Below are positions 1 to 59,837 of a DNA stretch of 59,837 bases, one piece after another (the first letter of the stretch is position 1; each line of letters starts with the position of its first letter). The notes below the pieces were generated by a model. It was not told where the DNA came from. It saw nothing but the letters and a program-made list of their open reading frames with translations, and ran no database searches. This DNA is from Candidatus Poribacteria bacterium. GTDB taxonomy: Bacteria; Poribacteria; WGA-4E; WGA-3G. The DNA lies in contig JAJDXV010000085.1 in the NCBI GenBank assembly GCA_022823085.1, positions 1 to 59,837 on the forward strand. The letters are read 5' to 3'. A program made the position numbers and the translations under genes.

Positions 1-62
1 GTAATCAACATTACTACGGCTTCTTTAGGCTCTGAATGGATTACTGCAACTGCAAATCTCAT
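1..62 (-). CDS. Start of an unidentified protein, cut by the left edge
   Basis: A leftward reading frame opens with ATG at 62-60 and stays open for 20 codons to the window edge (begins MRFAVAVIHSEPKEAV). It lies about 65 bases downstream of the near-consensus promoter at 133-161, which has no other gene to serve. No good Shine-Dalgarno sequence is visible before the ATG. The fragment is too short to assign a family. The frame and start are moderately supported by the promoter position; the product is unknown. Confidence 0.5.
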   Translation of the reverse strand, partial: MRFAVAVIHSEPKEAVVMLI

Positions 63-78
63 TATACTACTTAGAGCG

Positions 79-118
79 GGCGAGAGACGTGACAAGCGTC
101 ACGGTAGTATATCTCGCC
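79..118 (-). promoter_or_regulatory. Hairpin in the 5' leader of the left-edge gene
   Basis: Nested inverted repeats: outer arms GGCGAGA (79-85) and TCTCGCC (112-118), and an inner perfect 6-bp hairpin CGTGAC/GTCACG (88-93, 98-103) with a 4-base loop. It lies within the first ~50 bases of the transcript expected from the promoter at 133-161 and ahead of the start codon at 62. It could control translation or RNA stability; it matches no riboswitch I know. Confidence 0.45.
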
Positions 119-132
119 ACTGCAGTAATATA

Positions 133-161
133 ATTATACAACATTTTAGGCTAAAAGTCAA
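133..161 (-). promoter_or_regulatory. Sigma-70 type promoter reading left, off the window
   Basis: On the minus strand TTGACT (161-156), 17 bases, then TATAAT (138-133). Transcription would start near 126 and run into the gene that leaves the left edge. It lies in the gap after the sigma-region-4 gene, so it appears to start a separate transcript. Confidence 0.75.
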
Positions 162-246
162 CTCTTTTTATCAAAGAATTTACGGGTTCGCTGGGTTGGA
201 CCCAGGTTTCCTAAAGGCATGGGATTGTTAAGCAATTCCCTTCCAA

Positions 247-277
247 GCGAGAGGTCACCTTGAAGGGCACCTCTCGC
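247..277. terminator. Hairpin between two leftward genes
   Basis: Perfect 9-bp arms GCGAGAGGT (247-255) and ACCTCTCGC (269-277) around 13 bases, 47 bases beyond the stop of the sigma-region-4 gene. There is no T-run on either side, so intrinsic termination is doubtful. It may be a processing or stabilising structure. Confidence 0.35.
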
Positions 278-323
278 GTTGAATCGCACTTGTAGCATTT
301 ACATATACATTCTGTTCCGACAC

Positions 324-698
324 CTACGGAAATTCTATTCCTAATTTTCGACATACCTTTCGGATTTTGTTGATCGCGCCGCCTATCTGTTTCCCGTTTC
401 GGGTGATACCAAAGAGGTGTTGACTGACAACACGACGGGAAATCCCGAGAATATCTCCAATCTCTTCTTGCGTTTTGCCTTTATAGAAGTAGAGTTGGAT
501 ACACTCGGTTTGACGTTCGGTTAACTCCTTCGCGATAATCTGACGAACCTGTTCCAAGACTGCCTGCCGCTTGGCACGCCGTGCTTCCATATATTCGTCA
601 TCTGGGGCTCGATACCAGAAGTAGTCTTCGGTAGTGAGCTGGTCAAAAAATTCTGGTGGTACCGGAATCTCCCAAAAATCTGCATTAAATTTGGGCAT
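324..698 (-). CDS. Sigma-70 region 4-like HTH DNA-binding protein
   Basis: 124 residues. The C-terminal half (about 58-100: LTERQTECIQLY...KTQEEIGDILGISRRVVSQHL) is a sigma region 4 helix-turn-helix, the part that contacts the -35 element. No region 2 is present, so it cannot by itself be a full sigma factor. It is more likely a small regulator or a sigma-like partner. The N-terminal half (FWEIPVPPEFFDQL...) is aromatic and acidic. The ATG at 698 has GAGGGAG about 11 bases upstream. A short ORF with a much stronger ribosome binding site lies just upstream (751-840), suggesting coupled translation. The DNA-binding fold is fairly certain, the role unknown. Confidence 0.75.
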   Translation of the reverse strand: MPKFNADFWEIPVPPEFFDQLTTEDYFWYRAPDDEYMEARRAKRQAVLEQVRQIIAKELTERQTECIQLYFYKGKTQEEIGDILGISRRVVSQHLFGITRNGKQIGGAINKIRKVCRKLGIEFP

Positions 699-750
699 AG
701 ATAGAGCAACTCCCTCAGATATAGGGCGATCGCGCCTATGCCATTTTCAA

Positions 751-840
751 TCAAACTGTTGAGAATGAACAGAGGCACCATCGCCTCGAACCGGATAGGT
801 TCGGATGAAATATAGCGTGGCTGAAACTTAGTTTTAACAT
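751..840 (-). CDS. Possible 29-residue leader peptide
   Basis: ATG at 840-838 follows AAGGAGGAGG by 8 bases, one of the strongest ribosome binding sites in the window, yet the frame ends after 29 codons (MLKLSFSHAIFHPNLSG..., TGA at 753-751). The sigma-region-4 gene begins 53 bases later in another frame. A TATAAT box on the same strand is at 926-921, with no clear -35. Either this is a translated leader that regulates the downstream gene, or the gene once started here and was frameshifted. Confidence 0.35.
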   Translation of the reverse strand: MLKLSFSHAIFHPNLSGSRRWCLCSFSTV

Positions 841-1003
841 GATAGGTACCTCCTCCTTATTTGTGTTTATAGTTTTGAACAGTGCAAGGGCAACAACATC
901 GATCACCACTTGCAAACCACATTATATCAAAAAAAATAAAAATATACCATAAAAATCTGGCATCAGAATTGACTACGCGATCCAAAGATAGCGTTCAAAA
1001 TAG

Positions 1004-1032
1004 GGGACAGAGGGGTATAAACCCTCCGTCCC
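1004..1032. repeat. Small palindrome in the 699-1380 gap
   Basis: GGGAC-x-GAGGG (1004-1014) pairs with CCCTC-x-GTCCC (1022-1032). The same GGGACAGAG core occurs in the terminator at 5745-5781, so this is one of the window's dispersed palindromic repeats. No T-run follows it. Confidence 0.5.
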
Positions 1033-1046
1033 TTTCCAAAGAGTGC

Positions 1047-1087
1047 GACACTTAGTGCCACACCACAAGGGTGCAACACTAAGTGTC
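1047..1087. repeat. 11-bp perfect inverted repeat
   Basis: Arms GACACTTAGTG (1047-1057) and CACTAAGTGTC (1077-1087), 19 bases apart, in the untranslated stretch between the sigma-region-4 gene and the sigma/WD40 gene. It could be an operator or an RNA hairpin. No promoter element is obvious next to it. Confidence 0.45.
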
Positions 1088-1195
1088 ACACCTCCTCTGG
1101 TTTGCTAACATAACAATTTCCTCCTTTTTCTCTCTACCGCGATAAAGCGGTATTAGGATACCATCGTCATTAAAAAATGACAATGATTCACTTAA

Positions 1196-1215
1196 ACACA
1201 TTTTCGGATGCACTT
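1196..1215. repeat. Dispersed 20-base repeat, copy 1
   Basis: ACACATTTTCGGATGCACTT is repeated exactly at 5693-5712 and nearly (CACTATTTTGGATGCACTT) at about 8060-8078. All copies are in gene-free gaps. Function unknown. Confidence 0.55.
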
Positions 1216-1275
1216 TTGCACGTTTTTAAGTAAAAAAAATGAAAAAAATATTTCTAAGACGCACGCACTGCTTCT

Positions 1276-1313
1276 TAAAGTCCCCCTGATAAGGGGGATT
1301 TAGGGGGTTAAAA
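1276..1313. repeat. C5/G5 palindromic dispersed repeat
   Basis: CCCCCT-GATA-AGGGGG (1282-1297) followed by GATTTAGGGGGTT. This motif looks like the widely dispersed short repeats seen in cyanobacteria and Poribacteria. It lies about 70 bases past the stop of the leftward sigma/WD40 gene and may serve as its transcript end. Confidence 0.45.
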
Positions 1314-1380
1314 ATATTGAGAATACCGCTTTCTTACGTCCCAAGGTCCGGTATTTTCTCAGTTTGCATAGGTCTTGTTG

Positions 1381-3870
1381 CTATTGCCATCGAACCTTAT
1401 TCATATCCCATAGCATAACCACACCACTTTCGTCTATACTGGCAAGTATACGTCCATCCGGACTGAACGCTAACGCTCGGACCCAGGTCGTATGTCCAGT
1501 GAGCGTAACTGTGCTTCGCTCAGTGGATGTGTCGCGCAAACGAATCACTCCAGAAGATCCACTCGCAAGTATACGTCCATCCGGACTAAAGGTAACGGAT
1601 AAAACACTGCTTTTTGTAGGTTCTTTAAAAGTATTCAGCAGTTTACCTGTTTCCACATCCCATAAATGCATTATGCCACCATCACCGCTACTTGCAAGCA
1701 CGGTGCCACGTGGGGAAAATGCGACAGCAGCGATCTCATTGCTGTGCCCGACAAGCGAACCTGTGAGTTTACCGGTCTGCACATCCCATAACCGAATCAC
1801 TTTTTCATCCCCGGCACTGGCAATCGTCCCTCCATCGGGACTCAGCGAAATGGCTCTAACGCCTTGGCTCGGCTCCAGTTCTGTAATGTTCCCTATAATG
1901 GTTTGCAGGGGCTGACCTGTGTCAACATCCCAAATACGAATGGTATTGTCCCAACTCCCACTCATAAGTGTCGCACCGTCCCGTGAATAGACGAGAGATG
2001 GAACACCTTCTTCGTGTCCAGTGAGTGTTTTTAGGAGTTCTCCGGTGTCCATATCCCAAATACGAATATGACCGTCCCAATTCCCGCTCACAAGATTTCG
2101 CCCATCCGGTGAATAGGCTATTGAAAGCACTGTATCTGTAGGTCCGGTGAGAGTTCTTAGAAGTTGTCCGCCTTGTACATCTCGGATCGGAATCGTGTCG
2201 TCTGCTGTCCCGCTATGTGCGAGCATCTGACCATCCGGTGAAAATGCCGCCGCTCTCCCAAAAGAACCCGTATGTCCGGTGATTGTCTTCAAGGGTTTGG
2301 TTGTCTCCGCATCCCAAAAACGGATCGTCCCATCGTAGTAACTCATACTCGTAACGGTTTTCCCATCGGGTGCGTAGATGACAGTATCAACGACATCGGT
2401 ATGTCCGGTAAAGGTTTTCAAAAGTTTACCGGTACTCGCGTCCCAAAAGCGGATTGTCTCATCCCAACTTCCGCTCACAAGTGCAGTGCCATCTCGCGAG
2501 TAGCTCACAGAACCAACGGCATATGTATGTCCAGTGAATGTTTTTAGGTGTTCTCCAGTGCCAACATCCCAAAGATAAATATTGGAATCGCTACCCCCGC
2601 CCACCAGAGACTGACTATCAGGCGAATATGCGACACTGTAGATATGTTTCGGAAGCTCAGTAATAGTCTGCAGGAGTTGTCCAGTCTCCACATCCCAAAT
2701 ACGAATTGTTGTTCTGTCTTCCCAACCAACACTCGCCAATCTCTTTCCATTATTTGAATACGCGATAAAGCGGATAGACATAGACCTTGTGTTAAGATCT
2801 GTGTGTCCCACAAGGGTCTTTAACAGCTTACCGGTGTGGAGATCCCACAGTTGAATAGCATTGTTAAAAGTTCCACCTGCAACTGTTTCTCCGGTAGGAC
2901 TGAATGTTAATGAACCGATCCTATGTGCGTCTCCTACAAGAACACTTCTCAATTTCCTATCCTGTAGGTCCCATAAATAGACGCTGCCGTCACTCGAAGC
3001 AGCAAGTGTCTTTCCATCGGGGCTGAGGCGCATATCTTCAGTGAACGGTTCTGTGATGAGATCCAATGCTTCACCGGTGCGGACATCGTATATCCAGGTG
3101 CCGCTCGAACTCAAAACAGCGAGGCGGTTACCATCCGGCAAATAGACACAATCGGTAAGCGTGCCCTTCCCAAAACGCGCGATCGCGCCTTCAGGCAGTC
3201 CCCATCGGGTGTAATCTTGCGCAGAACCGCTTGGTAAAAGGTCATTTGAAACAGAATTAAACTGAGCAGGGTTTCGGTTTTGCATTGCGTTTATTCTTCC
3301 TTTAGGTTCAACATCAAATTCCTCACGTAGGCGTGCGCGTATTTCTCTTAATTTTGTTTTAACTGTGCCTATCGGTAGGTCTAACGCCTCCGCGATCTCT
3401 TTGATATTCCAAGATTCTAAATAGTACAATTCCGCTACAGATCGGACTTTGGGGGGGAGGTGGTGCACAGCTTCTTTCACCTCAGCAATTAATTGCGTTT
3501 CTCGGTACCGGGCAGTAGCATTTCGGTCAATATGTTCAACCAGTACTGCGTATGTGTGCGGAATTTCATGCCGTGATCGCTTACCAGAAGCGTAGTACCG
3601 CTTACAAGCATTATAAGCAATACGCTGCAGCCATTCACCAAAACTCTCCACTTTCTGGAGGCCTTTGATGTTTTCCCACACAGCTATCCAGACATCATTA
3701 CGAATTTCTTCAGCATCTTGACGTTGCCTCGAATTTCTGACAATAAGCGTCCAAATCCGTGGCGTGTAACGGAATATTAACTCCGTAAATGCCGCCTCGT
3801 CCCGGTCTTGTACAAGCCGAATGAGTTCTTCATCTGTTAGATCCTTGAGGGTGGCTAAATTGTTGGACAT
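1381..3870 (-). CDS. ECF sigma factor fused to a 14-repeat WD40 double propeller
   Basis: 829 residues. Residues about 15-100 are sigma region 2 (LIRLVQDRDEAAFTELIFRY...DAEEIRNDVWIAVWENI) and about 130-185 sigma region 4 (LPPKVRSVAELYYLESWNIKEIAEALDLPIGTVKTKL). Residues about 215-829 hold 14 WD40 repeats, each ending near (L/I)WD-x-x-TG-x-LLKTL and many carrying YSPDG and GHT. Fourteen repeats would make two seven-bladed propellers. There is no membrane segment, so the propeller is probably cytoplasmic and could sense or scaffold a partner that releases the sigma part. The protein may direct RNA polymerase to its own promoters. No good ribosome binding site precedes the ATG; ATGTCCAAC occurs twice around the start. 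Domain assignment is sure; the signal is unknown. Confidence 0.9.
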   Translation of the reverse strand: MSNNLATLKDLTDEELIRLVQDRDEAAFTELIFRYTPRIWTLIVRNSRQRQDAEEIRNDVWIAVWENIKGLQKVESFGEWLQRIAYNACKRYYASGKRSRHEIPHTYAVLVEHIDRNATARYRETQLIAEVKEAVHHLPPKVRSVAELYYLESWNIKEIAEALDLPIGTVKTKLREIRARLREEFDVEPKGRINAMQNRNPAQFNSVSNDLLPSGSAQDYTRWGLPEGAIARFGKGTLTDCVYLPDGNRLAVLSSSGTWIYDVRTGEALDLITEPFTEDMRLSPDGKTLAASSDGSVYLWDLQDRKLRSVLVGDAHRIGSLTFSPTGETVAGGTFNNAIQLWDLHTGKLLKTLVGHTDLNTRSMSIRFIAYSNNGKRLASVGWEDRTTIRIWDVETGQLLQTITELPKHIYSVAYSPDSQSLVGGGSDSNIYLWDVGTGEHLKTFTGHTYAVGSVSYSRDGTALVSGSWDETIRFWDASTGKLLKTFTGHTDVVDTVIYAPDGKTVTSMSYYDGTIRFWDAETTKPLKTITGHTGSFGRAAAFSPDGQMLAHSGTADDTIPIRDVQGGQLLRTLTGPTDTVLSIAYSPDGRNLVSGNWDGHIRIWDMDTGELLKTLTGHEEGVPSLVYSRDGATLMSGSWDNTIRIWDVDTGQPLQTIIGNITELEPSQGVRAISLSPDGGTIASAGDEKVIRLWDVQTGKLTGSLVGHSNEIAAVAFSPRGTVLASSGDGGIMHLWDVETGKLLNTFKEPTKSSVLSVTFSPDGRILASGSSGVIRLRDTSTERSTVTLTGHTTWVRALAFSPDGRILASIDESGVVMLWDMNKVRWQ

Positions 3871-3974
3871 AAGTTGGACATCAACAGGTTACGAACTGGT
3901 TTTAATTTAAAGAGGGGATTTTTTTGAAAAAAGGTTTAAAAAAGTAAACCGGAATACTCAGAGTCCTATCTATA

Positions 3975-4353
3975 TTACACTTCAACGCGCACAAACGCGA
4001 GATATACTCCCGATAGCAGGACTATAACAAACAGGGCTAACAACAATAGATCAACTGCCGCAGTATTGAAATCCTTGCTGAAGTTGAGTGTATCTTCAAA
4101 TTTGGGAACCGCTTCTGGACTGACAGGCTTCTGGGACATCCCTTCACGAACCGCAATGATATGGAGGCTTTCCGGATCCGCTTTATCAGTGTCAACAACG
4201 AACTCCCGATATTCACGGGCGTAAACTTTCACGTTCTCTAAGAATTGCAAGTGCCGCTCGAAACCGGTTCCAGCAAAGGCTTCAAGCAGGTGTTGAAAAG
4301 CGGAACGTCATCAGATTGTCAAGCAGTTCTCGACGGATGAGTGTTGTTAGCAT
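3975..4353 (-). pseudogene. Internally deleted ABC-2 type permease remnant
   Basis: An ATG at 4353 with AAGGAAG upstream begins MLTTLIRRELLDNLMTFRF, a typical start of an ABC-2 permease. The frame stops five codons later (TGA after STPA). Continuing in another frame, residues read QHLLEAFAGTGFERHLQFLENVKVYAREYR and then to a C-terminal membrane helix (AAVDLLLLALFVIVLLSGVYLAFVRVEV), the usual end of DUF3526-like permeases. The full protein would be some 400 residues or more, so most of the middle is gone. No ATPase gene is adjacent. I judge it a pseudogene; an assembly collapse is the alternative. Confidence 0.7.
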
Positions 4354-4425
4354 CAAGCTCTTCCTTTTAACAGCTCTTCGCTTTTCAGCAAATACAAAAC
4401 GCTTTTATCAAACTCACGTTAAGTT

Positions 4426-4674
4426 CTAATAAGGCGGAACAACAGAAACACGTGCCAGAAAAGCATTGGCTTTTTGATCGTCGGCACTCGTAGCGACCAA
4501 TTTGAAGTGCCGACCTCGCCTGAAATTGTGAAAAATGTGTCCAATACTACCGGGTGAAACATTCCATGCACCGTCCAGTGCTACATCAGCACCCTCTTTT
4601 GAGGGAGGTACGGTGTCGTCATGAAACAACTCGAACGTCCCTGCCGACTCGCCTATACCCACAGCAAGATTCAT
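4426..4674 (-). CDS. Frameshifted C-terminal part of the upstream protein
   Basis: 82 residues (begins MNLAVGIGESAGTFELFHDD). It overlaps the end of the 4619-5488 gene by 56 bases in a different frame, and its ATG has no ribosome binding site. The simplest reading is that it is the C-terminal domain of that gene, separated by a frameshift near 4640-4670. A genuine overlapping gene or programmed frameshift is possible. The segment (GTFELFHDDTVPPSKEG...FHNFRRGRHFKLV) matches no family I recognise. Confidence 0.4.
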   Translation of the reverse strand: MNLAVGIGESAGTFELFHDDTVPPSKEGADVALDGAWNVSPGSIGHIFHNFRRGRHFKLVATSADDQKANAFLARVSVVPPY

Positions 4675-5488
4675 CGTCTAAGCAGCCCCAGACAAGAATC
4701 GCATGAATCGGGCGGTGCGTCGCTTTCGCACGTTCAACTGCGCTCTCAATCGGTAGCCAGTCAATCTTCGCGAATGGGTAAAACTTCAATTCTAATGAAC
4801 GACGTGCTGCTGCCGCAGTGATAACAGTCTCCCATGCAATTTCATCTCGGTCAGTCTCATCTGTGGCGAGGAGTTCCATACGCGGCACAAAGACCATATC
4901 TGCCCCACCACAGGCGTTGATATCAACATTGCTATTGCGTGCAGGTAGCACCAACGAAAACGCACGAATCGACCCTCTTTTCAGATTGACTAACACCTGT
5001 CCGACATATTGCGACGGGATAAACTTGACTTCGGACTCCCGTTCCCACCCCGCTTCAGCGTTTTCTTGTTGCCCCTCCTGATACGTATCACTTCCCAATG
5101 TAAATTCAGCATGTATTCGGAAAGTGATCTCTGCATAATCTGACGAATATGCCCGTAAGCACGCATAAGCACCCTCCTGACCGTTCCCTAAATCAGCCTT
5201 TGCCCCTGGGTGAAACTGATATAGAAAAGAAACAATTTTATTTGGATCAAGTGCCCATACATCCCCTACCGCTACAGTTGAAGACGGAAGGAACACCTTG
5301 AAAGCCTCTACCCCGTATTCTTTGACGGGGTAGCACGGTGACAGATCAAACATCTCAGCGAGTTGTGGTGAATCGTTGTGCATATTAAATGTAGCATCCG
5401 CAATCGGTTCCCAATGCGCGTGCGCCCGCACACTCGATGAACTGTTTAACACGTTACAAAGATTTATCACAGTTTTCTCCATTGCCAT
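4619..5488 (-). CDS. Unknown protein with a C-terminal DDESCC thiol motif
   Basis: 289 residues, not recognised as a named family. The last part reads WLPIESAVERAKATHRPIHAILVWGCLDDESCCGYRR. From memory, related proteins in Planctomycetes and Poribacteria carry (L)DD-x-SC-U-GS here, with selenocysteine or cysteine at the second thiol position, in a thioredoxin-like context. TGC TGT would then be the Cys/Cys version. After SCCG the expected continuation is lost and the frame ends quickly, so the gene looks frameshifted (see 4426-4674). The ATG at 5488 lacks a clear ribosome binding site. No signal peptide. Probably a redox protein; confidence in function is low. Confidence 0.55.
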   Translation of the reverse strand: MAMEKTVINLCNVLNSSSSVRAHAHWEPIADATFNMHNDSPQLAEMFDLSPCYPVKEYGVEAFKVFLPSSTVAVGDVWALDPNKIVSFLYQFHPGAKADLGNGQEGAYACLRAYSSDYAEITFRIHAEFTLGSDTYQEGQQENAEAGWERESEVKFIPSQYVGQVLVNLKRGSIRAFSLVLPARNSNVDINACGGADMVFVPRMELLATDETDRDEIAWETVITAAAARRSLELKFYPFAKIDWLPIESAVERAKATHRPIHAILVWGCLDDESCCGYRRVGRDVRVVS

Positions 5489-5555
5489 GGATATTTCGTT
5501 TTTCTATCGATGTCATATAGTAAAATCGGAAAATATCTTTACACTTCGCACCCTT

Positions 5556-5582
5556 GTAGGGACTGGGTAACCCAGCTCCTAC
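5556..5582. repeat. REP-like hairpin
   Basis: GTAGG...CTGGG-TAA-CCCAG...CCTAC, an imperfect hairpin of the same kind as the pair at 51082-51148 (GTAGG arms around a second short stem). It is in the 339-base gap upstream of the 4619-5488 gene. That gap also holds the 20-base repeat at 5693-5712 and the terminator at 5745-5781, and nothing else that I can see. Confidence 0.5.
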
Positions 5583-5692
5583 GAGCCACTGTATGTGGAA
5601 ATAATTACGGGATCTACTATAACTCAAATCCGTTCAGTCTACCAGCATCACAGCAATTTTGTTAGAAAAGCGTTGGCACTCTAACTGTTTAT

Positions 5693-5712
5693 ACACATTT
5701 TCGGATGCACTT
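5693..5712. repeat. Dispersed 20-base repeat, copy 2
   Basis: Identical to 1196-1215. It lies in the gap between the two leftward groups, close to the terminator at 5745-5781. Confidence 0.55.
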
Positions 5713-5744
5713 CTGGAAGTAACAATATTACACAACAATCCAGG

Positions 5745-5781
5745 AAAAAAATTAGGGACAGAGAGATTTTCCCTCTGCCCC
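5745..5781 (-). terminator. Intrinsic terminator of the infA-rsgA-acetyltransferase group
   Basis: On the minus strand GGGGCAGAGGG, a loop, CTCTCTGTCCC, then TAATTTTTTT. It is 47 bases beyond the stop of the acetyltransferase gene. The stem has a few mismatches but the T-run is clear. Confidence 0.7.
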
Positions 5782-5827
5782 TTTTCATTTGGATGCGCTT
5801 CGCATGCTTATAGAGAAAATGTAAAGA

Positions 5828-6658
5828 TCACTCCTCAGGTTCAAAGAACACTTTGAGCGGTGCACTCAGTTGTGGTGTAACACTCTGTTCATCTACGACG
5901 CTATCGCCGATCCACTCACTGCGCCCAATGCCCATCGTGTACACCTGTCCGGCGGTCTCGGCGTAACTCAGATATTGGAATCCTGCGTTCTCAAAACAGG
6001 TGAGTGCGGGTCCATTGTCGGCGAACACTTCTAAGGTCACGTGCTCAGCATTGAGTACCTCAAATGCGTAACGGACAGTCTCAACGAGTGCATCAGTGCC
6101 GTAGCCACGAGCGCGATAGTCCGGTCGAATGATAACGAATCTGATCTTAACGGTGTCTGTATCACGCTTAAGAAGCATAAACCCGATGAGGAAACCAGTC
6201 GTTCGGATTTCAATAGCAAGCGGGAATGTCTCCGCGTCGGCTGCCCAACGGTGCCAATCGTTCAGGAATGTTTCATACGATACGCGTGCTGTATAAAGGA
6301 GGTTCCTGATGCCGGGGCGGTTGATCCATCCCCAAATTTGGCGAAGTTCGTTTTCAGTGGTCCGGCGGAGATGTATGCCACCACTGTAGAGGCGTTCGAG
6401 TTGCCGCAATTCACTTCGGAGTCCTTCCAACTGTGCTGAGTGCTCCCCAACTTGCGCGCCAGCCGTGCGAATTTTACGCTGGTTCGGACGATCCATGAAT
6501 TTCGCCTGTTTTACTCTATTCTGAAAATATCCGAGCTTCCGCTCACTCCTCTCAATAATACGTAGTAAGTTGCTAATAGCATCTTCCCACTTCTGCAGGT
6601 CAACGTTTGCGTCTTCTGGTGTTTCGGTCCGATCTTCTCTTATCTGACTTTCGTTCAT
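5828..6658 (-). CDS. GNAT-family N-acetyltransferase with an N-terminal coiled coil
   Basis: 276 residues from the ATG at 6658, chosen because CAAGGAGGGGAGAT precedes it; the frame is open further upstream but without a site. Residues about 20-105 are charged and heptad-like (LLRIIERSERKLGYFQNRVKQ...LEGLRSELRQLERL), probably a coiled coil. Residues about 115-240 form a GNAT domain with the acetyl-CoA loop RPDYRARGYGTDAL and the late motif NGPALTCFENAGF. It would transfer acetyl from acetyl-CoA to an unknown amine. It overlaps the 3' end of rsgA by 59 bases, so the two are co-transcribed. Substrate unknown. Confidence 0.8.
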   Translation of the reverse strand: MNESQIREDRTETPEDANVDLQKWEDAISNLLRIIERSERKLGYFQNRVKQAKFMDRPNQRKIRTAGAQVGEHSAQLEGLRSELRQLERLYSGGIHLRRTTENELRQIWGWINRPGIRNLLYTARVSYETFLNDWHRWAADAETFPLAIEIRTTGFLIGFMLLKRDTDTVKIRFVIIRPDYRARGYGTDALVETVRYAFEVLNAEHVTLEVFADNGPALTCFENAGFQYLSYAETAGQVYTMGIGRSEWIGDSVVDEQSVTPQLSAPLKVFFEPEE

Positions 6659-7589
6659 ATCTCCCCTCCTTGAACCCAGAGATCCGGAGATAACTCTGAT
6701 AGCGTAGTGGATTGATAGTCCCTGTTTCAACTGCATCTTTCACGGCACATTCCGGTTCGTGTTGATGTGTGCATGCTGCGAATTTACACTCCGGTATATA
6801 GGGGCGCATCTCCGGAAAATGGATGTCTAACCCCTGTTCGTCATCGACTTCAAGCAGTCCGAGCGTTCGGATGCCGGGAGTATCTGCCACAAAACCGCCA
6901 AACGCAAGCGGTAGCAGCATAACCTCTGTTGTTGTATGCCGCCCTTTGTGGATGCGCTCATCTACCTCGCCGGTACGTAATTGGAGTCCGGGTTGTAATG
7001 CGTTAAGGAGAGAGGACTTCCCGACACCGGAGGAACCGACAATCGCAGAAATCTTATCCTGCATCGTTTCTCTTAACTCATCAACACCGAGCCCAGTTAC
7101 AATACTTGTATAAACTACCTTATAGCCTAATTCTTCATATAATTTAAGTTCGCCCTGTACATTCTCCAATTTTGCCAAGTCCATTTTATTGATACAGATG
7201 ACCGGTTCTACATCCGAAGCCTCGGCGGTGACGAGGAATCTATCGAGCATCCGCAGCTTGAGTGTCGGGTGCCGGGCGGCAAAGATGATCAGCAGCATCT
7301 CCAAGTTAGCAACGATGACCTGTCGCCAACCGTCCATGCGTATACGTCCAAATTGCGTTTCGCGTGCGAAACACGCCTCAATGTAACCGTTAGCCTCAGC
7401 CGGTGTCGATGTCGAAATACGGACTCGGTCGCCGACTGCGATGAGATCGACATAAGGCATCTCTTTGGTCTCATCAAGACGACGCTTTTCTGCTTCGATC
7501 AGGTGATGCCGTACGGTACAGGTATAGCAGCGGTTGCCAACCTGTACTTCGTAAGCACCGCCTCTCGATTTTATAACAATTCCTTCCAT
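6600..7589 (-). CDS. rsgA: Ribosome small-subunit biogenesis GTPase RsgA
   Basis: 329 residues from ATG 7589, preceded at good spacing by AGGTG; a GTG 12 bases earlier is the alternative start. RsgA is a circularly permuted GTPase that checks the decoding centre during late 30S maturation. The permuted order is visible: an N-terminal OB-fold, G4 (INKMDLAK), G1 (GSSGVGKSSLLNAL), G3 (DTPGIRTLGL), and a C-terminal zinc motif C-x5-C-x-H-x5-C (CKFAACTHQHEPEC). The tail is very basic (KSDKRRSDRNTRRRKR). It sits downstream of infA, another 30S factor, and upstream of an overlapping acetyltransferase. Confidence 0.96.
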   Translation of the reverse strand: MEGIVIKSRGGAYEVQVGNRCYTCTVRHHLIEAEKRRLDETKEMPYVDLIAVGDRVRISTSTPAEANGYIEACFARETQFGRIRMDGWRQVIVANLEMLLIIFAARHPTLKLRMLDRFLVTAEASDVEPVICINKMDLAKLENVQGELKLYEELGYKVVYTSIVTGLGVDELRETMQDKISAIVGSSGVGKSSLLNALQPGLQLRTGEVDERIHKGRHTTTEVMLLPLAFGGFVADTPGIRTLGLLEVDDEQGLDIHFPEMRPYIPECKFAACTHQHEPECAVKDAVETGTINPLRYQSYLRISGFKEGRYERKSDKRRSDRNTRRRKR

Positions 7590-7623
7590 AATTAGATTCA
7601 CCTGCAGAAATGTTTTGCCCTGG

Positions 7624-7646
7624 AGTCGGGGTTATAAACCCCGACT
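7624..7646. repeat. 10-bp perfect palindrome between infA and rsgA
   Basis: AGTCGGGGTT (7624-7633), 3-base loop, AACCCCGACT (7637-7646). Very stable as RNA and without a T-run. Likely a dispersed REP-like element that also affects the infA/rsgA transcript. Confidence 0.55.
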
Positions 7647-7747
7647 GCAAAGGTATCTGGGCTCGGTATTATTTTTTAAACACGGAGCGATAGCGAAGAT
7701 CGTGCAAGGCACACCATTAAACGCAGCAGTGCGCGTGAAGACCTTGC

Positions 7748-8020
7748 TTATGCTCCCGGATTCCGCCAGACAATACGTCCGCGCGTTAAATCGTATGGAG
7801 AAAGTTCGACGGTAACATGATCACCGGGAAGCACCCAGATTTTGTGCCGCATCAGTTTACCTGCAAGATACGCCACAACTTTGTGGTCGTTCTCTTCTAA
7901 TTTAACATGAAACAGGTTTCCCGGTAAGGATTCCATGACAACCCCCAATACGCGGATAGCGGTGTCTTTATTAGCATTAACAGATTCATGAGTTTCTGGG
8001 GACGTTCTTTCTTTTTTCAT
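7748..8020 (-). CDS. infA: Translation initiation factor IF-1
   Basis: 90 residues; IF-1 is usually 71-73. The OB-fold core is clear: [62 protein letters not shown] (given here in part as [20 protein letters not shown]). IF-1 blocks the A site of the 30S subunit during initiation. An N-terminal extension of about 17 polar residues ([18 protein letters not shown]) is unusual. GGAG lies 10 bases before the ATG. In most bacteria infA lies after secY/adk/map in the spc region; here it is about 10 kb away, beside rsgA. Confidence 0.93.
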
Positions 8021-8103
8021 CTGATTTTCTCCTTTTTTATTTTACGTTATTTGCTTTAACACTATTTTGGATGCACTTAATTAACGTTTTGTTCGGAAAA
8101 AAG

Positions 8104-8132
8104 TTGACACGATCCGTTGAAAGTTGTAAAAT
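8104..8132 (+). promoter_or_regulatory. Promoter of the PhyH gene
   Basis: TTGACA (8104-8109), 17 bases, TAAAAT (8127-8132), 55 bases before the ATG at 8188. A near-copy of the dispersed GGATGCACTT repeat lies just upstream at about 8060-8078. Confidence 0.75.
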
Positions 8133-8187
8133 ACATCTGTGGAATTTTCTATTTCCGCTTTTCTATAAACGAAGGAGAAAAAAGATA

Positions 8188-8991
8188 ATGAGCCAAGCTT
8201 TACCTCTCGTTGCCTATCCTGATCTCGAAAACCGAGTCAAGGCGATGGAAGAAGATGGGTATGCCTATCTCCCGAAGGTCATTGACACCGGAGAACTTGC
8301 TGAACTTCGCGCGGCGATGGATCGGCTAACAGCGATCCCTGAGAGTTTTGACCGGCACAGTGTCCCCGAAAACGGAAGCGGCTTTCTGAACAAGCACATC
8401 AATAACGCCTTCAACCGTGATCCGGTCTTTCTGCGATACTTAGATAAATCTCCTGTCATCGAATTGGCAGAAGCGGTTCACGGTGACGATTGTCACGTCA
8501 TCGGTATGACGGCTTGGATGACGGGGCCAGGTCGCCCTGATCAAGGGCTGCATACAGATTGGCTGCCGATCCCACTGCCCACAGATATTTTAGAAGACCC
8601 GCGTGTTAAAGTGCCGATTTTTATCACAACCGCGCACTATTATCTTGACAACCTCTACGAAGACCTCGGTCCGACGAAGTTCGTTCCGGGCAGCCATCTG
8701 TCCGGACGGCGACCCGATGGTGAAACGGAATGGAAAGGTGCTAAAGAACAGAGCATCCTCTGTAATGCCGGTGACGTTGTGCTTTTCAGAAGTGAGGTTT
8801 GGCACCGTGGCACGGCAAACCGAAGTAACCAGACCCGCTACCTATTACAAGTGCATTATGCAAACCGTATGATAACGCAGAAATTCCCGCCTTACCTGAA
8901 CCGGTTTCAGTTCGATGCAGCGATCTTGGAACAGGCGACAGAACGTCAGCAACGCCTGATGGGTAACCATCGTCCGGGCGCCTACGATTGA
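8188..8991 (+). CDS. Phytanoyl-CoA dioxygenase (PhyH) family Fe(II)/2-oxoglutarate enzyme
   Basis: 267 residues from ATG 8188, with GAAGGAG 9 bases upstream; the longer open frame from 8071 has no such site. PhyH proteins are double-stranded beta-helix oxygenases that bind Fe(II) through H-x-D...H and 2-oxoglutarate through Arg. Visible here: H-T-D in QGLHTDWLPI, the distal His in EVWHRGTANRS and the following TR. Poribacteria have many members of this family and their substrates are mostly unknown. It is expressed from its own promoter (8104-8132) and followed by a DMT-type exporter 49 bases later, so the product or substrate may be moved by that transporter. Confidence 0.85.
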   Translation: MSQALPLVAYPDLENRVKAMEEDGYAYLPKVIDTGELAELRAAMDRLTAIPESFDRHSVPENGSGFLNKHINNAFNRDPVFLRYLDKSPVIELAEAVHGDDCHVIGMTAWMTGPGRPDQGLHTDWLPIPLPTDILEDPRVKVPIFITTAHYYLDNLYEDLGPTKFVPGSHLSGRRPDGETEWKGAKEQSILCNAGDVVLFRSEVWHRGTANRSNQTRYLLQVHYANRMITQKFPPYLNRFQFDAAILEQATERQQRLMGNHRPGAYD

Positions 8992-9040
8992 TAGTACGAT
9001 CCACTAAAGAACGCTAACTTAATGAGGATGACCGTTCCCT

Positions 9041-9961
9041 TTGCATAGAAACGAGACACCTGAAAAAGCACCAAGACCAAATGTTATCAGCGAGGATCCA
9101 CACGGGAAGATTATTGCCCTTAGTCTCCTCCTCGCTTTTCTCTGGGGCGGCAATTCACCCGCAATAAAAGTCGGTTTACAAGATTTCCCACCGATGGCGT
9201 TGGCGTTTTTCCGCTTTGTCATAGGTCTTGTTATTGTCTGTTTTTGGTCATTTTACCGTCATGTCTCACTCGGTTTGCGACGTGGTGAATTTGCAAGATT
9301 GCTGCTCCTTACAGCGATTTTCATAATCCAAATTATCTGTTTGAACACCGGTACCAAATTCACAACAGCATCACGTTCAACCATTTTTGTTAACGTCTAT
9401 CCGTTTTTCACCGCCCTCTTCGCGCATTTCTGGATTCCCAGTGAACGGCTCTCTATACCAAAGACATTGGGGATCGTCGTTGCCTTCAGTGGTGTCTTCA
9501 TAACCGTCGCTCCGAATCTCGGAGAGGGCGAAACGAGTCTTCTTGGCGATATACTTGTCCTTATCAGCGGATGTTTCTTGGGATTACGTGTTGTCGTGAC
9601 AAAACTCCTCGTTCAAGCAATACACCCGTATCGGCTTCTCGTCTGGTATTTAAGTTTGAGTCTTCCGTGTTATGCCGCAATGAATTTGATATGGGAACGC
9701 GGGGAACCGATGCAGTTGACCCTTTCAAGTGCTGCCGCACTCCTTTATCAAGGTGGTGTTATCGCTGGTTACTGTTTCTTAGCATGGACAGCGATCCTTG
9801 AGAGATATAGTGCAAGTAAACTGGTCGTGCTTTTCTTTGCGACCCCGTTGTCAGGTGTGTTATTCAGTTACTTAGTGTTAGGTGATGAATTGACGCTAAA
9901 TCTGCTCATCGGTGCTGTTCTGGTGGCAGGTGGTATTTATCTCGTAAACATGCGGCGTTGA
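9041..9961 (+). CDS. DMT superfamily (EamA) transporter
   Basis: 306 residues with about ten hydrophobic helices and two EamA repeats, the first opening with LLLAFLWGGNSPAIKVGL. The family moves small metabolites across the inner membrane. The start is TTG 9041, with AGGA 9 bases earlier; an ATG at 9028 in another frame ends at once, and no later ATG is in frame before the first helix. It follows the PhyH gene and probably shares its transcript. Substrate not predictable. Confidence 0.85.
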   Translation: MHRNETPEKAPRPNVISEDPHGKIIALSLLLAFLWGGNSPAIKVGLQDFPPMALAFFRFVIGLVIVCFWSFYRHVSLGLRRGEFARLLLLTAIFIIQIICLNTGTKFTTASRSTIFVNVYPFFTALFAHFWIPSERLSIPKTLGIVVAFSGVFITVAPNLGEGETSLLGDILVLISGCFLGLRVVVTKLLVQAIHPYRLLVWYLSLSLPCYAAMNLIWERGEPMQLTLSSAAALLYQGGVIAGYCFLAWTAILERYSASKLVVLFFATPLSGVLFSYLVLGDELTLNLLIGAVLVAGGIYLVNMRR

Positions 9962-10057
9962 TAGGCAGAAAGTGCCTCTAACTCTTTTTTTTCTCTGCCA
10001 AACCCCATTCAAGTTGCTCTATTTTTATGAGCAGTTTTGTTATTGGCGGTATCATTA

Positions 10058-10519
10058 TCAACTTACCTCTTGTAACCATGTGTGTGGGTTTTCGACCCGG
10101 ACTCGGAGTTGTGCGTGATGGCGTTTCGCGAGTCGTAACATCCGGTCATCGGTTGTCAAAAGAACATCTGCTCCACCGCTTTCCGCACACGCAATATGTA
10201 AGGCATCAAACAACTTGAACCCTAAAGATTGAAGATATGCAGCTCTGGTTCTTTCCACTGTCCCTACTAAAATGGTCTCATTTGTGAAATTTAACCTGTC
10301 TGTTATTGCCTCGCGCTTTTTTAGATTAGGATTGTTTGCAGCCTCAATTGCTAAAACCTCACTCGAAATCCAGTGTAATTGACCCAGAGAAAAATAATTG
10401 ACGATTGTCTCAACGGCTTCGGTTTCACTGCGGATCCGATCTTGTGTTTGATCATCTAAGGGTCGGCCTACACAACATGTATCCAGATAGACTTTCGAGG
10501 CAAGAAACTGAATTTGCAC
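10058..10519 (-). CDS. PIN-domain ribonuclease, VapC-like toxin
   Basis: 153 residues from GTG 10519. PIN domains are Mg-dependent RNases; the acidic residues expected are visible: D13 (VYLDTCC), E near 54 (SSEVLAIE), D in LFDALHIACAE and DD in LLTTDDRML. It begins 8 bases after the stop of the 10528-10986 gene, the usual antitoxin-then-toxin order. The RNA target is unknown. Confidence 0.82.
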   Translation of the reverse strand: MQIQFLASKVYLDTCCVGRPLDDQTQDRIRSETEAVETIVNYFSLGQLHWISSEVLAIEAANNPNLKKREAITDRLNFTNETILVGTVERTRAAYLQSLGFKLFDALHIACAESGGADVLLTTDDRMLRLAKRHHAQLRVRVENPHTWLQEVS

Positions 10520-10527
10520 ACGTTCAC

Positions 10528-10986
10528 CTATTCCGCTTCTTCCACCGGATCCGCCTCGCGTACTTGGGTCGCAGCTAGGATTGTTTCCTGATCAGATGTA
10601 CCGCGCTTTTTGGATGAGGCTAAAGTGCAATCGCTTGGGACCGGTTTGCACAGTCGCAGGAACCTCATCTGCCCAGAAACTCCCATTTCTCCTGAAATCG
10701 CGCTGAGACCAAACCGATAAACCTCTAAGTCGGTCATTTCATCTATAGTTTTCGGCCGCTCATTTTTCGGACTCTCCTGTTTTTCCTGGCGGAGCTCCTG
10801 GATGCCGCGCATGATCGCTTCCATATCCAGGGCATCCAACCATTTATGGCGTTCCACAGTATAATCACCCGTAGCTGGTTCACACTGCTGGAGAAACCTA
10901 ATGGCCCCCGCATGACCGAGTTTATCCAAAAGCACCCTAAGGCCTAGCTCATACACCTCAGCGTCTGTTATAGCTTGGACGTTCAT
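10528..10986 (-). CDS. Putative antitoxin with an internal duplication
   Basis: 152 residues from ATG 10986 with GGAGGTG upstream; a GTG 15 bases earlier is the alternative. Two related halves are visible: ITDAEVYELGLRVLLDKLG...AIRFLQQCEPATGDYT (about 5-50) and MTDLEVYRFGLSAISGEMG...QMRFLRLCKPVPSDCT (about 85-125). I recall single-copy versions of this family next to PIN toxins in cyanobacteria and Poribacteria, but no characterised member. The position directly upstream of a PIN gene supports an antitoxin role. DNA-binding features are not obvious. Confidence 0.6.
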   Translation of the reverse strand: MNVQAITDAEVYELGLRVLLDKLGHAGAIRFLQQCEPATGDYTVERHKWLDALDMEAIMRGIQELRQEKQESPKNERPKTIDEMTDLEVYRFGLSAISGEMGVSGQMRFLRLCKPVPSDCTLASSKKRGTSDQETILAATQVREADPVEEAE

Positions 10987-11027
10987 CGCACCCACCTCCA
11001 CTAACTACATGTGATGTAAGACCACGC

Positions 11028-11657
11028 TTATTTGCTCACAGATTGTGGTGCCATCGCCGGATAGATTTCTATATCGGAACGCGTGATGAGTACACCGGTG
11101 TAGAAGGTTAACCAATCTCCACAGAGTTCAATAGACATAAACGTATCATCACCACTGGCGTATTCGTGTAATTCAACGTCAAATTTCTCTTCACCCTCGG
11201 CATCGGTAACAGTCAGGACTGCAGGCACAACATCCTGTCGCGTGTACTCAACGGCAATGTCTTCGTTTTCGTTATCCGGGTCAGGAAAATAGAGCGTTAT
11301 ATGATCGGGCAATGGATCGCCGAGTTCGCACTCATCATCAACGATCCATCGAGAAACCTCGTATTCCTCTTTCGTTCCGGCGATATGGTCAACACCGAGG
11401 ACGACCTCTCCTTCTGCGTCGCGAATGTGATACATATAGCGACGAAGGCTGTCCGCTTCATACTTTTTTCGCGTGACAAGTTTGAAGGCATGCGAAGTAT
11501 CTCCAGTCTCCTCATAAGTAATGAGATCGGAGAGTTCAATCATGCTGTCAATCGGAATATCGACCAATTCATGCCGTACCGGCTCTTTAGGTTCAGCATC
11601 CTTGCGTCTACCGAACAAAGATCTCCCACCTTTTTTTTCTCTACCAAATAGTGCCAT
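11028..11657 (-). CDS. Cytoplasmic protein of unknown function
   Basis: 209 residues, acidic, no signal peptide. It starts with two FGR-x-K motifs (MALFGREKKGGRSLFGRRK), then a beta-rich domain (YMYHIRDAEGEVVLGVDHI, RWIVDDECELGDPLP, LCGDWLTFYTGVLI). It starts 8 bases after the Ser/Arg-rich exported gene ends, so the two form an operon. It resembles DUF4178-type proteins only loosely and I do not assign it. Confidence 0.65.
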   Translation of the reverse strand: MALFGREKKGGRSLFGRRKDAEPKEPVRHELVDIPIDSMIELSDLITYEETGDTSHAFKLVTRKKYEADSLRRYMYHIRDAEGEVVLGVDHIAGTKEEYEVSRWIVDDECELGDPLPDHITLYFPDPDNENEDIAVEYTRQDVVPAVLTVTDAEGEEKFDVELHEYASGDDTFMSIELCGDWLTFYTGVLITRSDIEIYPAMAPQSVSK

Positions 11658-11665
11658 ATTACCAC

Positions 11666-12796
11666 CTAAAAGTAGCCTTTATTATACATGACTAACATAA
11701 TAACGCCAACAACAAGGAGGCTTCCAAAGATAAGGAGGAACCAAGTTGCTCCAGATGTCTTTTTCTCTACATAAACAGTCCGTGTGGCTGGTGGTGCCCG
11801 CGTTGACGTTGACGTTGCAGTCGATGTCGTGACTGTCGGTGTCTCTGAAGCGGCTGCGAGGAGTTCCTGTTTTATTGCTGCCTCATCGGGTAGTTCCTCA
11901 ACAGTGAAGACCTCCACGTTATCCCCATAAAATTCATCGGGATTTTCCTCAACATAACTTGCCGCATAGTCCTCATCTCGATTGGTTCCGGGATCGACGT
12001 AATTCGAGTTCGGTTCAACACCTTGACTCTCGTAGTAATCCCGATAAAATTCGTATTCCGCCTGCTTTTCGGCACTCCAGTGTGACCGATCATAATCGCG
12101 ATGGTGATAGTGCCAGAGGTAACTCCGTTGAATCGCATGGTTGTAGTAATCATGGAAATAGATACCGAACATCATATTGTTAAACGCCATGGATGCTGCC
12201 ATGCTGTACATCGGGTACCCCATGACCGGATAATAACCACCGTAATTGTTGATGTTAATCGTAGAACGCTGATCTCGCCGGGCTTTTGCGGTTCGGCGAT
12301 CGGCTGTCCTGACTTGGCGTTTCAAGGTACGGTTTTCTGCCTTGAGTTGCCGGACCTGTTTCCGATTTTGTGCGGTTGTCTGCCGTTGTTGCGTGCGGGA
12401 TGCGTTCCGCGTAGCAGTTGTGCTGCGGTTTGAACTTGGCGTTGTCGCTTTCGCGCTGCTTGTAGCCGTCTGTCTCTGTCGCGCCGCCGTGCTGGTGCGC
12501 GTGCCGGTAGTTCTCGTTGAACTACTTCTGTTGTAGGTGCTACCTGTGCTACGCGTCGTCCGAGTCGTTGCGCGCGGGCTGGTATAAGAACGACTTGTGC
12601 TACTTCGGCTGCGTGTACTACTACTGGAGCGTTTCGGCGTATAACTCCGCCGAGTTGTGCTGCGACTATAACTCCGGCTACGACTGAAACTGCGCCCACC
12701 ACCATAGCGTCGGCTCTCTACGATATCCGGCGCGAAACTGAATAGAAAGACGACCAAAACAGTAAGTACTGAAAGTTGTTTTAATTTACGTTTCAC
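11666..12796 (-). CDS. Exported Ser/Thr/Arg-rich protein with a C-terminal membrane helix
   Basis: 376 residues. Signal peptide at about 1-28 (LSVLTVLVVFLFSFAPDIVES). Residues about 30-180 are low-complexity Ser/Thr/Arg repeats (SRSRSYSRSTTRRSYTPKRSSSS...), then a Tyr/His/Met-rich part (YYPVMGYPMYSMAASMAFNNMMFGIYFHDYYNHAIQ, seen here as GYYPVMGYPMYS), an acidic stretch, and near 350-370 a membrane helix (TWFLLIFGSLLVVGVIMLVM). The layout suggests a surface protein anchored at its C-terminus with a long basic stalk. No known domain. Confidence 0.7.
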   Translation of the reverse strand: MKRKLKQLSVLTVLVVFLFSFAPDIVESRRYGGGRSFSRSRSYSRSTTRRSYTPKRSSSSTRSRSSTSRSYTSPRATTRTTRSTGSTYNRSSSTRTTGTRTSTAARQRQTATSSAKATTPSSNRSTTATRNASRTQQRQTTAQNRKQVRQLKAENRTLKRQVRTADRRTAKARRDQRSTININNYGGYYPVMGYPMYSMAASMAFNNMMFGIYFHDYYNHAIQRSYLWHYHHRDYDRSHWSAEKQAEYEFYRDYYESQGVEPNSNYVDPGTNRDEDYAASYVEENPDEFYGDNVEVFTVEELPDEAAIKQELLAAASETPTVTTSTATSTSTRAPPATRTVYVEKKTSGATWFLLIFGSLLVVGVIMLVMYNKGYF

Positions 12797-12829
12797 CCTA
12801 CGCCTCCTTGGATTTTTTTCGGGAAAGAC

Positions 12830-12858
12830 TTGACAAAAGATATTGAATCTGTTAAAAT
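12830..12858 (+). promoter_or_regulatory. Promoter of tRNA-Arg
   Basis: TTGACA (12830-12835), 17 bases, TAAAAT (12853-12858), about 50 bases before the tRNA. The orientation fits only the tRNA. Confidence 0.8.
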
Positions 12859-12907
12859 ATTTAGGAATTCACAACATTAGCACCGATTTCGCTTACGAAA
12901 CCTTTAT

Positions 12908-12981
<74 letters not shown>

Positions 12982-13144
12982 TTCTTTACTTTAAATGGAG
13001 AGTGTGCAAGGCACACCCTCGCCACGTACAATTCCATACTTAATACTTTAGAGTATGCTAACATTAAAAAAGATAGCTGTCAAGGATTTTTAAGCTTTTC
13101 GACACGATGCAGATTGACGCAATCGTAAACTTAACACTGCCTTC

Positions 13145-13176
13145 AAGTGTAGCACCTCACAGAAAATGTTACACTT
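13145..13176. promoter_or_regulatory. Upstream operator-like inverted repeat
   Basis: AAGTGTAGCA (13145-13154) and TGTTACACTT (13167-13176) form an imperfect inverted repeat using the same TGTTACAC core as the palindrome at 13264-13285, about 100 bases away. Two such sites are consistent with cooperative or looping repression. Confidence 0.5.
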
Positions 13177-13263
13177 TTAATAATTTTCGCGACAGCACGC
13201 TTTAACGAAAACGCCTTAGAAGCAAGGCACCGTATACGTTCACACGTGATACTTCTTAACTGT

Positions 13264-13285
13264 AATGTTACACAAGTGTAACATT
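13264..13285. promoter_or_regulatory. Palindromic operator before the SMP-30 gene
   Basis: Perfect 10-base arms AATGTTACAC and GTGTAACATT with two bases between, ending 12 bases before the ATG at 13298. The size and symmetry suit a dimeric repressor such as a LacI, GntR or MarR-type protein. No regulator gene is next to it. The rest of the 12982-13297 gap shows only the related site at 13145-13176. Confidence 0.65.
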
Positions 13286-13297
13286 TTGGGGGAAAAT

Positions 13298-14182
13298 ATG
13301 CCACTTGACGTACGCGACGCACGATTATTAGATTTAGTTGATGCAGACGCAGACATTCAACAAATCGCAACCGGGTGTCAATTCACGGAGGGTCCCCTCT
13401 GGCACGCCACCGGACAGTTCCTGCTCTTTAGCGACATTCCAGCCAATAAAATGCGGAAGTGGGACGAAGAAACCGGGATGACTGTCTTCCGCGACCCGTC
13501 TGGTAAATCAAACGGATTGACTTACGATAAAGGCGGACACCTCATCGCTTGTGAACACGCCAACCGGCGCGTATCACTGACAACAGCCGATGGCGATGTC
13601 CTCACAATCGCCTCTCACTATCAAGGAAAACGCCTGAACAGTCCGAACGACATCGTTGTAAAATCTGACGGGAGCATCTATTTTACGGACCCCCCGTACG
13701 GACTCAGCGCAGCGTACGGAGCGGAATCAGAAAAAGAACTCGATTTCCAAGGGGTCTATCGCTTATCATTAGATTACGAGACGCTGACCCTCCTCGTTGA
13801 CGACTTTGACAGACCCAACGGTATCTGCTTTTCACCCGACGAATCCATCCTCTATATTAACGACACCGAGCGGATGCATGTCCGCGCCTTCGATGTTCAA
13901 CCTGACGGTACGATCGCGAACGGTCGCGTTTTCGGTGTAGAAGACGGAGATGGCGGAAAACCCGACGGAATGAAGGTTGATGTTGATGGAAATGTTTATC
14001 TAACCGGTCCAGGCGGGATTTGGGTCTTCGCGCCGGATGCCACCCACCTCGGCGTTATTCTCGTTCCAGAGCGTGCAGCGAACTTGGCGTGGGGAGGCGA
14101 TGATTGGAAAACGCTCTTTATCACAGCAAGTACCTCCGTCTATCGCGTCGCCTGTAAAACAGTGGGAGTCGCCGTACCGTAA
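13298..14182 (+). CDS. SMP-30/gluconolactonase family protein
   Basis: 294 residues from ATG 13298 (GGGGG before it); an ATG inside the operator at 13265 would add 11 residues but has no ribosome binding site. These are six-bladed propellers that hydrolyse sugar lactones with one divalent metal bound by Glu, Asn and Asp. Visible: E31 in FTEGPLW, N in NSPNDIVVKSDGSIYFTDP, D in KPDGMKVD. The stop overlaps the start of dut (TAATG). It probably opens a sugar-acid route controlled by the palindrome upstream; the actual lactone is unknown. Confidence 0.85.
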   Translation: MPLDVRDARLLDLVDADADIQQIATGCQFTEGPLWHATGQFLLFSDIPANKMRKWDEETGMTVFRDPSGKSNGLTYDKGGHLIACEHANRRVSLTTADGDVLTIASHYQGKRLNSPNDIVVKSDGSIYFTDPPYGLSAAYGAESEKELDFQGVYRLSLDYETLTLLVDDFDRPNGICFSPDESILYINDTERMHVRAFDVQPDGTIANGRVFGVEDGDGGKPDGMKVDVDGNVYLTGPGGIWVFAPDATHLGVILVPERAANLAWGGDDWKTLFITASTSVYRVACKTVGVAVP

Positions 14183-14619
14183 TGCCAATGCACATTAAAA
14201 TCAAGCGCATCGATAAAACGCTCCCTTTACCGAAATATGAGACGGCAGGTTCCGTAGGCTTTGATCTGATCTGTCGAGAAGCGGCAGAGATTCCACCGCA
14301 AGCTATTGTTCTCATCCCCGCAAATGTTATCGTCGAAACACCGCCAGGTTACATGCTGATGGTCTGTTTGCGGAGCAGTACACCGCGTAAATTCGGGCTG
14401 ATAATGCCCCAAGGTGTCGGTATTGTTGATAACGATTACTGCGGCGAGGAAGACGAATTGAAAATTCAGGTCTACAATTTCACGGATGAAATCGTGAATG
14501 TTGAGAGAGGCAGTCGGATTGCACAAGCGGTCTTTGTTCGTGTAGCGACAGCAGAATGGAATGAGGTTGAACAGATGTCCGCCGCTTCAAGAGGCGGGTT
14601 TGGCAGCACAGACCGATAG
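14182..14619 (+). CDS. dut: dUTP diphosphatase
   Basis: 145 residues. Hydrolyses dUTP to dUMP and pyrophosphate, supplying thyA and keeping uracil out of DNA. Trimeric dUTPase motifs are visible: AGSVGFDL, LRSSTPRKFGL, GVGIVDNDYCGEEDE (catalytic region), RGSRIAQ, and the C-terminal RGGFGST that closes over the site. The start ATG overlaps the preceding stop. thyA follows 67 bases later and folA soon after, forming a complete dTMP route. Confidence 0.95.
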   Translation: MPMHIKIKRIDKTLPLPKYETAGSVGFDLICREAAEIPPQAIVLIPANVIVETPPGYMLMVCLRSSTPRKFGLIMPQGVGIVDNDYCGEEDELKIQVYNFTDEIVNVERGSRIAQAVFVRVATAEWNEVEQMSAASRGGFGSTDR

Positions 14620-14686
14620 ATTGTGCTACCAGTGATATGTATAGGAGGAGTGCCAGTAACAGACGCTGGCAATCAGTAGGCATCAG

Positions 14687-15484
14687 ATGAAACAGCACCT
14701 TGAAGGACTTCAGCAGATATTGGACACCGGCGTTGATCGAATGGGCAGGAACGGGCAGACGCGTGCGATCTTCGGTATGCAGATGCGATATAATATGGAA
14801 GACGGTTTTCCGGCTGTGACCACCAAGAAACTCGCCTTCCGATCTGTTAAAGCGGAACTCTTAGGTTTCCTGCGCGGTTACGATCACGCTGAGCAGTTTG
14901 AGAAATTAGGCACACAGATATGGAACGCAAACGCCGATGCATGGGGACGTGATGGCTACCTCGGACGGATATACGGTGTCCAATGGCGAAAGTGGAAAAC
15001 CGAAGAAGGGACGATTGATCAACTCGCCAAAGTTATCGAACAACTCCAGACAAACCCACATAGCCGTAAACATATTGTTACAGCGTGGAATCCGGCGGAA
15101 TTAGAGGAGATGGCACTCACACCCTGCCACATGTGCTTCCAATTCTTTATCGCAGACAGCAAGTTGTCGCTTCAGATGTATCAACCGAGTTGTGATATGT
15201 TCTTAGGTGTGCCCTTTAATATCGCCTCGTACGCACTACTTCTGCACATGGTGGCGCAAATAACAGATTTAACGCCTCATGAATTCATTCATACTTTAGG
15301 CGATGCACACATTTATCATGCCCACTTTGAAGCTGTCGAAATGCAATTGAACCGTGAACCGTATCCGCTCCCGCAACTCGTTTTGAACCCAGAGATTAAG
15401 TCCATTGATGCTTTCAAGATGCAACACATTCAGTTAGAGAACTATCAACACCACGATGCAATTCGCGCACCCATGATTGTCTAA
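14687..15484 (+). CDS. thyA: Thymidylate synthase ThyA
   Basis: 265 residues, standard length. Methylates dUMP to dTMP using methylene-tetrahydrofolate, which is left as dihydrofolate for FolA. Seen: the Arg loop near residue 20 (GQTRAIFG), LLGFLRG, the catalytic Cys in ALTPCHMCFQF, RKHIVTAWNPAE, the dUMP-binding YQPSCDMFLGVPFNI and GDAHIYHAH. The region between 14620 and 14686 carries the inverted sequence TGCCAGTAACAGACGCTGGCA, a small hairpin. Confidence 0.97.
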   Translation: MKQHLEGLQQILDTGVDRMGRNGQTRAIFGMQMRYNMEDGFPAVTTKKLAFRSVKAELLGFLRGYDHAEQFEKLGTQIWNANADAWGRDGYLGRIYGVQWRKWKTEEGTIDQLAKVIEQLQTNPHSRKHIVTAWNPAELEEMALTPCHMCFQFFIADSKLSLQMYQPSCDMFLGVPFNIASYALLLHMVAQITDLTPHEFIHTLGDAHIYHAHFEAVEMQLNREPYPLPQLVLNPEIKSIDAFKMQHIQLENYQHHDAIRAPMIV

Positions 15485-15500
15485 TAGGAGGATCGGGACG

Positions 15501-16295
15501 ATGGCAAGAATACATAGGTTGGCACTTTTCGCTATAAGCGTTGCGGTATTGCTCGCGGGTTGCGGGCAATCTAACGAAAATGAATATGCGATCGCGCGCT
15601 TAGCAGACATGATAACCGTTTATTGGGTACTGCCAGCAAATTCAGAAGTTGCCAATTTTGAACTCAAGGATAATGTCTTGGAATTGGAAGTTGATACAGG
15701 CGAACTGCAGGAAAAGAAGAAACTTTCCATTCCAATTGGTGCAGAGCGGTATCCGGCATCTTTCACAATCGCAGAAAATCATGAAATCCTTGAAATTAAG
15801 GGAATGCGTAGACTGGATGAACTTGCGATCTTTCATATCATGGCTAACCCCACGATGGAATCCACCTCAGGGTCCCCATTTAAGACACATATAATGTGGA
15901 AGTGGATTGATGGAAAATGGCAGGAGTCACCACAGATAGTCCCGTTTACTTGTGCCTATACTTCATCTCGACCAGACAGATATCTTCGCCATATCGGTGA
16001 TGACGATAAACCGGGGAATTTTACACAGGCAGAAACTTTCCGGTCAGGTGACAGGATCACGGCGTATTGGCACAGCCCCAGTAAACCTGGAAAATGGTTT
16101 AACCAAGGGCAAGCAGAAAAAGGATATACCAGTGGTGGAATAGGGGAACGAGCCATTGGGCTTCCAGATAATTGGATCAAACGCATGTCCATTACAAACG
16201 TAGAACCACATGAAGATATCACGTGCTTAGGAATCGGTATAACACCTGAGATCTTCATTGCATATTTCCGAGTGCACCCCAATTCTACTGAGTAA
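15501..16295 (+). CDS. Lipoprotein of unknown function
   Basis: 264 residues from ATG 15501 with TAGGAGG upstream. Type II signal peptide with lipobox LLAGC (Cys at about 20). The rest is beta-rich with repeated W and Y motifs (TVYWVLP, ITAYWHSPSKPGKWFN), resembling domains that bind haem or sugars in other Poribacterial lipoproteins, but I cannot assign it. It lies between thyA and folA in the same direction. Confidence 0.75.
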   Translation: MARIHRLALFAISVAVLLAGCGQSNENEYAIARLADMITVYWVLPANSEVANFELKDNVLELEVDTGELQEKKKLSIPIGAERYPASFTIAENHEILEIKGMRRLDELAIFHIMANPTMESTSGSPFKTHIMWKWIDGKWQESPQIVPFTCAYTSSRPDRYLRHIGDDDKPGNFTQAETFRSGDRITAYWHSPSKPGKWFNQGQAEKGYTSGGIGERAIGLPDNWIKRMSITNVEPHEDITCLGIGITPEIFIAYFRVHPNSTE

Positions 16296-16354
16296 GATCG
16301 GAACCTCTCTGCTTCAAATGTTCAAAGGAAATAAGGAAGGAGCGGAAGCCTAAT

Positions 16355-16849
16355 ATGTTGATCTCAATGATCGCCGCGATGGATAAAAATAGACTCATCG
16401 GCAACGGAGCGGACATCCCGTGGCAGATGCCTGCCGACCAGCGACATTTCCGCGATATGACCCTCGGTAAACCTGTCGTTATGGGACGTAAGACTTTCGA
16501 GACTCTCAAAAATCCGTTACCGAAGCGACTCAACATTATTCTCACGCGAAATACCGCATACAAGGCACCGGAAGGTTGTATTGTTGCACACACAGTAGAC
16601 GATATAATTAAACACTTCAAGAAAATAGAAACAGAAGAACTCATGATATGTGGTGGCGCACCTGTCTACCAAGCGTTTCTGCCGCACGCAGATCGGCTCT
16701 ACCTGACACAGATTCACGCCACATTTGAAGGTGATGTCCATTTCCCAGAATACGACGCTGCAGCGTGGCAGGAAGTGAAACGGATTGATAACGAACCCCA
16801 CAAGAAAAATCCTTATCCCTATAGTTTCCTGTTTTTAGAAAGAAGATAG
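16355..16849 (+). CDS. folA: Dihydrofolate reductase
   Basis: 164 residues. Reduces dihydrofolate with NADPH. Seen: LISMIAAMDKNRLIGNGADIPW with the Met20-type loop, the catalytic acid (D of MPADQRHF), VMGRKTFETL for NADPH, LNIILTRN, and the second glycine motif ELMICGGAPVYQAFLP. AAGGAAGGAG precedes the ATG at slightly long spacing. Paired with thyA in the same cluster. Confidence 0.96.
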   Translation: MLISMIAAMDKNRLIGNGADIPWQMPADQRHFRDMTLGKPVVMGRKTFETLKNPLPKRLNIILTRNTAYKAPEGCIVAHTVDDIIKHFKKIETEELMICGGAPVYQAFLPHADRLYLTQIHATFEGDVHFPEYDAAAWQEVKRIDNEPHKKNPYPYSFLFLERR

Positions 16850-16922
16850 AGCGCAGTTGCAATCTACATTCAGACGACAATTAACAAAATATTCACGCCC
16901 CCATTAAGGCAAGTTTGAAACG

Positions 16923-18182
16923 ATGGAAACACTTACGATAATGAATGGCGATATCTATACCCCGACACATTTCGGACAGGGGAGTATCGTTATTCAAGAT
17001 GAAACAATTTCAGAAATAACAACAGACGCACTTCAACCGTCAGGACAGGTTATCGATGCCTCTGATTGCCTCGTAATTCCCGGATTGATTGATGGGTTAA
17101 TACACGGTGGCGGCGGTTGTGATACGATGACAGGCGAGGTCGAAGATATCGCGACAATCGCGCGCGCACACGCTCGCAGCGGTGTTACGTCGTTGGTGTT
17201 AGGCATATCTTCAGGGAGCATGGCACAAATTAACAGTGCTTTAACGGCTATCGCCCACGTTGTTGATGAACCCGTAGCAGACGGTTCACGGATTTTAGGT
17301 TCGTACGTTGAGGGAAAATTCGGGAGTCTTGCGAAAAACGGTGCACAGAACGCGAAGTATATTACACCACCGAACTTTGAAGAGTTCCACGCCATGTGGG
17401 CAGCCGCTGACGGGACGTTAAAAGTGATCTCTGTCGCCCCGGAAAACGACGAGAATTTTCAGTTTATCAAGCACCTCACAACCCATAAGGCAGACGCTTA
17501 CAACAACATCGTCATCGCAATGGGACACACCAACGCGACCTATCAAGAAGCGATGGCGGCGATTGATGCCGGTATAACACGCGCAACACACACCTATAAC
17601 GGCATGAGCGGAATGCATCATCGAGAACTTGGCGCAGTTGAAGCCGTACTCTCCCACCCAAATATTCATGCAGAACTCATTGTTGACGAACATCACGTCC
17701 ACCCATTTTGGGGGAACCATCTCATTGAACAGAAAGGGATTCAGGCAGTCGGGCTAATCACGGACTGTACAGAACTTGCCGGTGTTCCGCCTGAAGTCTG
17801 GCAGACATCAGCGACATACATCGCGGAATTTGATGCTTACCGTCTCAACGAAAGTGCGATTTCGGAGAGCGACACCGCTTTTGAAGCCGGTAGTACGGAG
17901 AAATATGTCCGAAACGGTGCGATGTGGCTCGATGTCGGCAGACCGACAGAACGTCTGGCAGGCGCGACCATTACACTTATGGATGGGGTCCGAAATGTCG
18001 TTAATTGGGGGCATTCTCTGAGTGATGCGTTAACAATGGCAACGCTAACACCTGCTGAAAATTTAGGCACTGCTGCAGCCGTTGGGTCAATCGCGGTGGG
18101 TAAAATGGCAGATATTGTGATTGTTGATGCGAAATTGCGTGTTAAAACGGTTATTTTACGTGGAAAATTATTAAAAAACTAA
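16923..18182 (+). CDS. nagA: N-acetylglucosamine-6-phosphate deacetylase
   Basis: 419 residues of the amidohydrolase superfamily. Converts GlcNAc-6-P to GlcN-6-P and acetate. Seen: PGLIDGLIHGGGGCDTMTG at about 55, EGKF (metal-binding Glu; EGPF in most), AMGHTNATYQEA and ATHTYNGMSG (His ligands), VDEHHVHP, and the catalytic Asp in GLITDCTEL. The first motif reads D-G-L-I-H, so the first His of the usual H-x-H is Leu; E. coli NagA also lacks it. No transporter or nagB is adjacent. Confidence 0.88.
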   Translation: METLTIMNGDIYTPTHFGQGSIVIQDETISEITTDALQPSGQVIDASDCLVIPGLIDGLIHGGGGCDTMTGEVEDIATIARAHARSGVTSLVLGISSGSMAQINSALTAIAHVVDEPVADGSRILGSYVEGKFGSLAKNGAQNAKYITPPNFEEFHAMWAAADGTLKVISVAPENDENFQFIKHLTTHKADAYNNIVIAMGHTNATYQEAMAAIDAGITRATHTYNGMSGMHHRELGAVEAVLSHPNIHAELIVDEHHVHPFWGNHLIEQKGIQAVGLITDCTELAGVPPEVWQTSATYIAEFDAYRLNESAISESDTAFEAGSTEKYVRNGAMWLDVGRPTERLAGATITLMDGVRNVVNWGHSLSDALTMATLTPAENLGTAAAVGSIAVGKMADIVIVDAKLRVKTVILRGKLLKN

Positions 18183-18229
18183 GAAATTAGCATAATTCTG
18201 GCGTTTTTTTGTTTTTTTCTGAAAAAAAT

Positions 18230-18258
18230 TTGACAAACAGACTTTCACAGTGTATAAT
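18230..18258 (+). promoter_or_regulatory. Consensus promoter of the ribosomal supercluster
   Basis: TTGACA (18230-18235), 17 bases, TATAAT (18253-18258): an exact consensus match. Transcription would start near 18265, giving a leader of about 170 bases before rpsL. It is the only strong promoter I see for the 20-kb cluster. The 18183-18229 part carries only T-runs after nagA. Confidence 0.9.
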
Positions 18259-18368
18259 ATTTACTTTGGAAACCCTATTAAATCTTTTTGGGAGAGAGGG
18301 GCGACTATCGGAAAACATTCTAACGTTGTATTGACATCTCACGTTTAATATGTTTTGCTGAAGTTGTG

Positions 18369-18390
18369 AAGCCCCGCGCGGGCTTTTTTT
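18369..18390 (+). terminator. Terminator/attenuator inside the rpsL leader
   Basis: AAGCCC, 5-base loop, GGGCTT, then TTTTTTT ending at 18390, just 46 bases before rpsL and about 105 bases after the predicted transcription start. A full intrinsic terminator between promoter and first gene implies either attenuation of the cluster or a short RNA released from the leader. Confidence 0.75.
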
Positions 18391-18435
18391 CATGTCGGAA
18401 ACCGTTATATAGAGATTTTACTCCGGAGGTATCGA

Positions 18436-18807
18436 ATGCCAACGATTAATCAGTTAATTAAAAAACCTCGAAAGAGATCACGGAAGAAGACGAAATCACC
18501 GGTTCTGGAGCAGTGTCCTCAACGACGTGGTATCTGTCTACAAGTGAAAACGATTACACCGAAAAAACCGAATTCGGCGTTGCGTAAAGTCGCGCGTGTC
18601 CGTTTCACGTCAGGTTACGAAGCGACGTGCTACATTCCGGGTATTGACCACAATCTGCAGGAACACTCGGTCGTTTTGGTGCGTGGTGGTAGAGTGAAAG
18701 ACCTCTCGAACGTTCGTTATCACATCGTTCGTGGTCAGTTGGATACGGCTGGTGTTGAGAACCGCCGTCAAGGTCGTTCTAAATATGGTGCACGTAAACC
18801 TAACTAA
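18436..18807 (+). CDS. rpsL: 30S ribosomal protein S12
   Basis: 123 residues, usual length. S12 sits at the decoding centre. Signature [17 protein letters not shown] is present; the K43-equivalent region linked to streptomycin response is the normal PKKPNSA. CCGGAGG precedes the ATG. First gene of the supercluster. Confidence 0.98.
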
Positions 18808-18824
18808 TTACGGAGGGATGCCGG

Positions 18825-19295
18825 ATGCCGAGGCGCGGAAATATCAATAAACGGGATGTCAATCCTGATGCAACTTACAATTCTAAATTGGTATCAAAGT
18901 TTATCAACAATCTCATGTTGGATGGTAAGAAAAGTACTGCACAAGCCATCCTCTACGAGAGTTTCAAGATCATCGAAGATCAGACGAGTGAAGACGGTTT
19001 TTCCGTGTTCCGTCAAGCGATTAACAATGTGAAACCGGTGCTGGAAATTCGCCCTCGACGTGTAGGGAGCCAGACCTACCAGGTTCCGGTTGATGTCAAG
19101 ACTGAACGAAAACAACGTTTGGCTTTCACCTGGATTATTCAAGCCGCTCGTGCCCGTGGTGAAAGACGCATGGCAGAACGCCTTGCCGGTGAAATACTTG
19201 AAGCGTCGCGGAACGAAGGTGGCGCGATCCGTAGGAAACAGGACCAACATCGAATGGCAGAAGCCAACCGTGCTTTCGCACATTATAGATGGTAA
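18825..19295 (+). CDS. rpsG: 30S ribosomal protein S7
   Basis: 156 residues, begins MPRRGNINKRDVNPDATYNS. S7 nucleates the 3' domain of 16S rRNA and contacts tRNA in the E site. The GGRVGSQTYQVPV-type loop is present (RPRRVGSQTYQVPVDV). It starts 17 bases after rpsL with GGAGGG. Confidence 0.98.
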   Translation: MPRRGNINKRDVNPDATYNSKLVSKFINNLMLDGKKSTAQAILYESFKIIEDQTSEDGFSVFRQAINNVKPVLEIRPRRVGSQTYQVPVDVKTERKQRLAFTWIIQAARARGERRMAERLAGEILEASRNEGGAIRRKQDQHRMAEANRAFAHYRW

Positions 19296-19353
19296 TCGTG
19301 TAGGCGCGATTACTGCCGAAATATACACAGACTAAAAAAGGAGTCGTTCAACC

Positions 19354-21474
19354 GTGGCAGATACGAAAAATAGCACCCCACAACGCTTAGAACTGCCCCA
19401 CATGCGCAATATCGGTATCATGGCACACATTGATGCCGGCAAAACTACTGTAACTGAACGTATTTTGTATTATACCGGTAGACTCTATCGAATCGGTGAC
19501 GTTGACGATGGCACAACTGCTATGGATTGGATGGTCCAAGAGCAGGAGCGCGGTATCACGATTACAAGTGCCGCGACAACATGCCACTGGAAAAAACACC
19601 ATATAAATATCATTGATACACCGGGGCATATTGATTTCACCGTCGAAGTTGAACGTTCACTCCGCGTCCTTGATGGCGCGGTCGCTGTTTTCTGTGCCGT
19701 CGGTGGCGTTGAACCGCAATCCGAAACCGTTTGGCGACAAGCAGACAAATATAATATCCCACGAATCGCATTCGTTAATAAAATGGACAGAACCGGTGCC
19801 GATTTCTTCCGGACCGTCGAAATGATGGATGAGCGGCTCGGTGCTAACGCTGTCCCCGTTCAGCTTCCGATCGGTTCTGCAGAACAATTCACAGGGATTG
19901 TTGACCTCATCTCCATGAAAGGTCAAATTTGGAACGTCGGAAAAGAGACCGGAGATGGCACAGTTATCCAAGAGACAGATATCCCAGAAGAGATGCAGGA
20001 GATGGCACTCGAATATCGAGAGCAAATGTTAGAAGCCATCGCTGATTGTGATGAAGGTCTACTGCTCAAATATTTAGACGGTATCGAAATTTCACCCGAA
20101 GAAATTAAAACAGGTATCCGTAACGCTGTAACCGCCGGCAAGATTGTCCCTGTCCTCTGTGGTACGGCTCTGAAGAACAAAGGCGTGCAACCGCTCTTAG
20201 ATGCGATCGTCTCCTATCTCCCTGCACCGACAGATGTTCCACCCATCGCTGGCACAGACCCGAAAACCGAAGAAGAGATAACCCGTCGCCCGAACGAGAA
20301 CGACCCGTTCTGCGCGTTGGCATTCAAACTTATGACGGATCCGCACGTCGGGAAACTCACCTATCTACGCGTCTACTCCGGTGTCCTTAAAAAAGGCGAT
20401 ACGGTCTATAACACGCAAACCAGACAACACGAACGGATTGGACGTTTGATGCAGATGCACGCAAACAAACGAGAAGAGATACAAGCCGTTTATGCTGGTG
20501 ATATTGCCGCTGCAATCGGTTTAAAAAACCTCTCAACCGGAGACACACTGTGTGATCCAAAGGCGCATATCACTTTGGAGACGATGGTGTTCCCGCTTCC
20601 AGTCATGTCCATCGCAGTTGAACCGCGTACCCAATCCGATATTGACAAACTTAACCTCGCCCTCTCTAAACTCGCTGAAGAAGACCCGACCTTTAAAGTA
20701 CATCAAGACTCCGAAACCGGTCAAACGCTGCTGTCAGGGATGGGTGAACTTCATCTTGAGATCATCGTTGATAGGCTCGTGCGCGAGTTTAACGTCTCAG
20801 CGAATGTAGGAAACCCAGAAGTCGCCTATCGGGAAACCGTCCGGAATCCTGTGAAGGCAGAAGCGAGATTTGTACGTCAATCGGGCGGAAGAGGTCAATT
20901 CGGGCACGTTGTCATTGAAGTTGAGCCTCTCGAAAAAGGCGGCGGTTTTGAATTCATCAACGAAATCAAAGGCGGCGCAATTCCGCAAGAATTCATCCCC
21001 GCGGTGGAAAAAGGCATTGAAAACGCAATGAACGTCGGTGTTCTTGCCGGCTACCCAGTTGTTGATGTCGCAGTCAAGCTGATTGATGGTTCACACCATG
21101 CCGTGGATTCATCAGAAATGGCGTTCTCGATTGCCGGTTCAATGGCGTTTAAAGATGCGTTGAAACGTGCTACGCCGACCCTTCTTGAGCCGATTATGAA
21201 GGTTGAGGTGATCGTCCCCGACGAGTACCTCGGTAAAGTTATCGGTGATTTGAATGCGCGTCGTGCCCAGATACGTGAAACAGAAATGCAGGCGAAATCT
21301 CGCATTCAGGTTATTCGGGTTGATGTCCCCCTATCAGAAATGTTTGGGTACGTCAAAACCCTTAGGTCACTTACACAAGGTAGAGCAAACTACTCTATGG
21401 AGTTTGCACACTATAATGAAGTCCCCACAAGCGTAATGGAGGACATCGTTTCATCAGCGAATCATAACTCGTAA
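19354..21474 (+). CDS. fusA: Elongation factor G
   Basis: 706 residues from GTG 19354 (AAGGAG upstream). GTPase that drives translocation. G1 [14 protein letters not shown], switch [24 protein letters not shown]4 [11 protein letters not shown], and domains II-V follow to the end ([16 protein letters not shown]). Standard position between rpsG and tuf. Confidence 0.98.
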
Positions 21475-21663
21475 TTGTTAAATAGTTGTGACGTGTCCGA
21501 ACTGTGGGAACTCAGCATTCTCATAAGCGGACATAAGATTTAGTTAAACGGCGAACCCCTACGCGAAACCGTCGGGGCACCCTACAGAAACCGGAACGCA
21601 CAGTTTTGTATAACCGTGCTTACCCCCGGAAACAATAAACTTTATAGTGGAGTTGGGATAAAA

Positions 21664-22863
21664 ATGGCTAAGCAAACATTTGAAAGGACTAAGCCACACG
21701 TTAATATTGGGACGATCGGGCACGTTGACCACGGTAAGACGACGCTGACAGCGGCGATTACTATGGTACTCTCTAAACTTGCCGATGCGGATTACGTCCA
21801 GAACTACGAAGACATTGACAAGGCACCCGAAGAAAAAGAGCGTGGTATTACGATTAATACTGCGCACGTAGAGTATGAAACCGAAAATCGGCACTACGCG
21901 CACGTGGATTGCCCAGGACACGCTGACTATATCAAGAATATGATTACAGGTGCAGCACAGATGGACGGCGCGATTCTCGTCGTATCTGCTGCTGATGGTC
22001 CGATGCCGCAGACGCGTGAGCACGTCCTGCTCGCCCGTCAGGTGAACGTGCCTTCTCTCGTCGTCTTCCTGAATAAAGCCGATATGGTTGATGATGAAGA
22101 ACTGCTTGAACTCGTCGAACTCGAAGTCCGCGAGCTGTTAAGCGATTATGAGTTCCCAGGTGACGATATCCCGATCGTTATAGGTTCTGCTCTTGAAGCG
22201 ATGGAAGCCGACGGAGATCCGACGAGCGAATCATGCCAATCAATTATTGAATTGATGGAAGCTGTTGATAGCTACATCCCGGAGCCTGTCCGTGACACGG
22301 ATAGACCCTTCCTGATGTCTATTGAAGATACCTTCACTATCAGCGGTCGTGGTACGGTTGCTACCGGTCGCGTTGAACGTGGTGTCATCAATGTCGGAAA
22401 TCCTGTTGAGATCGTTGGTCTGCGTGAAACCCAAGAGACTGTTATCACAGGCGTTGAGATGTTCCACAAGAACCTTGACGAAGGGCGCGCCGGCGACAAC
22501 CTCGGGGCACTGCTCCGCGGTGTTGAACGTGATGATATCGAACGTGGACAGGTTCTGGCAGTCCCCGGTAGTGTCACACCGCATACGAAATTTGAGGCTG
22601 AAGCCTATATTCTCACCAAAGAGGAAGGCGGACGTTGGAACCCATTCTTTACTGGATATAGACCGCAGTTCTATTTCCGCACAACCGATGTAACCGGTAA
22701 GATGGACCTCCCCGAAGGCATCGAAATGATTATGCCCGGCGACAACGCACAGATTACCGTTGAACTCTCGAAACCGATTGCGATGGAAGAGCAACTCCGA
22801 TTCGCTATCCGAGAAGGTGGACAAACCATCGGTGCAGGTGTTGTTTCCAAAATCCTCGAATAA
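21664..22863 (+). CDS. tuf: Elongation factor Tu
   Basis: 399 residues from ATG 21664, the start matching the family ([20 protein letters not shown]). Carries aminoacyl-tRNA to the ribosome. G1 [10 protein letters not shown]3 [13 protein letters not shown]4 NKADM, and the domain 3 motif [23 protein letters not shown] replaces the common GGRHTPFF. The 189-base spacer after fusA can form a small hairpin (CCCCTACG...CGTCGGGG). Confidence 0.98.
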
Positions 22864-22979
22864 GAGATTAGGCGGGGTTCACACTCCGCCTTTATAAGTA
22901 CACCAACACGGAAACGTTTCGGCATGCGCCGAAGATGTCAATCAACGACGTTGCAGTTTGGTGAAGGCGATATGAAAAG

Positions 22980-23291
22980 ATGGACAATCAAAAAATTCGC
23001 ATTCGACTCAAGGCATTTGACTATCGGTTGTTAGACCATTCGTCGAAGCAGATAGCAGACACAGCGAAAGGGACAGGAGCGGTTGTCTCCGGTCCAATTC
23101 CGTTGCCGACGAAGAAACACATCTATACCGTTCAACGTTCAACATTTACCGACAAGAAATCGCGTGAACAATTTGAGATGCGGATTCATAAACGGCTGTT
23201 GGATATTTTAGAGACAACGCCTAAAACGGTTGATGCGTTGATGCGTTTAGATCTGCCTGCCGGTGTTGATGTCAAAATTACGCTATTGTAG
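22980..23291 (+). CDS. rpsJ: 30S ribosomal protein S10
   Basis: 103 residues: [25 protein letters not shown] and [13 protein letters not shown] are diagnostic. Part of the 30S head; homologues elsewhere also act as NusE in antitermination. First gene of the S10 portion. Confidence 0.98.
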
Positions 23292-23397
23292 TCGGAGAGA
23301 TGATTGTTCTCCACTCCGCGGGCTTAGAAACCACAGGGTCGGGCTGTATGTAAACCTGTCCATCGGTCTCTGAATCGTAATGGAGGAGAGCGAAAAA

Positions 23398-24039
23398 ATG
23401 GTTAATGGAATTATCGGCCGCAAAGTCGGCATGACACAAGTTTTTGAAGATTCAGGAGAAGCGGTGCCGGTTACCGTTATTGAAGCGGGACCGTGTCCAA
23501 TCGTCCAACTCAAGACGCAAGAAAAAGATGGATATCAAGCCGTTCAATTGGGGTTCGGCGAACAAAAAGAGAGTCGCATCAATAAACCCAAACGTGGACA
23601 TTTAGCGAAAGCAGGCGTCGATTCGACCTTTGTGCTTCGCGAGTTTCGTGTCCAGAGCCTTGATGATCTATCTGTCGGCAACGTTGTAGATGCAAGCGTC
23701 TTTTCAGAAGGTGAACTCGTTGATGTGACGGGGACCTCAAAGGGGCGCGGTTTCTCTGGTGTCGTAAGACGTTGGAATTTCGGCGGTGGTAAGAAGAGCC
23801 ACGGCGGTGAACAAGACCTCCGTCGACCAGGTTCCATCGGCGCAAGTGCGACACCCTCACGCGTCTTTAAAGGCAAACGGATGGCTGGACGCCACGGTGC
23901 CAAACGGCACACCACCCAAAACTTATCCGTGATCCAAGCCGATCCCGAACGTAATCTCTTGGTCGTAAAAGGGGCAGTTCCAGGACCACCGAACGGGCTG
24001 CTTTTGATCAGAAAAGCGATAAAGGCACCGAGATCATAG
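23398..24039 (+). CDS. rplC: 50S ribosomal protein L3
   Basis: 213 residues from the ATG at 23398, chosen because GGAGGAG lies 10-15 bases upstream and the family starts MxxGIIGRKVGMTQ; an ATG 18 bases earlier overlaps that site. The central GGGKKSHGGEQDLRRPGSIGASATPSRVFKGKRM loop (in part: RPGSIGASATPSRVFKGKRM) reaches the peptidyl-transferase centre. Confidence 0.97.
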   Translation: MVNGIIGRKVGMTQVFEDSGEAVPVTVIEAGPCPIVQLKTQEKDGYQAVQLGFGEQKESRINKPKRGHLAKAGVDSTFVLREFRVQSLDDLSVGNVVDASVFSEGELVDVTGTSKGRGFSGVVRRWNFGGGKKSHGGEQDLRRPGSIGASATPSRVFKGKRMAGRHGAKRHTTQNLSVIQADPERNLLVVKGAVPGPPNGLLLIRKAIKAPRS

Positions 24040-24061
24040 ACAGGCAATCGTTATCGAACGG

Positions 24062-24742
24062 ATGCCAAAACAATACGAGTATGCAAATATGTCAACTTTA
24101 GACGTACATAACAAGTCAGGAGAGGTTCTGCACCAAAAAGAGTTAGCGGAAGCGTTCACCGATGTTCAGGTCAACGCGCCGGTGATTCATCAGTGTGTCG
24201 TCGCTTACCTCGCAAATCAGCGGCAAGGTGATGCCGCTGCCAAAACCCGCAGCGAAGTGAAAGGGAGTGGAAAGAAACTCTACCGTCAGAAAGGAACAGG
24301 TAGGGCCCGTGTCGGAGATGGTAAGGCACCGAATCGCGTTCACGGGGGTGTAGCCTTCGGACCCAAACCGCGTAGCTATCGGCAGTACACACCGAAAAAG
24401 GTCAGGCGACTCGGGATACATAGTGCCCTCGCTGACAGGTTCCAGAATCAACAGTGTATTCTCATTGAAGATTTCACGCTTGAGCAGCCTCGAACGAAAG
24501 ATATAATCAAGATGCTAAACGCATTGAATGTTGATGGAAAGGTGCTACTCATCCTTGATGAACATAACGCTAACATCCATCTTTCTGTACGCAATATCCC
24601 AAAAGTTCATAGTTGCACGTGGAATACGCTTAACGTATATCAGATTATGTGGCATGATACCCTCATAATCACAGAGAACGCTGCAGAGAAACTCGAAGCC
24701 AAGTTTGTGAACGCTGACGCAGAACCGGAAGGACAAGACTGA
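24062..24742 (+). CDS. rplD: 50S ribosomal protein L4
   Basis: 226 residues. The exit-tunnel loop is recognisable (GSGKKLYRQKGTGRARVGDGKAPNRVHGG in part). The ribosome binding site is weak; ATG 24089 (MSTLDVHNKSGE) is an alternative start closer to the family norm. In E. coli L4 represses its own operon. Its TGA overlaps the ATG of rplW (TGATG). Confidence 0.96.
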   Translation: MPKQYEYANMSTLDVHNKSGEVLHQKELAEAFTDVQVNAPVIHQCVVAYLANQRQGDAAAKTRSEVKGSGKKLYRQKGTGRARVGDGKAPNRVHGGVAFGPKPRSYRQYTPKKVRRLGIHSALADRFQNQQCILIEDFTLEQPRTKDIIKMLNALNVDGKVLLILDEHNANIHLSVRNIPKVHSCTWNTLNVYQIMWHDTLIITENAAEKLEAKFVNADAEPEGQD

Positions 24743-25041
24743 TGAGAGATGCATATCAGATTATACTGCAACCGCTAATTACAGAGAAGAGCACCATACT
24801 TCGTGAGAAGAATAAGTACGCGTTTATAGTTGATCGTAAGGCAACGAAACCAGAGATCCGGCGCGCAGCGGAAGAGTTATTCGATATCCAAGGTGATATT
24901 CTCAAAGTTCGTACGATGCATGTCCGTGGAAAACCGAAAGGTAAAATGTTGCGTTACCAGCGCGGCCGGAAACCGCATTGGAAAAAAGCGATCATTACAC
25001 TCAGAGAAGGCGCAAGCATCCAAGCGTTTGAGACTATATAG
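24742..25041 (+). CDS. rplW: 50S ribosomal protein L23
   Basis: 99 residues: ILQPLITEKSTILREKNKYAFIVDRKATKPEIRRA. It sits at the tunnel exit and docks trigger factor and SRP. Translationally coupled to rplD by the TGATG overlap. Confidence 0.97.
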   Translation: MRDAYQIILQPLITEKSTILREKNKYAFIVDRKATKPEIRRAAEELFDIQGDILKVRTMHVRGKPKGKMLRYQRGRKPHWKKAIITLREGASIQAFETI

Positions 25042-25160
25042 GAAGAGCAATCAGCAGTCCGCAGCGCGGTTTTCCGCATACAAATAAGCCTCTTGTGTCT
25101 GAAGGCTGAAAGGGTTTCGTAGAAAACCCGCCCTGACGGCTAGAAAAAAAGGAAATCAAA

Positions 25161-25976
25161 GTGCCTAAAACATATTCACCTGTAACCCCAAGCCGTCGCT
25201 TTATGACGGGTTATACCTTTGAAGAGATTACGCGCAGTAAGCCGGAGAAGTCTCTTGTCAAAGGTAGCAAACAGAAAGCCGGTCGCAATTCGACTGGACG
25301 TTTGACAGTCAGGCGGCGTGGTGGCGGACACAAACGCCGCTATCGAGTCATCGACTTTAAGCGCGATAAATTTGGGATTCCGGCGAAAGTTGCTGCGATT
25401 GAATATGATCCGAACCGTTCAGCACACATCGCCCTCCTGCATTACGTTGATGGTGAGAAACGTTATATTCTTGCCCCCGTCGGTATTCAAGTCGGTGATA
25501 TGCTTAATGCGGGGGCTGATGCTGAAATTCGGGTCGGAAACGCCTTACCGCTGGAAAAAATACCACTCGGTTCTTCAATCCACAATATTGAGATGAAACC
25601 GGGTAAAGGCGGGCAACTTGTCCGCAGTGCCGGTACTTCTGCACAGTTGGTTGACCGCGAGGGGAAATATGCACGTATCCGGTTGCCGTCTGGAGAAATC
25701 CGGCTTGTCTCTGTAAAATCAATGGCAACGCTCGGTCAGGTTGGCAACGTGAGTCAGATAGTGATCGGTAAAGCGGGACGCTCAAGATGGCTCGGTAAAC
25801 GCCCAAAGGTGAGAGGTGTCGCGATGAACCCGATTGATCATCCGCACGGCGGAGGTGAAGGTAAGAGTTCGGGCGGAAGACATCCCGTTACGCCTTGGGG
25901 TGTTCCGACGAAAGGTTATAAAACCCGGAACCCGAAAAAGAAATCGAGCCGTTATATTTTCGGTAAACGAAAATAG
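25161..25976 (+). CDS. rplB: 50S ribosomal protein L2
   Basis: 271 residues from GTG 25161 (AAGGAAATCAAA before it). Diagnostic [22 protein letters not shown], and [28 protein letters not shown] near the active centre (His of HPHGG). The 119-base spacer after rplW contains a small hairpin (GGGTTT...AAACCC). Confidence 0.98.
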
Positions 25977-26037
25977 GTTTGACTTGATAGGCTGGTTAAG
26001 TGAAGTTCACGCTTTACAAGGATAGAGGAGAAACAGC

Positions 26038-26307
26038 ATGGCACGTTCTATCAAAAAAGGGCCTTATATAGACCCGAAGCTCGCCAAGAAGGTAGCGGCT
26101 ATGGAAAACTCTGGTACGAAACGGGTGATCCGGACGTGGTCGCGTCGCTCAATGATTACGCCTGAATTGGTCGGGCATACCTTGGCAATTTACAACGGTA
26201 AAAAATTTTTTCCGGTGTATATCACAGAAAACATGGTAGGACATAAACTTGGAGAGTTCTCGCCGACTCGTACCTTCCGCTCTCACGCAGCGGGGGGGCC
26301 AAGATAA
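26038..26307 (+). CDS. rpsS: 30S ribosomal protein S19
   Basis: 89 residues: [15 protein letters not shown]...[43 protein letters not shown]. Forms a head complex with S13. GAGGAG precedes the ATG. Confidence 0.98.
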
Positions 26308-26398
26308 TTTTGTAGCAACCCATCCTCTTTTCATAACGGCATCTGCCTTGTTGAAGAGCGTGATGGTACCAGTAACTTGCTTTTATTGGGAGATACTG

Positions 26399-26752
26399 AT
26401 GGAAGCCCGATCTAAAATTAGGAACGCATCGGTTGCGCCGCGTAAAGCGCGTTTGGTAGCCGATCTGGTTCGTAATCAATACGTTGAAGATGCGTTAAGT
26501 CAACTACGTTTTACGCATAAAGCTGCGTCACCTATCATTTACAAGTTGATTGAGTCAGCGGCTGCGAATGCGCAATACAAGGATCCTAACATTGATACGG
26601 CAGATTTATATGTCAAAGAGATCCGTGTTGATGAAGGTGTTACGCGGAAATGGATACGCCCCCGGGCGCGCGGTATGGCAAATAGAATCTTAAAACGGAG
26701 TAGTCATATTACCGTCGTCGTTGACGAGGAGAGTACAGAAGATGGTGAGTAA
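26399..26752 (+). CDS. rplV: 50S ribosomal protein L22
   Basis: 117 residues from ATG 26399 (GGGAG 7 bases upstream). The open frame extends back into rpsS, but MEARSKIRNASVAPRKARLVADLVRN is the family start. Its hairpin lines the exit tunnel. Ends acidic (DEESTEDGE). Confidence 0.96.
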   Translation: MEARSKIRNASVAPRKARLVADLVRNQYVEDALSQLRFTHKAASPIIYKLIESAAANAQYKDPNIDTADLYVKEIRVDEGVTRKWIRPRARGMANRILKRSSHITVVVDEESTEDGE

Positions 26753-26840
26753 AGGTGTACACACTTCTATTGCACCACTGATAAAACTACCTTACCTCCA
26801 CGTCACGCTGGGGCAGATAATAGTTTAACAGGAGGTTTGC

Positions 26841-27671
26841 GTGGGACAAAAAACTCACCCCCGTGGATTACGCTTAGGTATCATTAAGACGTGGGATTCA
26901 AAATGGTACAGCGAACGGGATTACGCCAAGTGGCTCCATGAGGATTTCAAGATTCAGGAGTTTGTCAAAGAGCAGCTTGCGCGTGCAGGTATTTCGCGCG
27001 TTGAAGTGGAGCGGGTTGCGGATCGTTGCAGCATTAATATCCATACAGCGCGCCCCGGAATCGTTATCGGTCGTCGCGGTGCCGAAGCTGAGAAGTTGCA
27101 AGCCTTACTCGAAAAAGAGGTAGGCTGCCCCGTTCGTATCAATGTTTCAGAGATCAAAACGCCCGAACTTGATGCCCAACTTGTATCAGAGGCTGTCGCG
27201 ACCCAAATAGAACGACGCGCCGGTTTTAAACAGGCGATGCGTCGCAATATTACGAGTTCAATACAAGCCGGGGCTTTGGGTGTAAAGGTCATGGTCAGTG
27301 GAAGATTAGACGGCAAGGAGATCGCGCGTACGGAATCCAGCATTGAGGGACGGGTTCCGCTGCATACCCTGAGAGCCGATGTTGACTACGGCTTCACCGA
27401 AGCGAATACGACTTACGGTAAAATCGGTGTTAAAACGTGGATTTTCAAAGGTGAAATTATAGGGGTGCCAGACGAGTTAAAAGGCGGTGCCGCGGAGCGT
27501 CGTCAATCCGGCCGGCGCGAAGACACTGGAACCCAACGCTCTGATCGCCGTCGTAGTAATAACAGACGTTCTGGCTCTCAAGATGGCCGTTCCCGGCAGT
27601 CCGGGGGTAGAAGTCGACGGAGACGGCGTCAGAGTGGTCGAGGGTCTTCCAACGACGCGTCATCGAATTAA
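26841..27671 (+). CDS. rpsC: 30S ribosomal protein S3 with a basic C-terminal tail
   Basis: 276 residues from GTG 26841 (AGGAGG). KH domain around GIVIGRRGAEAEKLQALLEK; at the mRNA entry channel. Residues about 212-276 form an Arg/Ser/Gly/Gln-rich tail (RRQSGRREDTGTQRSDRRRS, RSRRRRRQSGRG), longer than in E. coli (233 residues). Confidence 0.97.
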   Translation: MGQKTHPRGLRLGIIKTWDSKWYSERDYAKWLHEDFKIQEFVKEQLARAGISRVEVERVADRCSINIHTARPGIVIGRRGAEAEKLQALLEKEVGCPVRINVSEIKTPELDAQLVSEAVATQIERRAGFKQAMRRNITSSIQAGALGVKVMVSGRLDGKEIARTESSIEGRVPLHTLRADVDYGFTEANTTYGKIGVKTWIFKGEIIGVPDELKGGAAERRQSGRREDTGTQRSDRRRSNNRRSGSQDGRSRQSGGRSRRRRRQSGRGSSNDASSN

Positions 27672-27693
27672 CAGATTTTAAGGAGTCATTAAG

Positions 27694-28107
27694 GTGTTAA
27701 TGCCAAAACGCGTGATGCGCCGTTATGTGCATCGCGGAAGACGTCGTGGAAAACCGCTGCGCGGTTCACGAATTAACTTCGGTGAATATGGTTTGCAAGC
27801 TATGGAAGCGGGTTGGATTACCAGCAACCAGATCGAATCATCCCGCGTTGCTATCACGCGATATGTACGCCGTGGCGGTAAACTTTGGATAAAAATTTTT
27901 CCGCACAAACCACTGAGTAAACAGCCTGCTGAAACGCGGATGGGGAAAGGCAAGAAGGGGCCCCCAGAACATTGGGTCGCTGTCGTCAAACCCGGTAGAG
28001 TCCTTTTTGAATTAAGTGGCGTTTCACTTGAAGATGCTAAAGGGGCGATGGAACGAGCCGCCCACAAGTTACCAATCAAAACTAAGTTCGTTACACGCGA
28101 TACGTAA
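27694..28107 (+). CDS. rplP: 50S ribosomal protein L16
   Basis: 137 residues from GTG 27694 ([19 protein letters not shown]); AAGGAG is 8 bases before it. [24 protein letters not shown] is diagnostic. Binds near the A-site tRNA elbow. Confidence 0.97.
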
Positions 28108-28192
28108 TTTCGTCTACAGTTCAGATGCTATAAAAATTACGTACATGTAAACGTGGAGTATCGTTTTGAAGACCCGTAAGGAGGCAGAAAAC

Positions 28193-28399
28193 ATGAAAGC
28201 CGATGAACTCCGAGGCAGAACGACCGAAGAATTGGAAAGCGAGCTGCAAGTGCTGAAGGAAAATTTGTTTAACCAAAGATTCAGAGGCATTTTAGGACAG
28301 CAAGAAGACACGACCAGCGTCGGTAAACTTCGCAAAGATATCGCGCGTATAAAGACGATTCTCAGGGCGCGTGCACAGCAGGTAGAAGTCGCAGGTTAA
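28193..28399 (+). CDS. rpmC: 50S ribosomal protein L29
   Basis: 68 residues from ATG 28193 (AAGGAGG upstream). MKADELRGRTTEELESELQVLKENLFNQRF and a C-terminal helix LRKDIARIKTILRAR. Located at the tunnel exit beside L23. Confidence 0.97.
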   Translation: MKADELRGRTTEELESELQVLKENLFNQRFRGILGQQEDTTSVGKLRKDIARIKTILRARAQQVEVAG

Positions 28400-28492
28400 A
28401 CGTGAGCCCCGCAATTCAATGCCCCGATTTTTTAAATGTCTGCCTCTAAAGTGTGTACACTGATAGGTTTTGACTGGATTTGGAGACTCAAT

Positions 28493-28768
28493 TTGAACGA
28501 AGAAAGACAAAGACATCGTAAGGTTCAGACAGGTCTTGTGACGAGTAACGACATGGACAAAACTGTTACCGTTTCGGTTGTTCGTCGATATCAACATCCT
28601 CTTTACAAGAAGGTTGTCCGAAAAACCAAGAAGATCTTGGCTCACGATGAAACGAATAATTGTAACGTTGGTGATGTGGTTCAAGTTATTGAAACACGTC
28701 CGCTGAGCCGCCATAAGCGTTGGCGTGTCCAAACGGTTATCAGTGCTGTAGAAACCGGTAACGCTTAA
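28493..28768 (+). CDS. rpsQ: 30S ribosomal protein S17
   Basis: 91 residues from TTG 28493 (L/M-NEERQRHRKVQTGLVTSNDMDKTVTVSV); GGAG lies 7-8 bases upstream. The frame extends further back but without family similarity. Primary 16S rRNA binder. Confidence 0.95.
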   Translation: MNEERQRHRKVQTGLVTSNDMDKTVTVSVVRRYQHPLYKKVVRKTKKILAHDETNNCNVGDVVQVIETRPLSRHKRWRVQTVISAVETGNA

Positions 28769-28922
28769 AGCGCAGAAGCACCGACGGCCTTCCTCACTCA
28801 CAATACCTGAGAGGAAGGAACAATAGATAATGCCTGTATGGCACTTGAGAAGAAAGGTTTTCATCCAGACTCTCACGTTTCCAAAGCAGAGCGTTTTGAA
28901 AACGGTAGAAGAGGATACAAAA

Positions 28923-29291
28923 ATGGTTCAATCATATACTCGATTAACCTGTGCAGATAATACTGGCGCGAGGAAGCTCATGTGCATCAGTGTACTTGGT
29001 GGTACGCGGTGTCGCTACGCGCGCGTTGGCGACGTGATTGTCGCAAGTATCAAGGAAGCAGTACCGAACACACAGGTCAAAGCTGGCGAAGTTGTCCGTG
29101 CAGTTGTCGTCCGCACAACGAAAGAGTACCGTCGGGCAGATGGGTCTTATATTAAGTTTGATCAAAACGCTGCTGTTCTCATTGACCCGCAGAATCAACC
29201 GCGTGGGACGCGCATTTTCGGTCCCGTGGCACGTGAATTAAGAGAAAAAGCGTTCACGCGAATCGTCTCACTCGCACCAGAGGTAATTTAG
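28923..29291 (+). CDS. rplN: 50S ribosomal protein L14
   Basis: 122 residues from ATG 28923 ([22 protein letters not shown]); the open frame begins 93 bases earlier without similarity. [15 protein letters not shown] is diagnostic. Contacts the 30S subunit. Confidence 0.98.
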
Positions 29292-29301
29292 GAGAACACC
29301 C

Positions 29302-29532
29302 ATGTCACGAGCGAAACTGCATATCAAGAGAGATGACACGGTTGTAGTCCTTAGCGGAAAAGACCGAGGGCGGCAAGGTGTTGTTTTGGAAGTGTACCCG
29401 AAAAAACAACGCGCCATCGTTGAAGGCGTTCACATTGTTAAACGCCATCTCCGACCCAGCCAAATGGGAGAAGGCGGTGTCGTTGAACGCGAAGGGACTA
29501 TTCATATTTCTAATTTGAAAAAGGTTGAGTAG
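29302..29532 (+). CDS. rplX: 50S ribosomal protein L24, short form
   Basis: 76 residues, about 25 fewer than usual. KOW motif DDTVVVLSGKDRGRQGVVLEVYPKKQRAIVEG is intact. The common end with CPxCGKPTR is absent; the protein ends HISNLKKVE. Early 23S assembly factor. Confidence 0.96.
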   Translation: MSRAKLHIKRDDTVVVLSGKDRGRQGVVLEVYPKKQRAIVEGVHIVKRHLRPSQMGEGGVVEREGTIHISNLKKVE

Positions 29533-29607
29533 GTAAACACACGGATACAGAAAGTGTTACCAAAACAGACCTGACTGCATACGCTATTTTTATAGGATAT
29601 ACGGCTC

Positions 29608-30147
29608 ATGAGCCCATTCAAAGAATTTTACCAAACGGAAGTTATGCCAGCATTGCTCAAACATTTTGATTACGACAATGTGATGCAGATTCCGAAGTTG
29701 GAGAAGGTTACACTTAATATTGGTGTCGGGGAAGCGCTGCAGAACCCGAAAGCATTGGAAGATGCCGTTGAGGAATTGACACTCATTGCCGGTCAACGCG
29801 CAATTATTACATACGCGAAGAAAGCTGTCTCTGCTTTTAAAATCAGAGAAGGTTTTGCTATCGGATGTAAAGTTACGCTAAGACAGCAGCGGATGTATGA
29901 GTTTTTCAACAGACTAGTGAACATCGTTCTCCCGCAAATCCGGGATTTTCGGGGCGTTTCGCCGGATGCATTCGACGGCCGAGGTAATTATTCGCTCGGA
30001 CTGACAGAGCAGCTAATTTTTCCCGAAATTGATTACGATAAGGTTAATGATATCCGCGGGTTGAACGTAACAGTTGTTACCACTGCCCCAACAGACGAAG
30101 AAGGTCGCGAATTATTAAGGTTATTGGGGATGCCGTTCCGCAAATAG
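29608..30147 (+). CDS. rplE: 50S ribosomal protein L5
   Basis: 179 residues. [47 protein letters not shown] are diagnostic. Binds 5S rRNA and the P-site tRNA. Confidence 0.98.
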
Positions 30148-30278
30148 GACGGTGTCGCTGTAGAGGGTACCAGAAAACGGATGCCTAATCCCTGTCAACT
30201 TCACACGCGGCTAACTTCTAAAATCCAGGTACTTCAATCAGAACACCCTGGATAAAAAAGCAAAGGAGCACCTAAACT

Positions 30279-30464
30279 GTGGCAAGCAAAGCATGGATTG
30301 CCAAACAGAAGCGAACCCCGCGGTTCCGCACTCGACAATATAGCCGTTGCAAAAATTGTGGAAGGGCGCGCGGGTATCTACGCAAGTTTGAGTTGTGTCG
30401 TATCTGTTTCCGTCTTTTCGCTCGCGCCGGTAGAATTCCCGGTGTCCGAAAAGCGAGTTGGTAG
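30279..30464 (+). CDS. rpsN: 30S ribosomal protein S14, zinc form
   Basis: 61 residues from GTG 30279 (AAGGAGCACC upstream). Type Z with CKNCGR...CRICFR zinc ligands and the end [11 protein letters not shown]. The 131-base spacer before it shows nothing clear. Confidence 0.97.
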
Positions 30465-30551
30465 GAAAGGAAACCCTGTGTCGCCTGACGGCAGACGCAT
30501 ACAACTTGGAATGGCTATCCACAACAGAAAATGAAATAAGGAGAATCTTTC

Positions 30552-30953
30552 ATGTCGATGACCGATCCGATTGCAGATATGCTGACACGTATCCGCAATG
30601 CCAATATGGCAGGACATGAACGCGTTGAGATCCCCTCTTCAAAAGTCAAATCGGAAATTGCGCGTATCTTGACTGAAGAAGGTTTCGTCCGAAACTATCG
30701 CCTGCTTGATGATGGTAAACAGGGGATTTTAAGAATCTATTTGAAATACGGGAATACGAAAAAAGAGAAGGTCATCACAAACCTCAGGCGTATCAGTAAG
30801 CCGGGAAGACGGATTTACGCGAAATCTGATAGTCTTCCGAGAGTTTATGGCGGTCTCGGTATCGCTATTTTATCGACCTCCAACGGTATAAAAACCACAC
30901 CAGAGTGTCGGGAAGAGAAAATAGGCGGCGAGGTACTCTGTTATGTCTGGTAA
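30552..30953 (+). CDS. rpsH: 30S ribosomal protein S8
   Basis: 133 residues: [18 protein letters not shown] and the end GGEVLCYVW. In E. coli S8 represses the spc operon. AAGGAG precedes the ATG. Confidence 0.98.
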
Positions 30954-30998
30954 GTTTTTGTGTTGGCTGATGGCTCTCAACGAACTTGGAGAAATAGA

Positions 30999-31568
30999 AT
31001 GTCACGTATTGGAATAAAACCGATTCCGTTGCCCGACAAAGTACAGGTCGCTGTAAATGACAACGATGTACAAGTCGAGGGTCCTAAAGGGAGCCTGAAT
31101 TGGGAACTCCCAAATGGGCTTGATGTGACGCTTGAAAAAAACGTTTTAACCATCCAAAGAACGAGTGAACTTAAACAGTCGAAAGCCTTGCACGGTTTAG
31201 CGCGTAGTTTAATCGCGAATATGGTTACCGGTGTCTCAGACGGTTTTGAAAAAAAACTGCAAGTCGTCGGTACAGGTTACCGTGCCGAAGTCAACCGTGA
31301 TAATGATCTGGTGCTTGATGTCGGTTATTCACATTCTGTTACTTACACGCCCCCTGAGGGTATTACATTAAGCGTCGAAGGATCAGAGACAATAGACGGT
31401 CAAGCGCACACGCCTATCATTGTCAGCGGCATTGATAAACAGCTTGTTGGACAGGTTGCAGCGACTATTCGTCAGATTCGGAAACCCGACACTTATAAAC
31501 CGTGTAAAGGTATCCGTTACGATGGCGAGCGTGTCCCAGAAAAAGAAGGGAAAGCTGCAGTTGGTTAG
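30999..31568 (+). CDS. rplF: 50S ribosomal protein L6
   Basis: 189 residues from ATG 30999 (MSRIGIKPIPLP, TTGGAG upstream); the frame is open from 30960. IRKPDTYKPCKGIRYDGE is diagnostic. Confidence 0.97.
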   Translation: MSRIGIKPIPLPDKVQVAVNDNDVQVEGPKGSLNWELPNGLDVTLEKNVLTIQRTSELKQSKALHGLARSLIANMVTGVSDGFEKKLQVVGTGYRAEVNRDNDLVLDVGYSHSVTYTPPEGITLSVEGSETIDGQAHTPIIVSGIDKQLVGQVAATIRQIRKPDTYKPCKGIRYDGERVPEKEGKAAVG

Positions 31569-31651
31569 TGGTGTTATATCTTGCGTGCGATGCAGCAAAT
31601 TTTGGAAACCCTATGACATAGCACGCGCCTCTACGGTAATAAGGAGATCCC

Positions 31652-32020
31652 TTGAGACTTATAAAAAAGAAGCGGTTGAGCCACCAACGTCGCCGTGGTC
31701 GTGTCCGATTAAAAATTAGCGGGACGGGTGCGAGACCGAGGCTCGCCGTTTTCCGAAGTTTAAAACATATCTACGCCCAGCTCATTAACGATGAACTTGG
31801 CGTGACGGTTGCCGAAGCCTCCAGTTTGTCCCCTGAACTGAAAGAGAATTTATCAAACGGTGGGAATGTAGCAGCTGCGGAGAATGTTGGTGCCCTGATC
31901 GCCCAAAGAGCGAAGCAGCAAGGAATTGAGGCAGTCGTCTTTGATCGTGGCGGTCATATTTACCACGGCCGTATTAAAGCCCTTGCTGAAGCGGCGAGAT
32001 CGGCTGGCTTGAAGTTCTAA
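31652..32020 (+). CDS. rplR: 50S ribosomal protein L18
   Basis: 122 residues from TTG 31652 with AAGGAG 5 bases upstream. [20 protein letters not shown] and [19 protein letters not shown] are diagnostic. Binds 5S rRNA. Confidence 0.97.
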
Positions 32021-32089
32021 ATGCGCCGCAAACCGATTCCTCTGCCGCATATATCGGCGGAACAGCACTGAATCGGATAGGAGAGTTTT

Positions 32090-32608
32090 TTGCGAAAAGA
32101 AAAAATCAACCCTGACGAATTTGAATCCGAATTTGAGGAACGTATGATTACGATTAACCGGGTGATGCGCGTCGGTAAGGGACGCCGCACGCCGAGTTTT
32201 AACTCGCTCACGGTTGTCGGGAATCGGGACGGTATTGTCGGTATAGGCTTCGGCAGCGCAAGTGAAGTTGCAGGCGCACTCCGAAAAAGTTTTGCTGATG
32301 CACGAAAAAACCTAATTCGGGTGCCTATTACCAACGGTACGCTCCCCCATGAAATTACCTGCGAATTTAAATCAGCGAAAGTTTTGCTGAAACCGGCCAG
32401 TCCCGGAACAGGGATTATTGCCGGTCACGCGACGCGCGCGATCCTCGAATTTGCCGGTGTCCGAGACGCGTTGACAAAATGCTTATCCTCTCGGAACGTC
32501 AAGAATATTGCCGAAGCGACGATGCTCGGATTGAAGAACCTCAAGGATATCAACGAAGTCGCACGTTTGCGCGATTTATCTGTTGAAGAATTACGCCAGA
32601 AACGTTAG
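32090..32608 (+). CDS. rpsE: 30S ribosomal protein S5
   Basis: 172 residues from TTG 32090 (AGGAG upstream). ITINRVMRVGKGRRTPSFNSLTVVG and GIVGIGFGSASEV are diagnostic. Important for mRNA entry and fidelity. Directly followed by rplO with no rpmD between. Confidence 0.97.
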   Translation: MRKEKINPDEFESEFEERMITINRVMRVGKGRRTPSFNSLTVVGNRDGIVGIGFGSASEVAGALRKSFADARKNLIRVPITNGTLPHEITCEFKSAKVLLKPASPGTGIIAGHATRAILEFAGVRDALTKCLSSRNVKNIAEATMLGLKNLKDINEVARLRDLSVEELRQKR

Positions 32609-32642
32609 CAGAGACCAAATTGCTAAGGAACGGAGCAATCGA

Positions 32643-33119
32643 ATGAAATTGAATGAACTTAAACCCGCGCCTGGGTCAAAACGCTCGCGAAAACGAGTCG
32701 GCAGAGGCCCCGGCTCAGGTTGGGGTAAAACCTGTGGACGCGGTCATAAAGGACAGAAGTCGAGATCCGGCGGTTCAATCCCAGCTTGGTTTGAAGGGGG
32801 GCAGATGCCGTTGGTCCGCCGCCTTCCGAAGCGCGGTCCCCGGCGGACTGGACACAAACGACTCGAATACGATATTATTAATGTAGAGACACTGAATCTT
32901 TTCGCTGATGCTGCGGTGGTAACTCCTGAATCCCTTCGCGAAGCAGGCTTAATCAAACGCAAAGATGCCCTGATAAAAATCCTCGGGGATGGTGAACTCG
33001 AAAAAGAATTAAAAGTGCAAGCGCACCGTTTCTCAAAATCAGCGATTGAGAAAATTGAATCCAAGGGCGGCACGGCTGAGGTGCTCGGCTTACATGGCAA
33101 TACAGATAGCACTGCTTGA
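32643..33119 (+). CDS. rplO: 50S ribosomal protein L15
   Basis: 158 residues from ATG 32643 (ACGGAG upstream). MKLNELKPAPGSKRSRKRVGRG and GHKGQKSRSGGSIPAWFEGGQMPL are diagnostic. The 34 bases between rpsE and this gene leave no room for rpmD (L30). Confidence 0.97.
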   Translation: MKLNELKPAPGSKRSRKRVGRGPGSGWGKTCGRGHKGQKSRSGGSIPAWFEGGQMPLVRRLPKRGPRRTGHKRLEYDIINVETLNLFADAAVVTPESLREAGLIKRKDALIKILGDGELEKELKVQAHRFSKSAIEKIESKGGTAEVLGLHGNTDSTA

Positions 33120-33149
33120 GAGCCTGCAAACGAGGAGGACATAAAATAA

Positions 33150-34484
33150 GTGATTAAGGCATTCCAAAACGCTTTTAAAATACCGGAATTGCGGAAACGT
33201 ATCATTTTTACAGCGTTGCTCTTGATTGTCTACCGCCTCGGTGCACATATTACATTGCCGGGTATTGACGATGGGGCACTCGAAGCGTTTTTTGAACAAC
33301 TCATGGAGCGTGGGGGCAATGTCATTGGGTTCATTGACCTGTTTTCTGGTGGTGCGTTTAGTCAGATGACGATTTTCGCACTCGGTATACAGCCGTATAT
33401 TAGTGCCTCAATCATTATGCAGCTCCTCGGTGTCATCGTCCCTTCGCTGGAGAAACTCTCCAAAGAACCCGATGGCAGAAAAAAAATGACCCAGTACACA
33501 CGATATGGTACCGTTATCCTCAGTATCATTCAAGGGATAACGATTAGTATCGTCTTGCGGAACCCAGAAGCCATTACGGGGCAAGCGGGTGAGATCGTTC
33601 GGAACCCGAATTTATGGTGGCATTTTCTGGTCGTACTGACCCTTACGGCGGGGACGTCCTTCGTTATGTGGCTCGGCGAACAGATCACGGAGCGTGGGAT
33701 TGGACAAGGCATCTCGTTGATTATTACCGTTGGGATTATCGCAGGTCTACCGGGCGGTGTTACCACGGTTATAAGCAGTCTTTTTACAAGAGCGGACTTC
33801 GGGATCGCGCAACTCGCGGTTCTGGTTATCCTCATTATTGTAGCAATCGCAGGCACTGTCTTTATCACGTTGTCTGTTCGGAAGATTCCAGTCCAATACG
33901 GTAGACAGATACGTGGACGTAGAGTGATTGGTGGTCAATCGACCCATCTGCCGTTGCGTGTTAACGCTGCAGGTATGATTCCAATCATCTTCGCAATCAC
34001 GCTTATTCAGTTCCCATCAACGGCACTTAGCTTTCTTCCACGGGATTGGGAGTGGGCAGCAACCGCACAAGCACTCGTTGAAACAGGAACGCCGTTGTGG
34101 CTCACGTTCTATGCGTTATTAATTATCGGTTTCACCTATTTTTACACAGCAGTCCAAATCAACCCGGTCCAAATGGCTGAGGACTTGCAAAAATATGGCG
34201 GTTTTATCCCCGGTATCCGTGCCGGTAAACAGACAGCAGATTATATCAATACGACTCTGACACGGATCACGCTCCCCGGCGCAGTCTTTCTCGCCGCTAT
34301 CGCCGTGATTCCAATTATTATCACAGAACGGCTCAATATCGGAGCCACTATGGTCGATGGCGCTTCTATTTTGATTGTTGTCGGTGTCGTACTCGATACA
34401 ATGTCACAAATCGAATCCTACTTGACCGTCCGGCATTATGAAGGATTCCTAAAAGACCGAAAACTCAAAGGTAGACGGCGTTAA
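33150..34484 (+). CDS. secY: Preprotein translocase subunit SecY
   Basis: 444 residues from GTG 33150 (GAGGAGGA upstream), ten membrane helices. Channel of the Sec translocon. [34 protein letters not shown], and the cytoplasmic loop [10 protein letters not shown] are diagnostic. Ends basic ([10 protein letters not shown]). adk, map and infA, which often follow, are absent. Confidence 0.98.
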
Positions 34485-34510
34485 GTACGTTTATTCTGAA
34501 AGAGGTTCTC

Positions 34511-34627
34511 ATGAAAGTCAGACCTTCTGTGAAAAAGATGTGTGCCCAATGTAAAATTATTAAGCGAAAAGGCGTTGTCCGAGTTATTTGTCCTTCAAAC
34601 CCGAAGCACAAACAACGGCAAGGCTAA
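34511..34627 (+). CDS. rpmJ: 50S ribosomal protein L36
   Basis: 38 residues: [20 protein letters not shown], ending [11 protein letters not shown]. The zinc ligands C-x2-C...C-x4-H are present (CAQC, CPSNPKH). GAGGTT lies before the ATG. It is 26 bases after secY. Confidence 0.97.
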
Positions 34628-34668
34628 CCCTTTAACAATTGTCATCAGCTAACTTGGGAGAGTTTTAA

Positions 34669-34737
34669 GTTTGCGGGTAACGATCCTTACCCAAATCGGC
34701 TCTAACAGTTAGGAAAAAACGTTACCGTTTCGCAAAC
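34669..34737 (+). promoter_or_regulatory. Long hairpin in the leader of rpsM
   Basis: GTTTGC (34669-34674) pairs with GCAAAC (34732-34737) and GGTAACG (34676-34682) with CGTTACC (34720-34726), with a further imperfect stem inside (TCCTTAC/GTTAGGA). It lies between rpmJ and rpsM. In E. coli the rpsM leader is the S4 target that controls the alpha operon, so this may be the local equivalent. Confidence 0.55.
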
Positions 34738-34779
34738 CTCTTAACCGATAACTGATAACTATTAAAATGGAGGAGACAC

Positions 34780-35172
34780 ATGGCAAGGATAGCTGGGGTT
34801 GATTTACCCCGAAACAAACGGATAGATATTGCGCTGACAGCAATTTACGGTATCGGGCGTTACACCGCTTCCGAAATCGTTAACGACCTTAGTATTGATC
34901 CGGGGAAGAAAGTTGATAGCCTCGCTGAGAACGAGATTAGTCTACTCCGGGATAAGATTCAAGACTACAAAATTGAGGGTGACCTTCGCCGCGAAATCGA
35001 TCAGAATATCAAACGTCTGATGGACATTAACAGCTATCGCGGGTTGCGCCACCGCCGCCAGTTACCGGTTCGTGGTCAGCGTACGAATACGAATGCGCGA
35101 ACCCGTAAAGGCAAAGCGAAAACGATCTCTGTCGGCAGAAAAGCCAAAGAGACAGCCCGTAAGAGCGGTTAG
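34780..35172 (+). CDS. rpsM: 30S ribosomal protein S13
   Basis: 130 residues: [26 protein letters not shown] and [25 protein letters not shown]. Bridges to the 50S subunit. TGGAGGAG precedes the ATG. The alpha portion starts here. Confidence 0.98.
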
Positions 35173-35208
35173 TGTTAAGAACTATCAGTTAGCGAGTACG
35201 CAGTTAAC

Positions 35209-35303
35209 AGTACGGCGAGTACGCCTTTCAGGGTATTAGTTTTCAGTACGGCGAGTACGCCTTTCAGGGTATTAGTTTTCAGTACGGCGAGTACGCCTTT
35301 CAG
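35209..35303 (+). repeat. Direct repeats, 36-base unit, 2.6 copies
   Basis: Units at 35209-35244, 35245-35280 and a partial at 35281-35303. Each begins AGTACGGCGAGTACGCCTTT and contains the mini hairpin GGCG-AGTA-CGCC. The first two copies are identical. Confidence 0.9.
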
Positions 35304-35353
35304 TTAACAGTTATAAGTTAAGAGGTGGTAGGTAAATCAACCACGTACTTATA

Positions 35354-35472
35354 ACTGAAAGTGAGCGTAGCGAACGTACTGAAAACTGAAAACTTCTAAA
35401 ACTGAAAGTGAGCGAAGCGAACGTACTGAAAACTATTAACTGAAAGGTTGCGTAGCGAACGTACTGAAAACT
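35354..35472 (+). repeat. Related 34-base repeats in inverted orientation, 3 copies
   Basis: Copies at 35354-35387, 35401-35434 and 35439-35472 share ACTGAAA...GCGAACGTACTGAAAACT. Their ends (CTGAAAG, CGTACTG) are the reverse complement of the ends of the units at 35209-35303. CAGTTATAAGT and ACTTATAACTG also pair between the two arrays (about 35306 and 35348). The whole 35173-35511 gap is thus a large inverted structure between rpsM and rpsK. Confidence 0.88.
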
Positions 35473-35511
35473 GAAAACTACAGACAACTATTAATCGAAA
35501 GGAGAACCGTT

Positions 35512-35883
35512 TTGCGTGGTAGAAGACGAGAACGCAAGAACGTTCCAGAAGGTATAGCCCATATTCAAGCGACCTTCAATAACACGATCATAACGATCAC
35601 AGATTTAAATGGAAACACCGTTGCCTGGGCGAATGCTGGTATGACTTTCACGGGTTCACGGAAGTCAACGCCGTTTGCAGCACAGCAGACAGCAGAGGCG
35701 TGTGCGCGTCGGGCAATGGATCACGGCATGAAACGGGTGGAGGTAAGAGTCAAAGGACCCGGTTCCGGGCGCGAGTCATCTATACGAGCACTTGCCGCCG
35801 CGGGGCTTGAAATCAGTTTGATGAAAGACGTGACTCCTATTCCGCACAATGGATGTCGTCCTCCGAAGAGACGACGGGTTTGA
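35512..35883 (+). CDS. rpsK: 30S ribosomal protein S11
   Basis: 123 residues from TTG 35512 (AAAGGAG upstream). [24 protein letters not shown] and [18 protein letters not shown] are diagnostic. Lies near the E-site mRNA. Separated from rpsM by the repeat array. Confidence 0.97.
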
Positions 35884-35901
35884 GGATGCTGAGGAAATCG
35901 A

Positions 35902-36534
35902 ATGAGCAGATATTTAGATTCAGTTTGTAAGTTGTGTCGACGCGAAGGCGAAAAACTATTTTTGAAGGGTCGGCGCTGTAATGGTCCCAAATGTTCGTTT
36001 GAACGTCGGAGTTATCCGCCAGGTCAGCACGGACAGACACCGCCGCGTCGCGGCAGGGACAACTATCGTCGGCAGTTGCGCGCGAAACAGAAAGTCAAAC
36101 GCACCTATGGTGTTTTTGAAAAGCAATTTCGGAATTACTATTTCAAAGCTGCACGGCAATCAGGTATTGCTGGCGAAAATTTAATTAGTTTTCTTGAACG
36201 TCGCTTAGACAATGTCGTTTACCGGCTTGGCTTCGCTACTTCTCGGAACCAAGCACGCCAATTGGTGAAGCATAATCACTTCACGGTCAACGGTAAGCGT
36301 GTTAATATCCCTTCCTATATCGTGCAAATTGGTGACATTATCACACCACGTGAGCGAAGCCGAAACCTTGCGACTATTCAAGAGGCATTGGAATACGCGC
36401 AACATCGCGGGGCACCGGAATGGCTCGAAATCGACACGGATAAAGTGGAAGGACGTGTTCAAGGTGCTCCTGTGGTAGAGCAGATCGCTGCGGACCTTGA
36501 AACGCAACTCATCATTGAACTTTACTCCCGATAG
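35902..36534 (+). CDS. rpsD: 30S ribosomal protein S4, zinc-binding form
   Basis: 210 residues: RYLDSVCKLCRREGEKLFLKGRRC...CSF gives the four-Cys zinc site; the S4 RNA-binding domain is LERRLDNVVYRLGFATSRNQARQLVKH. In E. coli it is the repressor of this operon. Confidence 0.97.
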   Translation: MSRYLDSVCKLCRREGEKLFLKGRRCNGPKCSFERRSYPPGQHGQTPPRRGRDNYRRQLRAKQKVKRTYGVFEKQFRNYYFKAARQSGIAGENLISFLERRLDNVVYRLGFATSRNQARQLVKHNHFTVNGKRVNIPSYIVQIGDIITPRERSRNLATIQEALEYAQHRGAPEWLEIDTDKVEGRVQGAPVVEQIAADLETQLIIELYSR

Positions 36535-36761
36535 GCACATCTCTATATTTAGTGCGTTATCAAAGCCTGAGTCGCTTAGGAATATACAGTACCTTCTATT
36601 CTGATTCTGAAATGTGTATATTAAGAGGCTCGGCGGAATTAAGGGATGTCCAAACATACGGTACCGTCACAGAAGTAAGTAGCAGATGTTGAATATTCAT
36701 ACGGGTTGCTGCTTATGCGTGTGTGTTCTCATACTCAGTTTAACCCTATAGGAGGAAATCG

Positions 36762-37781
36762 ATGATAAGATCCGAGTTAGAAATGCCTGAGCGTCTGAAA
36801 ACTGATCTACACAGCTTACGTCCCGACTATGCGAAATATACAGCCGAACCTTTCGAGCGCGGATTTGGAACGACGCTCGGCAATTCACTCCGTCGAGTGC
36901 TACTTTCCTCAATCAAAGGCGCGGCGATTACGGCAGTCCGAATTGAACAGGTCAAACACGAATACGCCACAGTTCCGGGAGTCGTAGAAGACGTTGTACA
37001 ACTTATTCTTAATCTCAAAGAGATCCGACTTAAGATAGAAACAGATGACCCGGTAGAGATGACTTTGAAAGCGGAAGGTTCCGGTCAAGTCACTGCCGCC
37101 GATATCCGGACAGATGCCCGCGTTGAAATCATCAACCCCGACCAGCATATCGCGACACTCGACGAATGTGAGGGGTTAGATATAGAGATTCGCGCGCAAA
37201 CTGGTAGAGGCTACTCTTTTGCCGAAGAACACAGGTCTTCAGGACAGGAGATCGGGCTAATTCCGGTCGACGCGAAATTCTCACCCGTTCAGAAAGTGAA
37301 TTTCTGGGTCGAAGAAACACGTGTCGGCGATATGACCAACTTTGATAAACTCAACCTCGAAATCTGGACAGATGCAACCATCACCGCGAAAGAGGCTGTC
37401 ACACGCGCAGCGACTATTTTGCTCCAACAACTTGACCTCTTTACAGAATTCGATGAATACTACGAAGAACCGGAACCCGAAATCGATGAGGAGAAATTAC
37501 GGCGAAACCGCTATTTAGCGAAACCTGTTTCTGAACTTGAACTTTCAGTCCGAGCAAGTAACTGCCTCGAAACCGCAAATATTAAAACGATACGCGAACT
37601 CGTTGTAAAAGAGGAAAAGGATATGTTGGAATATAAGAATTTCGGGCGCACCTCGTTAAACGAAATCAAAGAACAACTCGCCAACATGGGACTTACCCTC
37701 GGAATGGATTTAGACGACATGGACGGCATAGACACCGGTGAAGATGATATGGCGCAAGTTCCGTTGCAGCCACCCATATAA
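36762..37781 (+). CDS. rpoA: RNA polymerase alpha subunit
   Basis: 339 residues. N-terminal dimer domain (LEPFERGFGTTLGNSLRRVLLSS-type, here AEPFERGFGTTLGNSLRRVL) and C-terminal DNA-binding domain at about 255-325 (ELSVRASNCLETANIKTIRELV...NFGRTSLNEIKEQL). TAGGAGG precedes the ATG. The 227-base spacer after rpsD shows no clear promoter or ORF. Confidence 0.98.
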   Translation: MIRSELEMPERLKTDLHSLRPDYAKYTAEPFERGFGTTLGNSLRRVLLSSIKGAAITAVRIEQVKHEYATVPGVVEDVVQLILNLKEIRLKIETDDPVEMTLKAEGSGQVTAADIRTDARVEIINPDQHIATLDECEGLDIEIRAQTGRGYSFAEEHRSSGQEIGLIPVDAKFSPVQKVNFWVEETRVGDMTNFDKLNLEIWTDATITAKEAVTRAATILLQQLDLFTEFDEYYEEPEPEIDEEKLRRNRYLAKPVSELELSVRASNCLETANIKTIRELVVKEEKDMLEYKNFGRTSLNEIKEQLANMGLTLGMDLDDMDGIDTGEDDMAQVPLQPPI

Positions 37782-37814
37782 CTCTTCACGCCAACGATTA
37801 CATGGAGGAAGATG

Positions 37815-38219
37815 ATGCGTCATAGGAAACGCGGCAGGAAATTGGGAAGAACCTCAAGCCATCGAAAGGCACTCTTTCGCAACCAAGCTACCGCGCTATT
37901 TGAACATGAACAGATCCGAACAACACTGCCTAAGTGCAAAGAACTTCGACGGGTCGCAGAAAAATTGATTACACTCGCCAAACGGGGGGATCTGCACGCA
38001 CGCCGACAAGCTGCAAAAATGCTCTACGGGTCAGATTTGCATTACAAACCCGGAAGAGGCGAAGAAGCCACCTCGCTTGACAAGCATTTTGTGCTACGTA
38101 AACTCTTTGATGACATCGGACCACGATACCAAGACCGGAACGGTGGCTATACACGTATCATCAGAGGCGAACTCCGAAAAGGAGATGGCACACAGATGGG
38201 TTACATTCAACTCGTTTGA
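37815..38219 (+). CDS. rplQ: 50S ribosomal protein L17
   Basis: 134 residues from the second of two ATGs (37815), which has better spacing from GGAGG and matches [20 protein letters not shown]. Last gene of the supercluster, followed by a strong terminator. Confidence 0.97.
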
Positions 38220-38245
38220 TGGCATTCGTTAGCAGAAAAAAATAG

Positions 38246-38291
38246 AGACACGGGCGGAGTTTCCACTCCGTCCGTGTCTTTTTATTTTTTC
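38246..38291. terminator. Bidirectional terminator closing the ribosomal cluster
   Basis: Fifteen-base arms AGACACGGGCGGAGT and ACTCCGTCCGTGTCT around a 4-base loop (one mismatch), T-run to the right and A-run to the left. It ends both the rightward ribosomal cluster and the leftward 38308-39588 gene. Confidence 0.92.
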
Positions 38292-38307
38292 ATCCAATAT
38301 ACAAAAT

Positions 38308-39588
38308 CTAATATCGATACGCAGCAGAAGCGAAGACCCGATGTGTCCGTCGTTCTGTCGTTAATTCATTTCGGCTCCGTTGTGAGGTCCCGAGCATGTA
38401 CCCTACATCAAACTTTATGGAATCCTCAAAGATTTTGCCGACACCGATTGTCAAGAAATCGCGAGCGTTCTCAATTTCGGCATCTGTGAACGGCACAGTA
38501 TCTCGGAAATAGCCGACACGGAGGTGTGTATCAACAACGGGTATCTGGTATTCCGCGCCGATCCGCACCTGAAACGTCGTGGCATAGTATTTTTCAAAGT
38601 TGTCATCCGAAATGTTCTCAGCAGGTGCCGGGTCGTAGCGTGTCTGTGTCCAATCTGTGAGTTGTACATCGCCTGCCAAAATTAGCCGTTTGTCTAACAA
38701 CTTCACTGCGATACCCGCACCAACTTCAAACGGACGCTCAATGTCGTAGATTTGAGACCCGCTTGCGGAGTCCGACCACTCCTCTCCGTCATCATAGACC
38801 TCTACCGTTGATTGATACCAGAGTTCGTCAACGCCTAACTCAGTCGGTGCGACGAGTGTTAGACCGAAGTTGATATTATCTGTCAGATGTGCGAGCAGCC
38901 CAACCCGTCCGCCTATGCCTGAATACTCGCGATCGACCTCATCATCGTATCTGAAACGCGACAGTTCGCCGTCTATGTTTACGATGTCAGTAGCGGTTGT
39001 ATCCAATTGATTTAGGCTATTACCGCTCCAGAAATCCAACGAACCCCCAATTAGAACGCGTTTTGTGACGTACACACTTGCACCAAAACTCCATATTCCA
39101 ATTCCGCCGCTGTTCGCGTCAATTTCATCGACAGAGAGTCCGCTGAAATCGGTTCCAGAGCTCGGATCAATACCGGTAATCGCAGTCTGATAATCAAAGT
39201 TCTGTGGACGATTGTAGCCGAAACCGATTGCCAAGCCGCCTTGTTTCGCCATCAGTGGATAAACAAACCCGATAGCATTCGGACGCATCTGTGATCGGCT
39301 CGTCCTCGTTATGTCGTCACCGGTGAAATATGTATTCGCATTGGCTCTATTGTGTGAGAAACTACTAAAAAACTCAAATTTTTGGATCTGTGCCATCCCT
39401 GCTGGGTTCCAATAGAGTGCGGTAAAGTCATCAGCGAGTGCGAGAGAGGCACCCCCCATCCCCATTGTCCGCGCTCCGACACCGAATGTATTCCCGATCG
39501 CGATATCTTCTACCTGTGCCGAACTAAATGGCACAAAGCACACAGCGAGGAATAAACAGATAAGGATTATATAGACCGGTCGTCTCAT
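38308..39588 (-). CDS. FadL/UPF0164-like outer membrane beta-barrel protein
   Basis: 426 residues. Signal peptide at about 1-25 (IILICLFLAVCFVPFSSAQ). Then GVGARTMGMGGASLALADDFTALYWNPAGMAQI, the hallmark N-terminal segment of FadL-type and UPF0164/PorV barrels, alternating beta-strands, and a terminal aromatic (ASAAYRY) as in outer membrane proteins. Probably moves hydrophobic compounds, or serves as a surface assembly factor. TGGAGGAG precedes the ATG; the leader contains a GCGGTTC/GAACCGC hairpin at about 39621-39656. Confidence 0.85.
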   Translation of the reverse strand: MRRPVYIILICLFLAVCFVPFSSAQVEDIAIGNTFGVGARTMGMGGASLALADDFTALYWNPAGMAQIQKFEFFSSFSHNRANANTYFTGDDITRTSRSQMRPNAIGFVYPLMAKQGGLAIGFGYNRPQNFDYQTAITGIDPSSGTDFSGLSVDEIDANSGGIGIWSFGASVYVTKRVLIGGSLDFWSGNSLNQLDTTATDIVNIDGELSRFRYDDEVDREYSGIGGRVGLLAHLTDNINFGLTLVAPTELGVDELWYQSTVEVYDDGEEWSDSASGSQIYDIERPFEVGAGIAVKLLDKRLILAGDVQLTDWTQTRYDPAPAENISDDNFEKYYATTFQVRIGAEYQIPVVDTHLRVGYFRDTVPFTDAEIENARDFLTIGVGKIFEDSIKFDVGYMLGTSQRSRNELTTERRTHRVFASAAYRY

Positions 39589-39747
39589 TGTTTCGACTCC
39601 TCCATATTTTAATTTTTCCTTGCGGTTCGTTTAGGTAGGTTTAGAATTTTGAACCGCTTTTTCGTATACCCGCTTTCCACTTCGTTCCAAGCTACAGATT
39701 TTTGTTGGCAAAATTGTGAAGTGTGTCCGCGTAAACCCACCACCCTA

Positions 39748-40374
39748 CTATTTTTTGTTCCGATTCCTTAGGCGTTGCAGCGGCTGTTCAGATCTCGATC
39801 TTGGCGAAGTTACGCCGCGTGAGCTGCGAGAACGTCGATTTTCGAGCCGTAGATCGCCTTTTTTGTACGTCCGCCGTGAAAGTGGGGCATACCGACTTCC
39901 ACTGTGATATCGACGATAGACGTTTTTATAGGGATAATAACCGCTATAGTAACGGTAATACGGCGCGCGGTATCCATAATAGGACCGGTATCCGTAAAAT
40001 GGGTCGTACGGATAATAAAAAAATGACGGATAGGCATACGCGTAAGGCACCGAATAGGTATGGTATCCATCAGGATAAACATAGACGGTACGCGAAGTCC
40101 GTTTCCGTCGTCCGTAATAACCTTCCGATTCTTCTTCAGTATCTTTATCCGCTCGTTCAACTTCTTCTGATTCTGTCTCGGTGTTGTTATATCCATGCTC
40201 GGATTCTTCTGCTTCCGTCTCGTCAGTATGCTCCGATTCAGCATTTCTCACACTTCTATAGTGGTGTCCATGTTCAAAGTTTGAAGACGCATGGTAACCG
40301 AGTTGCGTATAACATCCGGCAAACGCCACCACTGCGAGAAGCAGCAACAGCAGAAAAATAGATTGCAGCTTCAT
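39748..40374 (-). CDS. Tyr-rich lipoprotein of unknown function
   Basis: 208 residues. Lipobox AFAGC at about 20. Residues 35-85 are strongly acidic (DETEAEESEHGYNNTETESEE), then a Tyr/Pro-rich block (YAYAYPSFFYYPYDPFYGYRSYYGYRAPYY in part), and an Arg/Ser-rich end. Suggests an envelope surface or cross-linking protein. GGAGGAG precedes the ATG. It may be co-transcribed with the barrel gene downstream, 159 bases away. Confidence 0.75.
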   Translation of the reverse strand: MKLQSIFLLLLLLAVVAFAGCYTQLGYHASSNFEHGHHYRSVRNAESEHTDETEAEESEHGYNNTETESEEVERADKDTEEESEGYYGRRKRTSRTVYVYPDGYHTYSVPYAYAYPSFFYYPYDPFYGYRSYYGYRAPYYRYYSGYYPYKNVYRRYHSGSRYAPLSRRTYKKGDLRLENRRSRSSRGVTSPRSRSEQPLQRLRNRNKK

Positions 40375-40531
40375 CAGTTTCTCCTCCTATCCGTGAATCT
40401 TGCGTCAATTATAACATATTATACGAGAAAACCCTAAAAAAAGTTTACATCCCCCTTTTTAATACACACATTTAATAAAAAAATAATCCAAAATGTCGGA
40501 ATCCACCCCGATGTGGTGTCATGTATATATG

Positions 40532-40561
40532 AGGGCAATCAATTACAAATCTAATTGCCCT
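40532..40561 (+). promoter_or_regulatory. Inverted repeat just before the sigma gene's ribosome binding site
   Basis: AGGGCAAT (40532-40539) and ATTGCCCT (40554-40561), 14 bases apart, ending 5 bases before AGGAGG. It could be an operator or an RNA hairpin that limits translation of the sigma factor. Confidence 0.5.
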
Positions 40562-40586
40562 ATATAGGAGGCTATGACAGATAAAG

Positions 40587-41384
40587 GTGGAGGATAATGT
40601 TCGCATAAATCGGCAATTCTTACAAACGGACGACCAAGAGAAGGCATGTGCTCTACTTTTCAACACGTATCACGAGGCAGTCTTTGCCAAAGTTGATGGA
40701 ATGATGCGGAATCACATCGATCCCGCTGTAGATGCCGCGGACATAGTGCAGGAAACCTTTATCAAAGCCATGGAAAAGAGGCACCAAGTCCGAGAACCAG
40801 AAAAGTTGTTAAGGTGGTTGCTAAAGATCGCGACGAACTTAACGCGTAATGAGATTAGAGATGCGGAGCGGCGAACGGGGGACACATTCCTTGAATCGCT
40901 TGAAAGCCTTTCTATCAACGAAAGAAACGCACACTACGCGACCTCTATCTCGGAAACCGATGCTGAACAAGCTGAAGCAAATCGGTATCTGGCGAGGCAA
41001 CTCCTCTGTCTCCTCCAAGGTAAGAACCGAAAAGTTTTAGAACTTAAACTCGCGGGGGCTGAGATTAAAGAGATAGCAGAAACCGTAGGCCCAAACGCTG
41101 TAGCAGTTCAGAAAAGATGGGAACGAATTCTTGAGTGGTTGATACCCATCGGTCTCAATTTAGAAGAATTGATGGACTGTCTCCCAGAGGAGAACGACAG
41201 AAAAATCATGGAGCGGTACTTGGATGGACAACCTCTATCAGAAATTGTGAAAGCAATGAAAACAATTGGCATCTCTCGTTCTGACGTTAAGAAGCGCGTG
41301 AAACGTGTGATAGCACAATGGAAGGAAGCCGCGAAGGATAACCCAACGGATCCCGTTTCCGAAATGGTGAATAACGAGAGATAA
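40587..41384 (+). CDS. ECF-type RNA polymerase sigma factor
   Basis: 265 residues. Region 2 at about 20-90 (ALLFNTYHEAVFAKVDGMM...AADIVQETFIKAMEKRHQV) and a region 4-like HTH at about 150-185 (GKNRKVLELKLAGAEIKEIAETVGPNAVAVQKRW), followed by an unusual second HTH-like part (LPEENDRKIMERYLDGQPLSEIVKAMKTIGISRSDVKKRV). The start is taken as GTG 40587; AGGAGG is 15 bases upstream, and an 8-codon ORF (40574-40597) overlaps the start, so coupling is possible. No anti-sigma gene is adjacent. It may control the exported-protein cluster that follows. Confidence 0.8.
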   Translation: MEDNVRINRQFLQTDDQEKACALLFNTYHEAVFAKVDGMMRNHIDPAVDAADIVQETFIKAMEKRHQVREPEKLLRWLLKIATNLTRNEIRDAERRTGDTFLESLESLSINERNAHYATSISETDAEQAEANRYLARQLLCLLQGKNRKVLELKLAGAEIKEIAETVGPNAVAVQKRWERILEWLIPIGLNLEELMDCLPEENDRKIMERYLDGQPLSEIVKAMKTIGISRSDVKKRVKRVIAQWKEAAKDNPTDPVSEMVNNER

Positions 41385-41448
41385 TTTCTCAACACAATGC
41401 CGACACAGATTGACTCTTGTTCAATCAATGTTGGCAACTAATTAAGGG

Positions 41449-41469
41449 ACTTCGCAACTGTTGCGAAGT
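41449..41469 (+). terminator. Hairpin after the sigma gene
   Basis: ACTTCGCAA (41449-41457) and TTGCGAAGT (41461-41469), 3-base loop, 65 bases past the sigma gene stop. No T-run, so a doubtful terminator. Confidence 0.4.
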
Positions 41470-41524
41470 TCAACCAAACGCTAATGTTTGGATAGAAATT
41501 GTAGTTGAATGGCAAAAACTTTTT

Positions 41525-41553
41525 TTCACACATTTTTGTGAATTGGGTATAAT
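41525..41553 (+). promoter_or_regulatory. Promoter with overlapping operator for the exported-protein cluster
   Basis: TTCACA (41525-41530), 17 bases, TATAAT (41548-41553). The -35 hexamer is one arm of a palindrome TTCACA-6-TGTGAA (41525-41542), so a repressor or CRP-like protein bound here would control the cluster. Confidence 0.65.
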
Positions 41554-41610
41554 TTAAATAGCAGATTGTACGTTTTCTGTGTTAGAATAGAGACTAGCCC
41601 CTCTTGGGAC

Positions 41611-41652
41611 GTATTGCCTAACCTTTCTTTTTTTGTTGCGTATCGGCAATAC
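41611..41652 (+). promoter_or_regulatory. Leader hairpin of the exported-protein cluster
   Basis: GTATTGCC (41611-41618) and GGCAATAC (41645-41652) close a 26-base loop that contains a T8 run; AAGTTTTTTT follows at about 41660-41668. This may be a transcriptional attenuator between the promoter at 41525 and the first gene at 41692. Confidence 0.45.
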
Positions 41653-41691
41653 CCCTCATAAGTTTTTTTCCAGCCTTTAAGGAGAACCGTT

Positions 41692-42036
41692 TTGAAAGGA
41701 AACCAACGCCTTTTGATTTTTCTCTTGTGTGGACTGATAGGTGTGTCGGTGTTTCTCGCATACCGTGCGCGTGCGGAAACTTATACCTGTCCTTCACCGC
41801 GTGCGTTCCCGTGTGTCCCCGAAGTCTTACCGCCCGATTCTGTCAGACCCGATTGTGAAGTCGAGCGTCCGTCGCTGCGTCGGTGTGAGCATCGGTGGCG
41901 GAAGCCGCTCATCGCAGACGCTGTGAGATGTCCGCAAAGTTTGTGTTTTTCCGATGTCCAGCATGATAAACTTGATAAACTTCAGAGGGTCGCGAGGCTG
42001 TCAACTTTGGACATCCTGCGTGTGATCGGTCGATAA
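41692..42036 (+). CDS. Exported Cys-containing protein of unknown function
   Basis: 114 residues from TTG 41692 (AAGGAG 6 bases before). Signal peptide about 1-28 (LLIFLLCGLIGVSVFLAYRARA). The mature part has six Cys: YTCPSPRAFPCVPE, RPDCEVERPSLRRCEHRW, VRCPQSLCFSD, spaced as pairs, suggesting disulphides or metal binding. It lies 13 bases ahead of the selenocysteine-type HMA lipoprotein, so metal or redox work in the envelope is plausible. No family recognised. Confidence 0.65.
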   Translation: MKGNQRLLIFLLCGLIGVSVFLAYRARAETYTCPSPRAFPCVPEVLPPDSVRPDCEVERPSLRRCEHRWRKPLIADAVRCPQSLCFSDVQHDKLDKLQRVARLSTLDILRVIGR

Positions 42037-42049
42037 TGGAGGTGTTTCT

Positions 42050-42334
42050 ATGTCTGTGGTCCGTTTCTCGTCTGTTTTGTTGTTGCTCAGTGTTGTCATG
42101 TTATTCATCGGTTGCGCGCCCCCGACAGAGGAGATCAAATTAGCGGTTTCGGGGTTGGACTGAGGGGGCTGTGCGGCAAAAGTGCGGTCTGCACTTCAAG
42201 AGATAGAGGGTGATTTAGAAATCGTCTCGGTCTCGATCCCGGATCAAACCGTCGTTGTGAAAAGTAAAGTGAAGCGTTCCGCCCTCATAGGAGCGTTAGC
42301 GCGTGCGGGTTTCCCCGCAAAAGTGATGAAATAA
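42050..42334 (+). CDS. HMA-domain lipoprotein with in-frame UGA: probable selenoprotein (UxxC)
   Basis: 94 codons from ATG 42050 (GGAGG 8 bases upstream) to TAA 42332, with one in-frame TGA at 42161-42163 (residue 38). Residues 1-22 are a lipoprotein signal (lipobox FIGC, Cys22). The rest, IKLAVSGLD-U-GGCAAKVRSALQEIEGD...VVVKSKVKRSALIGALARAGFPAKV, is a complete heavy-metal-associated (HMA, MerP-like) fold, in which the normal GMxCxxC reads GLD-U-GGC. So Sec replaces exactly the first metal-binding Cys. The fold is intact on both sides of the TGA and in one frame. A SECIS-like hairpin follows at the right distance (42180-42196). A Cys-to-stop mutation or sequencing error is the alternative. 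It would bind soft metals (Cu, Hg, Cd) or act in redox at the outer face of the membrane. The selA/B/C/D genes must lie outside this window. Confidence 0.83.
42180..42196 (+). promoter_or_regulatory. SECIS-like hairpin
   Basis: AAGTGC (42180-42185), loop GGTCT, GCACTT (42191-42196). The loop starts 22 bases after the UGA, within the window (roughly 16-37) required of bacterial SECIS elements. The loop GGUCU closed by G-C matches, from memory, the SelB-binding tip of E. coli fdhF (GCAGGUCUGC). The bulged U of fdhF is not evident. Confidence 0.78.
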
Positions 42335-42381
42335 TAATCCCCGATGCAGACGTGTATCGGTGAAAAATAGGAGACTTTAAC

Positions 42382-43194
42382 ATGTTAAAAGACCTTTTCC
42401 GAAACCGCCTGTTTATAGGTGCGTTAGCGTTCTTTTTGCTGATGGTTGTTGGTGGGACGTTGTATATATGGCACGTTGAACGCCAAGGTTCGGAATATGC
42501 TGGCGAGACGCAAGACCGCGTTCATCCGTTGCCAAAGAACGCGCACCCGACAACAGCCGTTGCTGATGGGGGGGATTCGGCAGATGGCGATGTTCACACC
42601 CCGATTCACACAATCGTCTCTGTGGAGAAGCCATCACGTTTCGACCCCGTTGCAGAGAAGATGGGGCTGATGTCAGCTGAGGAAATAGATGCACAAGAAA
42701 AAGCGAAACTCGCTTTTTATGCGTCTCTTGGACTCGAACCGCCGCCGCCCGGCTATCGTTATGCGAGAATTGGAGACGGTCCCCCGAAACTCGTAAAAGA
42801 CAAGGACCCCATCATCAATGTTGTCTGGGGTGAAGGATACGGCAACTATCACCAACTCACCGACATAGAATTGGTCAGATACAGTTGTTTGATAGGAATA
42901 GATGATCCGTCTGTTATCAGACGCTACGGACTTTCACAGGAAGAAGTTGAGTTGGGTTTGGACTGGAAACAGGAACTCTACGAAAAGACGAAGGGTCCGA
43001 GACCGACAATTACTGCGCACTTGAGTTATCCATCAAGTAACCCGATGACCGATGAAGAAAAAGCGGCGGTGTACCAGCGGATGCGTGACCGTGAACACGA
43101 GTTAGTTCCGCGTCCACCAGAATCATTCCGTGTCGATTATGATGTTTTTGACACAATCATCGCAGAGATCCGCGAAACATTAGGAGATCATTAG
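42382..43194 (+). CDS. Membrane-anchored protein of unknown function
   Basis: 270 residues from ATG 42382 (TAGGAG upstream). One N-terminal helix at about 10-30 (LFIGALAFFLLMVVGGTLYIW) with no cleavage site; the remainder is probably periplasmic, with PPPPGYRYARIGDGPPKL and a helical C-terminal half (MTDEEKAAVYQRMRDREHEL). Not recognised. Its stop directly abuts the next start, so it belongs to the operon. Confidence 0.7.
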   Translation: MLKDLFRNRLFIGALAFFLLMVVGGTLYIWHVERQGSEYAGETQDRVHPLPKNAHPTTAVADGGDSADGDVHTPIHTIVSVEKPSRFDPVAEKMGLMSAEEIDAQEKAKLAFYASLGLEPPPPGYRYARIGDGPPKLVKDKDPIINVVWGEGYGNYHQLTDIELVRYSCLIGIDDPSVIRRYGLSQEEVELGLDWKQELYEKTKGPRPTITAHLSYPSSNPMTDEEKAAVYQRMRDREHELVPRPPESFRVDYDVFDTIIAEIRETLGDH

Positions 43195-44214
43195 ATGAAA
43201 TATAGAAGTTTTATGTTTTTGTTCGTATTATTTTTCGTTAGTTTTGCCACCATCGCATCAGCAGATATACGGATGACGGGTCCCACGGTCTCCGCGTCAG
43301 CGACTGCTGATCCCGGGAGGGCAAGTGTCCTTAAGACCTATGACCAACAAGGCAATTGGCTGAGTACACAAAAAGCAAGTTATGATCTGGCTGTAGAAGC
43401 CGAAGTTGAGGCGTATGGAAAAGGTTGGGTCGGTGTCCGAGCGGAAGGTTCGCTGGACACGGGACTGCAGCTCAATTCGAGTGTGTCCGTTGAAAAGGTG
43501 AGTTTCTTATTCGTTTTTCCAGAGGCAGAAACGACGACAGCACTCGCCCGCGGGGATTTTGTTACAGATGGCACGGGGAATCGGACGCTCACGGGTAGCG
43601 GCATAGCTGCTGTTTCTGCGGGTGGCAATTCCCTCTCGTTTTCTGGTGGCAGTTGGGGTGTTGGTGTTGGTGAAGGACGCATCAACTTAGGTGGCTCCAC
43701 GATAACGGATACGGCATCTTTTACCATAGAACTTGTGCGAGAAACACAAGGTTCAGGCAGCGGTTCGGGTGGCGGTAGTTCAGGTAGTGGTTCGGGTAGC
43801 GGTAGTCAGGGGAGTGGTCCTGGCTGTTCTCAGAGCACTGTCGGTGACTATTGTACGGACGATGGTGCATGTTCGACGCGTTCGACATCCGGTGTTCCGG
43901 GTGAATGCGGTCAGAATTGGTGTTGCTGTGCGGGTTCGAGTGCGCCGGTCTATAGCGGCAGTGGTTCTGGTAGCGGTTCTGGCTCCGGTAGCGGTTCAAG
44001 TAGCGGCTCGAGTTGTCATAGCTTTGGTAGTGATAACACTTGTACGAGCGATGGCTCGTGTTCTGATAGTTCAGCCTGCGGAAATAACAGCTGTGGCTGT
44101 GCCAGCAGTAGCAGCGACTCGTATTGTTCGAGCGATAGTAATGGCAATTGTACGGGGGGTGGCTCGTGTGCTGATAGTACCGCCTGCGGAAATAGCAGCT
44201 GTAGCTGTTCGTAA
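43195..44214 (+). CDS. Exported protein with Gly-Ser linkers and three Cys-rich modules
   Basis: 339 residues. Signal peptide about 1-23 (FLFVLFFVSFATIASA). Residues about 24-180 are a beta-rich domain (VSASATADPGRASVL, VEAEVEAYGKGWVGVRAEG). Then three Cys-rich modules of similar plan, C-x6-(Y)C-x5-C...C-x-C, separated by (GS)n linkers of up to about 20 residues: GCSQSTVGDYCTDDGACS, SCHSFGSDNTCTSDGSCS and YCSSDSNGNCTGGGSC. The last two end CGNNSCGC and CGNSSCSCS. Such modules could bind metal or form disulphides on a surface fibre. The linkers are encoded by repeating GGT AGC GGT TCT codons. Follows the HMA selenoprotein by one gene. Confidence 0.75.
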   Translation: MKYRSFMFLFVLFFVSFATIASADIRMTGPTVSASATADPGRASVLKTYDQQGNWLSTQKASYDLAVEAEVEAYGKGWVGVRAEGSLDTGLQLNSSVSVEKVSFLFVFPEAETTTALARGDFVTDGTGNRTLTGSGIAAVSAGGNSLSFSGGSWGVGVGEGRINLGGSTITDTASFTIELVRETQGSGSGSGGGSSGSGSGSGSQGSGPGCSQSTVGDYCTDDGACSTRSTSGVPGECGQNWCCCAGSSAPVYSGSGSGSGSGSGSGSSSGSSCHSFGSDNTCTSDGSCSDSSACGNNSCGCASSSSDSYCSSDSNGNCTGGGSCADSTACGNSSCSCS

Positions 44215-44261
44215 TGATAGTCTTTCGTATGCCCAATGCCATGCTTAAGGAGTCGATTCTC

Positions 44262-44951
44262 ATGTTTAAGAAACGCGCCGTTTATCTTCTGATATTTGGC
44301 GCGTTTATATTCTATCTTGTTTTATTTTTCTTTGGTCGTTCGTCGTCAGAAGCGCGCCGAACGGTCAAGGTTGTGCCTGTCTCGTCAGTGGGTCGTGGTG
44401 TAGACATCCCGCCGATAGATTTTGATTCAGCGTCTTACTACCGTCCGATTCTTGAATACAATCTTTTTCGTCCGCTGGGTTGGAGTCCGCCAGTTCGAGT
44501 AGAGCCGTATCGCTTACTCGGTACCATTCTGCCCAAAGACGACAGCACGCCCTCGAAAGCCATTTTCCAAACGACCGCGGGAAAGAAAACCTATATCGTG
44601 AGCATCGGTGAGACACTGGATGCCTCAACAGAAGTTGTGGATATATCGGGGAAATCCGTGGTGCTATCGACAGAAGGTCGCGAGCGGACACTGGAGCTGA
44701 ACACCGGTATCTGGTTGAATCCGTCGGTTCGTTCATCAGTTATCAGCCCTCGTCGTTCCACGCCTCGGCGTGTCGTCGCCTCACCTGCGAGAAGTTCAGC
44801 GTCGCCGCGCAGAGAACCGCCGCGCGTCCGCGATAAGTTGTCGGCGTGGGAGACGGTTGAAGGCGAGGTGATCCGTATTGGTGATGCTCGCTTGAAGAAT
44901 CCAGCGAAATGGGGTTTACGTCGTCGTTTCCCTGACAACAAGTTTGATTAG
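44262..44951 (+). CDS. GspC/PulC-like protein (type II secretion or pilus inner-membrane link)
   Basis: 229 residues from ATG 44262 (AAGGAG 9 bases upstream); earlier ATGs in the frame lack a site. Short N-terminus, one membrane helix at about 8-25 (LLIFGAFIFYLVLFFFG), then a segment like the homology region of GspC: YYRPILEYNLFRPLGW, YRLLGTILPKDDSTPSKAIFQ, GKKTYIVSIGETLDASTEVVDISGKSVVLSTEGRERTLEL. In type II secretion, GspC links the inner membrane platform to the GspD secretin. No other gsp gene is nearby, so its partner is elsewhere or it serves this cluster. Confidence 0.65.
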   Translation: MFKKRAVYLLIFGAFIFYLVLFFFGRSSSEARRTVKVVPVSSVGRGVDIPPIDFDSASYYRPILEYNLFRPLGWSPPVRVEPYRLLGTILPKDDSTPSKAIFQTTAGKKTYIVSIGETLDASTEVVDISGKSVVLSTEGRERTLELNTGIWLNPSVRSSVISPRRSTPRRVVASPARSSASPRREPPRVRDKLSAWETVEGEVIRIGDARLKNPAKWGLRRRFPDNKFD

Positions 44952-45122
44952 TTTTCAGATATTTAAAAAAAATAAGAGAGGAAAATTTATGAAAATAAAA
45001 AAGAAGGTGTAGGAACTGGCTACCATAGAACAAAGCACGGTTATTCTTATTAATCTCCGTCATTATGTTTCATCGGTGGTTTTTTACTTGCCTTCACCGC
45101 GCCCCTATGCTAAACTGACAGC

Positions 45123-46028
45123 ATGAAAGTCTTTATCCAAATCGGGCACGGCATTGTCGGTGCCGCTGTTATTTCAGGTCTATGTATATGGCAAGCTGGC
45201 AGTTTCGGTGAGGCGAGACATACGATTAGCATCATCGGTGCTATCGTTATCGTTATTGCAAGTCTCTATATTCTGCGAAGCCGCTGGATTCGGTGGGGCA
45301 GTCGCCAGACATGGCTGAAATACCATCAACGCCTCGCGTCCATGGGGCTGTGCTTGGTGCTATATCACTCTGCGTTCCAACCGCTCGTGTGGCACTCATG
45401 GCTTACGTTCCTACTCGCCTTATTGAATTTAGGGACTGGAGTCGCTGTGAGTCTAACTGCCCGTAAGGCGCGTCAGATTCTGCTCCGATGCCACCTCATC
45501 CTTGCGCCGATTCTGATCGTCAGCATCGTTCTCCACGGGCAACAGAAACTGGAGCACGACGAATTCTTCCCGCTCACCGAGGTCCATGAGGTACCGTGTG
45601 CAAGATGTCATACGCCTGAACGATTGCTGTTCCATGTCAGCACAACCTTCCCAGAAGATTTAGATACATCGGACATTATCCCTGACGACTTGCACTGGTG
45701 GTTCCTACAAAATGAACGTAGGGTACCCACAACCGCGCCTATCTCGGTCAAGGAACCGGGAAATGCGTGGACGGTCACCGATACGGACGATGGACACACC
45801 TACCACGCTCGGAAAGTTGCCGATCAGATCGCCATCTACGCCGATACCGATTATCGGAGTTATACGTGTATCAAATGCCACGTGCATAACACAGAAGAGA
45901 TTCAGTTAGCACATGAGCTGCACGGCGTTACAGAGGCGCATAGATGCCTCATCTGCCACCAGACTGAAATAGATGGCGTAACCTACGGACGACAGCGTTT
46001 CGATTGGGAATACGCGCCCCACCGGTAG
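45123..46028 (+). CDS. Membrane cytochrome with four b-type helices and three c-type haem sites
   Basis: 301 residues. Four hydrophobic helices within residues 5-140 contain His suited to bis-His haem b (YHQR at 67-70, YHSAFQ at 81, H91, RCHLILAP at 124, VLHGQQK at 138). A soluble domain follows with three CxxCH motifs: CARCH (159-163), CIKCH (249-253) and CLICH (275-279), plus further His as distal ligands. This could carry electrons from quinol through the membrane to periplasmic c haems. The ATG has no ribosome binding site; a TTGCCT-17-TAAACT pair just upstream would give an almost leaderless mRNA. It lies after the Cys-rich/HMA cluster. Confidence 0.75.
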   Translation: MKVFIQIGHGIVGAAVISGLCIWQAGSFGEARHTISIIGAIVIVIASLYILRSRWIRWGSRQTWLKYHQRLASMGLCLVLYHSAFQPLVWHSWLTFLLALLNLGTGVAVSLTARKARQILLRCHLILAPILIVSIVLHGQQKLEHDEFFPLTEVHEVPCARCHTPERLLFHVSTTFPEDLDTSDIIPDDLHWWFLQNERRVPTTAPISVKEPGNAWTVTDTDDGHTYHARKVADQIAIYADTDYRSYTCIKCHVHNTEEIQLAHELHGVTEAHRCLICHQTEIDGVTYGRQRFDWEYAPHR

Positions 46029-46036
46029 ATCCACAT

Positions 46037-46076
46037 AAAAAACGGCTCAAACACAGCAAAACATTGTGTTCGAGCC
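46037..46076 (-). terminator. Terminator of the LamG gene
   Basis: GGCTC-x-AACACA (46044-46055) pairs with TGTGTT-x-GAGCC (46065-46076); on the minus strand it is followed by T6. It is 54 bases past the LamG gene stop and also lies just past the rightward cytochrome gene. Confidence 0.8.
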
Positions 46077-46129
46077 ATTCAGTTTGCTATTCAAGGTGCG
46101 ATAGATCGTCCGACTACAGACGGATAATC

Positions 46130-46930
46130 TTAGCGTCGCGCTTTAATGCCGCCCCAGGTTGTAGCGAGTTTACCTTCGGGTTCGACCGCCAGAAATTCGC
46201 CGTCCATGACCTCTTTGATTTCATCTTCGGACAGTGCGCGGCCGAAAATATAGAACTCGTCCATCAGACCATCGAACCAGCGTCCTTGCTTATGGTGTCC
46301 GATCGCAGCTGAGACGCCCCAGTTGTCTGAAAGTTCGCCATTCCCTTTCGCCTCGTGTGTCATCTTTCCATCAACGTATGTTTTTACGTCTTTACTACCA
46401 CTGTCGTAGGTGCCAGTGAAATGTACCCACTTTCCACCGTCGATAACAGGACCGGGGTTGATATTGAAGACTTCTGCCTGGGCACCATCTCGATGGAACC
46501 ATCTGAATCCGGCGGGACGGATTTCGACATGGAAGAGACCACTCCCGTGGTCGGTGCCAATCGCGTCGAAGATGCTCTGTGGTTCGGGTGAGTCATTATG
46601 ATTGACCCAAACGGCGAGGGTGAAACCTTCAACCGGCGCGTTTTCAAATTCCGGTCCGTTCAAGTTCACCCATGTATTTGGTTCTAAAACGACGGCTTTG
46701 CCAATAACACCGTCTTCTCGCGCGACTTTCCCTTCAATCTTGCCGTCGTTACCATAGATGGAACCGTCTTTGACGGTATCGCCAGCTTCGTCGAAACTAT
46801 AGTAGACAGATAACGTCGGGTCGCTGAGGTCTGCGTCTGTTGAAGCTGCAAAGGCCATTACCACCGCAACAACGACAACAAAGAACACCTGCAGTTGCCC
46901 GATAGGTAGACGTGTTAACTTATAAAACAT
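46130..46930 (-). CDS. Exported LamG/concanavalin-like domain protein
   Basis: 266 residues from ATG 46930 (AAGGAG 6 bases upstream); the frame is open further up without a site. Signal peptide near 12-35 (VFFVVVVAVVMAFAASTDA). LamG-type jelly-roll fold: SVYYSFDEAGDTVKDGSIYGNDGKIEG, GFTLAVWVNH, GKWVHFTGTYDSGSKDVKTYVDGK, FDGLMDEFYIFGRALSEDEI. Binds sugars or proteins outside the cell. The tail VEPEGKLATTWGGIK is shared with the 47420-48274 gene. Poribacteria have many such proteins. Confidence 0.85.
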   Translation of the reverse strand: MFYKLTRLPIGQLQVFFVVVVAVVMAFAASTDADLSDPTLSVYYSFDEAGDTVKDGSIYGNDGKIEGKVAREDGVIGKAVVLEPNTWVNLNGPEFENAPVEGFTLAVWVNHNDSPEPQSIFDAIGTDHGSGLFHVEIRPAGFRWFHRDGAQAEVFNINPGPVIDGGKWVHFTGTYDSGSKDVKTYVDGKMTHEAKGNGELSDNWGVSAAIGHHKQGRWFDGLMDEFYIFGRALSEDEIKEVMDGEFLAVEPEGKLATTWGGIKARR

Positions 46931-47006
46931 GCTGCACTCCTTTGTTAAATCAATATTTTCGTGTATGCTGTAGTTTACGCAAATGTATGCGCTGTACTTA
47001 GGGTGT

Positions 47007-47034
47007 ATTGTAGCATGAAAATATTTAAAATCAA
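47007..47034 (-). promoter_or_regulatory. Promoter of the LamG gene
   Basis: Minus strand TTGATT (47034-47029), 16 bases, TACAAT (47012-47007), about 75 bases before the ATG at 46930. Moderate match. Confidence 0.5.
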
Positions 47035-47103
47035 ACAAATTTATTTTTTTCGGGTGTTTAAAGTTTTTGGGAGCATATTGATTTTTTTCAAAACGGACAG
47101 GTT

Positions 47104-47323
47104 TGTGAACATAGCACTCCGCTGGAGTGCGAGAGGGACGCTCTCCTTTCTATAGACATATTGCTCCGCTGGAGCAAAGAGTCTTTTGAAAAGGTTAGGG
47201 TCTCCTCACGCCAGAGGCGTGATATGTCTATAGGAACAGATGTTAGCGATAAATGCACTCCAGGGGAGTGCCATGTCTTAGATTGCTTCGACATGGTAAC
47301 GCTGTTAGCATATTTACACACCC
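47104..47323 (-). repeat. Structured 220-base repeat, copy A
   Basis: Holds four palindromes: GCACTCC/GGAGTGC (47114-47130), TTGCTCC/GGAGCAA (47161-47177), CACGCC/GGCGTG (47207-47221) and GCACTCC/GGAGTGC (47255-47271). TATAGACATA (47151-47160) and TATGTCTATA (47223-47232) enclose the middle two. The reverse complement matches copy B (53778-53996) over its whole length, by eye at roughly 75-80%. It fills most of the 489-base gap between 46930 and 47420. No ORF. Confidence 0.85.
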
Positions 47324-47419
47324 TATTTTTTTTATTGTGAATCACCATAGACAAATGGCTTCAACGTATGTTAATATATAATCAATACGTCCGATACATC
47401 AAAAACAGAGGAGTAAATC

Positions 47420-48274
47420 ATGAAATATTTATTATCAGTTCGCTATCTGTGCCTAACGCTTCTAATTTTGGCGTGGGTCATTATGCCAGCGTATTCAGCA
47501 GATGTAACCGTTGGGCTACTTGCAGGCAGTAACACTCTCGGTGAAGTAGAAGAAGCCGCTTATGCGTGGGCGGCGGACAATTTCCAAACGAAAACACTTC
47601 TCGTAGACAAGAGCGGTAACTTCAAGAGCGGCGGCACCGCGATGCAACCGGAGGCTTTCGCTGTGCTGTGGATGTTCTACACAGAAACGAATACATTGCC
47701 AGACCCGTTCCTCGCTGATGCAACGAAGAAAGCAATCCTTGACTACATAGAATCAGGCGGAGGTATGTTCCTCTCGGCATTAGCACTCCGCTATGTCTTT
47801 GAACTCGGTGTTGAAGATGGTGGCGATCCACGCGTCTTTCAACCCCTCGGCAAGGAGCCTCCCGAAATCGGCGTGGTACCAACCGCTGACGGTAAAAAGC
47901 ACCCAGTCTTTGAAGGATTCGATACCAGTCAACCGGTTTTCCTGACAAGTATGCAGCAAGATGGATTTACCGCAGATTTTTTCAATTTTGGCGCAGATCC
48001 AGAAGGCACCATTCTCGGCACGAAAACCCGCGGTGGCGGCGCAGGTGCTGGAGAACGTCCGCTTGTTGAATACGAGGTCGGCGATGGTGTAATCATTACG
48101 CTCGGACACCACAACGGTGTTTATACCGATGCGAAATCGGAAGAGGGTGAGAACCTGAGAAACCTCACAGCGAATGTCCTGAACTATCTCGGCGAAAATT
48201 CTGCCTTTTTCGCTGTCGAACCGAACGGTAAATTAGCAACAACTTGGGGCGATCTAAAGGCATTGTCGAAATAG
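47420..48274 (+). CDS. Exported ThuA/glutamine-amidotransferase-like protein
   Basis: 284 residues. Signal peptide about 1-27 (LLILAWVIMPAYSAD). Then a Rossmann-like fold: VGLLAGSNTLGEVEEAAYAWAADN, AFAVLWMFYTETNTLPDPF, AILDYIESGGGMFLSALAL, HPVFEGFDTSQPVFLTS, GVIITLGHHNG, which fits the ThuA/trehalose-utilisation or class-I amidotransferase-like group without an obvious catalytic Cys. The tail VEPNGKLATTWGDLKALSK nearly matches that of the LamG protein. The next gene starts 2 bases after its stop; the two are translated together. Confidence 0.72.
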   Translation: MKYLLSVRYLCLTLLILAWVIMPAYSADVTVGLLAGSNTLGEVEEAAYAWAADNFQTKTLLVDKSGNFKSGGTAMQPEAFAVLWMFYTETNTLPDPFLADATKKAILDYIESGGGMFLSALALRYVFELGVEDGGDPRVFQPLGKEPPEIGVVPTADGKKHPVFEGFDTSQPVFLTSMQQDGFTADFFNFGADPEGTILGTKTRGGGAGAGERPLVEYEVGDGVIITLGHHNGVYTDAKSEEGENLRNLTANVLNYLGENSAFFAVEPNGKLATTWGDLKALSK

Positions 48275-48275
48275 A

Positions 48276-49106
48276 ATGAAACTTAGTTGCCTTCCTGTCT
48301 CTCTTTACGACGACATCTTCAGTGGAAAAAGCGGTGTCACCAATTGGATTCAATTCGGTGCGGAATTGGGTTTAGATGCGGTCGATTTCAGCATCAAGTT
48401 TTTTCCAGAGCGTGACGCAGAAACAATAAAGCAGGTGCGTGCTGCTCTCGAAACGCATAGTATAACGCCGTGCATGATTGCCTGTTACTCCGATTTTACG
48501 CATCCGGATCCGGCACAACGCGCGCAAGAATTAACAGACCTAAAGGCGGACATCGCATTGGCGAAAGCGTTGGGAGCAAAATTTATTCGTGTGACGGCGG
48601 GGCAAAACCACCCCGGCACCGAACGTACAGCAGGCGTACAGTGGGTGACAGACGGCTTCCGACACGCCATCGACGCAGCGGAAAAGCACGGGATCACGCT
48701 CGCTTATGAAAATCATACCAAAGGTGCACCGTGGGATTATTGGGACTTCTCACAACCCACAGAAACTTTCTTAGAGATCTTAGATGCGCTTTCCGATACA
48801 CCCCTCGGTGTCTGTTTCGATACAGCGAACCCACTCGTCCTCGGTGAAGATGTCCTCACACTTCTCGAAGCGGTTATCCATCGCATCGTCGTCGTGCATA
48901 TCTTCGACCTACGTGAAGTCGGCGTGTTTGAACCTGTGCGTGTCGGTACAGGTGCCTCACCGATCCCGCAAATCTTCTCGCGTATCAGACAAACCGGCTA
49001 TGACGGTTGGCTCAGCATTGAAGAAGCCAGTCGTACAGGGGAGAAAGGATTTACGGAATCGGTTGCGTTTATTCGGGACACATGGGAACAGGAGTTATCC
49101 GCGTGA
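48276..49106 (+). CDS. Sugar phosphate isomerase/epimerase (xylose-isomerase-like TIM barrel)
   Basis: 276 residues. AP-endonuclease-2 fold with the metal ligands visible: E of LAYENHTKG, D of GVCFDTANP, H of VVVHIFDLRE, and E of WLSIEEAS near the end. Probably isomerises or epimerises a sugar or inositol derivative. Coupled to the upstream ThuA-like gene, which often pairs with such isomerases. Its 3' end overlaps the converging PhyH gene by 12 bases. Confidence 0.85.
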   Translation: MKLSCLPVSLYDDIFSGKSGVTNWIQFGAELGLDAVDFSIKFFPERDAETIKQVRAALETHSITPCMIACYSDFTHPDPAQRAQELTDLKADIALAKALGAKFIRVTAGQNHPGTERTAGVQWVTDGFRHAIDAAEKHGITLAYENHTKGAPWDYWDFSQPTETFLEILDALSDTPLGVCFDTANPLVLGEDVLTLLEAVIHRIVVVHIFDLREVGVFEPVRVGTGASPIPQIFSRIRQTGYDGWLSIEEASRTGEKGFTESVAFIRDTWEQELSA

Positions 49107-49946
49107 CGGTTCACTCATCCGCTCTTGTGCTTGGCGTGCGAGTTCTGCGAGATGTCCATCGTTCGCTCTCACCTGTTCGAGGTGTATCCACCGCTCTGGT
49201 GTTGCTGTGCGTATCATTTTTTCTCCATATTTCCGGTCAATCCAGAAGCGTGCGGATCCAGCGATATATGCCTGTAGCGCGTCCAGTTTGTCATCAGGAT
49301 ACCGTTGACAGAGGTTCATTGTGAACATCCGTCGGCGTGCGCCACCGCCGAAAGCGGCGTGTTTTGTGTTATGGTTAAACAACACCAGATCGCCGGGCGT
49401 CGTTTCAAAGACTGTTGCTGGCACATCCTTTCCGTGTATTTCCCATAGTTCTTGGCTCTTACCGACCTGTTGGGAGAGTGCGTCCGCATAGTTATCTCCG
49501 AAGAGATGGCTCCCCGGAATGACGCGGAGCGCGCCCGTGTGCCGAGTCAATGGGTCCAGGTAGAACGCAATCTTGATGTGCATCGGGTCCTCTAACTTAT
49601 GTCCACCATCTGAGTGCCATCCGGTATCGCCGACGTAGAAATTGCCGTCGCTACCCATGTAATTGAAATCATCGCCGAGGAGTGTCTTCGCAATCGCCAA
49701 AATCCTCGGATCATCGAGTAAGGATGCCAATTCTTCGCTCTGATCGATGAACGGGACGATGCAGGAACGCGCCGTGCCTGCGTGCGGTTTACCGTTGTGT
49801 CCGCCGCCTCTCTCCTCCCAGACGGCTTCAAAAGCATCTTGGATCGCGGTAATCCGGTCTGCCATAAGTTGCGGGAAACTGAGATAACCGAACGTCTTGA
49901 AAAAGTTGATCTCTGAATCGGTGACAGTGAAATCATGCTGATTCAT
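49095..49946 (-). CDS. Phytanoyl-CoA dioxygenase family protein (second copy)
   Basis: 283 residues from ATG 49946 (GGAGGAT upstream; a TTG 15 bases earlier is the alternative). Fe(II)/2-oxoglutarate oxygenase: H-S-D in DTGWHSDGGHKL, GALRVIPGSHLFGD, distal His in NHNTKHAAFGGGARRRMF, where the last Arg would bind 2-oxoglutarate. Only distantly like the 8188-8991 enzyme. Substrate unknown. Head-on overlap with the isomerase gene. Confidence 0.85.
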   Translation of the reverse strand: MNQHDFTVTDSEINFFKTFGYLSFPQLMADRITAIQDAFEAVWEERGGGHNGKPHAGTARSCIVPFIDQSEELASLLDDPRILAIAKTLLGDDFNYMGSDGNFYVGDTGWHSDGGHKLEDPMHIKIAFYLDPLTRHTGALRVIPGSHLFGDNYADALSQQVGKSQELWEIHGKDVPATVFETTPGDLVLFNHNTKHAAFGGGARRRMFTMNLCQRYPDDKLDALQAYIAGSARFWIDRKYGEKMIRTATPERWIHLEQVRANDGHLAELARQAQERMSEPSRG

Positions 49947-50111
49947 TGCTATATCCTCCAAGTGATACAGTGGAACGTGTATTCGGTTCCCTTAACGCCA
50001 GAAAGTCTCACGATTGATAGGTTATCATAACATACTTACCTTTAATTTTGCAATCCGATGTCGGAATCAAGTTAAAAACTTGCTAAATCTGCAGATTAAT
50101 GTTAATATTAT

Positions 50112-50232
50112 CAGGACTTACGCAATTTTGACGATAGCCAGTTTTTTTCGCGGATATTTCTCGGAAAACACAGCGTTCTTGGGGCACAGACTAACAGTCT
50201 ATGCTACAAAAGAGAAGCATGCGTAAGTCCTA
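50112..50232. mobile_element. 121-bp MITE, copy 1
   Basis: Ends AGGACTTACGCA...TGCGTAAGTCCT (perfect 12-base inverted repeats) flanked by TATTAT at 50106-50111 and 50233-50238, a 6-base target duplication. No ORF. The inner part (AAAACACAGCG, AGACT-AAC-AGTCT) matches copy 2 at 53239-53359. It ends 35 bases before the permease start at 50268 and so may have changed its expression. Nothing else is seen in 49947-50111. Confidence 0.9.
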
Positions 50233-50267
50233 TATTATTTTAAACGCACATTGTTCAAGGGTTATAA

Positions 50268-51062
50268 ATGCTCATCCACGCAAACACATTTCCTACCTAT
50301 TTCGCACTTTTCAAGGTGACACTGCGCCAAATGTTCTGGAGTCGTCGAACCGCGCTGATCTTGCTTGGATGCGGTTTATCGCTTCTTATCGCGCTTATAT
50401 TCCGGTTCACAGTAGAGAGCAGCGGTATCGTCAATCGGTTCACACCGATGATAACACTCATTCTGTACGGACTCTTAGTGAACCTCTCTGCGATTTTCTA
50501 TGGTACGGCTATTATCTCCGATGAGGTTGACGGTAAAGGGTTGACGTACCTCCAGATGCGCCCGATTCCTAAATCGACGATCCTACTCAGCAAATTCGCT
50601 GCTTACTTCATCGGTACCCTCGCCATCATAGGTGTGTCTCACCTGATCTTAACCCTTATTGTTGCGACACACCCAAAATTAGATAAAAACATCCTGTTCC
50701 ACTTAGGTATGAGCCTACGTTATAGCGGAGCAATGGCGTTATCGCTGTTAGCTTATGGTGCATTCGCTGCAGCACTGTCGGCGAAGTTCAAGCATCCCGT
50801 TTTATGGGGGTTACTGTTCGTGATGGGATGGGAACGTATTACGATATCTGCGTACATGCCGATGGGGATCAAGCGACTCTCCATATCGCACTATCTCTTC
50901 ACGCTGTTCCCGCACTACAGGCTGCGTCGGAGCCTAATTTCGGACTTCTTAGGTGAAGCACCACCGTCCGTCTGGGTGGCACTCCTTGTCCTCTGTCTCC
51001 TAACGATCGGTTTGCTGTGGCTTGCGATCCGAATCTTTCGGGAACGAGAATATTTGATGTGA
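50268..51062 (+). CDS. ABC-2 type transporter permease
   Basis: 264 residues with about six membrane helices: TALILLGCGLSLLIALIF, MITLILYGLLVNLSAIFYGTAIISDEVDGKGLTYLQMRPIPKSTILLSKF (the typical ABC-2 loop: SDEVDGKGLTYLQMRPIPKS), LILTLIVATH, YSGAMALSLLAYGAFAAALS, VLLVLCLLTIGLLWLAIRIF. It needs an ATPase; the nearest in this window, at 58382-59293, is 7 kb away and on the other strand. Weak ribosome binding site. Confidence 0.82.
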   Translation: MLIHANTFPTYFALFKVTLRQMFWSRRTALILLGCGLSLLIALIFRFTVESSGIVNRFTPMITLILYGLLVNLSAIFYGTAIISDEVDGKGLTYLQMRPIPKSTILLSKFAAYFIGTLAIIGVSHLILTLIVATHPKLDKNILFHLGMSLRYSGAMALSLLAYGAFAAALSAKFKHPVLWGLLFVMGWERITISAYMPMGIKRLSISHYLFTLFPHYRLRRSLISDFLGEAPPSVWVALLVLCLLTIGLLWLAIRIFREREYLM

Positions 51063-51081
51063 AGTGGATTTCCTTCTTGTT

Positions 51082-51148
51082 GTAGGAGCGAGTTTCACTC
51101 GCGACCCTACCTTTCCTTGTAGGAGCGAGTTTCACTCGCGACCCCTAC
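51082..51148. repeat. Two REP-like hairpins in tandem
   Basis: Copies at 51082-51110 and 51119-51148, each GTAGGAGCGAGTTTCACTCG followed by CGACCCTAC, folding as GTAGG/CCTAC outside and GCGAGT/ACTCGC inside. The second overlaps the stop of the leftward acetate-kinase gene (51145) and probably helps end both converging transcripts. Confidence 0.8.
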
Positions 51149-52344
51149 GACAAACTCAGAACGCGCGCAGTCTCACGCGACACAATGAGTTCCTCGTTCG
51201 TAGCGACGACGATAATTTTGGCGCGACTGTTGTCCGCGGAAAGGTCAACTTCACCGGTCGCCTGCTCATTTTTTCCTGTATCCAAATGGATGCCGCACCA
51301 CTCAAAACCCTCACAAATTTTGGCGCGTGTCGCGGCACTCTTCTCACCGATGCCCCCTGCAAAAGCGATCACATCCACACCGCCCAGCGCGGCGATGTAC
51401 GCGCCGATATATTTTTTGATACCATAGACATAAGTATCCAGTGCCAAACGCGCGTTATCGTTGCCAGCTGCGATCGCCGCCTCAATATCGCGCATGTCCC
51501 CGCTTGTGCCAGAGATTCCCTTCAAACCTGAATCCTCAATCAATTGGCGACGAATTTCGTCGGTAGAGAATCCCTCTTTGTCGAGCATATACAACACAGC
51601 GAACGCGTCCAACTCACCGCAACGGGTGGACTGGATCATCCCATATTGCGTCGATGTTCCCATCGAGGTATCAATAGATTCACCGTCTTTGATAGCACAG
51701 AGAGACGAGCTGCCACCGAGATGACACGAGATAATACGCAATCCTTTCGCTGATTCACGTCCAAGCAGTTGCGGCACACGTTCAGAGATATATCGGTGGG
51801 ATGCACCGTGATAGCCGTAGCGGCGGATGTCGTGTTGTTCGACCCAGAAGCGAGGCACACCGAATTCGGCAGCGTAATCCGGGATCGTCTGATGGAACCA
51901 CGTCTCAAAGACTGCGACGAGAGGTGTCGTCGGGAGGAGTTCTTGAAAAGCGCGGATAGAGGCGATATACGCAGGGTTGTGCATCGGTGCGAGCGGTGTT
52001 GATGCCTCCAGTGCAGCGATCACATCCTCAGTAATCCGTGCCGAACGCCAATAGCCTTTGGCAAGAATGGTTTTGAACCCGACTCCATCCAATTGTCCTA
52101 AGTCTTCAAAGCAGCCGGCTTCGGGATCCGTAATCAATCTCATCGCGTGTGCGATTGCGGTGGTATGTGTCGGCGCATCGATATCGCCTTCGCGTGTCGG
52201 TTTTCCCGGCACAGCGTGCGTAAAGGCAGACGGTGAATTGCCGATACGTTCCACGCCTCCCTTGACGAGAGAAGTCGTGGTCTCCATATCAATAATTTGG
52301 TATTTAAACGAAGTGCTGCCTACATTGGCACAGAGTATATGCAT
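51145..52344 (-). CDS. Acetate/propionate-kinase family protein with altered motifs
   Basis: 399 residues from ATG 52344 (AGGTG upstream). ASKHA-fold kinase: phosphate loop CANVGSTSFKYQII, GFKTILAKGYWRSA, HLGGSSSLCAI, IAFAGGIGEKSAATRA. In classical AckA the catalytic motif is FDTAFHQTMP and the substrate motif TRSGDIDP; here they read FETWFHQTIP and TRCGELDA, so the catalytic Asp is Glu. The enzyme may act on another acyl substrate, or more slowly. No pta is adjacent. Confidence 0.82.
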   Translation of the reverse strand: MHILCANVGSTSFKYQIIDMETTTSLVKGGVERIGNSPSAFTHAVPGKPTREGDIDAPTHTTAIAHAMRLITDPEAGCFEDLGQLDGVGFKTILAKGYWRSARITEDVIAALEASTPLAPMHNPAYIASIRAFQELLPTTPLVAVFETWFHQTIPDYAAEFGVPRFWVEQHDIRRYGYHGASHRYISERVPQLLGRESAKGLRIISCHLGGSSSLCAIKDGESIDTSMGTSTQYGMIQSTRCGELDAFAVLYMLDKEGFSTDEIRRQLIEDSGLKGISGTSGDMRDIEAAIAAGNDNARLALDTYVYGIKKYIGAYIAALGGVDVIAFAGGIGEKSAATRAKICEGFEWCGIHLDTGKNEQATGEVDLSADNSRAKIIVVATNEELIVSRETARVLSLS

Positions 52345-52353
52345 AATAATCAC

Positions 52354-52854
52354 CTACGACGAATTGATAAAGAAATCCAGAGTAGTTTGATTATCAGTTT
52401 CTGGATCGAATGTGACCAATCCTTCCTCTCGTGATGCGCTCAGAAGACGTTTATCGGAACTTACGAGAATCAGATCATCCCCACTTGTCTTTAACTCAAT
52501 AGATGCATCAAGGGCACATTGAAGTAGAATAGCATCTGTGCTGTTGAGGGAGTGTTTTTCAATGAATTCCCATGAAGCAGTTATCTGGTTTTCGGTTGGT
52601 AACACAAGTTCAACTTCCGTGCGATAGATAATCTCATCATCTAATAATCGTTTTGCCTGATTGAAGGCTCTTGTCGTAATTTCTCCTCTATTTTTATTGC
52701 GTACGATGACAGAAATAATTTCACCGACCCCTTCAAGCAAGCAAAACATATCGTCTAACGAAACATGGGCAAAAAGACGGTTGATGAGAGATGTTCCCTC
52801 CTCTACAACATACCGTTTGACACACGCGCTTGCATCTAACCAGAAAAAATTCAC
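52354..52854 (-). CDS. PIN-domain toxin
   Basis: 166 residues from GTG 52854, which overlaps the upstream stop by 4 bases (GTGA). Acidic site: D7 (FFWLDASACVKRY), E of GVGEIISV, D of NSTDAILLQCA, D of LVSSDKRL. A PIN RNase fed by the small upstream gene, as in VapBC. Direct overlap supports coupled antitoxin-toxin translation. Confidence 0.82.
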   Translation of the reverse strand: MNFFWLDASACVKRYVVEEGTSLINRLFAHVSLDDMFCLLEGVGEIISVIVRNKNRGEITTRAFNQAKRLLDDEIIYRTEVELVLPTENQITASWEFIEKHSLNSTDAILLQCALDASIELKTSGDDLILVSSDKRLLSASREEGLVTFDPETDNQTTLDFFINSS

Positions 52855-53180
52855 TCGCTCCGCCTCTCTCGCTCTTCGATGATAGCACGACTACCAATGT
52901 TATCCTCTGGCTTTACGCCTTCTTCCAATTGAAGCTGCTGGAGTTCCTCAGCGGTAAGAGTTTTAGCATCAGGATCGGGTTTTCCGAGTGTCTTTTCAAT
53001 TGACGGATGTAATCTCTCTCTTTGTGCTTGTACGCGGGCTAATCGAATGGCTTTTCGCTCTTCGGGTGTGAAGGACTTCATTGCAGATGCTTGAAGTTTT
53101 ATTAATTCCTCTTTCACCTCTGTCAAATCCCATTCAAGCTGCTCAACTTTTATGATTAACTTCGTTATAGTCGGTATCAT
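52851..53180 (-). CDS. Putative antitoxin of the PIN pair
   Basis: 109 residues from ATG 53180 (GAGGATAA upstream); the frame extends further up without a site. Helical and charged (LIIKVEQLEWDLTEVKEELIKLQ...TLTAEELQQLQLEEGVKPEDN), no recognised DNA-binding fold. Its ATG lies 59 bases from the MITE at 53239-53359. The assignment rests on position and overlap. Confidence 0.6.
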   Translation of the reverse strand: MIPTITKLIIKVEQLEWDLTEVKEELIKLQASAMKSFTPEERKAIRLARVQAQRERLHPSIEKTLGKPDPDAKTLTAEELQQLQLEEGVKPEDNIGSRAIIEERERRSE

Positions 53181-53238
53181 AAGTGTTATCCTCTCGTGGA
53201 AGGTCCAATTACTTAATTTTTCAAAATTCAATTATGTG

Positions 53239-53359
53239 CAGGACTTACGCACTTTTGGCTATAGGTGGCTCTGTCAGATGAAATTCTTCTGAAAACACAG
53301 CGTTTTTGCGTCACAATCTAACAGATTGTGGTACAAAAGAGCGATATGCGTAAGTCCTA
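53239..53359. mobile_element. 121-bp MITE, copy 2
   Basis: Same 12-base inverted ends and same length and orientation as copy 1, with target duplication TATGTG at 53233-53238 and 53360-53365. The internal stem differs by paired changes: AGACT/AGTCT in copy 1, AATCT/AGATT here, so the pairing is preserved. It lies just upstream of the PIN toxin-antitoxin operon. Confidence 0.9.
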
Positions 53360-53445
53360 TATGTGAATCGAGTTTCAACCTCTGTTTTTGGCATATAGAC
53401 CACCTCATTTATCTAAGGGCCCCTTTTAGCACAACGGAAACACTA

Positions 53446-53682
53446 CTAAACGCCATCGGGAACGCCGGAAACATCATCTCTTGACCTCTTCGATTCCAAC
53501 TCAGGTTTGAGAATCAACCCGCCTTTTTTGTCCCTTATGAAGTTCCCATCTTCGTCTGTTAAATAGTTTTTTCGTTTTTGTTGTTCAATATCCTCAAGTA
53601 ATGCTTTTGCATTATAGTTGAACTTTGCAGCCCATTCTTCCCGAATCCGATGGATTTCGTCAATAATTGGATCTTTCCACAT
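53446..53682 (-). CDS. Small hypothetical, possible antitoxin
   Basis: 78 residues (MWKDPIIDEIHRIREEWAAKFNYNAKALLEDIEQQ). TGGAGGAT precedes the ATG. I recall this family as common beside toxin genes in cyanobacteria and Poribacteria but not characterised. No toxin partner is directly next to it. Confidence 0.6.
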   Translation of the reverse strand: MWKDPIIDEIHRIREEWAAKFNYNAKALLEDIEQQKRKNYLTDEDGNFIRDKKGGLILKPELESKRSRDDVSGVPDGV

Positions 53683-53777
53683 GCTGAAAATCCTCCATTG
53701 TTTTTGACATACGGATTACCTCAGTTACCCATCTTGCCTTTACAAACAATTACGGTTGCATCTAACAAGGAAAAAAT

Positions 53778-53996
53778 GGGTGTGTAAATATTCTAACAGC
53801 ATTACCCTATCGGAGCGATCTAAGACATAGCACTCCGCTGGAGTGCATTTACCAATGACATCTGACACTATAGACATATCACGCCTCTGGCGTGAGAAGA
53901 ACCTAACCTATCCAAAAGACTCTTTGCTCCAGCGGAGCAATATGTCTATAGAATAGGCATTGCCAACGGGCTGCACTCCAGCGGAGTGCTATGTGT
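53778..53996 (+). repeat. Structured 220-base repeat, copy B
   Basis: Opposite orientation to copy A (47104-47323). Same order of palindromes: GCACTCC/GGAGTGC (53830-53846), CACGCC/GGCGTG, TTGCTCC/GGAGCAA and GCACTCC/GGAGTGC (53973-53989), with TATAGACATA (53869-53878) and TATGTCTATA (53941-53950) enclosing the middle ones. It fills most of the 53683-54100 gap. Confidence 0.85.
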
Positions 53997-54048
53997 AAAA
54001 ATTGTCGAAACCTTAGTTTATGTAGCAGAAATGTGAAAAAATCGGTCT

Positions 54049-54075
54049 CCTTGCTCCAGCGGAGCAACAGGTCTA
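54049..54075. repeat. Fragment of the structured repeat
   Basis: CCTTGCTCCAGCGGAGCAAC then GGTCTATAG, matching only the TTGCTCC/GGAGCAA arm and following TCTATAG of copies A and B. It may be a partial third copy. Confidence 0.6.
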
Positions 54076-54100
54076 TAGAAGCTTGAACTATCCGCTTAAA

Positions 54101-54508
54101 TCAAGATAGGTGCGGTTCAGCGACTTGCTCCACGCCTTTATCCAGAGTCGGTTTTACGTCTGTTTTGTCTTTACTCTCGGCTTCAAAACTGTGGCCTGTG
54201 TCTGCTATGGGTTCAATCAAAAGTTGACATCCTAACGCGTTGAGGATGGTAACGAGCATATCAATCCGTGGTGCTTCGTCGCTGGACAGAATATCGGAAA
54301 GTGATTCTGAATCGATTCCGGTTTTCTTAGCGAGCACGGAAATCCCGCCCTGCGATTCCACAATGGTCTGTAATGCAAGTAGCAGCAAAGGCGTGTCACC
54401 GTCAACTTGGTATTCTTCAAGCGAGAATGTGAGATACCGAATTGCCGCCTCTTGATCAGCAGCAAACCGCTCAGTTAGATATGCGCGCCATGTTCTCAAT
54501 TTTCTCAT
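54101..54508 (-). CDS. HTH antitoxin of a HigBA/RelE-type pair
   Basis: 135 residues. HTH of the addiction-module antidote type: TIVESQGGISVLAKKTGIDSESLSDILSSDEAPRIDMLVTILNALG (about 48-95). Starts with ATG overlapping the toxin stop by 4 bases. Binds the toxin and probably the operator. The last 35 residues are a polar tail. A degenerate repeat fragment precedes the gene's 3' flank. Confidence 0.8.
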   Translation of the reverse strand: MRKLRTWRAYLTERFAADQEAAIRYLTFSLEEYQVDGDTPLLLLALQTIVESQGGISVLAKKTGIDSESLSDILSSDEAPRIDMLVTILNALGCQLLIEPIADTGHSFEAESKDKTDVKPTLDKGVEQVAEPHLS

Positions 54509-54843
54509 TGTTGTGTCTCCCTATATTCTAACCAATAGTTTTTTGCACGTTCAATATCCCGTGCTTGCGATGATTTATCACCACCGCAAAGCAAAAGTAC
54601 AATTGTGTTATCCACTTCCCCAAAATAAACACGACAGCCTGCTCCAAAATGGATACGAAGCTCAAAAACGCCACCACCGACAGTTCTGCAATCGCCAAAA
54701 TTGCCAAGCATGAACCTATCAAGCCGCTTTTGAATTCTATCCTGTGTCTCACGATTCTGAATTGATTCAAACCATTCGGTGAAAGGTTCTCGCCCATTCG
54801 GTGTCTGGTAGAATTGTAGTTCTCTTGGATGTATATTCCGCAT
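54505..54843 (-). CDS. RelE/HigB-type toxin (Gp49-like)
   Basis: 112 residues: YQTPNGREPFTEWFESIQNRETQDRIQKRLDRFMLGNFGDCRTVGGGVFELRIHFGAGCRVYF, LLLCGGDKSSQARDIERAKNYW. Ribosome-dependent mRNase fold. The toxin precedes the antitoxin, the HigBA order, with 4-base overlap. No strong ribosome binding site at the ATG (54843). Confidence 0.85.
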   Translation of the reverse strand: MRNIHPRELQFYQTPNGREPFTEWFESIQNRETQDRIQKRLDRFMLGNFGDCRTVGGGVFELRIHFGAGCRVYFGEVDNTIVLLLCGGDKSSQARDIERAKNYWLEYRETQQ

Positions 54844-54985
54844 TGTTGATTATCGTTTATCCATGAAACTCCGTTCGTTTGTTACGATCAGCGTCTCCGA
54901 AGACTACAATAGTTTGTGCTAAATATAATAGCACATTCATCAATTTAGATCAAATGACTTATAGCATTCGACATTCAGCAGAAAA

Positions 54986-55006
54986 GGCGCGCTTACAAAG
55001 CGCGCC
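54986..55006 (-). terminator. Hairpin ending the tricorn gene
   Basis: GGCGCGCTT/AAGCGCGCC with a 3-base loop, 25 bases beyond the stop at 55031; on the minus strand TTTTC follows. A short T-run, so moderate. The rest of 54844-55030 shows nothing. Confidence 0.6.
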
Positions 55007-55030
55007 TACCAAGTATTGTCGAAATATTTT

Positions 55031-58000
55031 CTACTCCGCTTTCGGTAGTGTAGGCAATGTCAAACGTGGACGCTCACCGAAATCGGGGAGCTGCGGTGGG
55101 TTCTCCGCCATCTGTCGGAGGAGTTCCGCAATTGCACGGTCGAGCTGCGGATCGGCTTCTGTGTCGTAATCCTGCGGACGATAGTCCACTTCAATATCGG
55201 GGTCCGTGCCGTAGTTCTCGACACTCCAACCGACATCAACAAACCAGAACGAATACTCCGGTTGCGTCGTTCCGCCGCCATCTACAAACGGATGGTGCGG
55301 CGAGATACCGATGACACCTCCCCAGGTCCGTTTACCAATCAGCAACCCCAGTTCCATGAGTTTGAAGCAGTGCGAGAAGATATCGCCATCGGAACCGGCG
55401 TTCTCGTTGGTCACGGCGACGATCGGACCCAAGACGGAAGCGTCTGGATACGGATGCGGCGTACCCCAACGCGGCACGTCATACCCGATGCGGCGACGAG
55501 ATAATTTCTCTAAAAGCAGTTGTGAGACGTGTCCACCGCCGTTGTAACGTACGTCAACCAACAGACCGGGATAACTTACCTCAGCGAGAAAACCGCGGTG
55601 GAACTCTGCATATCCGCGCCTTCCCATGTCAGGGATATGGATGTACCCGACTTTACCGTCCGTTTTTTCATGGACATACCGTCTGTTGCTGGATACCCAT
55701 TCCCGATACCGAAGTTCTCTCTCGCTTCCGAGGACCTTGAGTGTTACATCCCGTTTTTCACCATCGCTCGCATTCTGGAACGTCGCTTGTACCTCTTGAT
55801 TCGCGAGATTAACGAGACATTCTCCCGGCGAGACGGTCTCGCTGACCTGTTGTCCGCCGATAGCGAGTAGAATATCGCCCTCCGTGACGTTAACCCCCGG
55901 GGCGTTGAGTGGTGAATCTTTCGACGCTTCCCATACATCTCCGTGTGGAATATGCGTGATACGATACCCGCTGTTTTCCGCGTCGTAAGCGAAATCTGCG
56001 CCGAGAAACCCCTGTGCATAATTCGGCGAACTCCGATAATCGCCACCCATCTCATACGCATGTGAGGTGCCGAGTTCGCCCTGCATCTCCCACATTAGGT
56101 CGGAAAACTCGCCGCGCGTCGCGATCCGATCAAGGAGTGGTAGATAACGTTGGTAAACGTGTTCCCAATCTACGCCGGACATATCTTCTGTCCAGAAGAA
56201 ATCGCGCTGAAGTCGCCACGCCTCACGATACATCTGGTGCCACTCGGCTGTCGGTACAATGGAGGCTCGGATACGACCGAGATTGATCCAACCGGTTTGG
56301 CGATTTGAACCGCCTGCGCTCTTAGACTTTTCGCCTTCCACCTTTTTACCAGCCTTGATAACACGCAACCGGTTTCCAGACGAATAGACGAGGGTTTTTG
56401 CGTCGCCAGAGAGCCGGAAGTTGTTAATACCGGAAACCAATGTATCCTTCTTCTGTTCCTTGAAGTCGTAGACGTGCAGTGTGCCTCTCGGTCTATTCTC
56501 GCTATCGTCACTCGGTGTCGCGTCCTCTCCTGGGAAAGAAGTGAAAATCACTTTACCTTCAATACCGGCAATCCGTCCGTAGCGTCCGCGTGGATACGGA
56601 AAGGCGACGACGCGTTGTGAAATGCCGTCTAAATCTATGGTAATCGGTTCCGGTTTATCCTTCTTCTCTGACTTCTCGTCAGATGCTTTATCCTCTTCGT
56701 CCTGCTTCTTCTCTTCTTCTTCTTCATCCTTATCTTCCTTCTCCTCCTCAAGCGGGTGCGGTTCCGGGACGAACGGATTTCCTAACGTCTTCTGCAAAGT
56801 TACCAGTAACGGACGCATCGCCGTTGGGAAGCCGAGATCGAAGTGGAGCGCATCATATACCGGATTGAATTCTCGATAAGAGAGAAAATAGAGATATTTT
56901 CCGTCTGGATCCCACGCCGGGGCGAAATCGTTGAATTCAGGTTCGGTAACGAGGCAGGTCTCACCTGTTTCAATATTACAGAGTTTGATAGATCGGGTCG
57001 TTTCGGTGGGTGAAAAACTATAGGCGCACCACTTACCGTCAGGCGACCACGCGACATCTCGGATACCACGATAATGACCTTTGTCGAGTACTCGATGTTC
57101 GCGCGTCTCTAAATCAATGTGCAAAAGCTCGAGACGGTGATTGACGAGCAGCAGTCGATCATTTTCATCGTCTCCAGTTTTCGGAGAGACCGCAAGTTGA
57201 CGCACATGTCCAATGTCGAGATCATCGAGACGGACGACATCAGCACTCCCATCCCGGGTGTGGATTTCGAGTGCCTCTTCACCGGCAGCGTCCGAAACCG
57301 TAACGAGGCGTTTGCCGTCATTGAGCCACTGTGTTAAGCGGTAGCGGATGCCATCCCGTTCACCGTGCTGAAGAACCGCACCCTCCCAATTCGCCATCGT
57401 GAAAAGTTTACCGCGAACCGCCAATGCCAAAGCGTGCCCGTCCGGTGTGAGTGCAAACTCTTGCAGGTACGCCGACGCATTGACGAATTTCCGTTGTCGC
57501 TGGATACGTGGACTTCTGAAGTCAACATCGACGCGGTTTTCAGTGTCGTTCTCAATATCGTAAACGAACAGATCCGCGCCAGCGTGATAGACGATCCGTT
57601 GCCCGTCTGTTTGCGCCGTGCGACAATAATAGGTATCTTGGTGTGTGTGGCGTTGAATGTCTTCACCAGTAGGTAGACAAGAGTAGATATTACCGACCCC
57701 TTCGTGGTCAGAGATGAAGTAGATACGTTCGCCGACCCATATAGGTGTCGTGTAATTGCTATCCACAGGATTGAGCGGTTGAAATTGCCCATCCCCTTCG
57801 ATGTCTACCCAGAGTTGACCTGCTGTACCGCCGCGGTAGCGTTTCCAACGCGCGGGTTCCCGCGTGAGTCTACCGATGACAACGCCGCCGGTCTCACCGA
57901 AGTCGATATGGTTTGCGGGACCGTACGATAGGCGTTGCGGCTCCCCGCCTTCTGCGCTAATTTTCCATAGCCACGGATCAAACGCTAAACCTGCGTTACT

Positions 58001-58306
58001 TGAATAGAGAATATGCTTTCCGTCGGCATCCCAATCGACAATAGATGCGTTACCACCTTGATAGGTGAGTCGCTTCGCTTCACCACCGAGAGCAGGCATG
58101 ATGTAGACCTCAGCAGGCCCTTCCTCACGTCCCGAAAAAGCGAGTTGTTCACCATCGGGTGATAGGCGTGGTGAGCCGACGGTTCCGAGGTTCGACGTGA
58201 GTCGTCGGGCGATCCCGCCTTCAACGGGTACTGTCCATAAATCGTCCTCACACACAAAAACAATGGTATCTTGACAAATTGTTGGCGCTCTATAATATCC
58301 TGACAT
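55031..58306 (-). CDS. Tricorn-type serine protease (S41 family)
   Basis: 1091 residues, near the size of the archaeal enzyme. Cuts oligopeptides released by the proteasome or other ATP-dependent proteases. N-terminal propellers (LSPDGEQLAFSGREE, AWSPDGKWCAYSF...), an acidic low-complexity linker near 515-550 (EEEKEDKDEEEEEKKQDEED), then a PDZ-containing catalytic half. Catalytic residues by comparison with tricorn: His in GTSHAYEMGGDYR (about 750), Ser972 and Asp973 in NENAGSDGDIF, Glu1030 in WSVENYG; the Ser-Glu distance of 58 equals that of tricorn (965-1023). No signal peptide, so cytoplasmic. Ends the leftward pair with the ABC ATPase. Confidence 0.92.
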   Translation of the reverse strand: MSGYYRAPTICQDTIVFVCEDDLWTVPVEGGIARRLTSNLGTVGSPRLSPDGEQLAFSGREEGPAEVYIMPALGGEAKRLTYQGGNASIVDWDADGKHILYSSNAGLAFDPWLWKISAEGGEPQRLSYGPANHIDFGETGGVVIGRLTREPARWKRYRGGTAGQLWVDIEGDGQFQPLNPVDSNYTTPIWVGERIYFISDHEGVGNIYSCLPTGEDIQRHTHQDTYYCRTAQTDGQRIVYHAGADLFVYDIENDTENRVDVDFRSPRIQRQRKFVNASAYLQEFALTPDGHALALAVRGKLFTMANWEGAVLQHGERDGIRYRLTQWLNDGKRLVTVSDAAGEEALEIHTRDGSADVVRLDDLDIGHVRQLAVSPKTGDDENDRLLLVNHRLELLHIDLETREHRVLDKGHYRGIRDVAWSPDGKWCAYSFSPTETTRSIKLCNIETGETCLVTEPEFNDFAPAWDPDGKYLYFLSYREFNPVYDALHFDLGFPTAMRPLLVTLQKTLGNPFVPEPHPLEEEKEDKDEEEEEKKQDEEDKASDEKSEKKDKPEPITIDLDGISQRVVAFPYPRGRYGRIAGIEGKVIFTSFPGEDATPSDDSENRPRGTLHVYDFKEQKKDTLVSGINNFRLSGDAKTLVYSSGNRLRVIKAGKKVEGEKSKSAGGSNRQTGWINLGRIRASIVPTAEWHQMYREAWRLQRDFFWTEDMSGVDWEHVYQRYLPLLDRIATRGEFSDLMWEMQGELGTSHAYEMGGDYRSSPNYAQGFLGADFAYDAENSGYRITHIPHGDVWEASKDSPLNAPGVNVTEGDILLAIGGQQVSETVSPGECLVNLANQEVQATFQNASDGEKRDVTLKVLGSERELRYREWVSSNRRYVHEKTDGKVGYIHIPDMGRRGYAEFHRGFLAEVSYPGLLVDVRYNGGGHVSQLLLEKLSRRRIGYDVPRWGTPHPYPDASVLGPIVAVTNENAGSDGDIFSHCFKLMELGLLIGKRTWGGVIGISPHHPFVDGGGTTQPEYSFWFVDVGWSVENYGTDPDIEVDYRPQDYDTEADPQLDRAIAELLRQMAENPPQLPDFGERPRLTLPTLPKAE

Positions 58307-58381
58307 TAACCCCTCCGTGTTAGGTGTTAGAGAAATAGAATAGAAAAACAGAAAAATAAAAGTAGGGCGTAAGCCTTGTAA

Positions 58382-59293
58382 CTATCCACTCCTTTTTAAC
58401 CGACCGACGCGTTTGGCATACCGTTCACCGAGATGGAAGACCCAAAACCCGATCGGAATGAGTAGAATTCCTATGAGTGCGATAAAGACATCTTCCAATG
58501 TTGTGGACGCGCCGTTCTCTGATGGCGTATTGGCGATGAGTTCTTTAACGGTTCCCTCAGCGATAAACCGTCCGTTATCAATAATTGCGATTCTATCACA
58601 CAACCTCTCTGCTTCAGCCATATCGTGTGTTGTTAGGAGAATCACTGCATTCCGGTCTTGACGGATATCCTCAATAAAGGCTTGTACGTCGCGCTTCGAC
58701 TTCGGATCGAGTCCTGTTGTGGGTTCATCGAGTAGGAGCAGCATCGGTGTCGTTAGGAGTGCGCGTGCGATCGCCACCTTCTGTTGCATCCCGCGTGAGA
58801 GTTGCTCCATCTCTTCGTCCATCCGATCCGCATCGAAACCGAGTCTCTCTAAAATCTGTCTCGCTTTTCGCTCGGCTTGCGGCGCGGGGATACCGTAGAG
58901 TCGGGCAGCGTAAATCAGGTTTTCTGCTGAAGAGAGGCGTTTGAAAAAGGAGGCTTCGACGGAGACACGATTCATCACCTGTCTCACCTTCAGGCTATGC
59001 GTCACAACATCGTCTCCGAAAACGTGAATACTCCCTGAATCCGGCAGCAGTAGCGTCGAAATGAGGCGAATCAGGGTCGATTTCCCGGAACCGTTCGCAC
59101 CGAGTATCCCATAGATTTCACCGATGTTAACCTCAAGCGTAATGTCGTCAACTGCCTTGATGACCTCTTTCTCCCGCTTGAAAAGGCTGTAAATCTTTTG
59201 ATGAAAACGTAATTTTTCCTTTGACCGCTTGGTTCGGCGAAAATGTTTCGTTACCCCGCGAACAGCCAAACCATGGATGAGGTTTTCCAACAC
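58382..59293 (-). CDS. ABC transporter ATPase with a permease-type C-terminal membrane tail
   Basis: 303 residues from GTG 59293 (AAAGGAA upstream); the open frame to 59521 lacks similarity. DrrA-like ATPase: Walker A GANGSGKSTL (65-74), signature LSRGMQQKVAIARALL, Walker B LLLLDEPTTGLDP, H-loop TTHD, and the usual end TLEDVFIAL. But instead of stopping there it continues IGILLIPIGFWVFHLGERYAKRVGRLKRSG, a membrane helix and tail typical of the end of an ABC-2 permease. So either a deletion joined ATPase and permease, or this is a tail-anchored ATPase. Confidence 0.88.
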   Translation of the reverse strand: MLENLIHGLAVRGVTKHFRRTKRSKEKLRFHQKIYSLFKREKEVIKAVDDITLEVNIGEIYGILGANGSGKSTLIRLISTLLLPDSGSIHVFGDDVVTHSLKVRQVMNRVSVEASFFKRLSSAENLIYAARLYGIPAPQAERKARQILERLGFDADRMDEEMEQLSRGMQQKVAIARALLTTPMLLLLDEPTTGLDPKSKRDVQAFIEDIRQDRNAVILLTTHDMAEAERLCDRIAIIDNGRFIAEGTVKELIANTPSENGASTTLEDVFIALIGILLIPIGFWVFHLGERYAKRVGRLKRSG

Positions 59294-59358
59294 TTTGATT
59301 CCTTTCACTGAACTAAATGTCGCCTTAAACTGTTGACATCCTATAAACTTTTTTATCT

Positions 59359-59453
59359 CAGAACTTACGCCGTGTCCTTGCTGGCAAGGTTCAAAACCTC
59401 GCCAGCGATGTGTGGTAATCACTGTTCGTAAGATAATTGCGTAAACCCTATAA
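59359..59453. repeat. Degenerate MITE-like sequence
   Basis: AGAACTTACGC near 59360 and TTGCGTAAACCCT near 59438-59450 resemble the ends of the 121-bp MITE (AGGACTTACGCA) with several changes; the interior does not match. In the 59294-59646 gap this is the only structure I see, and a weak one. Confidence 0.3.
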
Positions 59454-59646
59454 ATATTATAGTGCAAGTTGCCACAAAAGCAAGGGATATGGAAACCTTC
59501 TCTTCTTGTTTTGCGTAACATTTACACGTTAATGGCACTTCCATAAAGGCACAACTAGCAAAGCGAATACAATCTAACAAGTTTAGGCGGCAACTTGGAT
59601 AGAAACACCACAATCATCAGGACAGTACATATAGGAGAAGCATAAA

Positions 59647-59698
59647 ATGAATTCAAAAACCAAAATTTCGTTAATCCAAGAAGCAGAAGCCCAATTAT
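59647..59698 (+). pseudogene. Start of a gene apparently interrupted by the IS element
   Basis: ATG 59647 with TAGGAG 10 bases upstream begins MNSKTKISLIQEAEAQL, and the reading frame meets the IS end (TG at 59699) after 17 codons. In the IS it runs on without sense and stops before long. A good ribosome binding site and plausible start suggest a real gene cut by the insertion; the rest would be beyond the right edge. Confidence 0.45.
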
Positions 59699-59837
59699 TG
59701 TACTGCCATCGGTTTTTTAGACCACTGTCTAAACCAAGATTGTGCTATAATACAATCTTACTGAAAGGAGAAACCGATGGCGAAACGAAAACGCAGAAGA
59801 TTCACGCCCGAGTTTAAAGCGGAGGTCGTTCTTGAGG
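59699..59837 (+). mobile_element. Left end of an IS3-type insertion sequence
   Basis: Begins TGTACTGCCATCGG at 59699 (TG end as in IS3 family), then a TATAAT box (59746-59751), and the start of orfA at 59777. A perfect 7-base palindrome TTTAGAC-CACT-GTCTAAA (59716-59733) covers the -35 position and may be where the transposase represses itself. The element leaves the window. Confidence 0.65.
59777..59837 (+). CDS. IS3-family transposase OrfA, N-terminus
   Basis: 20 codons to the edge: MAKRKRRRFTPEFKAEVVLE, the conserved start of IS3-type OrfA proteins (HTH_Tnp_1), which bind the element ends; OrfAB made by frameshifting catalyses transposition. AAAGGAG lies 7-8 bases before the ATG. Confidence 0.88.
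   Translation, partial: MAKRKRRRFTPEFKAEVVLE

What the first reader, a model, noticed from the sequence alone, without database searches (positions are those of the whole stretch)
42050..42334. Uncalled selenoprotein: HMA lipoprotein with UxxC and an fdhF-like SECIS
Seen: a 94-codon frame with SD, lipobox and one in-frame TGA at codon 38, placed exactly where the first Cys of the HMA GMxCxxC motif belongs (GLD-U-GGC). The HMA fold continues in frame after the TGA to a normal stop. A perfect 6-bp hairpin with loop GGUCU begins 16 bases after the UGA (loop at 22). Known: bacterial SECIS hairpins lie just after the UGA with G/GU at the tip; the E. coli fdhF tip is GGUCU closed by GC. Inference: selenocysteine is inserted. 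An envelope-anchored HMA domain with Sec would bind soft metals very tightly or be a redox switch. Standard gene callers would miss or split it.
Basis: partly seen in the sequence, partly recalled or inferred. Interest (0 to 1): 0.93.

Follow-up and report, generated by a model that had tools for sequence, protein, structure and literature searches.

The report
Selenocysteine-based metal-binding envelope lipoprotein family
In an uncultured Poribacteria genome, a small gene interrupted by a UGA codon is predicted to insert selenocysteine there, giving a likely metal-binding lipoprotein, and the same motif, UGA and RNA-hairpin design recurs in 69 of 84 genomes of the phylum, in a few of them three or four times within one gene.

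Summary
The finding holds. Window 42050-42334 is a 94-codon lipoprotein frame with one in-frame TGA (codon 38) at the first cysteine of an HMA GMxCxxC motif. The genome carries tRNA-Sec (anticodon TCA), selA, selB and selD. In protein-guided loci from relatives, a filter allowing any residue at the position found 74 TGA, 6 Cys and 1 TAA; 74 of 74 TGA domains carry GTGC-N5-GCAC 18 bases on, against 1 of 6 Cys ones. The Val and Ala codons forming that stem are GTG and GCA in 68 of 68 distinct sequences, while a Val five codons before the TGA uses all four codons about equally. Coding constraint continues after the TGA (median pN/pS 0.28). The design is in 69 of 84 genomes of the phylum; the reversed pattern is in none. 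Databases truncate the sister type: 107 of 120 listed homologues end just before the TGA. The family also has paired lipoproteins, cytochrome/WD40/HMA fusions and tandem arrays with up to four TGAs. Sec insertion is near certain by inference, unproven by chemistry. Soft-metal capture is the likeliest role; selenol redox chemistry is the main rival. HMA-type selenoproteins were known; this is a new variant.

The parts
41525..41553 (+). promoter-like site TTCACA-17-TATAAT upstream of the gene group
   Evidence: 11 of 12 consensus match; 3 sites found against 4.8 expected in shuffles, so weak
41692..42036 (+). 114-aa frame just upstream with a hydrophobic N-terminus, conserved partner of unknown role
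   Evidence: tblastn matches in 12 other loci of the window-type gene; no Pfam hit, no PHROGs hit
42038..42042 (+). Shine-Dalgarno GGAGG, 7 bases before the ATG
   Evidence: sequence
42050..42334 (+). Sec-containing HMA lipoprotein gene (94 codons plus TAA)
42050..42115 (+). signal peptide with lipobox FIGC, lipidated Cys22 predicted
   Evidence: sequence; the aligned Cys22 is invariant in the 6 sequences of A3
42140..42313 (+). HMA domain
   Evidence: PF00403 over cut-off; AlphaFold model with order E-H-E-E-H-E, best PDB match MerP 1osd
42161..42163 (+). in-frame TGA, predicted selenocysteine 38, first position of UxxC
42180..42196 (+). SECIS-like hairpin AAGUGC-GGUCU-GCACUU
   Evidence: GTGC/GCAC in 74 of 74 TGA domains under an any-residue filter (70 of 70 and 73 of 73 under two other filters); Cys homologues 1 of 6 and 1 of 10 in a wider set
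42382..43194 (+). membrane-anchored partner protein (270 aa)
   Evidence: tblastn matches by the N-terminus in 5 other loci; frames with a similar N-terminal anchor in further loci by reading
43195..44214 (+). secreted Cys-rich partner (339 aa, 19 Cys)
   Evidence: Cys-rich frame (19-35 Cys) downstream in 9 of 15 window-type loci with at least 1.9 kb of downstream sequence
44214..44951 (+). type II secretion protein C-like partner (245 aa)
   Evidence: weak Pfam T2SSC E 0.0019, below cut-off; tblastn matches in 6 other loci

Best explanation
The gene at 42050-42334 is predicted to encode a selenoprotein: its in-frame UGA would be read as selenocysteine by the genome's own tRNA-Sec and SelB with the help of a hairpin just downstream, giving a likely exported lipoprotein whose UxxC-carrying HMA domain likely captures soft metal ions such as Hg(II), Cu(I), Ag(I) or Cd(II) in the cell envelope. 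Shown by sequence: the UGA position, the HMA domain on both sides of it, the conserved hairpin, purifying selection after the UGA, the complete Sec machinery, and the recurrence of the design in most Poribacteria genomes searched. Inferred: actual Sec insertion, export and lipidation, metal binding. Further inference: the selenolate, which stays deprotonated at neutral pH and binds soft metals more tightly than a thiolate (general chemistry, recalled), strengthens capture outside the cytoplasm, and the bound ion is passed to, or held together with, the Cys-rich secreted protein encoded in the same gene group (43195-44214). I put Sec insertion at about 0.95 and the soft-metal role alone at about 0.55; the figure below is for the whole statement with the role marked as likely.
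For: Sec machinery in the same genome; SelD itself carries an in-frame TGA at KCAG-U-ASK. Any-residue filter on the protein-found loci: 74 TGA, 6 Cys, 1 TAA and no other residue; hairpin GTGC-N5-GCAC at the fixed 18-base offset in 74 of 74 TGA domains and 1 of 6 Cys domains; a wider set of Cys homologues gives 1 of 10. Codon control: Val+7 is GTG in 68 of 68 and Ala+10 is GCA in 68 of 68, although eleven window genes use GTG for 21% of Val and GCA for 28% of Ala, and Val-5 in the same sequences is GTT 15, GTC 18, GTA 15, GTG 17. pN/pS after the TGA: median 0.28, maximum 0.45 over 91 pairs of 14 sequences, each with exactly 56 codons to the stop. Distribution: 69 of 84 genomes, tRNA-Sec in 73 of 84. 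Own genome: 7 HMA hits over cut-off, 5 with TGA; four of these have a lipobox and the fifth a signal-like N-terminus, whereas the two Cys ones are an 89-aa frame without a visible signal peptide and a P-type ATPase. Fold: MerP first, then ZntA, GolB and human ATOX1. Partner with 19-35 Cys in 9 of 15 loci.
Against: No protein, read or selenium data. One relative (G020:C20) has TAA at the Sec codon with the hairpin kept, and one copy in G002 carries extra TGAs, so some copies look dead. Single-sequence folding includes the stem in only 41 of 68 sequences and not in the window; the four inner pairs never vary and so give no covariation, and the outermost pair fails in 40 of 68. No MerA over cut-off in the genome and no metal transport or resistance gene among the ten neighbours scanned of the sister pair and an array, so the metal role rests mainly on the fold. 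The Cys-rich partner is absent in 5 of 15 window-type loci, among them the second copy in the own genome, and weak (11 Cys) in one.
Confidence: 0.82

Rival explanations
1. Sec is inserted, but the protein works as a selenol-thiol redox protein: the UxxC pair cycles through a selenenylsulfide and reduces peroxides or shuffles disulfides, perhaps those of the Cys-rich secreted partner.
For: UxxC is a common redox arrangement (recalled); the partner gene encodes 19-35 Cys in 9 of 15 loci; a sister family fuses the domain to a planctomycete-type cytochrome c domain (PSCyt1) and WD40 repeats, both over Pfam cut-off.
Against: The fold is HMA/MerP, not thioredoxin-like; the residues around the motif are those of the metal-binding HMA profile.
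Confidence: 0.3
2. The UGA is read as tryptophan or cysteine by a reassigned or suppressor tRNA, not as Sec.
For: 8 of 120 listed database homologues of the sister type were called with Trp at the position.
Against: The window gene 37812-38219 and the relative L049 end in TGA; full Sec machinery; the hairpin goes with TGA and is missing in 9 of 10 Cys homologues; with any residue allowed, the only sense residue found at the position is Cys, 6 of 6.
Confidence: 0.02
3. The UGA is a real stop, and the gene is a decaying pseudogene or makes only a 37-aa lipopeptide.
For: One relative has TAA there; three partial copies exist (G000:C60, G019:C92, G011:C63).
Against: pN/pS 0.28 after the TGA and identical length in 14 of 14; 74 of 81 domains found with any residue allowed have TGA, only one has another stop; the stem codons are fixed.
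Confidence: 0.02
4. The Sec-rich HMA proteins, above all the arrays, mainly store or carry selenium, as selenoprotein P does in animals (recalled).
For: Two to four TGA domains per frame in five arrays; up to seven pattern hits in one genome.
Against: Each TGA sits in an intact HMA site rather than in a loose Sec-rich tail, and the last repeat has Cys in the four arrays read to their end.
Confidence: 0.05

Closest known systems
MerP, periplasmic mercury-binding protein (TIGR02052; PDB 1osd, 1afi)
   Same: HMA fold, GMxCxxC-type site; best structural match of the model is 1osd, sequence match to 1afi
   Different: Sec replaces the first Cys; lipoprotein; TIGR02052 score 30.6 against cut-off 92.55; no MerA over cut-off in the genome
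MerP selenoprotein entries in the Global Ocean Sampling survey (PMC2398784; passages read)
   Same: A MerP family is listed there as a selenoprotein (2 sequences, no motif given)
   Different: No organism, architecture, lipoprotein, fusion or multi-Sec array is given for it in the passages I read
NF041115 UxxU metal-binding (seleno)protein (NCBIfam; PMC13188914 table, passages read)
   Same: HMA-like domain with Sec at the metal site; a three-repeat piece of an array, Cys for Sec, scores 119.2 against the cut-off of 95, adding up its repeats
   Different: UxxU with two Sec; the window protein scores 35.9 and the sister lipoprotein 50.6 against 95, and both have UxxC
NF045683 MerT/CopZ fusion-like heavy metal transport selenoprotein and the E1-E2 cation ATPase with UxxC
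   Same: Sec in heavy-metal transport proteins
   Different: Named as transporters or fusions; score 21.9 against 375
CopZ / ATX1 copper chaperones (NF047957, PF00403)
   Same: Same domain family; 43.5 bits to NF047957
   Different: Cytosolic and Cys-based (recalled); below the cut-off of 85; the array piece passes it at 136.5 by adding three repeats

Membership tests
Bacterial selenoprotein | In-frame UGA with homology on both sides | tested here: met
Bacterial selenoprotein | tRNA-Sec, SelA, SelB, SelD in the genome | tested here: met
Bacterial selenoprotein | Conserved SECIS hairpin just after the UGA | tested here: met
   74 of 74; Cys homologues 1 of 6 and 1 of 10; covariation itself uninformative
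Bacterial selenoprotein | Sec/Cys pairs among homologues | tested here: met
   Fusion type: UxxC in L067-L072, CxxC in L073-L075; arrays mix both
Bacterial selenoprotein | Selenium present in the protein | not testable with these tools
   Needs 75Se labelling or mass spectrometry
HMA domain (PF00403) | Profile match over the curated cut-off and the six-element fold | tested here: met
   43.9 bits against 24.8 with C for U; model with block pLDDT 86-92 from residue 31 on
HMA domain (PF00403) | Binds a soft metal ion | not testable with these tools
   No assay
MerP (TIGR02052) | Score over curated cut-off | tested here: not met
   30.6 against 92.55; the array piece reaches 98.8 by adding three repeats
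MerP (TIGR02052) | Mercury operon partner MerA in the genome | tested here: not met
   Best MerA hit 385 bits, under the cut-off of 454; MerT not searched; genome 92% complete
NF041115 UxxU metal-binding (seleno)protein | UxxU motif and score over cut-off | tested here: not met
   UxxC; 35.9 against 95
NF045683 MerT/CopZ selenoprotein | Score over cut-off | tested here: not met
   21.9 against 375
Bacterial lipoprotein | Signal peptide with lipobox | tested here: met
   By sequence only: FIGC at Cys22. A crude text filter puts 103 of 162 distinct family frames under lipobox, 42 under fusion, 4 under multi-domain and 13 under other, some of these cut by contig ends; no signal-peptide program was available

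The most novel reading that the evidence does not exclude
Poribacteria run a selenium-based metal (or redox) buffer in their cell envelope: in the window's genome the exported HMA domains have gone over to selenocysteine while the cytosolic ones keep cysteine, and the design pervades the phylum. It includes bacterial tandem multi-Sec proteins in which each UxxC repeat carries its own UGA and its own hairpin, three to four selenocysteines per chain. Database gene callers cut the family off at the UGA.
Probability: 0.6. Interest if true: 0.87.

Novelty: new variant of a known kind. Interest (0 to 1): 0.78.

Why it matters
It points to a large set of selenoproteins hidden by a stop-codon reading rule: 107 of 120 listed database relatives of one branch are truncated just before the UGA. 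It suggests that selenium is used at scale for envelope metal or redox chemistry in Poribacteria, bacteria found largely in sponges (recalled). The arrays pose a testable translation problem: how a bacterial ribosome passes three or four UGA-Sec events in one message. The Sec/Cys and exported/cytosolic pairs within one genome give a natural experiment on what selenium buys a metal site. Annotation pipelines could adopt a model for the family directly.

Tried and rejected
Single-sequence RNA folding of the window was not convincing and was replaced by comparison. Covariation counting gave little, because the inner pairs never vary. A protein search with the window protein found nothing (24 candidates, none at E 0.001); the sister type found 126, of which 120 were listed. 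My first text filter allowed only TGA, Cys or a stop at the position (70, 6 and 1 rows), so I repeated it with any residue allowed: 74 TGA, 6 Cys, 1 TAA, nothing else; some family members may escape these text filters. Ten neighbours of the sister lipoprotein pair (8, own contig C4) and of an array region (2, G020:C30) showed no metal transport or resistance genes. MerA: only sub-threshold matches. In the two other phyla sampled the strict pattern is rare: 6 of 297 (four of the six were my seeds) and 1 of 294 (the seed itself). Of 25 non-Poribacteria pattern loci, 6 are chance (L128, L143, L150, L161, L167, L176). Paper searches showed no description of UxxC HMA lipoproteins or multi-Sec HMA arrays. 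Passages only were read of PMC13188914, PMC2398784, PMC12013277, PMC9312934 and PMC9402790; PMC1794560 held none of the terms asked for. Supplementary files were not searchable, and neither of the two Poribacteria/selenocysteine papers listed was opened. Not tried: a covariance-model search, a tree of Sec/Cys switches, a list of all tRNAs.

Full report
Observation. The frame 42050-42334 is exactly as described: GGAGG at 42038-42042, ATG at 42050, lipobox FIGC, TGA at 42161-42163 (codon 38), hairpin AAGTGC-GGTCT-GCACTT at 42180-42196 and TAA at 42332-42334. With Cys in place of the TGA it matches Pfam HMA at 43.9 bits, cut-off 24.8. The AlphaFold model, built with six sequences, has the strand-helix-strand-strand-helix-strand order and block pLDDT of 86-92 from residue 31 on. 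Its best PDB match is MerP 1osd, followed by ZntA, GolB and human ATOX1.

Machinery. The window is contig C167 of a 5.2 Mb, 92% complete genome. It has tRNA-Sec (76.4 bits, anticodon TCA), selB at 360 bits next to it on C89, selA at 525 bits and selD at 360 bits. The selD frame holds one TGA, at KCAG-U-ASK, an internal parallel. TGA is also an ordinary stop here: the gene at 37812-38219 ends in it.

Family. In 60 related genomes, own included, 55 have a match to the protein; most matches on the capped list have exactly one TGA inside. Reading the frames shows four architectures. (A) The window type: about 94 aa, MD-UGGCA..KVRSAL; G002 has seven such copies, one with extra TGAs and one cut short. 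(B) Lipoproteins of about 100-150 aa, usually in pairs, MT-UGACTSKVQDAL, also in the own genome on C4. (C) A protein of about 540 aa with a planctomycete-type cytochrome c domain, WD40 repeats and a C-terminal UxxC HMA, also in the own genome on C133. Pfam finds PSCyt1 (42.6 bits, cut-off 22) and WD40 (106 bits, cut-off 27) in the copy scanned, L070; the own copy starts with a signal-like segment and a CQGCHH motif. (D) Tandem arrays: five distinct ones among the loci fetched, with 4, 3, 3, 3 and 2 UxxC domains. Four end in a CxxC domain; the fifth (L225) runs off the end of the stretch held, so its count is a lower bound. The strict pattern occurs 4, 3, 3, 3 and 2 times in the five array loci, one hairpin per TGA repeat.

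Hairpin. My first text filter gave 70 TGA domains, 70 of 70 with GTGC-N5-GCAC at the same offset. A looser filter added seven whose motif does not begin GM/GL/GA with the expected third residue; they carry it too (73 of 73 in that set). A third filter, with any residue allowed at the position, gave 74 TGA, 6 Cys and 1 TAA: 74 of 74, 1 of 6 and 1 of 1 with the hairpin. A wider set of Cys homologues has it in 1 of 10; the exception is the Cys repeat of the G032 array, while the Cys repeats of three other arrays have lost it. The stem is written in a Val and an Ala codon: GTG in 68 of 68 and GCA in 68 of 68 distinct sequences, against 21% and 28% in eleven window genes. A Val five codons before the TGA in the same sequences uses GTT 15, GTC 18, GTA 15, GTG 17, so this is not general codon conservation. 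Against this, the energy minimum contains the stem in 41 of 68 sequences and not in the window, and the four inner pairs cannot covary because they never vary.

Coding after the TGA. In 14 window-type copies, window included (13 TGA, 1 TAA), the frame runs exactly 56 codons past the position in 14 of 14. pN/pS there has median 0.28 and maximum 0.45 over 91 pairs.

Distribution. The pattern of motif, TGA and hairpin is in 69 of 84 genomes of the phylum and never in the reversed control; tRNA-Sec is over cut-off in 73 of 84. Of the 25, 19 read as HMA genes by eye, without a profile search: records labelled Planctomycetota or groups that I place there from recall (Gemmataceae, Planctomycetaceae, Planctomycetia, Kuenenia, Singulisphaera), Acidobacteria, Latescibacterota, an Akkermansiaceae bacterium and an unnamed bacterium. 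I tested 12 of these 19 genomes: 10 have tRNA-Sec, two Acidobacteria records do not. In samples of two of those phyla the strict pattern is rare: 6 of 297, four of them seeds, and 1 of 294, the seed itself. So heavy use looks like a Poribacteria trait, as far as this one hairpin pattern tells.

Annotation. Among 120 listed database homologues of type B, 107 end just before the TGA, 8 have Trp there, and 5 are array fragments with only the Cys domain; none shows U.

Own-genome contrast. Of seven HMA hits over cut-off, five carry TGA: four with a lipobox, one in the type C frame with a signal-like start. The two Cys ones are an 89-aa frame without a visible signal peptide and a 758-aa frame with an E1-E2 ATPase domain.

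Gene group. The window gene sits 13 bases behind a 114-aa frame with relatives in 12 other loci of the type. It is followed by a membrane-anchored protein, a Cys-rich secreted protein (19 Cys here) and a protein with a weak, sub-threshold resemblance to type II secretion protein C. A Cys-rich frame with 19-35 Cys follows in 9 of 15 window-type loci with at least 1.9 kb downstream; one more has 11 Cys, five have none.

Mechanism. UGA decoding as Sec with a SelB-type hairpin is the reading that fits all of this. For function I commit to soft-metal capture in the envelope, because the fold and motif are those of MerP and copper chaperones and a selenolate is a stronger soft ligand (general chemistry, recalled). 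A selenol redox role, possibly acting on the Cys-rich partner, is the main rival at 0.3; the cytochrome domain of type C leans its way. No MerA over cut-off was found in the genome, and no metal transport or resistance gene among ten neighbours scanned.

Known or new. A 2026 review (PMC13188914, passages read) lists a putative mercuric transport protein, an E1-E2 ATPase with UxxC and a UxxU metal-binding protein among selenoproteins. A 2008 survey (PMC2398784, passages read) lists MerP with two sequences. NCBIfam has UxxU and MerT/CopZ selenoprotein models; the window protein is far below both cut-offs, but a three-repeat array piece, Cys for Sec, passes the UxxU model (119.2 against 95), CopZ (136.5 against 85) and MerP (98.8 against 92.55) by adding up repeats. 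In the searches I saw no report of UxxC HMA lipoproteins in Poribacteria, Sec-HMA fusions of type C, or multi-Sec HMA arrays. Hence: a new variant of a known kind.

Corrected: the upstream frame has relatives in 12 loci, not 13; G002 has seven window-type copies, not ten; Trp was seen in 8 of 8 such entries. Added: the any-residue count, the array scores, the fusion domains.

Noticed in passing
L064 2649-4073 + (G020:C30), L065 2347 + (G006:C77), L066 2065 + (G032:C44), L233/L205 (G063:C2), L225: Tandem HMA frames with 4, 3, 3, 3 and at least 2 in-frame TGAs, one GTGC/GCAC hairpin per TGA repeat; the last repeat is Cys in the four read to their end.
   Followed up: partly
L067-L072; own genome G000:C133:18577-18747: Proteins of about 540 aa joining PSCyt1 cytochrome, WD40 repeats and a C-terminal UxxC HMA (Pfam on L070); Cys versions in L073, L074 and L075.
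   Followed up: partly
G020:C20:25968-26249 (L010, L061): A window-type relative with TAA at the Sec codon, otherwise intact, hairpin kept; likely a recent loss.
   Followed up: no
window 43195-44214 and downstream of other window-type loci: A secreted Cys-rich protein (19-35 Cys) follows the Sec lipoprotein in 9 of 15 loci; no Pfam domain in the window copy.
   Followed up: partly
window 41692-42036: Conserved 114-aa frame with several Cys just upstream; no family match.
   Followed up: partly
G000:C60:31407-31535, G019:C92:52715-52858, G011:C63:2543-2719: Partial window-type copies that lack the N-terminal part; signs of copy turnover.
   Followed up: no
window 40587-41384: ECF-type sigma factor gene upstream of the gene group; a tblastn match in only one other window-type locus (L047, 30% identity).
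   Followed up: no
G000:C43:2060-2983 (L044): selD is itself a TGA-containing selenoprotein gene.
   Followed up: partly
P0002, P0004, P0006, P0017-P0019, P0022, P0052: Database entries that show Trp at this UGA, probably an artefact of gene calling with another code.
   Followed up: partly
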